From positions 1 through 30,129 of the IMG/VR virus record IMGVR_UViG_3300000956_000066: 30,129 bases of DNA; one strand, 5' to 3'. This DNA is from a virus. The position numbers were made by a program, and so were the translations under genes. Shown piece by piece: positions 1 through 30,129 of this stretch; within the stretch, counting starts at the first letter, position 1; every line of letters starts with the position of its first letter. A model generated the notes under the pieces. The model searched no databases. It was not told the DNA's origin and saw only the letters and a list, made by a program, of their open reading frames with translations.

Positions 1-20
1 GGGTCAGTTGCCAACCCTCT

Positions 21-39
21 GAACCGTTGAGGCCGGTTC
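21..39. other. 6-bp stem-loop in the leftward leader
   Basis: GAACCG (21-26) and CGGTTC (34-39) form a 6-bp stem around a 7-base loop. It lies about 45 bases downstream of the proposed leftward promoter start, where lambda carries nutL boxB. The size suits a boxB-like element, but no N-like gene is visible in the window, so any antitermination role is a guess. It lacks a T-run and is not a typical intrinsic terminator. Confidence 0.25.
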
Positions 40-83
40 ATCGCTGCCTTCCATCTGGCCGGTTGTTATCCGGCGATGGATAG

Positions 84-113
84 ACATTACCTGTGGGTAA
101 CGATACTGGTCAA
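84..113 (-). promoter_or_regulatory. Probable early leftward promoter (PL-like)
   Basis: On the - strand there is a -35 box TTGACC (113-108, 5 of 6 to consensus), an 18-base spacer and a weak -10 TAATGT (89-84). One operator (113-126) abuts the -35 box and another (87-100) covers the spacer and -10 edge. This is the same geometry as at the rightward promoter near 979-1007. It should drive genes to the left of position 1, which are not in the window. Confidence 0.5.
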
Positions 114-126
114 TACCTATAGGTAA
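87..126. promoter_or_regulatory. Left operator pair (OL-like), TTACC-N4-GGTAA
   Basis: Two 14-bp dyads share the form TTACC-N4-GGTAA. Positions 87-100 (TTACCTGTGGGTAA) are a perfect match; positions 113-126 (ATACCTATAGGTAA) differ at one base. Centres are 26 bp apart. The same motif occurs three times on the other side of the repressor gene. Two arrays flanking a repressor are the lambda OL/OR arrangement. Repressor binding is inferred from position and symmetry. Confidence 0.7.
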
Positions 127-143
127 TTATTTTTCGGGCAGGC

Positions 144-171
144 GAAAAAAAACCCGCTGAAGGAGCGGGCT
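144..171 (-). terminator. Intrinsic terminator of the repressor gene
   Basis: CCCGCT (153-158) and AGCGGG (164-169) pair around a 5-base loop. Read on the - strand, the stem is followed by a run of eight T's (the A-run at 145-152). It lies just downstream of the repressor stop codon at 196 and would end repressor transcription before the leftward promoter region. Confidence 0.85.
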
Positions 172-195
172 TGATGTGTTTGTTTTAGCGCGGCG

Positions 196-930
196 CTAAA
201 GGAGAACTGAATACCAGAAGACTTTTCCGATCACGATGATGTCTTTCTGAAGCATGTCGTCTGCGCTGTATTCCTCATCGGGATGTTCGTCCCGGTTGTA
301 GCTTCGCATTCTGATGCCGCCACCTGGCGCCCGATACAGAGTTTTAACTCTGAGCTGACCCCCATGGTTGAGCGCGTACATTTTGCCGTCTGTAATTGCG
401 GTGCAGCCTTGATCTACACCCACCGTGCTTCCGTGGGGTAGTACCGGCTCCATGCTGTTTCCACTGACCGTCACACATACAGCCTCGCTTGGCTGCACAT
501 TCTGACGTCGGAGAGTCATCTTCCCGAAGCGCAGCTTTTGTTTATGTGATGGCTCTACCACTGTCTTGCCGCTACCGGCTGACAGCTCAACTTCCTTGAG
601 GAATGGCACGTACACCTCATCTTCGTCCAGCGGTGTCTCATCGTCCCAAACCGAAAAAGGGCCCAGGTATTCAGCGTTACTAACGACTTCCGAGGGCTTC
701 ATACCTTCTCGGTCGAGTTGGTAACGCTCCAGGCCGAGCTTCGCTTCGATATCTCGTGCGAAGTCTTCCCCGATGTTTTTACTACCAGCTGAGGAGGGCG
801 CTGTCGAGAGGCAGCGCGAGATGTAATTGGCGCTCCGACCTAAAGCATCGGCCAATCTGGCCTGCTTTCCATCAAAACGCTGCTTCATAAGTGTCCGCAA
901 ATTGTCGCGGCGAATATCTGAAATTTCCAT
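196..930 (-). CDS. CI/LexA-type phage repressor (XRE domain + S24 peptidase)
   Basis: Prophage master repressor that keeps lysogeny by binding operators on both sides of its own gene. The 244-residue product has an N-terminal helix-turn-helix region (about 1-70) and a C-terminal LexA-like S24 peptidase domain (about 105-244). The usual self-cleavage site is visible as Ala118-Gly119. The catalytic pair is Ser159 (in the SGNSM motif) and Lys196 (in RVKTLY). The protein should therefore be inactivated by RecA-stimulated autocleavage after DNA damage. The start is uncertain. The frame stays open to 1044, but that would translate straight through the operators. ATG at 945 has an AGGA directly against it, which is too close to act as a ribosome site. 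ATG at 930 begins MEISDIRR, typical of this family, so I chose it. The gene is divergent from the Cro-like gene and has its own terminator. Confidence 0.93.
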   Translation of the reverse strand: MEISDIRRDNLRTLMKQRFDGKQARLADALGRSANYISRCLSTAPSSAGSKNIGEDFARDIEAKLGLERYQLDREGMKPSEVVSNAEYLGPFSVWDDETPLDEDEVYVPFLKEVELSAGSGKTVVEPSHKQKLRFGKMTLRRQNVQPSEAVCVTVSGNSMEPVLPHGSTVGVDQGCTAITDGKMYALNHGGQLRVKTLYRAPGGGIRMRSYNRDEHPDEEYSADDMLQKDIIVIGKVFWYSVLL

Positions 931-950
931 CCGCAAATCATCCATTCCTG

Positions 951-1003
951 TTACCAAAAGGTAAATCACCTGCGGGTATTGCTTTGAGATTACCTGCGGG
1001 TAA
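951..1003. promoter_or_regulatory. Right operator array (OR-like), three TTACC-N4-GGTAA dyads
   Basis: Three 14-bp dyads lie between the divergent repressor and Cro-like genes: 951-964 (TTACCAAAAGGTAA, perfect arms), 966-979 (TCACCTGCGGGTAT, two changes) and 990-1003 (TTACCTGCGGGTAA, perfect arms). Centre-to-centre spacing is 15 and 24 bp. The third lies inside the rightward promoter spacer and the second abuts its -35 box, so occupancy should block rightward transcription. The first is closest to the repressor start and could serve autoregulation, as OR3 does in lambda. Confidence 0.78.
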
Positions 1004-1007
1004 TAAT
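979..1007 (+). promoter_or_regulatory. Early rightward promoter (PR-like)
   Basis: A -35 TTGCTT (979-984), 17-base spacer and -10 AATAAT (1002-1007, 5 of 6) place a start near 1014, just before the strong ribosome site AAGGAGG at 1021-1027. The operator at 990-1003 fills most of the spacer. The -35 is only a moderate match, so the assignment leans on position and operator overlap. Confidence 0.6.
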
Positions 1008-1033
1008 CCAAGGCATCTAAAAGGAGGCCCGAT

Positions 1034-1264
1034 ATGCGGACCAAAAATCCTCAACTTCTTGAGTGGCTCAAAACAGCAAGCGATGCCGCGGTTATCAGCA
1101 CCGGCACCAGCCGTGCGTATCTGCGGCTGATCGCTTACGGCCACAAGACTGCTTCCGCCGAAATTGCAGCTCGTACCGAGTCAGCGACCGGAGGAGCGGT
1201 GACGCGCAAAGCGCTGAGGCCTGATGACTGGAAGCAGATCTGGCCAGAACTCGCAGTGGCGTGA
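1034..1264 (+). CDS. Cro/YdaS-like transcriptional regulator
   Basis: A 76-residue DNA-binding protein, first gene of the rightward early operon and divergent from the repressor. The sequence has the compact helical layout of YdaS/Cro-type regulators: an N-terminal helical segment, a helix-turn-helix around SAEIAARTESATGG (about residues 41-54), and a C-terminal RKALRPDDWKQIWPEL segment common in this family. The ATG at 1034 follows a near-perfect Shine-Dalgarno AAGGAGG with 6 bases between. By position it should compete with the repressor for the operators at 951-1003 and favour lytic growth. That role is inferred. Confidence 0.82.
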   Translation: MRTKNPQLLEWLKTASDAAVISTGTSRAYLRLIAYGHKTASAEIAARTESATGGAVTRKALRPDDWKQIWPELAVA

Positions 1265-1364
1265 CATCCGTTTCGTTAAGCCAATTATCCGGGACGGAAT
1301 TGGCCAAGAACAGAGCACCGGATTAGCTGTTGATTCATCCAGTACCCAAATGACAGGCACAAAA

Positions 1365-1390
1365 AAGCCGGTGGCTAGACCGGCTTCTTC
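1365..1390 (+). terminator. Hairpin terminator after the Cro-like gene (tR1-like)
   Basis: AAGCCGGT (1365-1372) pairs with ACCGGCTT (1379-1386) around a 6-base loop. The + strand tail is TTCTTC rather than a pure T-run, whereas the - strand side has six T's (A-run 1361-1366). It may act as an early attenuator on the rightward transcript. The roughly 150 bases from 1265 to 1416 hold no convincing gene. Confidence 0.55.
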
Positions 1391-1416
1391 ACAACACAAA
1401 CACTTGAGGGGCCATT

Positions 1417-2118
1417 ATGAACACGATCGTCGCTCCAAGCAATACGGTCACCATGTCGAGCCGGGAGATCGCCGAGCTCACTGGGAAACAGCATCAGCAT
1501 GTCATGCGCGACACCAAGCGCATGCTCGGTGACCTTGGTTTCGATGCGTCCACTTTTGGACGCATCTACCACGACGGCCTGAACCGTCAGCAAACTGAAT
1601 ACGTACTCGGCCAGGACCTGGTCGTCACCTTGCTCGCCGGCTACAGCGCACCGCTTCGCTTCCGTGTCGTGACACGTTTGCACGAACTTGAAAACGTGTC
1701 ACGACAGGCTGTCACGATTCCCCAGACCTTGCCTGAAGCCCTCCGGTTCGCCGCGCTGCAAGCTGAACAGAATCTCCAACTCCAGCAAGTGATCGACAAG
1801 CAGGCGCCGAAGGTCGAAGCGCTTCATCGACTGGCCAAAACCCAGAGTGACGTCTGCATCACCACGGCCGCCCAGATCCTTGGCGTTCGGCCAACCCGCC
1901 TTTTCGACTGGCTGAGCCAGAACCGGTGGATCCATCGGCGCACCGCGCGTTCAAGTTGGGTTGCGTATCAGCCACGCCTGAACACCGGCTGGCTGAAGCA
2001 CAAGCTGGTCAAAGTCGGTGACGGGGAAGGGCAGGACATTAAGGTAGTCGAGCAAGTGATGGTGACCCGCTCGGGCATGGTCACGCTCGCCGAACAACTT
2101 CAAGGAATCACGCTGTGA
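1417..2118 (+). CDS. Rha-family/KilAC phage regulatory (antirepressor-like) protein
   Basis: A 233-residue two-domain phage regulator. The N-terminal 90 residues (SSREIAELTGKQHQHVMRD, then the FGRIYHDG...Y..G.DL segment) match the Rha regulatory domain. From about residue 125 to the end there is a KilAC-type antirepressor domain (TTAAQILGVRPTRLFDWLSQ, then W.AYQ and the VTRSGM.TLAEQL end). Such proteins modulate the lysis-lysogeny choice or interfere with hosts, but exact partners vary. It lies where lambda has cII and is translationally coupled to the replication gene by a GTGA overlap. The start ATG is preceded by a GAGGGG ribosome site. Confidence 0.85.
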   Translation: MNTIVAPSNTVTMSSREIAELTGKQHQHVMRDTKRMLGDLGFDASTFGRIYHDGLNRQQTEYVLGQDLVVTLLAGYSAPLRFRVVTRLHELENVSRQAVTIPQTLPEALRFAALQAEQNLQLQQVIDKQAPKVEALHRLAKTQSDVCITTAAQILGVRPTRLFDWLSQNRWIHRRTARSSWVAYQPRLNTGWLKHKLVKVGDGEGQDIKVVEQVMVTRSGMVTLAEQLQGITL

Positions 2119-2909
2119 GCGTTCAAGCAATGTCCTGGGCGCTCTCTCTGCCCATTCAGTCACTGAAAGATTCGAGTGCGCGTCATGTGTTGCTGTGCCT
2201 GGCCAACTATGCCGGCTCGAACGGTGCCGGCGCCTTCCCTTCGGCATCAACCCTGGCTCAAGACACCGGCCTTTCCGAGCGAACTGTCCGTTACAAGCTG
2301 GACGTACTGGAGTCGTCCGGGTTGATCCAGAAGGGCAATCAGGCGATCGCCGCCGTGCACATCGATCGCCATGACCGCCGCCCAGTAGTTTACGACCTTC
2401 AACTATTGCGGGGTGCAAACCCTGCACCCCGTACAAAACGGGGTGCAGATGACGCACCGGGGTGCAACTCACAACAGAACGGGGTGCAGCCTGGAACAGA
2501 ACGGGGTGCAGAGGCTGCACCCAATACATCAATTAACCATCAAGGAACCGAACAGCAGCAGCGGCAGCCGATTGCCGATGTGATTGCTGAACAGGATCAG
2601 GCAGCCATCGAGTCGCTGGATGACCGCCAACGCTTCGCCATGTTCGCCGCTTGGACTCCGAACGAAAAGTCGCTGACTGATCAGCTCGCTATCGCAAGGC
2701 TTCCCGCAGAGGTCATCACCGACCAACTGCTGGAAACGTTCATGGGTTTTTACGTTGCCCGCCCGGCGTCAGTGCAGAGCGCTGCGGGTTGGTGCTTCGA
2801 ACTGGTCAAGTGGGCAAAGCGAGACAGAACCAGAACCGCCGGCGCCGCAGCACAGACGGATGAGTTCGACGACACCGATATCGAATGGATGAATGGGGGC
2901 GCCAAATGA
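2115..2909 (+). CDS. Phage replication initiator (O-like), HTH + DnaT-like C-terminus
   Basis: A 264-residue protein with a helix-turn-helix near residues 42-74 (STLAQDTGLSERTVRYKLD) typical of phage replication initiators. A low-complexity Gly/Ala/Pro linker follows (about 99-140). The C-terminal region (about 170-240, with FAAWTPNE...GFYVARP...W..ELVKWAKR) resembles DnaT-like single-strand-binding domains. The start GTG overlaps the previous stop as GTGA; an in-frame ATG at 2130 is an alternative. The linker DNA carries a repeat cluster that looks like the replication origin, so gene and origin are combined as in lambda O. It overlaps the next gene by ATGA. Confidence 0.85.
   Translation: MSVQAMSWALSLPIQSLKDSSARHVLLCLANYAGSNGAGAFPSASTLAQDTGLSERTVRYKLDVLESSGLIQKGNQAIAAVHIDRHDRRPVVYDLQLLRGANPAPRTKRGADDAPGCNSQQNGVQPGTERGAEAAPNTSINHQGTEQQQRQPIADVIAEQDQAAIESLDDRQRFAMFAAWTPNEKSLTDQLAIARLPAEVITDQLLETFMGFYVARPASVQSAAGWCFELVKWAKRDRTRTAGAAAQTDEFDDTDIEWMNGGAK
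2410..2522. repeat. Iteron-like repeats, candidate replication origin
   Basis: The octamer GGGGTGCA occurs five times in direct orientation (2410-2417, 2440-2447, 2459-2466, 2481-2488, 2503-2510) and twice inverted (2423-2430; 2516-2522 with 7 of 8 bases). The last three direct copies are spaced exactly 22 bp apart and share a longer ACGGGGTGCA-type core. An AT-richer stretch (about 2522-2548) follows. In lambda, O-protein iterons and an adjacent AT-rich segment sit inside gene O in the same way. The origin role is inferred. Confidence 0.7.
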
Positions 2910-3607
2910 AAACGGTTTCCACGGTAGCGGCTCAGGCCATGACCAAGGTTCGCAGCGGCGAATTCATCGAAGCAAACGCCGAGATTACGGTGCAAGCCCA
3001 ACAAGATCAGGCTCGCGAAACCGGCAAGGTGATCAACCAGCTGTTCCGTCAGATGCGCTCGATCCGCACGGCATGGCGTCAAGCCTGGCCGGACAAGAAG
3101 GCGTACATGGAATCGAAAGCTACCTGGCTACAGGCATTCATCGAGAATGGCATCTGCACCCAAGAGCAGATCGATATCGGCCTGATCCGTTGCCGCGCCG
3201 AGCCTTCCGACTTCATCCCGAGTGTCGGCAAGTTCATTCAAGGCTGCGTGCCTTCACCGGAAATGCTTAACCCACCCATGCCAAGCGTCGAAGCCGCTTA
3301 CAAGCAGGCCCTGCGCAACTGTCACCCAACGATGCACGGTGTTGCGAAGTGGTTTCACCCAGCCGTCTACCATGCGACCGCCGCCGCCGGATTCAACAGT
3401 CTGCCACTGCTCAGCAGGGAGCTTGGCCTGATCAGCTTCGAGAAGCGGTATCTGGAGCAGGTTCGCAAGGTCTGGATGGGCATTCCGCTAGGCCCGGTAC
3501 CGGTAGCTGAGCTGGCTGCACCGCCAGCTGAACGCACCCCTGAAGTTGGCAATCAAGCCTTGGCCGCTCTCCGCGCCATGCGATCGGGAGGTGCCGCCCG
3601 TGCCTGA
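2906..3607 (+). CDS. Replication protein P (helicase-loader type)
   Basis: A 233-residue protein resembling lambda-P-type replication proteins: INQLFRQMRSIRTAWRQAWPDKK near the N-terminus, then WLQAFIENGICTQEQIDIGLIRCR, PSVGKFIQGC and a helical C-terminal half ending in an Ala-rich tail. Proteins of this family recruit host DnaB helicase to the origin with the O-like initiator. The frame opens earlier (2885), but ATG 2906 overlaps the previous stop as ATGA and has a GGGGG ribosome site, so it is preferred. The gene pair O-like/P-like matches lambdoid replication modules. Confidence 0.85.
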   Translation: MKTVSTVAAQAMTKVRSGEFIEANAEITVQAQQDQARETGKVINQLFRQMRSIRTAWRQAWPDKKAYMESKATWLQAFIENGICTQEQIDIGLIRCRAEPSDFIPSVGKFIQGCVPSPEMLNPPMPSVEAAYKQALRNCHPTMHGVAKWFHPAVYHATAAAGFNSLPLLSRELGLISFEKRYLEQVRKVWMGIPLGPVPVAELAAPPAERTPEVGNQALAALRAMRSGGAARA

Positions 3608-3809
3608 CTCTCGCCTTGCGTCGACCAACCCAGCGGACTATCGCTACGCCGTGCACTGCTGCGGCTACAAGTGGGAACTGAGCGACAAGCCCGACCGTGC
3701 CGTCGCACTGTTCGAGCATTCATCGGCTGCGCTGAAGTTTGGCCAGGGGATGTGGCCATCTACCTACGAAGTAATCGACGTCATCACAGGGGAACGGGTA
3801 TGCGCGTGA
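3600..3809 (+). CDS. Small hypothetical phage protein
   Basis: A 69-residue protein with no domain I can name. The start is GTG 3600, with GGGAGG at 3586-3591 eight bases before it; the upstream extension of the frame lies inside the P-like gene. It overlaps that gene by 8 bases and the next gene by 10, so it is part of a tightly coupled operon. Visible features are an aromatic N-terminal segment (YRYAVHCCGYKW) and no membrane segment. Confidence 0.65.
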   Translation: MPDSRLASTNPADYRYAVHCCGYKWELSDKPDRAVALFEHSSAALKFGQGMWPSTYEVIDVITGERVCA

Positions 3810-4102
3810 CCTCGAAGAAACTCCGCGCCTCGGCCAACGGCCAGGACTGCACCGTTAGGAACCCCGGCACCTGCAACTTCGACCCGGCCACGACGGTGCT
3901 CGCCCATCTGCCTTGCGGGCAAAAGGGCATGGGAATGAAGGGCTTCGACACGGTCGCCGTTTTCGCGTGCAGCGCTTGCCACGACGTCATCGACGGCCGC
4001 GCCACTGGTGCCGTTGATTGGCAGGACATGCCGCGCGCCATCGCCGAAACACATGAGGCCCTGATACGGGCCGGAATACTCACCGTGAAGGGGGCCGCAT
4101 GA
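3800..4102 (+). CDS. DUF1364 nuclease-domain protein
   Basis: A 100-residue protein of the DUF1364 family, described as an HNH-like nuclease domain found in lambdoid phage nin-type regions. Likely metal ligands or catalytic residues are Cys17, Cys25, His36, Cys39, Cys57, Cys60 and His61, within AHLPCGQKGMGMKG and CSACHDVIDGR. The start ATG 3800 follows an AGGGGAA ribosome site. The role is probably in late recombination or processing of replicating DNA; this is inferred from its place between replication genes and a second nuclease. It ends in an ATGA overlap with the next small gene. Confidence 0.8.
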   Translation: MRVTSKKLRASANGQDCTVRNPGTCNFDPATTVLAHLPCGQKGMGMKGFDTVAVFACSACHDVIDGRATGAVDWQDMPRAIAETHEALIRAGILTVKGAA

Positions 4103-4209
4103 TCGATCCTACCAGCTTGCTCGTTCTGATGATTCTCGCCAGTGGCGGGCTTATTGAACTCTGTCGGCGCATCAACGACCGGCAACGGAAAGCGCGAGGT
4201 GAGAAATGA
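4099..4209 (+). CDS. 36-residue predicted membrane protein
   Basis: This tiny gene is defined by ATGA overlaps at both ends: its ATG uses the last A of the previous gene, and its TGA overlaps the ATG of the next at 4206. The product has one hydrophobic segment (about residues 6-19, SLLVLMILASGGLI) followed by a strongly basic tail rich in Arg and Lys. That pattern predicts a single membrane helix with a cytoplasmic positive tail. I do not recognise a family. Both overlaps and the coherent membrane topology argue that it is real. Confidence 0.6.
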   Translation: MIDPTSLLVLMILASGGLIELCRRINDRQRKARGEK

Positions 4210-4400
4210 AGATCTTTCTCTACATCCAGGCTGCGATCTCAGTCCTGATTGTGACTCTGCATGGGGTGGCACAACTGCTTGGGTCTCCAAAAAGCAGTGA
4301 GCACCTACTGCACGCCTACACAGTTGTGATCATTTGCCTGTCTGCCATCTGGATTCATGGCGCAGTAGTTACGCAGAAAACCCAAGGCGAGCGCAAATGA
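4206..4400 (+). CDS. Two-helix membrane protein, hypothetical
   Basis: A 64-residue protein with two clear hydrophobic stretches (about 3-25 and 37-56) joined by a short polar loop, so it should be a small inner-membrane hairpin. The C-terminal tail is basic (TQKTQGERK). It is coupled by ATGA overlaps to the 36-residue membrane gene before it and to the VRR-NUC nuclease gene after it. No family is recognised. Possible roles include superinfection exclusion, but nothing in the sequence proves this. Confidence 0.65.
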   Translation: MKIFLYIQAAISVLIVTLHGVAQLLGSPKSSEHLLHAYTVVIICLSAIWIHGAVVTQKTQGERK

Positions 4401-4813
4401 AGCTGTTCAAGCAGAAGCCAGTACGCGCAAAACGCATCGACCGCGAAGGCCTCGAACAGGCCGCGCTGATCACTGAGTTGCGAATTCGCATGCCCGAAGT
4501 CGCAGAGCTGATCTACCACGTTCCGAACGGTGGGCACCGTCTGAAGAAAGTAGCGGCTGAGTTGAAAGAGCAGGGTGTAGTCGCCGGCGTTCCCGATCTG
4601 GTGCTTACCATGGCCCGCGGCGGGTACTTCGGACTGTACATCGAGTTCAAGGCGACACCGCCCAATGCCGCTCCCGTCTCGGACAGCCAGCACAAATGGA
4701 TTCGCAAGCTGAGCGATCAGGGTTATCTCGCCGTGGTATGTCGTGGCCACTTCGATGCGATGGAGCAGATCCGCGCCTACTTGCGCATGGCTCCAACCGT
4801 GGTGGCTGCATGA
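4397..4813 (+). CDS. VRR-NUC domain nuclease
   Basis: A 138-residue protein made almost entirely of a VRR-NUC (PD-(D/E)XK superfamily) domain. Visible motifs are the VAGVPDLVL segment with Asp67, the YIEFKA segment with Glu83 and Lys85, and a QHKW helix with Gln98. Stand-alone phage VRR-NUC proteins are thought to act as structure-specific endonucleases, likely resolving branched DNA before packaging. The start ATG 4397 is fixed by the ATGA overlap with the upstream membrane gene. It overlaps the integrase gene in the same way. Confidence 0.88.
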   Translation: MKLFKQKPVRAKRIDREGLEQAALITELRIRMPEVAELIYHVPNGGHRLKKVAAELKEQGVVAGVPDLVLTMARGGYFGLYIEFKATPPNAAPVSDSQHKWIRKLSDQGYLAVVCRGHFDAMEQIRAYLRMAPTVVAA

Positions 4814-6090
4814 GCGAGACGATGCTGACCACCTTCTCAGATGCCGAGATCCGGCGCCAGGCCGGCAACGCAGATGTTCGAGACATGCGTGATGCGCGGT
4901 ACCCGGGCGTGTATTTCCGTTTCCACCAGAACCGCGAACGCGGCTCGTGGCACCTGGTGGTCGGCAAGAAGTGGGAGAAGATCGCCGGCTTCCCGGAGCT
5001 GCCGACGAAGGGACTGATCAGCGCGCTGCCCAAGATTCGCGAGCGTCTAGCGATCGATCCGAAGGCCTCGGCCGCCGCCGGCACGCTGCAGACCGTCGGC
5101 CAACTGCTGGACTGGTTCATGGTCCGTCAATCGACGGAGCGAAGCCTCTCGTCGAAACGGCGCGCCACCAACACCTCAATCATCACTTGCCACCTCAAGC
5201 CTCGCCTCAGTGATCTGCTGGTGGACGAGGTCGACCGGTCCGCCTTGGACAAGCTGGTGATGTGGCCGATGCAGGCCGAGATGTCGCTGTCGTATGTCAG
5301 GCTGATGTGGGGCGTGCTGGTCGTCGCGTTCCGGCAGGCCGAGAAGCTGCGCCTTATCGCCAAGAACCCAATCGCCGGGTTCAAGTTCACCGACTTCACC
5401 AAGGCCCGCATCCTGCCCAAGCCGTCGCGCTTGCGTGCCGTGCAGCTGGAGGAGGTGATCGGGCAACTGGCTGAGGCCTTCGACCAGTACCCGCAGGACT
5501 GCATGCTGGCCCTGATGATGCTCTGCCATGGCACTCGCGCTGGCGAGACGCGTCAAGCCCGCTGGGCTCACCTGACCCTGGGTGAACAGGGCGAGTGGTT
5601 CATTCCTGCCGAGAACACCAAGACCCGGTGCGAGCATCGTCTGCCACTCACTCATCAAGCCTGCGCGCTGCTGGAGCGGTACCGGGATTGGCAATCGGCC
5701 AAGGGTTACAAGGGCGCCTACATGTTCCCGGCGCGCAACCGAGGACCGATCAGCGACAGCCAGGCCTGCGCCGTATTCACCCGGCTTGGCAAGGGCGAGT
5801 GGACCAGTCATGACCTGCGCAAGGTGGCCCGCACCGGCTGGACTGACCTCGGCGTCGACTTCCTCATTGGCGAGATGCTGGTGAACCATACACTGACCCG
5901 CAACGTGCAGACCTACATCCACACCTCGGCGGAGTTGTTGAAGCGCGAGGCGCTGAACAAGTGGCACGAATGGCTAGACGGGAAGGGCTTCACCCTGATT
6001 CACCGCTCGACCATGGTTAGAAACGAAAATTCGCAGAATGCCGCCGAGGCCTTGAATGGCGCGGCTTCTAGCCAAATCACGAATCCATAA
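4810..6090 (+). CDS. int: Tyrosine-type phage integrase
   Basis: A 426-residue site-specific recombinase that would integrate and excise the phage. The N-terminal arm-binding-like region (to about 90) and core-binding domain (about 95-195) are followed by a catalytic domain with the full set: Arg243 (HGTRAGE), Lys271 (ENTKTR), His334 and Arg337 (SHDLRKVART), His360 (VNHT) and nucleophile Tyr369 (QTYIH). The start ATG 4810 overlaps the nuclease stop as ATGA. The position is odd: it is in the middle of the rightward early operon, far from a phage end, so it would be co-expressed with replication genes. No core attachment site was identified. Confidence 0.93.
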   Translation: MSETMLTTFSDAEIRRQAGNADVRDMRDARYPGVYFRFHQNRERGSWHLVVGKKWEKIAGFPELPTKGLISALPKIRERLAIDPKASAAAGTLQTVGQLLDWFMVRQSTERSLSSKRRATNTSIITCHLKPRLSDLLVDEVDRSALDKLVMWPMQAEMSLSYVRLMWGVLVVAFRQAEKLRLIAKNPIAGFKFTDFTKARILPKPSRLRAVQLEEVIGQLAEAFDQYPQDCMLALMMLCHGTRAGETRQARWAHLTLGEQGEWFIPAENTKTRCEHRLPLTHQACALLERYRDWQSAKGYKGAYMFPARNRGPISDSQACAVFTRLGKGEWTSHDLRKVARTGWTDLGVDFLIGEMLVNHTLTRNVQTYIHTSAELLKREALNKWHEWLDGKGFTLIHRSTMVRNENSQNAAEALNGAASSQITNP

Positions 6091-6106
6091 AAGGCGAGGT
6101 TTAAAA

Positions 6107-6460
6107 ATGGGAATTCAGGTGACTGTTGCCGACCTGGTCGCATTGAAAAACGAGCGAGACCAGCTCAAGGCCGAGAACGAAGCGTTGCGTAATCCAACGC
6201 TCTATTGGAAATGCGAGCCTGGGCTTGGCCTCATCCGTTGCGTGCCAGACGCCCGCTATCGGAAGTTCTCGCCGAGTATCCGTATGCGTTACACCCCCGT
6301 TTTGATGGTCGACGACGAGGCGCTGCGCAAGGACGCCGAGCGTTATCGGTGGTTTCGCGACCACTCGATTGAGATCGTGCATACGTCAACGATTTCATGG
6401 GCATTTCACCTAGATAGATTGATCGATGACGCCAGGAACAAGGTAGCGCGCCATGGTTGA
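6107..6460 (+). CDS. Hypothetical phage protein with N-terminal coiled coil
   Basis: A 117-residue protein. Residues about 5-30 (LVALKNERDQLKAENEALRN) form an obvious coiled coil. The central part contains DAERYRWFRDH, a motif repeatedly seen in small phage early proteins. The start ATG 6107 follows AAGGCGAGG. It overlaps the next gene by 8 bases. Function unknown; its place between integrase and Q suggests an accessory early role. Confidence 0.7.
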   Translation: MGIQVTVADLVALKNERDQLKAENEALRNPTLYWKCEPGLGLIRCVPDARYRKFSPSIRMRYTPVLMVDDEALRKDAERYRWFRDHSIEIVHTSTISWAFHLDRLIDDARNKVARHG

Positions 6461-6779
6461 GCGAATGAAGAAGAGCCATGGCCCCGCGTTTCGTCGTGAA
6501 GCGAAGCCGCTAATGGTGTGCGGCGTGTGCCGTGGCGCAACGGTGATCAGTGGCGTGTTCCATCAGCTGGATTGTGTCCAGTGCAGCGCCTCGGGCTGGG
6601 TCTGCGCCATCACCGGCGAGGCGATGCCGCTGACCGACCTGGTGCAGCAACTCAGCTTGAAGTTGCGCAACATGGCCGCCGACTTGGCCAGGGCAAAGCA
6701 GGCACAGGGCGGTGCCCACGAACAATACGAACAGAACAACCGCCGTGGCCCTGGTGCCACCAACTTAACAGGGGATTGA
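6453..6779 (+). CDS. Small zinc-ribbon-like hypothetical protein
   Basis: A 108-residue protein with two CxxC pairs (CGVC near residue 23, and CVQC near residue 41), followed by a helical, charged C-terminal half. The pairs suggest one zinc-binding knuckle like those in DnaJ-type or nin-region proteins. ATG 6453 and in-frame ATG 6465 are both possible starts. It lies directly upstream of the Q-like gene. Function not recognised. Confidence 0.65.
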   Translation: MVERMKKSHGPAFRREAKPLMVCGVCRGATVISGVFHQLDCVQCSASGWVCAITGEAMPLTDLVQQLSLKLRNMAADLARAKQAQGGAHEQYEQNNRRGPGATNLTGD

Positions 6780-6782
6780 ACC

Positions 6783-7136
6783 ATGGCCTTCACACCAACA
6801 TTTAAAGAACGTACCGCCGAGGACCTGCTGGAGCATTGGGGCCGCTGGGTCGTGCTGGGTTCGGGTGTGTCCTGCTGCGCCTCTCGCGAGAACACGGTCC
6901 TGTCGCCGATGATCACCGATGATGACGCACTGATGATTGACGGTCTGATGGGCCGCCTGCTGAAGCGCTACCCGGAATGCGGCCAGGTGCTCATGCGGTA
7001 CTACACCAGCCGAGACACGTCGCTAATGGAAGTCGGCAAGAAGATGAAGTTCGGCGAAGAGAAGACGCGGCAGCTCTGGAAGGCCGGCGTGGCTTGGATC
7101 GATGGTGCGCTCGATATTCGTCGAGAGGCTGCTTGA
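6783..7136 (+). CDS. Late antiterminator, Q-like
   Basis: A 117-residue protein with the helical layout of small phage Q-type antiterminators: AEDLLEHWGRWV near the start, a central MIDGLMGRLLKRYPE segment, and a C-terminal helix-turn-helix-like part (LMEVGKKMKFGEEKTRQLWKAGVAWIDGAL). It would load on RNA polymerase paused just after the late promoter and let it read through terminators. The context supports this strongly: a TTGACA promoter begins at its own stop codon and a terminator follows within about 50 bases. The exact family (DUF1133 or another Q group) cannot be settled by eye. Confidence 0.75.
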   Translation: MAFTPTFKERTAEDLLEHWGRWVVLGSGVSCCASRENTVLSPMITDDDALMIDGLMGRLLKRYPECGQVLMRYYTSRDTSLMEVGKKMKFGEEKTRQLWKAGVAWIDGALDIRREAA

Positions 7137-7161
7137 CAAGGCCGGGGGCGAACTATAGATT
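7133..7161 (+). promoter_or_regulatory. Late promoter (PR'-like)
   Basis: A perfect -35 TTGACA (7133-7138) overlaps the Q-like stop codon. With a 17-base spacer, the -10 is TAGATT (7156-7161, 4 of 6); the overlapping TATAGA at 7154 gives a 15-base spacer. The start would be near 7168, just before a hairpin terminator. Promoter-then-terminator directly after a Q gene is the standard late switch. Confidence 0.75.
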
Positions 7162-7172
7162 TCAGTTACTTT

Positions 7173-7227
7173 GCGGTTTTTCCGCGAGCAAAGCCCGACT
7201 CTGAAGTTGGGCTTTTTGCTTTCTGCA
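7173..7227 (+). terminator. Q-dependent late terminator (tR'-like)
   Basis: A small hairpin GCGG-TTTTT-CCGC (7173-7185) precedes a strong one: AAGCCCGACT (7191-7200) with AGTTGGGCTT (7205-7214), one G-U pair, loop CTGA, then TTTTT and TTTCT. Without an antiterminator, transcripts from 7168 would end here after about 50 bases. Confidence 0.82.
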
Positions 7228-7250
7228 CCATTACATTGAAAGGCAGCGGC

Positions 7251-7517
7251 ATGACGGACAAGATACGCAGAGAGTTTGAAGCTTGGTTCGCGAGCCGTGG
7301 AGGTGCATATCCAATTCGTCAGTATTGGATTGAGGCTTCAGAGCTATACGTGGATGACTCTGCACAATCGCTGTGGGCCGCCTGGAAAGCATCCAGAGAC
7401 GCATTAACGGTTGTTCTGCCTCCGGCCTGTGAAGATGATTTGACTCTGATAGCCGCTATAGAGGAGGCGGGGGTAAGCGTAAAGCTATCTTCAGACCCGT
7501 TCCGATCCGCCGAATAG
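7251..7517 (+). CDS. Small hypothetical phage protein (EFEAWF...AAWKASR type)
   Basis: An 88-residue protein with the pattern REFEAWF near the N-terminus and LWAAWKASRDAL in the middle, a layout often seen in short phage and prophage proteins of unknown role. The ATG at 7251 is preceded by an AAAGGCAG ribosome site at 7239-7246; the frame opens at 7236 but the longer form is less likely. It lies between two terminators, as the first product of antiterminated late transcription. Confidence 0.65.
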   Translation: MTDKIRREFEAWFASRGGAYPIRQYWIEASELYVDDSAQSLWAAWKASRDALTVVLPPACEDDLTLIAAIEEAGVSVKLSSDPFRSAE

Positions 7518-7556
7518 CAGTCATCATTGGGTTCTACCCCATACGCAGTAATTTGA

Positions 7557-7586
7557 AGCCTCGGCATTTGCCGGGGCTTTTTCGTT
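7557..7586 (+). terminator. Intrinsic terminator
   Basis: AGCCTCGGC (7557-7565) and GCCGGGGCT (7570-7578) pair with one G-U wobble around loop ATTT, followed by TTTTTCGTTTT. It lies between the small gene at 7251-7517 and the membrane cassette, and would also need Q-type read-through. Confidence 0.82.
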
Positions 7587-7660
7587 TTCGGCTCCACCAC
7601 ACCCATTGCTCCGAGCTGGGAGTGCTGTTGGAGCTGACTTAAATCCGCACGGTACCGCCA

Positions 7661-7978
7661 ATGACTGAAGTCTCGCGCATTGCAGACAGCACCACATTCA
7701 AGGTCGCTGTCCCGATACTGCAAACGATCCTGTCGGCCGGTGCCATTGGTGCGTTCGTCTACGTCGTCGGGTCGCTTGGATCACTCCAGGTGCAACTCGC
7801 CGCCTACCAGACGAACCAGGCCTTGATCGGCCAGCGGGTTGACTCTTTGGAGCGCTCAAGGGAGTCGACGGACAAGTTGGTCGATTCCCTTCGCACATCA
7901 ACCCAGCGCCAAGAGTTCCAGATCAACCAGGTCGGTGAAAGCCTCAAGGCTCTCGCCCAGATGGGTAGACCCAAGTGA
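7661..7978 (+). CDS. Membrane-anchored coiled-coil protein, spanin-like or holin-associated
   Basis: A 105-residue protein with one hydrophobic segment (about 15-42) near the N-terminus, followed by a heptad-rich polar region (about 45-98; NQALIGQRVDSLERS, DKLVDSLR). This N-terminal anchor plus periplasmic coiled coil is the architecture of inner-membrane spanins. It overlaps the next gene, a small lipoprotein, by GTGA. A second, clearer Rz/Rz1 pair is at 29008-29526, so the function here is open. I find no definite family. Confidence 0.6.
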   Translation: MTEVSRIADSTTFKVAVPILQTILSAGAIGAFVYVVGSLGSLQVQLAAYQTNQALIGQRVDSLERSRESTDKLVDSLRTSTQRQEFQINQVGESLKALAQMGRPK

Positions 7979-8217
7979 AGCGTCTTCTGATCGTCCTCAT
8001 GCTGCTCACTGGCTGCGCGCAGAAAGAAACGATCCAGGAGTCTCCCACGGTTCACCGCACAACCGTGCACCGATATGTCAGCGGGCAATGTGTTGCTGAC
8101 GAAGGCCAAGCCGCCCAGTTACGCGAAGCCCTGAAAAGCCGCGATCAGTGGAAGCGGTACGCCGAAAGCCTTGAGCAACTACCTGCAGCGAAGACAACCA
8201 ATGACTTTAATCCCTGA
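7975..8217 (+). CDS. Small predicted lipoprotein
   Basis: An 80-residue protein with a lipoprotein signal: basic MKR, hydrophobic LLIVLMLL, and lipobox LTGC with lipidation at Cys14. The mature part is short, helical and charged. The start is GTG 7975, overlapping the membrane coiled-coil gene stop as GTGA, and it overlaps the holin-like gene by 17 bases. Coupled to an anchored coiled-coil protein, it resembles an outer-membrane spanin subunit, although it lacks the proline-rich character of Rz1. Assignment beyond 'lipoprotein' is inference. Confidence 0.65.
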   Translation: MKRLLIVLMLLTGCAQKETIQESPTVHRTTVHRYVSGQCVADEGQAAQLREALKSRDQWKRYAESLEQLPAAKTTNDFNP

Positions 8218-8434
8218 ATGGCGAAAGTTCTGGCGCATGACCAGTGTTCAATTGGCGATCGCCGCCGCAATCCTGAATGCCGCTGCGGCTGGGTGGTCGG
8301 TGTTTCAGGGTGCAGTGGATCCTCTGGTCTTTGCTGTCGTGAACATGGGGCTCAGCATTGCAGTGGCAGTAGCCAGGGTGGTGCAGCAATCGAAGCTTCA
8401 TGAGCCGAAAGACGAGCCTGCTCAGCCAGAATAG
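8201..8434 (+). CDS. Holin-like small membrane protein
   Basis: A 77-residue protein beginning MTLIPEWRKFWRM, with two hydrophobic segments (about 14-32 and 38-60) and a charged tail (KLHEPKDEPAQPE). The N-terminal PEWRKFWRMTSVQL pattern matches small phage proteins usually annotated as holin-like (DUF7940 type). It would form inner-membrane lesions that time lysis. The endolysin and Rz genes are about 20 kb away after the tail genes, so the lysis functions are split around the structural region. The ATG at 8201 lies within the lipoprotein gene. Confidence 0.6.
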   Translation: MTLIPEWRKFWRMTSVQLAIAAAILNAAAAGWSVFQGAVDPLVFAVVNMGLSIAVAVARVVQQSKLHEPKDEPAQPE

Positions 8435-8447
8435 ATAGGAGGGTGCG

Positions 8448-9191
8448 ATGATAAAGATCGATGCCCATACCAATGTGGAAGAGCTTTCTAAGGCCCTGCG
8501 CACGGTTGGTAGTAAACAGATTCCTTTCGCTTTCGCTCTGATGGCCACACGCCTGGCTGTGCTCGTAAAGCAGGGTGAGCTCTCAGTGTTGAGGGCTCGC
8601 CTCGATAGGCCAACCGCGACCACGATGAACAGCCTCTATGTGAAGGCTGCCAAGAAGGGCAATCCAGAGGCGCGCACCTTCTTTAAGGATGCATGGACAT
8701 CAGGCGTGCCAGCGGACACCTACCTGCAACAGGCAGTTAAGGGTGGTCGCCGACCACATAAGCGCTTCGAGAAAGCATTGATCGGCAAAGGCATCATGAA
8801 GCCAGGTCAGTACGCAATCCCAGCATCATCAGCGCTCAATCAATTCGGAAACGTACCGCGCGGCACGATCATGAAGATCTTGTCTGGCCTGGGTGCGGCC
8901 GAGACTGTCAGTGGTGTGCAGGCCAACGCCACGGGTAGCAAGCGCAGCAAGCGCAAGGGCAACGCCCAGAAGTATTTCGCGGGTGATGTCGATGGTACTC
9001 AAGGTATCTGGGAGAGGAAGAAGACCGCGTTCGGTGATGCCGTTCGGCCTGTCTTCATCTTTAGTGAGAGCGAGCCTGGCTATAGGGTGATCGTTCCGTT
9101 CTACAAGATCGCAGACAACATCGTGAAGGCGAACCGAGCGAAGGAATTCGCCAGCGCGATGGATCAGGCACTGTCGACAGCCCGGGGCTGA
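8448..9191 (+). CDS. Conserved phage protein upstream of terminase, possibly tail-completion related
   Basis: A 247-residue protein of a conserved phage family (MIKIDAHTNVEELSKALRTVGSKQIPFAFALM..., RPTATTMNSLY, PASSALNQFGNVPRG, then a basic SKRSKRKGN segment and the IWERKKTAFGD...PVFIF core). The beginning and the end (FYKIADNIVKAN) are reminiscent of minor tail or HK97 gp10-like completion proteins, but I cannot prove this. It is unusual to find such a gene before the terminase. A GGAGG ribosome site precedes ATG 8448. Confidence 0.65.
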   Translation: MIKIDAHTNVEELSKALRTVGSKQIPFAFALMATRLAVLVKQGELSVLRARLDRPTATTMNSLYVKAAKKGNPEARTFFKDAWTSGVPADTYLQQAVKGGRRPHKRFEKALIGKGIMKPGQYAIPASSALNQFGNVPRGTIMKILSGLGAAETVSGVQANATGSKRSKRKGNAQKYFAGDVDGTQGIWERKKTAFGDAVRPVFIFSESEPGYRVIVPFYKIADNIVKANRAKEFASAMDQALSTARG

Positions 9192-9277
9192 CGGGCAGGG
9201 CAGGGGGGTACCCCCCCCTTTGGGTCCTTCCCGGGCCCCCAACCCCTTGCGGGTAATTCGGGCCCCGCCCATCAAAC
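9192..9277. other. GC-homopolymer region, candidate cos site
   Basis: This short noncoding stretch before the small terminase gene holds striking symmetric runs: the palindrome GGGGGGTACCCCCC (9203-9216), then GGGCCC at 9233-9238 and again at 9260-9265, with a GCGGGTAATTCGGGC-type segment between. In cos phages the packaging site lies immediately upstream of the small terminase gene. The location and dyads fit, but the cut site cannot be read from sequence alone. The run could also act as a transcription pause. Confidence 0.4.
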
Positions 9278-9316
9278 ATGTATGACCTTTTTTCAGAGGT
9301 TGGTTGTTGTTTAATC

Positions 9317-9862
9317 ATGGCCAAAAACGAAACAACCAAACAGCGCGGGTGGTTGAACAAATCCGAGATGGCGTCGAGCCTGGGGATTTCTCCGCAAGCC
9401 TTTGACAAATGGGGAGTTGCGCCTGTCGCGCGCATTGGTCGCGAGGCGTTCTACACCGTGCAGAACGTGGTCGAAAACCGCGTTGAACACTCGCAACGGA
9501 AACAACAACCAGCGGGTGAGGGAACCGAAGGTGTGGATCCGATGATCGAGTACAAGCTGCTCGAAGAGCGTCGCGGTCTCACCGCTGCGCAACGGATCGC
9601 CCAGGAGAAGAAGAACCTGGTACTGGACAAGCAGCTCGTGCCGGTTCCGTTCGCCACATTTGCCTTGGCCAAAATCGCCGCACAGATCGGCTCGAAGCTG
9701 GACACCGTCGGTAAGACCGTCACTCGGCGTCACCCAGAGGTTGACCCTCGAATCATCGAGTCGGTGGAGCGGGAGATCGCGCTTGCTCGAAATATTGCCG
9801 CCAGCTTTGGTGAGCAACTTCCGGAATTATTAGATGAGTACGTTGAGTCCATGGCTGAATGA
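9317..9862 (+). CDS. Terminase small subunit (DUF1441)
   Basis: A 181-residue DNA-recognition subunit of the packaging motor. The N-terminal part (WLNKSEMASSLGISPQAFDKWG, about residues 12-33) is a winged helix-turn-helix as in lambda Nu1. A helical middle (MIEYKLLEERRGLTAAQRIAQEKKNLVLDK) and the FATFALAKIAAQIGSKLDTVGKTV region are typical of DUF1441 proteins. ATG 9317 lacks a clear Shine-Dalgarno site; ATG 9278 in frame is an alternative that would add 13 residues. It overlaps the large terminase gene by 29 bases. It should bind the candidate cos region just upstream. Confidence 0.87.
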   Translation: MAKNETTKQRGWLNKSEMASSLGISPQAFDKWGVAPVARIGREAFYTVQNVVENRVEHSQRKQQPAGEGTEGVDPMIEYKLLEERRGLTAAQRIAQEKKNLVLDKQLVPVPFATFALAKIAAQIGSKLDTVGKTVTRRHPEVDPRIIESVEREIALARNIAASFGEQLPELLDEYVESMAE

Positions 9863-11780
9863 TCTTCGCAAGTCGATCAAGCTAGGACTCCAGGCGCTCT
9901 ATAAAGAACCACCGCAAACCGCCGTCGAATGGGCGGATGCCAATTTCTACATGTCCGCCGAGTCCTCCTACAACGAGGGCAAATGGACGACCGAGCCGTT
10001 TCAGGTCGCGATCCTGAACAGCATGGGCAACGACCTGATCAACGTCGTCAACTTCATCAAGTCGGCGCGGATCGGTTACACCAAGCTGTTGATGGCAAAC
10101 ATCGGTTACAAGATTCAGCACAAGCGCCGCAACGTGATGATGTGGAGCCCGACTGACCCGGACGCCGAGGACATCAGCAAAAGCCATGTCAACGGGATGA
10201 TCCGTGACGTGCCGGTGCTGGGCGACCTCGCTCCGTGGTTCGGCCGCAAGCACAGCGACAATACCCTCGATCAAAAGATATTCGCGAACCGGCGAACCCT
10301 CTGGATCCGGGGCGGTAAAGCCTCGCGCAACTACCGTGAGAAATCCGCCGACGAGGTGATCTACGACGAGCTCTCCAACTTCGATGAAAGCGTCGAAGGC
10401 GAGGGCGCGCCGATCACCCTGGGCGACAAACGACTGAATGGCGCGATCTACCCGAAGTCGATTCGCGGCTCAACACCCAAGCGCGTCGGCTCCTGCCAGA
10501 TCACGAAGGCCGTCGAAGAGTCGCCTTACTTGCTCAAGTTTCACATTGACTGCCCGCATTGCCGACAGGAGCAGACGCTTAAGTGGGGCGGCAAGGATTG
10601 TGAGTTTGGCCTGAAGTGGGAAAAGAATGCGCTCGGTGAGGCCGAGAAAGCCTGGTACGTGTGTGAGCACGCCGCCTGCATCATCTGGCACAACGAAATG
10701 GTCGAGTCGTCCAAGACTGGCCGATGGATCTGTGAACACACGGGCATCTGGACCCGTGACGGCATGGACTGGTTTGGTGTCGATAGTGAAATCATCCGTA
10801 CCCCGCGCTCCGTCAGCTTCAGCATCTGGGCGATTTACAGCACATGGAGCACGTGGCTCAGCCTGGCCGAAGAATGGCTGAAGGTGAAAGGCGACGTTTC
10901 GAAGCTGATCACCTTTATCAACACCACTCGCGGCGAAACATGGGACGACGACCAGGGCGAGAAGCTCGACTCCGAAGTTCTGTACGGTCGTCGCGAAGTC
11001 TATCCGCAGGTGCCGGCTCTCGGTCTGGTCCTTGTAGGTGGCATCGATACCCAGGACGACCGCTTCGAGGGACGGGTCTGGGCGTTCGGTCCGGGCGAGG
11101 AAGCGTGGTTGGTTCATCGTTTCATTCTGATGGGCGACCCTGCCAGCGAGGAGCTTCGCCGCAAGGTGGGGCTTGAGCTGCACCGGCAATTCACCCGCGT
11201 GGACGGCACCGTCATGAAGGTTGAGCGCTGGACGTGGGACGCCGGCGGCCACTATGCCGACGAGGTCTACGCCGAAAGCCGCAAGCATGGCGTGCACTGG
11301 GTTGTGCCAATCCGTGGTGCGACTATCTACGGCAAGCCGATCGCGAATTTCCCGCGCACAAAGAACAAGGTTCACAAGGTCTTCCTCACCGAGGTTGGTA
11401 CCGACAACGCCAAAGAGCTGCTCTACAGCCGCATGGGTTTGCCGGTCGATACGGCTTCTTCCCAAGCGGGTGTGTCTCAGCCTGGGGTAGTTCATCTTCC
11501 GGCCAACGACGTGATCTGCGATGAGTCGGAGGTTAAGCAACTCACCTCCGAAAAGAAAAAAGCAGCCATCTCCAAAGGCAAGCGCGTGATGCGCTGGGAC
11601 AGCGGCGGCCGCCGAAACGAGGCGCTCGATTGCTTCGTGTATGCGCTCGCTGCTCTGCGCATCTGCCAGCAGCGGTTCGGGCTTGATCTCGATCTGCTGG
11701 TTGCTGCGGTCACTGGCGGCAATGAACCGGACGCTGAAGAACGGCCGCGGAAGAAATCCTCTCACTGGAATAAAAACTGA
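9834..11780 (+). CDS. Terminase large subunit (GpA family)
   Basis: A 648-residue packaging ATPase and nuclease, close to the length of lambda gpA. The ATPase part has a Walker A-like KSARIGYTK (76-84) and Walker B VIYDEL (175-180). A zinc-ribbon-like insertion with CPHC and a later Cys pair follows (about 240-285). The C-terminal nuclease region shows GGIDTQDDRFEG, the WDAGGHYADEVY segment and the conserved DSGGRRNEALDCFVYALAAL end. It cuts concatemers at cos and pumps DNA into proheads. It overlaps gpW by one base. Confidence 0.95.
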   Translation: MSTLSPWLNDLRKSIKLGLQALYKEPPQTAVEWADANFYMSAESSYNEGKWTTEPFQVAILNSMGNDLINVVNFIKSARIGYTKLLMANIGYKIQHKRRNVMMWSPTDPDAEDISKSHVNGMIRDVPVLGDLAPWFGRKHSDNTLDQKIFANRRTLWIRGGKASRNYREKSADEVIYDELSNFDESVEGEGAPITLGDKRLNGAIYPKSIRGSTPKRVGSCQITKAVEESPYLLKFHIDCPHCRQEQTLKWGGKDCEFGLKWEKNALGEAEKAWYVCEHAACIIWHNEMVESSKTGRWICEHTGIWTRDGMDWFGVDSEIIRTPRSVSFSIWAIYSTWSTWLSLAEEWLKVKGDVSKLITFINTTRGETWDDDQGEKLDSEVLYGRREVYPQVPALGLVLVGGIDTQDDRFEGRVWAFGPGEEAWLVHRFILMGDPASEELRRKVGLELHRQFTRVDGTVMKVERWTWDAGGHYADEVYAESRKHGVHWVVPIRGATIYGKPIANFPRTKNKVHKVFLTEVGTDNAKELLYSRMGLPVDTASSQAGVSQPGVVHLPANDVICDESEVKQLTSEKKKAAISKGKRVMRWDSGGRRNEALDCFVYALAALRICQQRFGLDLDLLVAAVTGGNEPDAEERPRKKSSHWNKN

Positions 11781-11983
11781 TGGCTTACACGATCGAGCAA
11801 TACAGCGCCCTGCAGGCGGCCATCGCCGAAGGGGCGTTGTCGGTCCGCTATGCCGACAAGAGCGTCACCTACCGATCACTCGACGAGATGATGCGGATCC
11901 TCAAGTTGATGGCCACCGAACTTGGGCTGAATGCCTGTAACGACGGCGGCCGCCGGTACGCTTCGTTCTCCAAGGGGTACTGA
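11780..11983 (+). CDS. gpW-like head-tail joining protein
   Basis: A 67-residue protein with the lambda gpW pattern: YTIEQYSALQAAIAEGALSVRYADKSVTYRSLDEM followed by a short helix and a basic-aromatic tail (RRYASFSKGY). gpW closes the filled head by binding below the portal, before tail attachment. Its place between large terminase and portal matches lambda (A-W-B). The ATG shares its first base with the terminase stop. Confidence 0.88.
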   Translation: MAYTIEQYSALQAAIAEGALSVRYADKSVTYRSLDEMMRILKLMATELGLNACNDGGRRYASFSKGY

Positions 11984-11984
11984 T

Positions 11985-13505
11985 ATGGGGATGATTGACG
12001 ATCTGTTCCCCGGGTATGCGGCCAAGCGATCAGAAATGCGGCTGAAAAAAGCGCGCACTGACATTGCTTTGAAAATGATCGAGCGCCGGTTTGAAGGTGC
12101 AGCTGGTGGTCGCCGCAACGATGGTTGGCGTGCGACGGGTGCTGATGCCAACGTTGAGAACGCTCCGGCACTGGCCAAGCTTCGTAACCGGGCCCGCGAT
12201 CAACGCCGTAACAATCCGTTCGGCGAGCGGGGGATCACGGGGATTGCTGACAATGCAGTCGGTGCCGGTATTGTTCCGCTGCCATTGGCAAAGCGCGACC
12301 GTGATGGTTTGCGGTTGATGGATTTGTGGAAGGCTTGGGCTGAGACCACTGTTTGCGATGCCGATGGCCTGGATAATTTCTATGGCCTGCAGCACATGAT
12401 CATGGAGGCGGTTGCCGAAAGTGGTGAGTGCCTAGTGCGCCGCCGCCGCCGCTTCAGCTCAGATGGCTTGCCTGTCCCTGTGCAACTTCAGGTGCTGGAG
12501 GCCGACTTCCTCGATGAGTCGAAAGCAGACATCGTCGGGCTGAACAGGATCATCCAAGGCGTCGAGTTTGACGCCCTTGGTCGTCGCGTCGCGTATTGGT
12601 TGTTCGATGAGCACCCAGGCGCGAACGCTTCCTGGGGCTCACTGCAATCGCGCAGGGTCCCAGCGGAGGATGTGATTCACGTCTTCTTGCGCAAACGCCC
12701 AGGGCAAGCTCGCGGTTACAGCTGGCTGGCGCCGGTTATTCAGCGCATGCGCAACTTCGACGAAATGGAAGATGCCGTGATGGAGCAGGCGAAGATTGCC
12801 TCCTGCTTTGCTGCGTTTGTCACCAAGGACGAAAACTCCGGGGCTCCTGCCGGCAAGAAGCCGCCGCTGATCGATCGTGTCGAGCCTGGGATTGTGCAGG
12901 AATTGGGGTTTGGCGAAAGCGTCAGCTTCGGTACTCCCCCGACATTCAACGGTTACACGACGTACTCCTGGCAGCAACTGCATGCCATGGCCGTCGGGTT
13001 GGGCGTTCCTTATGAGTTGCTCACTGGCGACCTCAAGGGCGTCAACTTTTCCAGCGGGCGAATGGGTTGGCTGAACTTCGCCCGGCGGGTCGATGTTTGG
13101 CAGTGGCGGATGTTGATTCCCCAACTGTGCGATCAGGTCTGGCGTTGGTTCATGGAGGCTCAGGTGCTACTGCCTGCTGGAGTGGCCGATGACGTCAAGG
13201 CTTATTGGGTGCCGCCACGCCGAGACATGGTGGACCCGAAAGCGGAAACAGAGAACGTCATCACACGAGTGCGCAACGGCTTGACCACCTGGCCCGACGC
13301 CTTACGCGAGCTCGGCATTACGGACCCCAAACGCCACGCCGAGCAAATCAAGAAAGCAAACGAAATGATCGACGAGTACGGGTTGATATTGGATTGCGAC
13401 CCGCGCCGAGTTGCCGCTGCCGGTTCTCCGAGCCAGCCACCAGCCACAGAAGAGAAACCAGACGATGCCAACTCCGAATCAGGTGATGACGCGCAAGACA
13501 CATGA
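11985..13505 (+). CDS. Portal protein, lambda family
   Basis: A 506-residue portal forming the dodecameric DNA gate of the head. The N-terminus (FPGYAAKRSEMRLKKART...RFEGAAGGRR) and central features (NPFGERGITGIADNAVGAGI; FLRKRPGQARGYSWLAPVI; LTGDLKGVNFSSGRMGWLNFARR) are characteristic of lambda gpB-type portals. ATG 11985 follows AAGGGG with 7 bases between. The last 41 bases overlap the protease/capsid gene in another frame. Confidence 0.94.
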   Translation: MGMIDDLFPGYAAKRSEMRLKKARTDIALKMIERRFEGAAGGRRNDGWRATGADANVENAPALAKLRNRARDQRRNNPFGERGITGIADNAVGAGIVPLPLAKRDRDGLRLMDLWKAWAETTVCDADGLDNFYGLQHMIMEAVAESGECLVRRRRRFSSDGLPVPVQLQVLEADFLDESKADIVGLNRIIQGVEFDALGRRVAYWLFDEHPGANASWGSLQSRRVPAEDVIHVFLRKRPGQARGYSWLAPVIQRMRNFDEMEDAVMEQAKIASCFAAFVTKDENSGAPAGKKPPLIDRVEPGIVQELGFGESVSFGTPPTFNGYTTYSWQQLHAMAVGLGVPYELLTGDLKGVNFSSGRMGWLNFARRVDVWQWRMLIPQLCDQVWRWFMEAQVLLPAGVADDVKAYWVPPRRDMVDPKAETENVITRVRNGLTTWPDALRELGITDPKRHAEQIKKANEMIDEYGLILDCDPRRVAAAGSPSQPPATEEKPDDANSESGDDAQDT

Positions 13506-15471
13506 GACGCCAGCGTTCAACTTTCGCGCGGCGGTTCGGCCTGATTCGGTCGATATCGAAAACCGCACGGTCGAGCTGATATGGACCACTGGAGCGAAAG
13601 GGCGCCGGTGGTCTTGGGATGTCGGCAGCTACATGGAAGAGCTGGAAGTCAGCGATACGGCGGTGCGTCTGGATCGACTGAACAACGGCGCTCCGTTGCT
13701 TGGGGTTCACAACCAGTACGAGCTTGGCGCGGTGCTGGCGGTCGTAGAGCGAGCTTGGATTGCCGACGGCGTAGGCCATGCGCTGGTCCGTTTCAGCAAA
13801 CGGGAAGATGCGGACATTGTTTTCAAGGACGTGATCGACGGGATCCTTCGAAACGTGAGCGTCGGATACGCGGTTCACCGGTACGAATTGATCGAGGAAG
13901 AAGACGACAAGCTTCCAACTTACCGAGCTGTCGACTGGGAGCCTCTGGAAATCTCGCTGGTTCCGATCGGCTTCGACGACGGAGCCAAAGTACGCAGCGC
14001 CAAAACACCCGCCGATTACACCGGTGACCGATTCAAAACCATTTTCGAAATTCGCGAGGCTGCTACGCCTCTCGATCAACCGGCCGCCGTGGCCAACACC
14101 ACCGAGGAAAACCCGATGACTGAAGAAGAAAAGCGCGCGGCCGAGGAGTTGATCCGTCGCGAATCCGCTGACGCTGAGCGCAAACGCAGCCTGACCATCC
14201 GCCAAATGGCGAAGAAAGTTGGTCTGGGTGAAGACGTTGCTGACGATCTGGTCGAGCGTGGCGTCTCGATCGCTGACGCCAGCACCGCGCTGATCGACAA
14301 AGTCGCCGAGCGCCAGGCTGGTAATCAACCAGAGACCCGCAACAGTCAGCCGACTGTCACCGGTGGCGTAGATACCGCTGTGCTGATCGCCAAGCGTTCC
14401 GCGATGATGAACGCCCTGGATCACCGTTGTGCACCAAACACCAACAAGCTTGAAGAGGCTGGCCGCGAATTCCGAGGCATGCGTCTGGTGGACATGGCGC
14501 GTGAATGCGTCGAGATGGTCGGTGGTAGCACCCGCGGCTTGATGCCGGCGGAAATCGCCAAGGCTGCATTGGGCTGCGATCGTCAGGCCATGCGCTCGGC
14601 GGGCATGCACTCCACCAGCGACTTCCCACTGCTGCTGGGCAACACGGTCAACCGCACCCTGCGTGCGGCGTACGAAGTTGCCCCGCAAACCTGGCGCCCG
14701 CTCGGTCGCCAGACCACGGTGCCCGACTTCCGCGCTGTAACCCGGGCAGCACTCGGCGACATCGCGGCGCTGGAGCAAATCAAGGAACACGGCGAGTACC
14801 AATACGGCACCCTCGAAGAAGACGGCGCGCCAATCAAGGTCGCCAAGTTCGGCAAGATCATCGCCATCACCTGGGAAGCGATCGTCAACGACGACCTGGG
14901 CGCGTTCACCCGTGTTCCTCAAGCCCTGGGCAATGCCGCCGCGCAAACCGAATCGGATGTGGTGTGGTCGCTGCTTCTGGGTAGCCCGAACTACACCGAT
15001 GGTGTTGCGATCTTCCACGCCAACCACGGCAACCTTGCGGCATCTGGCGGTGCGATCAATACCACCACGCTGGCGGCTGCACGGGCTTCGATGCGCAAAC
15101 AGAAAACCAAGGGCGGCGCCTTCCTGAACCTGGCCCCAGAGTTCCTGGTTGTCGGTCCTGACAAAGAGTTGGAGGCGTACCAGTTCACCAGCTCCAACTA
15201 CGTGCCTGCCAAAAACTCGGACATCAACGACAGCCGCAACGCCGCGCTGACTGTTATCGTCGATGCGCGCATCACCGGTAACCAGTGGTACCTGTACGCC
15301 TCGCCGGGTGTCGTCGACACCTTCGAGTACGCGTACCTGGAAGGCGAGCAGGGCGTGTTCACCGAAACCCGCGAAGGCTTCGAAGTGGATGGCATGGAGA
15401 TCAAGGCCCGCCTGGTGTTCGGCGCTGGCTGGATCGACTACCGCGCGGGCTACAAGAACCCAGGCGCCTGA
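13465..15471 (+). CDS. Prohead protease / major capsid fusion protein
   Basis: A 668-residue fusion. The N-terminal part (about 15-180) is an HK97-type S78 prohead protease with His82 (LLGVHN) and Ser132 (RNVSVGY) as likely catalytic residues. A charged helical segment (about 218-280, EEEKRAAEELIRRESADAERKR) looks like a scaffold domain. From about 300 on it is the major capsid protein (LLGNTVNRTLRAAYE, PQTWRPLGRQTTVPDFR, FAGWIDYR-type end). In separate-gene phages these are two or three genes. Self-cleavage must release the shell protein. Start ATG 13465 follows an AGAAGAG site; ATG 13486 is an alternative. An internal start is possible at 14116. Confidence 0.92.
   Translation: MPTPNQVMTRKTHETPAFNFRAAVRPDSVDIENRTVELIWTTGAKGRRWSWDVGSYMEELEVSDTAVRLDRLNNGAPLLGVHNQYELGAVLAVVERAWIADGVGHALVRFSKREDADIVFKDVIDGILRNVSVGYAVHRYELIEEEDDKLPTYRAVDWEPLEISLVPIGFDDGAKVRSAKTPADYTGDRFKTIFEIREAATPLDQPAAVANTTEENPMTEEEKRAAEELIRRESADAERKRSLTIRQMAKKVGLGEDVADDLVERGVSIADASTALIDKVAERQAGNQPETRNSQPTVTGGVDTAVLIAKRSAMMNALDHRCAPNTNKLEEAGREFRGMRLVDMARECVEMVGGSTRGLMPAEIAKAALGCDRQAMRSAGMHSTSDFPLLLGNTVNRTLRAAYEVAPQTWRPLGRQTTVPDFRAVTRAALGDIAALEQIKEHGEYQYGTLEEDGAPIKVAKFGKIIAITWEAIVNDDLGAFTRVPQALGNAAAQTESDVVWSLLLGSPNYTDGVAIFHANHGNLAASGGAINTTTLAAARASMRKQKTKGGAFLNLAPEFLVVGPDKELEAYQFTSSNYVPAKNSDINDSRNAALTVIVDARITGNQWYLYASPGVVDTFEYAYLEGEQGVFTETREGFEVDGMEIKARLVFGAGWIDYRAGYKNPGA
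14116..15471 (+). other. Possible nested scaffold/capsid product from internal start
   Basis: Within the fusion gene and in the same frame, ATG 14116 is preceded at 9 bases by GAGGA (14104-14108). It lies exactly between the protease domain and the scaffold-like helix, so a separate 451-residue scaffold-capsid protein could be made in excess over the fusion. Lambda uses the same logic for C and Nu3. This is inferred from the ribosome site and domain boundary only. Confidence 0.4.
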
Positions 15472-15477
15472 TCCCTC

Positions 15478-15509
15478 TGGGCGCCAAGCGGCGCCCAGTG
15501 TCCCTTTCT
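15478..15509 (+). terminator. Strong hairpin after the capsid gene
   Basis: TGGGCGCC (15478-15485) pairs with GGCGCCCA (15490-15497), 8 bp around loop AAGC. The tail (GTGTCCCTTTCTTTCT) is pyrimidine-rich but not a clean T-run, so it may be a weak terminator or an RNA 3'-end stabiliser that raises capsid mRNA. It lies 7 bases past the capsid stop. Confidence 0.55.
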
Positions 15510-15533
15510 TTCTCCAGCCTCAATAGGTGAAGC

Positions 15534-15884
15534 ATGAAAAATTACATCCAAGCGGGTGACAACCTGACCGTTGTCGCACCAAGTGGCGGTACCGTTTCGG
15601 GCGGCCTGTACAAAGTCGGCGCGATCATTGGTGTTGCCGCGACTACAGAAGCCGCCGGCGATCTGGTCGTTCTGAAAACCGGCGGTGTCTTCGACCTGGC
15701 GAAAACCAGCGCTCAAGCCTGGGCCGTTGGCGATCTGCTGTTCATGAACACCACCACTCGCGCTCTGACCAATGTGTCTGCTACCGGCCTGGTGCTGATC
15801 GGCATGGCCACGGAAGTAGCGGCCAACCCGAGCGCGACCGGTGCCTGCCGTCTCAATGGCGTGTCTGCTCCGGCGCCAGTCTAA
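15534..15884 (+). CDS. DUF2190 capsid decoration/cement-like protein
   Basis: A 116-residue protein of the DUF2190 family (NYIQAGDNLTVVAPSGGTVSGGLYKVG...IGVAATTEAAGD, then a beta-rich core ending ALTNVSATGLVLIGMATEVAA). The compact Gly/Ala/Val-rich beta fold and position right after the capsid gene suit a head decoration or cement protein that stabilises the expanded shell. That role is known for relatives in other phages and inferred here. A GGTGAAGC site precedes the ATG. Confidence 0.85.
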   Translation: MKNYIQAGDNLTVVAPSGGTVSGGLYKVGAIIGVAATTEAAGDLVVLKTGGVFDLAKTSAQAWAVGDLLFMNTTTRALTNVSATGLVLIGMATEVAANPSATGACRLNGVSAPAPV

Positions 15885-16232
15885 ATGGGCTGGGCCTCAA
15901 TGGCCCAGCGCATGCTTGGCGTGTCGATCCGAACATTCAGTGAGCCTTCGGCGTCCATCGATCCTGATGGCGCCGTGTACTGGTTGACGGACGGAGTCGC
16001 GCCCGGCGTAGCTCTGGCCCAGGCGGTGTTCGATACCGCCCATGTTTCTGTTGATCCAGAGACAGGCGCGCCGGTGTCGACCAATAACCCGATCCTCGGT
16101 GTTCGCCTGATTGATCTGCCCAACAACCCAACAAACCGTGACCGAGTTCGGGCACGCGGTGTGTTGTACATGATCAACGAGCCACAGTTCGACGGCGTAG
16201 CTGGTGTAACGATTACCCTCCGGAAGGTTTGA
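15885..16232 (+). CDS. Head-tail joining protein (gpFII-like)
   Basis: A 115-residue protein located between the head and tail modules. The C-terminal half (GVRLIDLPNNPTNRDRVRARGVLYMINEPQFDGVAGVTITLRK) matches head-tail connector proteins of the FII-like type, which form the ring between gpW and the tail terminator. The ATG at 15885 directly follows the previous stop; ATG 15900 is an in-frame alternative and the ribosome site does not decide between them. Confidence 0.65.
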   Translation: MGWASMAQRMLGVSIRTFSEPSASIDPDGAVYWLTDGVAPGVALAQAVFDTAHVSVDPETGAPVSTNNPILGVRLIDLPNNPTNRDRVRARGVLYMINEPQFDGVAGVTITLRKV

Positions 16233-16234
16233 AG

Positions 16235-16789
16235 ATGGCTCACCCAAGAGAACTAATCCGCAAACAAGCCGTTGCGGTCTTGCTTGGCGCGACCAATGCC
16301 GGGGCCAGCGTTTATGCAAGCCGCGTGGCACCGCTTATTTCCAACGGATGGCAGAGCGAGCTTCCCGCGATCATCGTTTACACGATGGACGAGTCGGGCG
16401 AGATCTTCAATCAGGCGCCGCGCGAGTACTTGCGAAAGGTCGAGCTGGTGGTGGAAATCCACGCCGAAGGAAACAGTGCGCTGGACGACACCCTCGACAC
16501 TCTGGCCCGGCAGGTTGAGCGCCTGCTGCTGATGGACGACACCCTCGGCGACACCGTCAACGATCTGGAATACCTGCGTTCTCGCATGGTGTTGCTCGAT
16601 CAGTCGGAGCAACTGACTGGCGCCTGCCGCGTCATCTTCGAGGCCTCGTACTTGGACCGGCACCCCGACGATCTTTTCAATGAAACACTTCCAGATTTCA
16701 ACACGCTGGGTACCGATTACAGCCTGGACAATGCCCAGCCCAACCCGCCGGATCGTGCCAAAACGATCATCGAGGACCTGAATCCATGA
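16235..16789 (+). CDS. Tail terminator / minor tail protein (gpU-like)
   Basis: A 184-residue protein. The layout LIRKQAVAVLLGATNAGASVYASRV, then LPAIIVYTMDES...REYLRKVELVVEIHAEGN and the DTLDTLARQVERLLLMDDTLG helix is like lambda gpU and related tail terminators, which cap the tail tube and meet the head connector. The start is ATG 16235 with GGAAGG seven bases upstream. The last 40 residues are acidic and Asn/Pro-rich and less conserved in appearance. It overlaps the DUF2635 gene by ATGA. Confidence 0.75.
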   Translation: MAHPRELIRKQAVAVLLGATNAGASVYASRVAPLISNGWQSELPAIIVYTMDESGEIFNQAPREYLRKVELVVEIHAEGNSALDDTLDTLARQVERLLLMDDTLGDTVNDLEYLRSRMVLLDQSEQLTGACRVIFEASYLDRHPDDLFNETLPDFNTLGTDYSLDNAQPNPPDRAKTIIEDLNP

Positions 16790-16983
16790 CCACCCGAGTG
16801 CTGGTTAAACCCGTCGAGGGTCGCCTGGTGCGGATCCCCGGCACCTATGAGGCGCTGCCCGCAGAAGGCAAGACGCTGGAAACGAACAGCTACTGGCTTC
16901 GCAAGAAAGCTGCCGGCGATGTCGTCTTCGTAACTGAACAGCCTGTTGATCAGGCCCCGACCCCAAAAGGTGAGAAACAATGA
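16786..16983 (+). CDS. DUF2635 protein (Mu gp38-like position)
   Basis: A 65-residue protein with the pattern VLVKPVEGRLVRIPGTYEALPAEGKTLETNSYWLRKKAAGDVV, the DUF2635 signature. Such genes lie directly before the tail sheath in Mu- and SfV-like phages. Its exact role is unknown. It is coupled by ATGA overlaps to the tail terminator upstream and the sheath gene downstream. Confidence 0.83.
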   Translation: MTTRVLVKPVEGRLVRIPGTYEALPAEGKTLETNSYWLRKKAAGDVVFVTEQPVDQAPTPKGEKQ

Positions 16984-18452
16984 GCATCGGATTCGACACC
17001 ATCCCTGGGCCTGGATCGCTGCGCAAGCCGGGCGTCTATAGCGAGATCGACAACAGCCAGGCCGTACGCGGCCCGCAGTCGGTCACCTATCGCCGTTTGT
17101 TGATCGGCCAAAAGTTGGCCGCCGGCTCGGCCGTGGCCAACACCATGGTTCGTGTGACCAGTGCCCCTCAAGCCGACTCGCTCTTTGGTGCGGGTTCGAT
17201 GCTCGCCGGCATGGTTCGCGCCGCTCTGGCCATCGACACTTACACCGAACTGCAAGTGATGCCGCTGATCGACAATGTCGCTGGCGTAGCTGCAACCGGG
17301 ACTCTCGTATTCACGGGGCCAGCCACTGGTTCAGGCACCATTGAACTGATGATTGCAGGCCGCCGTGTGTCGGTCGGTGTCATCAGTGGCGATACGCCCA
17401 CCGCCATCGGCACCGCTGCTGCTGCCGCGATCACCGCCGCTGCTGATATGCCAGTGACTGCCGTCGCTGCTACGGGCACCGTCACGCTGACCAGTCGCCA
17501 CAAAGGTGAAGCGGGCAACAGCCTCAATGCGCGGGTGAACTACTACGCCGGGCAGACACTGCCTGCCGGTGTTGGTGTCACTGCCTCCGCGTTTACGAGT
17601 GGAGCTGGCAACCCTGCACTGGACACTGCACTGGCCGCCCTTGGGGACGAGTGGCTGCATACCTGGGCTGTGCCGTATACCGACGCGGCAAGTCTGGCCA
17701 GCATCAAAACCGAGCTGAACAGCCGCTTCGCCTGGAACCGTGAGATTGAGGCGCACGCCTTCGCTGCCGCCCGCGGTACTCAAGGCAGTCTCGGCGCGAT
17801 CGGTGAAAGCCATAACAGCCAGCACCTCTCGATCATTATGGCCAACGATGAGCCGATGCCGGCTTACGAGAAGGCTGCCGAGACCATGGCGATCGCTGCG
17901 TACTACGCGGCTATCGACCCGGCGCGGCCGATCCAGAATCTGGCTTATGCCTGGTGCTTGCCACCGGCGGCGGCCGATCGTTTCACCAACGAAGAGCGCA
18001 ACCTGTTGCTGTTCGATGGGATCGCCACCAGCAAGGTGGCCACCGACGGCACCATGTTGGTTGAACGCCTGATCACCACCTACAGAACCAACGCTGCCGG
18101 CGCGTCTGACATCAGCTACTTGGACAGCGAAACCCTGTTCACGCTGATGTACATACGTCACGACTGGCGCGACTACGTCCAGCGTAAGTATCCGCGGCAC
18201 AAGCTGGCGAACGACGGCACTCGCTATGGGATTGGCCAGGCGGTAGTTACCCCGGTCGTTATGAAGGCTGAGGCCATCGTCAAAGCGCGTGAATGGGAGG
18301 AATTGGGGTTGGTCGAGAACATCGACGACTTCAAGGCCAACCTCATCGCCGAGCGCAACGTCAGTGATCCGAACAGGCTCGACACGCTGCTGCCGCCTGA
18401 CTTGGTCAATCAACTGCGCATCGTCGCCAACAAGATTCAATTCCGCCTGTAA
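16980..18452 (+). CDS. Contractile tail sheath protein (Mu gpL-like)
   Basis: A 490-residue sheath subunit that shows the phage is a myovirus. The N-terminal FDTIPGPGSLRKPGVYSEIDNSQA and the C-terminal domain (YLDSETLFTLMYIRHDWRDYVQRKYPRHKLANDG, then the NVSDPNRLDTLLPPDLVNQLRIVANKIQFRL end) are typical of Mu/SfV sheaths. A beta-rich insertion (about 95-205) full of Gly/Ala/Thr repeats is probably an exposed domain. Contraction of this sheath drives the tube through the cell envelope. It begins in an ATGA overlap. Confidence 0.95.
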   Translation: MSIGFDTIPGPGSLRKPGVYSEIDNSQAVRGPQSVTYRRLLIGQKLAAGSAVANTMVRVTSAPQADSLFGAGSMLAGMVRAALAIDTYTELQVMPLIDNVAGVAATGTLVFTGPATGSGTIELMIAGRRVSVGVISGDTPTAIGTAAAAAITAAADMPVTAVAATGTVTLTSRHKGEAGNSLNARVNYYAGQTLPAGVGVTASAFTSGAGNPALDTALAALGDEWLHTWAVPYTDAASLASIKTELNSRFAWNREIEAHAFAAARGTQGSLGAIGESHNSQHLSIIMANDEPMPAYEKAAETMAIAAYYAAIDPARPIQNLAYAWCLPPAAADRFTNEERNLLLFDGIATSKVATDGTMLVERLITTYRTNAAGASDISYLDSETLFTLMYIRHDWRDYVQRKYPRHKLANDGTRYGIGQAVVTPVVMKAEAIVKAREWEELGLVENIDDFKANLIAERNVSDPNRLDTLLPPDLVNQLRIVANKIQFRL

Positions 18453-18476
18453 GGCGGCCTTCGGGAGAACCAGCAC

Positions 18477-18845
18477 ATGGCAGGCAATAAACGCGTAGGC
18501 GGCATCATCAGCTTGAAGATCGACGGCGATATGTACTTCGCCAAAGGCGATTTCACCTACAACATCGGCAGGCCGAAGAAAGAGGGTGTGGTCGGTAGTG
18601 ATCGCGTCCACGGCTACAAGGAAACTCCACAGATCCCGTTTGTTGAAGGCGAGATCACCGACCGCGCCGAGATGAGCCTGGAAGCATTGCTCGACATCGC
18701 AGATGCCACCATCACCCTCGAGCTTGCGAACGGGAAGGTCATCGTTCTGCGTGAGGCCTGGTACGCAAACGAGGGCACCAGCAATACCGGGGAAGGCAAC
18801 ATCCCGGTTCGTTTCGAAGGCATGTCGGCCGAGGAGGTCAAGTAA
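18477..18845 (+). CDS. Tail tube protein (Mu gpM-like)
   Basis: A 122-residue protein forming the inner tube of the contractile tail. It has the tube pattern: RVGGIISLKIDGDMYFAKGDFTYNIGRPKKEGVVGSDRVHGYKE, then a beta core and the NIPVRFEGMSAEEV end. It directly follows the sheath, as in Mu. A GGGAGAA ribosome site precedes the ATG. Its stop overlaps the next start by one base. Confidence 0.92.
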   Translation: MAGNKRVGGIISLKIDGDMYFAKGDFTYNIGRPKKEGVVGSDRVHGYKETPQIPFVEGEITDRAEMSLEALLDIADATITLELANGKVIVLREAWYANEGTSNTGEGNIPVRFEGMSAEEVK

Positions 18846-19147
18846 TGGCGAAGGAAAAAGTAATCACCCTTAAGGCCCCGGTGCCGTTCGGTTCCGAGAC
18901 GGTCAGCGAGTTGATGCTGTCGTTCAAGTTGAAATACCTGCGTGGCCATTCGTTGCGAGTTACCTCCGACGGCAAAGGTAGCGGCACTGTCGACCTCGAT
19001 TTCTCCACGCTGCTCGACCTGAGTGCGAAGTTATCTGGGCGGACACCAGCCTTCATCGAAGACATGGATGAGGACGACCAAGGGTTGCTCATCCAGGAAG
19101 CCCGCGATTTTTTGCTGAAGCACCTCGGGGGTGGCAGTCCGGCGTGA
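18845..19147 (+). CDS. Tail assembly chaperone (Mu gp41-like), zero-frame product
   Basis: A 100-residue acidic-helical protein (ITLKAPVPFGSETVSELMLSFKLKYLRGHSLRVTSD...LLDLSAKLSGRTPAFIEDMDEDDQGLLIQEARDFLLKHLGGG). It is the first half of the tail chaperone pair that loads tube subunits onto the tape measure, equivalent to lambda G. Near its 3' end the sequence TTTTTTG at 19108-19114 is positioned to allow a -1 frameshift into the next ORF. Sheath-tube-chaperone-tape order is as in Mu and P2. Confidence 0.88.
   Translation: MAKEKVITLKAPVPFGSETVSELMLSFKLKYLRGHSLRVTSDGKGSGTVDLDFSTLLDLSAKLSGRTPAFIEDMDEDDQGLLIQEARDFLLKHLGGGSPA
19108..19114 (+). other. Slippery heptamer TTTTTTG for -1 frameshift
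   Basis: In the chaperone reading frame the codons are T TTT TTG, the X XXY YYZ form. Slipping back one base continues as GCT GAA GCA and on without a stop into the frame of the 19144-19272 ORF, which is exactly the -1 frame. The fused product would add 52 residues after the slip. Mu gp41/42, P2 E/E' and lambda G/T are made in this way. I did not fold a downstream stimulatory structure. Confidence 0.72.
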
Positions 19148-19272
19148 CTGCTGTCGTCAAGGTAATGGGCGTGCAGCCCTCGGAGGTCATGGAAATGGAC
19201 TTCGACGAGTTGAACTGGTGGCTTGAGCGGGCAGAGGAGTGGACGGGGTGGCAGACAAAGGCTACGGATTAA
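19144..19272 (+). CDS. GpE-type tail chaperone extension (frameshift partner)
   Basis: A 42-residue ORF from GTG 19144 (GTGA overlap with the chaperone stop) containing the hallmark MDFDELNWWLERAEEW segment of GpE-family tail proteins. It is too short to act alone and is most likely translated as the C-terminal part of a -1 frameshift fusion with the 18845 gene. Its end overlaps the start of the tape measure gene by 25 bases. Confidence 0.78.
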   Translation: MTAVVKVMGVQPSEVMEMDFDELNWWLERAEEWTGWQTKATD

Positions 19273-20999
19273 GCGTCATCATCGGTGCGGTTGACCGGCT
19301 GACCGCTCCGCTGCGTGGGATGTTGGGGAAGGTGCAGGCGATCAGTGCGGGGATCAGCAAATCGCTGGACCGCGCCGGCCTGCCCGTTTTCACCAACAGC
19401 CTGAAGAATGTCGGCAGCGCCCTCGGCGGTGTAGGCAGTGCCGTTGGGCAAAGCCGGGACAGGCTGTTGGGGCTCGGCGCAACGCTTGGCATCACTTCTG
19501 CCGCACTGGGCTTGTTCGTGAATGGTTACGCGGATGCAACCGGCGCGATCGGCGACACCGCCGAGCGGACCGGGATCAGCCGCGAGCGGTTTCAGGAGTT
19601 AGGCTTTGCCGCCAAACTCACTGGATCGTCGTCTGAGGTGCTGGCCGGGGCGCTGCAAAAGATGAACATCAATGTTGGGGCCGCAGCCAAGGGTTCGAAA
19701 GAGCTCACGGATATGTTCTCCGGCCTTGGTATCAAACTGAAGAATACGGACGGCAGCCTGAAAAGCACCGATGAACAGTTCGCAATGTTCGTCGACCGGA
19801 TTTCGAAAATCAAAAACCCTTCGCTTCAGGCGCAGGCCGCGGTGAAGATCTTCGGCAAGAGCGCGACAGAGCTTTTGCCGTTGATCAGGGGGGGCAGTGC
19901 CGGGCTTAAGGAAATGTCTGACGAAGCGCGCCGCCTGGGTATCGTGCTTTCGGACGATGCTGTACGGGATGGCGAGGCATTCGGCGACATTCTGGATACG
20001 CTGAAATTTTCCATCAGCGGTGTGGGCAACATCATCGGCACTGCGCTGGTTCCCGAACTCAGCAAGATGTCGACCTGGCTGACTGAAACGATCGTCAAAT
20101 ACCGGCCCCAGATCGAAGCGTTCGCCACCAGCTTTGCCAAAAACCTGCCGGGGAACATCCAGAAAATCACCGCTTTCCTCAGCGACCTTTACGAGGGAAT
20201 CCAGCCGGTAATCAACGCGGTTGGCTGGCTGTCTGACACCTTCGGCGGTGCCAACGTGATCTTCGCGGCGCTCGGTGCGTACATTGGCGGCGGGCTGGTG
20301 ATGAGCATCCTCAACCTTGCCGTGGCGTTCAAAGGACTGGGATTCGCCATTGCCGCGACGCCCGTCGGCTGGTTCCTGGCAGCCGTGTTCGCCATCGGCT
20401 TCGCTGCGACGGTGATCTACAAAAGCTGGGACAACATCGTCGCGTTCTTCGAAGAGAAGTGGGCGGGGGTTAAGGCTGCTTTCAGCGACGGGGTCATCAA
20501 CGGCATCGTGAAGGTCTGGGAGGAATACAACCCGGCCACCCTGATCATGGAAGCGCTCAACGGCCTGGTGAAGTACATGACTGGCTGGGACCTGAGCGCG
20601 ATTCTCGGCGAGAAGATCAAGGACGCAGTCAGCGCCATGAAAAGCGCTATCCCGGACTGGGCGGCAAAGTTGCTAGGGATCGAGGTCACTGGTGGTGCTG
20701 GCGATGCCGGGGCGGAAGGTCCAGGAGGCAGTGAAGCAGCGCCTTCGAACGTGCCAATAACGCAAGCGCCTGAGTCGGGAGCAGCTTCCCCGGGCGCCGA
20801 AAGAGACTTGGCTGACATCGGCCGACGTGCCGCTCAAGTCGGAAACGACTCAGCCAAAATTGTTCAAACCCAACAACAGCCTTCCGAATTTCGCGTGAAG
20901 GTCGATTTCGCAAACACGCCGCCTGGCACCAAAGTGAAGACCGAGGGCAGTCAGGGCGCCAAATTCGATACGGATTTGGGTTACTCAATGGCGAACTGA
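19248..20999 (+). CDS. Tail tape measure protein
   Basis: A 583-residue protein that sets tail length. The N-terminus has DKGYGLSVIIGAVDRLTAPLRGMLGKVQAISAG, followed by the TAERTGISRERFQELGFAAKLTG and FGKSATELLPLIRGGSAGLKEMSDEARRLG motifs of phage tape measures. A hydrophobic region (about 335-395) could cross the host membrane during injection. The C-terminal third is low-complexity (Gly/Ala/Pro/Ser). The start is GTG 19248 with GAGGAG nine bases upstream. By the usual 0.15 nm per residue, the tail would be around 85-90 nm long. Confidence 0.92.
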   Translation: MADKGYGLSVIIGAVDRLTAPLRGMLGKVQAISAGISKSLDRAGLPVFTNSLKNVGSALGGVGSAVGQSRDRLLGLGATLGITSAALGLFVNGYADATGAIGDTAERTGISRERFQELGFAAKLTGSSSEVLAGALQKMNINVGAAAKGSKELTDMFSGLGIKLKNTDGSLKSTDEQFAMFVDRISKIKNPSLQAQAAVKIFGKSATELLPLIRGGSAGLKEMSDEARRLGIVLSDDAVRDGEAFGDILDTLKFSISGVGNIIGTALVPELSKMSTWLTETIVKYRPQIEAFATSFAKNLPGNIQKITAFLSDLYEGIQPVINAVGWLSDTFGGANVIFAALGAYIGGGLVMSILNLAVAFKGLGFAIAATPVGWFLAAVFAIGFAATVIYKSWDNIVAFFEEKWAGVKAAFSDGVINGIVKVWEEYNPATLIMEALNGLVKYMTGWDLSAILGEKIKDAVSAMKSAIPDWAAKLLGIEVTGGAGDAGAEGPGGSEAAPSNVPITQAPESGAASPGAERDLADIGRRAAQVGNDSAKIVQTQQQPSEFRVKVDFANTPPGTKVKTEGSQGAKFDTDLGYSMAN

Positions 21000-21011
21000 C
21001 CGGAGCCACCC

Positions 21012-22256
21012 ATGGGCTGGAGAGACAACTACCGCGCCGCGAGCTTTCGCGGCGTTCCTTTTTTTGTTGAGTCCGCAGACAGTACTCATGGCCGACGCCA
21101 GGCAGTGCACGAGCATGCTCAACGCGATGTCCCGTACACCGAGGATCTTGGCCGCAAAGCGCGGGAGTTCTCCGTATCGGGGTACTTGATCGGCATCGAG
21201 TATCAGGCGCAGCGAGACGAACTGATCAAGGCTTGCGAAACCGCAGGCCCTGGCGTTCTGGTCCACCCGTACCGGGGCGAGATGACCGTCACCTGCCGCG
21301 GGCTCGGCGTCAGCGAGAGTTCCAGCGAAGGGGGTATGTGCGTCGTCAAGCTGACGTTCCTCGAAGCGGGGGAAGCATCGTACCCATCCGCCAAGGTCGA
21401 TACCGTCAACGCGATCAGCGCCAAGGGTAACGCGGTCACCGCGGCAGCGGAGCAAAGCTTCGTTTCGGAGTTTCTGACCACGGGCTTTCCTGCCTACGTG
21501 GCGGATTCTGCGGCAACCGGGCTCGCTGAGCTTGGCGAATTCATGGCGGCACCTGGGTTGAGCTTCGGGGGCGATCTGCAAGCGGCGTCAGATTTTTATG
21601 CCCAGGCCAAAGGACTCGCGTCTGACGCATTCGGCTTGGTGCAGCAGCCTTTGAATATGGTCAGCAGGATCACCGGTCTGTTCGGCTCGATCCGATCAGC
21701 CTTCGGCAGCAATGCTTTCAGCATGTTGACCAGCCTGTTTGATCGCTCGCCGGCCAGCTACACGGGCAGCACCGCAACACCGAGTCGCCAGCAGCAAGCC
21801 ACCAATAGCCTCGCGATGAATGCTTTGGTTCGGCAGGTGGCAGTGGCCGAAGCGGCGAAGGCCGCCGTGGTCACTCAAACGAGCACCGTCACAGCAAGTG
21901 GCGTAACACAGGTAGCAGTCACACCAACGGTTTACGACAGCTATCAGGCCGCGATCCAAGTTCGCGAGGAGCTGGTGGACCGAATCGACGCCGAGAGCGA
22001 AGCAACTCCAAACGACCAGGTTTACGTGGCCCTTTCTGACTTGCGCACGAGCGTGGTCCAGGCGGTGCCGAACCCAGAGCAAGACTTGGCCCGGATCGTT
22101 CAGTACACCCCGCGGGAAACGCTGCCGTCGCTCCTGGTGGCTTATCAGATTTATGGCGATGCCGGCCGGGCCGATGAAATTGCCGCTCGCAACGCCCCCA
22201 GGCATCCCGGCTTTTTGATGGGCGGCAATCAGTTGGAGGTTCTTGCAGATGGATGA
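21012..22256 (+). CDS. DNA circularisation / tail protein (Mu gpN-like)
   Basis: A 414-residue protein with the DNA-circularisation N-terminal domain (WRDNYRAASFRGVPFFVESADSTHGRRQAVHEHAQRDVPYTEDLG), as in Mu gpN. The rest includes a long Ala/Thr-rich helical stretch (about 245-310) and the ETLPSLLVAYQIYGDAGRADEIAARN end with the HPGFLMGG...LEVL tail. In Mu this protein links tail tube and baseplate. It sits between the tape measure and the hub gene and overlaps the latter by 8 bases. Confidence 0.9.
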   Translation: MGWRDNYRAASFRGVPFFVESADSTHGRRQAVHEHAQRDVPYTEDLGRKAREFSVSGYLIGIEYQAQRDELIKACETAGPGVLVHPYRGEMTVTCRGLGVSESSSEGGMCVVKLTFLEAGEASYPSAKVDTVNAISAKGNAVTAAAEQSFVSEFLTTGFPAYVADSAATGLAELGEFMAAPGLSFGGDLQAASDFYAQAKGLASDAFGLVQQPLNMVSRITGLFGSIRSAFGSNAFSMLTSLFDRSPASYTGSTATPSRQQQATNSLAMNALVRQVAVAEAAKAAVVTQTSTVTASGVTQVAVTPTVYDSYQAAIQVREELVDRIDAESEATPNDQVYVALSDLRTSVVQAVPNPEQDLARIVQYTPRETLPSLLVAYQIYGDAGRADEIAARNAPRHPGFLMGGNQLEVLADG

Positions 22257-23373
22257 CCTCGAACTGTTGGTCAACGGGATGAACTACTCGGGATGGACTT
22301 CGCTCGGAGTAACCCGGGCGGTTGATGCAGCAACTACGGCGTTCACCGCAACCCTGACCGAACGATGGGAGGGCAACGAAAGTTCGGCCGCCCAGGTTGA
22401 GCCCTGGCCGATTCTGCCGGGCGATGCCTGCGAAGTTCGGCTGGCTGGTTTTGCCATGGTCGTCGGCTACGTCGACATTTTTAAACCGTCCTACAGCGCC
22501 AATGACCACACCATCAACATCCAAGGCCGGGACAAAGTTGCGGACCTCGTTGACTGCAGTGCGGTGCACGCACCAGATGAGTGGAAAAACATCAACCTGC
22601 TCCGGTTCGCGCAGACCCTCGCGGCGCCCTTCGGTGTGAATGTCATTGCTGATATCGATGTGGGCGAGCCGTTTCCGGTGTGCAAGCTGCAGCAAGGCGA
22701 AACAGCTTTCAAGGCGATCGAGCGATATGCCCGCCAACGCAAAGCTTTGCTGATGCCAGACGGCGCCGGAGGACTGCTGATCACCCGGGCCGGCGTTCGG
22801 CGCGCGGCCGCTTCACTGGTGCAAGGCGAAAACATCCTCAGCGCGAGCGGAACGATTGATCACAGCCAGCGATTCAGCAGCTACCTGGTGAAAGGGCAAG
22901 CCAGCTATAGCCCGGACAGCACCGGTGAAACCGAAGCTCACATCGAAGGCGCCGTCACCGACAGCGGGATCAAGCGCTATAGGCCAATGCTGCTGGTTGC
23001 AGAGACCGGCGGCACGAGCTCAGGCCTCCAAGCTCGCGCCACATGGGAAGCCAACAGTCGGATCGGCAAAGCGGCCGCCGCGAGTGTTTCGGTTCAGGGC
23101 TGGCGCCAAAGCCCGGGCGGTCCACTTTGGGAGCCTGGTTTGTTGGTTTATGTCCGCTCGTCGTGGCTTCGTATGGACGGCTGGATGCTGATCCGGCAAG
23201 TGACCTACGAGCGGGGCGAGGACGGCACTACCGCGAAACTTGAAATTGTCAGCCCCCAGGCCTTCGACCCTGAACCGCCTGATGGGAAAGAGTCCAAAAA
23301 AGGCAAAGCCGGGAAGACCGGAAAACGGAATATCTGGGCTGAGGCCATTGGGGAAGAGGATCCGCCGAAATGA
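22249..23373 (+). CDS. Baseplate hub protein (Mu gpP-like)
   Basis: A 374-residue baseplate hub. It begins MDDLELLVNGMNYSGWTSLG and contains the hub-type motifs DKVADLVDCSA, GVNVIADIDVGEPFPVCKLQQGETAFKAIERYARQR and LLMPDGAGGLLITRAG, then the YLVKGQ...Y core. The basic tail (KGKAGKTGKR) is variable. Mu P and SfV relatives are homologous to T4 gp27. Start ATG 22249 has GGAGG nine bases upstream. It overlaps the spike gene by ATGA. Confidence 0.92.
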   Translation: MDDLELLVNGMNYSGWTSLGVTRAVDAATTAFTATLTERWEGNESSAAQVEPWPILPGDACEVRLAGFAMVVGYVDIFKPSYSANDHTINIQGRDKVADLVDCSAVHAPDEWKNINLLRFAQTLAAPFGVNVIADIDVGEPFPVCKLQQGETAFKAIERYARQRKALLMPDGAGGLLITRAGVRRAAASLVQGENILSASGTIDHSQRFSSYLVKGQASYSPDSTGETEAHIEGAVTDSGIKRYRPMLLVAETGGTSSGLQARATWEANSRIGKAAAASVSVQGWRQSPGGPLWEPGLLVYVRSSWLRMDGWMLIRQVTYERGEDGTTAKLEIVSPQAFDPEPPDGKESKKGKAGKTGKRNIWAEAIGEEDPPK

Positions 23374-23861
23374 GCGATATTTTGAACCGGGTCATGATGA
23401 TGTTCGGGCGCGGTGTTCTGCGCGGCGTGAACGACGCAGGCCCACGGCAACAGGTGCAAGTTGAATTGCTCAAGGGCGAACTGCGCGACGGCTTGGAGCA
23501 CATGCAGAACTACGGCTTTACCAGTCACCCTTTAGGGGGTGATGTGGCCGTGGCGTTTATGGGCGGTAACCGTGAGCAGGGAATTGTCCTCGTAGTTGAT
23601 GATCGCCGGTACCGCTTGGCATTGCTGCCGGGGGAAGTCGCTATCTACGACGATCAAGGAAACAAAATCGAGCTGTTGCGGGACATGGTGAAAGTTACTG
23701 CTGTGCAGAAAATTCAGATCGATGCCCCGAAGGGTGAATTTAACGTTGATGACCTCGATATCAACGGAGCGAATCTCAGGCATAACGGCAAGAATATCGG
23801 CAGCACCCACCAGCACAACGGCGTCACTGCCGGCAGTGGTAACTCGGGAGCGCCAGTCTGA
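23370..23861 (+). CDS. Baseplate assembly protein V / tail spike (Mu gp45-like)
   Basis: A 163-residue spike protein that tips the tube. An OB-fold N-terminal part (VMMMFGRGVLRGVNDAGPRQQVQVELLKGELRDGLEHMQNYGFTSHPLGG) is followed by a beta-helix-like part (KIQIDAPKGEFNVDDLDINGANL) and an apex motif THQHNG. The HxH in this position binds iron in P2 gpV-type spikes and is expected to do so here. It is coupled to gpP by ATGA. Confidence 0.92.
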   Translation: MSDILNRVMMMFGRGVLRGVNDAGPRQQVQVELLKGELRDGLEHMQNYGFTSHPLGGDVAVAFMGGNREQGIVLVVDDRRYRLALLPGEVAIYDDQGNKIELLRDMVKVTAVQKIQIDAPKGEFNVDDLDINGANLRHNGKNIGSTHQHNGVTAGSGNSGAPV

Positions 23862-24328
23862 TGGCCGATGCCGCAATGGTTATGACAGAAAATGGTGGGG
23901 CGTTGCTCGTATCCGGGTTCGACCTGGAGCGAGATGACGGTCTGGAGACGGCTGTGATCATCAGCCTTTTCACTGATCGGCGAGCCAGCCCAGAGCAGAT
24001 TCCCTCGGAGCTGCCGCAGGATGACCTGCGCGGTTACTGGGGGGACATCAGCAACGCCACGCCGTCAGACCAGACGGGTTCGTTGCTTTGGCTCCTGGCC
24101 CGCGAAAAGCAACTGCCTCAAGTTCTCGGCCGTGCGCAACAGTATTGCCGCGAGGCCCTTGCGTGGATGGTTGAGGACTTGATCGCAACGCGCATCGAGG
24201 TCACCGCGCAGTTCATTGCCCAGGGATGGATGCTGATCGCCATCGACATATTCAGGCCGACCGGCTCTGCGGTCCGCTATCAATTCAACTACGAATGGGC
24301 GGCCCAAGCCGCGAAGAGGTCTGCCTGA
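23861..24328 (+). CDS. Baseplate protein GP46
   Basis: A 155-residue protein of the phage GP46 family (T4 gp25-like role in baseplate wedge). Typical parts are LERDDGLETAVIISLFTDRRAS, DDLRGYWGD, TGSLLWLLAREKQLPQVLGRAQQYCREALAWMVEDLIA and the C-terminal beta strands. The ATG shares its first base with the gp45 stop, and its stop overlaps the gp47 start by one base. Confidence 0.92.
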   Translation: MADAAMVMTENGGALLVSGFDLERDDGLETAVIISLFTDRRASPEQIPSELPQDDLRGYWGDISNATPSDQTGSLLWLLAREKQLPQVLGRAQQYCREALAWMVEDLIATRIEVTAQFIAQGWMLIAIDIFRPTGSAVRYQFNYEWAAQAAKRSA

Positions 24329-25386
24329 TGCCATTTGCAAGACCCACATTGACCGAACTGATCACCCGAGTAATCACCGACATCAGTAGTCGGGTGACGG
24401 GCGTCGACAGCGCGGTCCTTCGACGATCTCTGCTCGGAGTTGTTGGGCAGTCCGAAGCGGGCGCCGTGCACATGCTGTACGGCTATCTCGACTGGATCGC
24501 CAAGCAGTCCATTATCGACACGGCCGAGAAAGAATATCTGGAGCGATGGGCGGCGATCTGGAAGGTGATACGTAAGACCGCTGGCTTTGCCTCCGGGCAG
24601 TACGCACTTTCCGGAACTGCTGGTGCCACCATCCTTGACGGCACGATTGTCCAGCGCCAAGACGGCGTCCAGTACAAGGTGCTCGGGGATGCCGAGTTCG
24701 GCGGCGGACCGGTGATTGTTCCCATCCTGGCGCTCGAGGCGGGGGAGGCTGGTAACTTCGACTCTGGACTGCCTATTTTTCTGCTGTCTCCGATCGCCGG
24801 CGTTCAATCCACTGGCACGACGGCCACGAAGATTGAGGGCGGCGTCGACGTCGAATCTGATGAAAGACTGCTGGCTCGACTGCTGGACAGGATCCAACAA
24901 CCTCCGCACGGCGGTGCGGATTTTGACTATGAACAGTGGGCGCTTGAGGTCGCAGGCGTAACCCGGGCTTGGGTCTACCCGCTTCAGATGGGGGCAGGCA
25001 CTGTCACTGTGCTGTTCGTGTGCGACGAAGATGTGAGCATCATTCCTTCGCCCGCAAAGGTGGCCGAAGTCCAGGCACACATCAATGCTCGCGCACCGGT
25101 GACAGCAGAAGTTTTCGTCGCAGCGCCAATCGCCGACCCGCTGGCCATGACAATCAAGCTTAAACCAAACACCACGGCTGTTCAGGACACAGTCCGCGAC
25201 GAACTGGCGGATTTGATCGACCGTGACTCTGTACCTGGTGGGCCGATTCTGATCAGCCGGCTGCGCGAGGCCGTGTCGCTGGCCGCCGGTGAGGATAACA
25301 ACGAGATCGTCACTCCAACTGCGGATGTGACACACGCCACCGGCCACATGGCAACGCTCGGGACACTCACCTTTTCCAGCCTGTAG
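24328..25386 (+). CDS. Baseplate J family protein (Mu gp47-like)
   Basis: A 352-residue baseplate wedge protein. It has the gp47/gpJ features: MPFARPTLTELITRVITDISSRV, YGYLDWIAKQSIIDTAEKEYLERWAAIW, GAGVV-type mid domain (LEAGEAGNFD), then DERLLARLLDRIQQPPHGGADFDYEQWALEVAGVTRAWVYP and the HINARAPVTAEVFVAAP region. ATG 24328 shares one base with the preceding stop; a longer open frame upstream overlaps gp46 and is not needed. Confidence 0.94.
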   Translation: MPFARPTLTELITRVITDISSRVTGVDSAVLRRSLLGVVGQSEAGAVHMLYGYLDWIAKQSIIDTAEKEYLERWAAIWKVIRKTAGFASGQYALSGTAGATILDGTIVQRQDGVQYKVLGDAEFGGGPVIVPILALEAGEAGNFDSGLPIFLLSPIAGVQSTGTTATKIEGGVDVESDERLLARLLDRIQQPPHGGADFDYEQWALEVAGVTRAWVYPLQMGAGTVTVLFVCDEDVSIIPSPAKVAEVQAHINARAPVTAEVFVAAPIADPLAMTIKLKPNTTAVQDTVRDELADLIDRDSVPGGPILISRLREAVSLAAGEDNNEIVTPTADVTHATGHMATLGTLTFSSL

Positions 25387-25394
25387 GAGGCGCA

Positions 25395-25985
25395 ATGCCA
25401 ACAGCTGCTGAATACAGGGAGCAGCTAAAAGCGCTGCTGCCGCCTGGCCAGGCCTTCCCCCGCGATCCCGGAACCACACTGCATGACTTGCTTGACGGCA
25501 TGTCGATTGAGTTGGCGCGGGTCGATGGAAGGGCGGGAGTATTGCCGAAGGAGGCAAACCCCTCGTCTACGAATGAGCTGCTTCCTGACTGGGAGCGGGT
25601 GGCAGGGCTGCCTGACAAATGTGCTGGCGTACTGGAGGAAACGCTCCAAGGGCGGAAAAACGCCTTACTGACAAAACTCACCAGTACCGGTGGCCAGTCC
25701 GCTGCTTACTTTATCGAGGTCGCCGCAGCCCTTGGCTACACGGTAACAATCGAGGTGTTCAGGCCATTCAGGGTTGGTCGCTCGCGCGTCGGTGATTCGC
25801 TCACCAACGGCGCCTGGGCTTTCACATGGTTGGTCAGGGCTCCAGAGGTATCCGTGACCAGCTTTCGAGTTGGTCAATCGGCGGTTGGCGAGCGGCTAAG
25901 AAATTGGGGCAACGACACCCTCGAATGCAAATTAAATCAATTGAAGCCCGCGCACACGGTCGCGCTCTTCGCGTATGGAGAATGA
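25395..25985 (+). CDS. Tail/baseplate protein (DUF2313, Mu gp48-like)
   Basis: A 196-residue protein of the DUF2313/YmfQ family, which connects baseplate wedge and fibre. The N-terminal EYREQLKALLPPGQAFPRDPGTTLHDLLDGMSIELARVDGRAGVL and the LPDWERVAGLPD segment are characteristic. A C-terminal duplicated FRVGRSRVGDSL / FRVGQSAVGERL pair (about 133-145 and 155-168) is clear internal repetition. A GGAGG site precedes the ATG. Confidence 0.9.
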   Translation: MPTAAEYREQLKALLPPGQAFPRDPGTTLHDLLDGMSIELARVDGRAGVLPKEANPSSTNELLPDWERVAGLPDKCAGVLEETLQGRKNALLTKLTSTGGQSAAYFIEVAAALGYTVTIEVFRPFRVGRSRVGDSLTNGAWAFTWLVRAPEVSVTSFRVGQSAVGERLRNWGNDTLECKLNQLKPAHTVALFAYGE

Positions 25986-25988
25986 CGC

Positions 25989-26945
25989 ATGCACAGAATT
26001 GACGGGCCTGGCGCCACTGTTGACAACCGATTTACGGACGGCGACCCGGTTGGCGGTGTTCAAGCCACGATCGTCACTGACGATTGGGCGAATGACGTTC
26101 AAGAAGAATTAATGAGCGTTCTAACTGCGGCCGGCATTGGCCCAGTTAAGGGCACTCAGGACCAGGTGCTGCAGGCAATCACCAGCCTCATTTCCATTGG
26201 TAATGCTAAAGTTGGTGGCGTAGTAGGCGATACGCGCAATGCTCTTATGAGCATCCCTGCTGCATCGGCGACAGGAACATTCACTGCAGATGAGATTATT
26301 GTCGCAATTGGTATCGGGGGGCGAACATATCGACTTGGCGGATTCAGCAAGACCATCAACTTAGGTGTGTCGGGCGCCGGGGGGATGGATGCTGGTACGG
26401 CTCCTGTAAATGGCTTCGTCGCACTGTATGCAATCTACAATCCGGCCACGCTCACATCAGCACTGCTTGCGGTTAATGCAACGTCCGTCGTAGCCCCTGA
26501 GGTATATGGTGGGGCAAATATGCCTTCAGGATATACCGCAAGCGCATTGGTTAGCGTCCTAGCCACCAATGCCAGTGGTCAGCTCAGGGCTGGTCAGTTT
26601 CAGATCGGTCGAAAAGTAATCCTAGACCCTGTGAGCGTGCTTTCATCTGTATTGAATACGCTGACATACACATCACTGTCCATTGCCGGGGCCGCACCCA
26701 TAAATGCGAAATTTGCGTCGTTTACCATGCAGTCTGGATCAACTGCTGCCGGTTTGGCAGTTTTTCAAATTGCATCAAATTCTAACGGTGTTGGCGCTAG
26801 ACAAGTCTCCGGCCAGTCGGTGTCTCAAATAGGTGCGCCCGCGACGAATGTTGCATTGCTGACACCTCAGACGGTATTCAGGATCAATTCGGTTAACGCG
26901 GGAACCACGTCCTTTCAGTCGTTCGTTACAGACTACAAATTTTAA
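25989..26945 (+). CDS. Tail fibre protein
   Basis: A 318-residue fibre. The N-terminal 55 residues (IDGPGATVDNRFTDGDPVGGVQATIVTDDWANDVQEEL) are the conserved baseplate-attachment part of Pseudomonas-type phage fibres. The rest is Ser/Thr/Ala/Gly-rich and beta-like, with no catalytic motif. Base composition becomes AT-richer from about 26200, consistent with a swapped receptor-binding part. It recognises the host surface, probably LPS. It follows gp48 by 3 bases. Confidence 0.83.
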   Translation: MHRIDGPGATVDNRFTDGDPVGGVQATIVTDDWANDVQEELMSVLTAAGIGPVKGTQDQVLQAITSLISIGNAKVGGVVGDTRNALMSIPAASATGTFTADEIIVAIGIGGRTYRLGGFSKTINLGVSGAGGMDAGTAPVNGFVALYAIYNPATLTSALLAVNATSVVAPEVYGGANMPSGYTASALVSVLATNASGQLRAGQFQIGRKVILDPVSVLSSVLNTLTYTSLSIAGAAPINAKFASFTMQSGSTAAGLAVFQIASNSNGVGARQVSGQSVSQIGAPATNVALLTPQTVFRINSVNAGTTSFQSFVTDYKF

Positions 26946-26958
26946 TGAGGTATTTCGA

Positions 26959-27126
26959 ATGAAGGTTAATGTTCAGTTCGCAGACAATACAAGAACCGTG
27001 ATAGTGGCATCGTTTGGCTGCCCACAGTCGGGCGAAATCCCAAACCAAGGAGTGGTTGATGACGAGTCGGACGAATACAAGGAATTTATGAACTCCTTTG
27101 TCAGTCTTGACCGACAATCAGAGTGA
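26959..27126 (+). CDS. Small protein after the tail fibre (possible fibre accessory)
   Basis: A 55-residue acidic protein (MKVNVQFADNTRTVIVASFGCPQ...NQGVVDDES, then YKEFMNSF). Short genes of this type directly follow fibre genes in Pseudomonas prophages, and the start of the protein is beta-rich. It may assist fibre assembly, but that is only positional inference. The ATG is preceded by GAGG with 10 bases between. Confidence 0.6.
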   Translation: MKVNVQFADNTRTVIVASFGCPQSGEIPNQGVVDDESDEYKEFMNSFVSLDRQSE

Positions 27127-27325
27127 TCCGATATCAGTCGCATCACCGCAATTTTTGAAGGGCCCCAGCTGGAATAAGGTTGGGTGCTGGCTGGACCGAT
27201 CAAGCGCCTTGCAGCTGAGCGGTAGAGCTATCGTGCAGTGGCGCCAGTACCGCGTCAGGAGATTGATATCGGAAACGCGAAGGTATCTGGTAGAATTCCA
27301 CAAATTTTCAATTGACTATATAAAA
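27127..27325 (+). other. 199-base gap before the acyltransferase gene
   Basis: No convincing gene. TTGATA (27263-27268) and TAGAAT (27291-27296) are promoter-like but 22 bases apart; TTGATA with TATCTG (27284-27289) gives a 15-base spacer. TTGACT at 27313-27318 is close to the ATG. A separate moron promoter is plausible but not demonstrated. Confidence 0.35.
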
Positions 27326-28516
27326 ATGCTTAAACAACAACTTTCTCGTCGCATTGAATATCTGGATGGTTTGCGAGGAGTTGCAGCGTTATTAGTTGTA
27401 TTTACCCATTTTCTGCAACTTTATACCCCGGGTGTTTTTACTCCTGATGCGTCTGTAGATCATGGCTATGAAAAGTTTATTGCAGGAACTCCACTTAATC
27501 TTCTGTTTCACGGTAAGTTTTGGGTTGCCGTGTTCTTTGTTTTGAGTGGGTTTGTTCTCTGTCAGCCAGGGATAAAGAACAATAGCGGAGTTCTAGCTAT
27601 AAGCTCAGCGATAAAGCGATATCCAAGACTTGCAATTCCGGCTCTTGGGTCAACCTTGTTTGCGTGGGTGGTGGGGATCATGACCCAGGCCAGGCACTAC
27701 GATGCGCTTATTCCGGTATCGCTGTCGCAACGTGCAAATCCATATGCGGATGTCGGCGGTTTTTTTGGGGCTATTTACCAGGGCGCGTACGGTGCGTTTT
27801 TTCTTGGTCAGTATAAATTGAGCCCCGTTCTTTGGACGATTGGTACTGAGCTGATTGGGTCAATACTTGTCGTCGCCTTGGTCTGGATGTTGCCGGGAGT
27901 CAGGCGTCGCATGCTTGGTTGCGCAATCATAGTCGTTGCTTTCGCGGGGCAAAACTGGATGCCAGCGTTTGCCTTAGGGATCATTGCTGCGGAGCTTGTC
28001 GACCGCAACACGATGGAAAGGCAGGCCAAAATCGTAGCCTCTGGCATCTGTTTTGTTGGTGCTATTTGGCTTGGTTCGTTTCCATACTTCGGAGATGACT
28101 CCGGGATATGGCGCTTTCTACCGCCTGCCCCAAGCAATGCTGGAATATTTTTTGCGACGCTCGGAGCCTTTCTTTTGGTGGTCGCCGTTTCACTTTCAGA
28201 AGTAGCTAAATCATTTCTTTCATCTAGTGCGATGAGATATCTAGGCGGACTGTCATTCTCTGCTTATCTCGTGCACTTTCCGATTGTGATGGCTTTTTCA
28301 TCATTTATTATTTTGCATGCTGTTAAGCACGTTTCCTACGGTGCGTCTTTGGCAATATCTCTGGCGGCAACTTTGTTTGTTGTATGGATTTGCTCTGTTG
28401 TTTTCAAAAAGCTTTTTGACGACACGTCTGTTTCTGTTTCAAGATGGATTGGTATCAAAGCCAGCAAGCTGATAAACGCTTCAAAGCTCTCACCTAAAGA
28501 AGTGGAGCATACGTAA
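27326..28516 (+). CDS. Acyltransferase 3 family (OafA-like) membrane protein, serotype conversion candidate
   Basis: A 396-residue integral membrane acyltransferase. It shows the family signature IEYLDGLRGVAALLVVFTHF with the presumed catalytic His, then FWVAVFFVLSGFVL and near the end YLGGLSFSAYLVHFPIVM, among about ten hydrophobic segments. Such proteins O-acetylate surface polysaccharide, and in prophages they often change O-antigen so related phages no longer bind. The start ATG 27326 lacks a good ribosome site; the longer upstream frame reads through non-protein-like sequence. The gene is AT-richer than all neighbours, and lies between fibre and lysis genes, a usual moron site. It may have its own promoter. 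Confidence 0.9.
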   Translation: MLKQQLSRRIEYLDGLRGVAALLVVFTHFLQLYTPGVFTPDASVDHGYEKFIAGTPLNLLFHGKFWVAVFFVLSGFVLCQPGIKNNSGVLAISSAIKRYPRLAIPALGSTLFAWVVGIMTQARHYDALIPVSLSQRANPYADVGGFFGAIYQGAYGAFFLGQYKLSPVLWTIGTELIGSILVVALVWMLPGVRRRMLGCAIIVVAFAGQNWMPAFALGIIAAELVDRNTMERQAKIVASGICFVGAIWLGSFPYFGDDSGIWRFLPPAPSNAGIFFATLGAFLLVVAVSLSEVAKSFLSSSAMRYLGGLSFSAYLVHFPIVMAFSSFIILHAVKHVSYGASLAISLAATLFVVWICSVVFKKLFDDTSVSVSRWIGIKASKLINASKLSPKEVEHT

Positions 28517-28538
28517 TTTAGAACTCAATCTGAAAAAT

Positions 28539-28567
28539 AATACCCGCCATCGTGCGGGTATTTTTTT
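28539..28567 (+). terminator. Intrinsic terminator after the acyltransferase gene
   Basis: AATACCCGC (28539-28547) pairs with GCGGGTATT (28554-28562) around loop CATCGT, followed by a T-run to 28567. It ends the acyltransferase unit. Late transcripts would need Q read-through to reach the endolysin genes, which fits an independently expressed lysogenic gene. Confidence 0.9.
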
Positions 28568-28582
28568 GCCTGGAGAAAGGTG

Positions 28583-29008
28583 ATGACTGCAACCGAAAAA
28601 GACCGGGACATCCTCGCGCGCACTTTGTGGGGTGAAGCCCGTGGTGAAAGCCTGGCCGGTCAGATCGCCGTAGCCTGGACGATACGCAACCGTGTGAACG
28701 ACGGCAAAGCAAAGTCGTGGTGGGGGGAGGGCTATGCTGGCGTGTGCCAGAAGCCGTACCAGTTCAGCTGCTGGAACAAGAACGATCCGAACTTCCCATT
28801 CCTGAGTGGTGCGAGACAGATCCCGTTCCGTGAGCTTGCTCAAGCGCGGATCGCTGCTGACCAGGTGATTGACGGCAAGGTAGAAGATCCCACCGGCGGC
28901 GCCACTCACTACTACGCGACGACCATGCCGAAGCCCCCGACCTGGACGAAGGGCGCTAAGCAGACGCTGAAGCTTGGGCATCACGTTTTCTTCAAGGACG
29001 TACCGTGA
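28583..29008 (+). CDS. Endolysin, SleB-type cell wall hydrolase
   Basis: A 141-residue peptidoglycan hydrolase of the SleB/Hydrolase_2 family. It begins TEKDRDILARTLWGEARGES, with the conserved catalytic Glu in LWGEARGE (about residue 18), and continues AVAWTIRNRVNDG, QKPYQFSCWN and the GGATHYYA segment. No signal peptide is present, so it needs the holin to reach the wall. A GGAG site precedes ATG 28583 by 7 bases. It is followed immediately by Rz. Confidence 0.9.
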   Translation: MTATEKDRDILARTLWGEARGESLAGQIAVAWTIRNRVNDGKAKSWWGEGYAGVCQKPYQFSCWNKNDPNFPFLSGARQIPFRELAQARIAADQVIDGKVEDPTGGATHYYATTMPKPPTWTKGAKQTLKLGHHVFFKDVP

Positions 29009-29526
29009 TGACGCCGGCGCAAAAGCTGATGGCTCTTCTGGTGCTGGTTGCGGTGTTGATGGCCGGCAGCGCCGCGGGCACATGGAAGGTTCAGGACTGG
29101 CGCTATGGAAAGCGGCTCGCCGAGCAAGAAGGTCTGCACAAAGACGATCTTGCCATGATCAGCAGCGCGGCTGCGGCCCAAGTTCGCGCCGATCAGGTCA
29201 AACGCCTGGCGCTCGAGCAGCGCCTGTCTGCCAGCGATCAAACCCACCACAAGGAACTGAGCGATGCCCAAACCAACCAGGCTCGTCTGCGCGATCGCCT
29301 TGCCACTTCTGATTTGCGGCTGTCAGTCCTACTCGAAGCCACGGATTCAACCGGTGGCTGTTCAGTGCCAGCCGGTACCGAAGCCGTCGGCGTGGTTCAT
29401 GGAGGAACGCGCGCCCGACTTGACCCAGCGCATGCTCAACGAATTGTCGCCATTACCGATGCCGGCGATCAAGGACTGATTGCGCTCAAGGCTTGTCAGG
29501 CTTATGTCAGAGAGGTGAATCACTGA
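29008..29526 (+). CDS. Rz-like inner-membrane spanin
   Basis: A 172-residue i-spanin: one N-terminal membrane segment (about 5-24, MALLVLVAVLMAGSAAG) followed by a long periplasmic coiled coil (about 30-115). It connects inner and outer membranes with Rz1 and disrupts the outer membrane in the last step of lysis. The ATG at 29008 follows AAGGA; GTG 29005 would add one residue. The Rz1 gene is nested in the +1 frame. The 3' end overlaps a convergent gene by 20 bases. Confidence 0.85.
   Translation: MTPAQKLMALLVLVAVLMAGSAAGTWKVQDWRYGKRLAEQEGLHKDDLAMISSAAAAQVRADQVKRLALEQRLSASDQTHHKELSDAQTNQARLRDRLATSDLRLSVLLEATDSTGGCSVPAGTEAVGVVHGGTRARLDPAHAQRIVAITDAGDQGLIALKACQAYVREVNH
29264..29479 (+). CDS. 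Rz1-like outer-membrane spanin lipoprotein, nested in Rz
   Basis: A 71-residue lipoprotein, fully inside the Rz gene in a different frame. The signal has basic PTR, hydrophobic LVCAIALPLLI and a lipobox ICGC with lipidation at Cys20. The mature part is Pro-rich (PRIQPVAVQCQPVPKPSAWFMEE), as expected for Rz1. An AAGGA site (29250-29254) lies upstream of ATG 29264. Nested Rz/Rz1 is a well-known arrangement, which raises confidence in both genes. Confidence 0.85.
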   Translation: MPKPTRLVCAIALPLLICGCQSYSKPRIQPVAVQCQPVPKPSAWFMEERAPDLTQRMLNELSPLPMPAIKD

Positions 29527-29839
29527 TCGGCTTGCCTGCCTGCAACTCACGAATGATCCTCTCCTTTTGGGATAGAACGAGAGTGAGGCTTTGGATCTCG
29601 GCTAGTTGCACGGTTGTTTCGGCTTCGAGGTTCGCCATCCAGATCCGTTTCTTTTCAAGGTCGGCGGCGAGTTGGTCGTTCATCTGGATCAGCCCCGTGA
29701 TGTTTTCCTTTGCCGCGCGCAGTTCCCGCTTCAGCGCCTGGACGTCTTCCTCAAGCATGCTGGCGTAATGCTGGACGGTCTCCAGCCTGGATGGCGAGCC
29801 GAGCCAATCGCTGGTGTCTTCGATTTCGTACGGGTCCAC
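29507..29839 (-). CDS. LexA-box-preceded coiled-coil protein of unknown function
   Basis: A 110-residue acidic coiled-coil protein. After a short N-terminal piece (DPYEIEDTSDWLGSPSRL), residues about 20-105 form one long heptad pattern (SMLEEDVQALKRELRAAKENI...LAADLEKKRIWMANLEAETT...IIRELQAG). The start GTG 29839 has AAGGCG seven bases upstream. A LexA-box-like dyad lies at 29859-29874, 20 bases before the start. The gene is convergent with Rz and overlaps it by 20 bases. I do not recognise a family; by analogy with LexA-controlled antirepressors such as 186 Tum it could link SOS to induction, but this is a guess. Confidence 0.7.
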   Translation of the reverse strand: MDPYEIEDTSDWLGSPSRLETVQHYASMLEEDVQALKRELRAAKENITGLIQMNDQLAADLEKKRIWMANLEAETTVQLAEIQSLTLVLSQKERIIRELQAGKPISDSPL

Positions 29840-29858
29840 GGTGACGCCTTATCAAATA

Positions 29859-29874
29859 CTGTCTGGATATACAG
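29859..29874. promoter_or_regulatory. LexA (SOS) box
   Basis: CTGTCTGGATATACAG has the perfect CTGT-N8-ACAG arms of the gammaproteobacterial LexA box and an AT-rich right half. It lies directly upstream of the - strand gene at 29507-29839, at a normal promoter distance. Host LexA binding is inferred. Confidence 0.72.
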
Positions 29875-30129
29875 TAATCGAGGCGCGACGATTGAGCGAG
29901 GGTAGGGCGACGAATAGTAGATTTTCGGGGTGGTGATCGGTCGGCAGGACGCCGGAGGTGGGATTTTTCTGTGGATATTTCTTCCCCAAAACGCAACCGT
30001 TTGGACCAATGTTTATTGGGTTCAGAAGAGTGGTAAAAGTTGGTGTTTTTGGTGGCTGATTTCTGACTCAAGGCCTTGATTTAAAAGGCCTTGTGTCGAT
30101 CTTATGCGGCATCCCAGGCTTTGATGCCG
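29875..30129. other. Noncoding right end with inverted repeat
   Basis: No gene with protein-like composition is visible on either strand. AAGGCCTT (30070-30077) and AAGGCCTT (30085-30092), itself palindromic, form an inverted repeat with 7 bases between; this could be a bidirectional terminator or a site near an attachment end. No matching copy occurs at the left end of the window, so an att site cannot be claimed. Confidence 0.4.

Follow-up and report, generated by a model that had tools for sequence, protein, structure and literature searches.

The stretch of DNA analysed here (the window, 30,129 nucleotides) carries near its right end a small minus-strand gene (29507-29839, GTG start, 110 amino acids), delimited from the open reading frame list, alignments, an AlphaFold2 model and codon substitutions; its product is a predicted coiled coil, and its expression appears to be under SOS control. 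The gene sits at the right end of a prophage and points back toward the lysis genes. The last gene of the lysis cassette, a plus-strand Rz-like inner spanin (PF03245, phrog_2466; 29005-29526) with Rz1 nested inside it (29264-29479), converges on it, and the two genes overlap by 20 bases (29507-29526), as a first-pass annotation of the same sequence had described. Between the tail fibre and lysis genes lies an acyltransferase gene (PF01757, 27098-28516), a candidate O-antigen-modifying conversion gene.

Upstream of the coiled-coil gene is a LexA box core, CTGTCTGGATATACAG (29859-29874; CTGTATATCCAGACAG on the minus strand), 19 bases from the start of the open reading frame. It is the single exact CTGT-N8-ACAG site in the window, and the earlier report of such a box ahead of a minus-strand gene is confirmed, with the box conserved together with the gene. 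This box is also the one place in the window that fits the Pseudomonas LexA consensus CTGKMTNNWHDHHCAG (Cirz 2006, as quoted in PMC8544851), against 0.12 expected. The core lies within an extended operator, TACTGT-N8-ACAGTA (29857-29876, minus strand), for which 0.00 occurrences are expected in the window and which is absent from 100 shuffles. Adjoining the operator is a CCTCGAT block (29877-29883, minus strand) that is kept across the family; because no match to the sigma-70 consensus was found, this block is put forward only as a probable promoter element. A Shine-Dalgarno-like AAGG (29847-29850, minus strand) stands 7 bases 5' of the GTG start in the window sequence, and relatives commonly have AAGGC. 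Further upstream, TTCGTCGCCCTACCCTCGC (29885-29920, minus strand) forms a second block that many relatives keep; its distance from the LexA box is about 20-40 bases. GAACCCAATAAACATTGGTCCAAACGGTTGCGTTTTGGGG, at about 29980-30025 (minus strand), contains an inverted repeat (CCAAT-AAAC-ATTGG), is shared with small differences by three relatives (L009, L038, L061) and is possibly the neighbourhood of an attachment site.

The survey of relatives for the box-gene pair that the first-pass annotation had proposed was carried out. A scan of viral contigs yielded 106 relatives, of which 80 were kept, and a scan of 84,980 genome species, made with narrow seed patterns, yielded 74 loci; the box census covers the 157 relatives with at least 60 bases of readable upstream DNA. 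A LexA box, with the extended operator conserved around it, is present in 154 of these (143 exact, 11 with one mismatch), and in 153 of the 154 it lies at -31 to -37 from the start codon. Exact boxes at -37 to -31 number 142, whereas the frequency of these sites in the rest of the surrounding 400 bases predicts 0.08. Conservation at this level, this excess and the zero expectation for the long palindrome together rule out a chance box. All three boxless members have damaged genes: L141 ends early, while L154 and L158 have lost the normal start. The strict published consensus is matched by only 48 of 153 family boxes, and the conserved upstream DNA of the family reads CCTCGATTACTGTATAtnCAaACAGTAt. 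Relatives at 26-38% identity still have this DNA, which is therefore under selection. Codon substitutions in the coiled-coil frame (dN 0.10-0.24 against dS 0.6-4.2) indicate a real protein gene under purifying selection. The coiled-coil gene and its LexA box are thus confirmed, at the level of sequence comparison, as a real and conserved pair.

The operator is also of the host type. In a Pseudomonas carrier genome (G001), the host lexA gene has the box CTGTATAAAAAGACAG 26 bases before its start, and a YebG-like gene and a PA0069-like radical-SAM gene (both named from translations) carry the same box type; by sequence, therefore, the phage operator is a host-type LexA site, placed in the promoter region as in these host genes. 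The exact CTGT-N8-ACAG pattern alone is not LexA-specific: the carrier genome has 78 such sites where the reversed pattern occurs 39 times, and a levansucrase-like gene follows one of the 78. LexA regulation of the coiled-coil gene, predicted from operator and context, is strongly supported at the sequence level. With a conserved host-type operator over its promoter region, the gene should stay off in an undamaged lysogen and be expressed once LexA has been inactivated through RecA.

The gene belongs to the prophage, as the first-pass annotation had assumed. Family members lie inside the phages VW-6S, PseuP_222, PseuP_224 and SC_8_H2H8; an integrase is found beyond the coiled-coil gene in L004, L012, L137 and L149, and host-like genes (from translations) within about 1 kb beyond it in L087 and L095. 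A host gene that merely adjoins the prophage is rejected because the relatives lie within phage genomes. All 74 loci from the genome-species scan are in Pseudomonas. Among 400 sampled Pseudomonas genomes, 131 match at E<=1e-3 and 78 at E<=1e-20, the latter being the stricter count, since a coiled-coil profile may give false hits at weak scores. Outside Pseudomonas, 368 gammaproteobacterial genomes gave no match at 1e-12, and a search for a plasmid copy found none. Two family members carry annotations that look unfounded, namely 'defense against restriction protein A' (MF975720.1, 13835-14194) and 'minor tail protein' (OP626800.1, 45344-45682).

The predicted protein is essentially a rod. AlphaFold2, given an alignment without the phage-record rows, models one continuous helix over residues 18-102 (pLDDT 89.8) and no firm structure for residues 1-17, the conserved N-terminus being of low confidence in the model. 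Hydrophobic residues recur every 3.5 positions (p 0.017 for the window protein, with the family peak also at 3.5); the long continuous helix and heptad repeat of a canonical coiled coil are thus both present. The protein-binding role that the first-pass annotation had read from the long coiled coil is likely, and the rod may be a parallel dimer. Conservation is very uneven along it. A fixed head (residues 1-55) comprises the acidic MDPYEIEDTSDWLG motif and the first half of the helix, with the consensus MDPYEIEDTSDWLGxPTxLET..., invariant W12 and P16, and a net charge of about -4 over the first 17 residues. Beyond residue 55 there are at least five unrelated-looking coiled-coil tails. Mean identity is 59% in the head against 23% in the tail; of the 313 pairs with heads at least 85% identical, 121 have tails below 40%, and L081 and L084 combine 98% identical heads with 12% identical tails. 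The plain reading is that heads and tails have recombined at their border, or that the tail has diversified strongly. In L155 the family box and head are fused in frame, within a 252-amino-acid coiled-coil ORF, to sequence resembling the C-terminal part of a RecE-like exonuclease (phrog_7655, E 1.8e-37), either a chimera by recombination or a real fusion.

Comparison with known families gave no above-cut-off match in Pfam, PHROGs, NCBIfam or PADLOC, where only sub-threshold coiled-coil matches appeared, and none in PDB by sequence or by fold, the fold query being a single helix. Weak matches to CENP-F, SMC, YabA, LmuB and a RecE-like exonuclease were judged to be coiled-coil noise. The literature search found no published description of the gene, the P. 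putida LexA regulon (PMC2168638) falling outside its scope. The family is thus undescribed, and its kind, the LexA-controlled prophage accessory gene, is already known.

The commonest gene behind the coiled-coil gene encodes an SRAP protein (YedK/HMCES), a type whose role elsewhere is to protect single-stranded DNA at abasic sites. It lies directly downstream in 54 related loci, with an intact family domain (PF02586, E 7e-47), and the gap between the two genes is 2 bases in one large group; a shared transcript is plausible in many relatives. After removal of near-duplicates, SRAP is present in 32 of 110 members, about a third. In the remaining members the coiled-coil gene stands alone, as it does in the window, where no SRAP follows the box, or is followed by other cargo; L075 has a possible degenerate SRAP below the cut-off. 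SRAP genes in prophages were noted in 2013 (PMC3765255). SRAP genes known from phages and SOS operons are among the nearest parallels, SRAP here standing behind the LexA box of the coiled-coil gene. A coiled-coil companion is not mentioned in the main text of the 2013 report (PMC3765255), and the window copy lacks SRAP. The new element is SRAP as the next gene behind a LexA-boxed coiled-coil gene in about one-third of relatives.

A comparable arrangement occurs in P. aeruginosa phages. F116 (L249, 1605-3149), Presto (L251) and Fyn8 (L252) carry a box, a gene for a 171-amino-acid phrog_8717 protein and SRAP between the integrase and the lysis genes; the box reads CTGTATATTCATACAG, or CTGGATATTCATACAG in Fyn8. 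The slot, the LexA box type and the second position of SRAP are those of the coiled-coil relatives, but the leader, the phrog_8717 protein, is unrelated to the coiled-coil protein. No published description of this arrangement as an SOS module was found. The right end of these prophages is therefore a regular site of LexA-driven accessory genes, and outside P. aeruginosa phages the coiled-coil gene is a usual leader of the module: as judged from gene order, it is the sole module gene in the window and comes first in about a third of relatives. A small phrog_5560 protein (motif STNGFVL..YAQSWWC) is another tenant of the slot, lying directly after the coiled-coil gene in L159 and after SRAP in pAN (L253, 3205-3519).

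As to what the protein does, the first-pass annotation proposed an antirepressor, an SOS-timed lysis regulator or a host modulator. Coliphage 186 Tum is a LexA-controlled small antirepressor encoded outside the immunity region. On the antirepressor model, release from LexA would yield a protein that captures the prophage's repressor and so opens the early promoters, providing a second SOS induction route. Like Salmonella GfoA, GftA and GfhA, the window gene encodes a small phage protein with a LexA box, outside the immunity region of a prophage, which is the anatomy of the Gifsy antirepressors (PMC3121763). Those antirepressors act on small, uncleaved repressors (PMC3121763). The window, in contrast, carries an S24-type repressor (196-1044, minus strand; motifs LSAGSG, GNSM and LRVK) with an A-G cleavage site and a Ser/Lys dyad, the anatomy of the self-cleaving repressor that had already been attributed to this prophage. 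An S24 repressor is found in 27 of 30 records of at least 35 kb that carry the coiled-coil gene; all those examined keep the S24 domain, and motif search shows the Ser/Lys dyad in 17, of which about half also carry a cleavage site of A-G or C-G type. The window also already has a Rha/ANT-type (KilAC) antirepressor-like gene in its early region (1417-2118), beside a YdaS-like Cro gene (1034-1264). A protein that binds its own repressor would be expected to change with it, and no such co-change is seen. In L066, L067 and L068 the coiled-coil heads are 100% and the tails 93-94% identical with repressors only 14-27% identical, whereas L007, L060 and L065 have repressors 90-92% identical and differing tails. 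Tail and repressor do show a weak residual correlation (Mantel r 0.22, p 0.002), far below the 0.58 that links head and tail; it would favour an antirepressor, and shared phage ancestry would account for it. No sequence relation to Tum, GfoA, GftA or GfhA was found. An antirepressor is accordingly disfavoured and quite unlikely. The Gifsy DinI-like genes are likewise phage-borne and LexA-controlled, but they have no sequence match to the coiled-coil gene and their box lies near replication genes (PMC3121763).

A second candidate role is a brake on lysis, exerted either by an SOS-timed antisense transcript that reads through Rz and endolysin or by binding of the protein to the spanin. The convergent overlap with Rz and a search that found no terminator between the two genes fit such a role. 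Not every relative has the overlap, however: in many, SRAP or another gene lies between, and the lysis genes on the opposing side vary in type. Purifying selection, moreover, acts on the protein. A regulator tied to Rz is highly improbable, and this suggestion of the first-pass annotation is not supported. A dedicated SRAP partner, bringing SRAP to damaged forks or holding it, with SRAP-less copies using an SRAP of the host or of another prophage, would explain why, in 54 loci, the two genes lie side by side at close spacing behind a single box, and why the SRAP domain is intact. However, most non-redundant members lack SRAP, and SRAP occurs with quite different leaders in F116, Presto and Fyn8 and without a leader in pAN, which makes this role rather unlikely. 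An inhibitor of host growth or division, made only after damage and holding the cell for the phage, would be a narrower form of the best explanation below. Prophage proteins such as DicB and KilR inhibit host growth or division like SulA, and tight LexA control would suit a costly protein, and the small size, coiled coil and conserved acidic head of the presumed adaptor would suit a binding inhibitor; but there is no sequence link to any such protein and nothing in the neighbourhood points to division, and an inhibitor of this kind is unlikely.

Of the three earlier suggestions, the host modulator is the best, with a molecular target that is proposed here rather than read from a match: no target-naming match was obtained by sequence or fold. 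The coiled-coil protein probably acts on the host damage response rather than waking its own prophage. Several lines of evidence point this way, namely the box-gene pairing, the same box at host lexA, SRAP in 54 loci, the F116-type slot, the contrast of head and tail, the independence from the repressor and the single long helix. The fuller explanation, in which the gene leads a right-end SOS accessory module and acts on a conserved host damage-response target, is held at about even confidence. In this mechanism, LexA cleavage would open the promoter and the rod would be made during SOS whether or not the prophage induces. The protein might serve, as a parallel coiled-coil dimer, as an adaptor whose acidic, tryptophan-containing head binds a target that these Pseudomonas hosts all share, in all likelihood one of their damage-response proteins (replication fork, RecA/LexA or cell-division machinery), while the exchangeable tail would bind a second partner that differs between phages. 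It would act while the SOS response lasts, ahead of prophage induction or alongside it, and would not inactivate its own repressor. The pathway is likely to be one that protects or processes single-stranded DNA after damage, or one that holds back host replication or division in the meantime; a pathway shared with SRAP is only suggested, because SRAP is missing from most members.

Few prophage genes are known to be LexA-controlled, and most of these have been explained as antirepressors or as modulators of RecA or polymerase. Here an undescribed family occurs in about one-fifth to one-third of sampled Pseudomonas genomes, keeps its box almost without exception even where protein identity falls to about 30%, and is often accompanied by a gene for abasic-site repair. 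If the protein acts on the host, many soil and plant Pseudomonas lysogens have a phage-edited SOS response, with consequences for mutation, for how cells survive DNA damage and for how prophages compete. A broader and more tentative proposal is that these proteins are widespread prophage SOS adaptors in Pseudomonas: the head might dock on a host damage-response protein, the tails might recruit phage-specific partners, and the host response might be reshaped independently of the induction switch, with SRAP as the usual companion. Another phage gene possibly under LexA control was noted in TC7 (L250), where a CTGTACGCATATACAG box (49-64) lies 11 bases before a gene for a 105-amino-acid protein (76-393, phrog_7427), upstream of the integrase.
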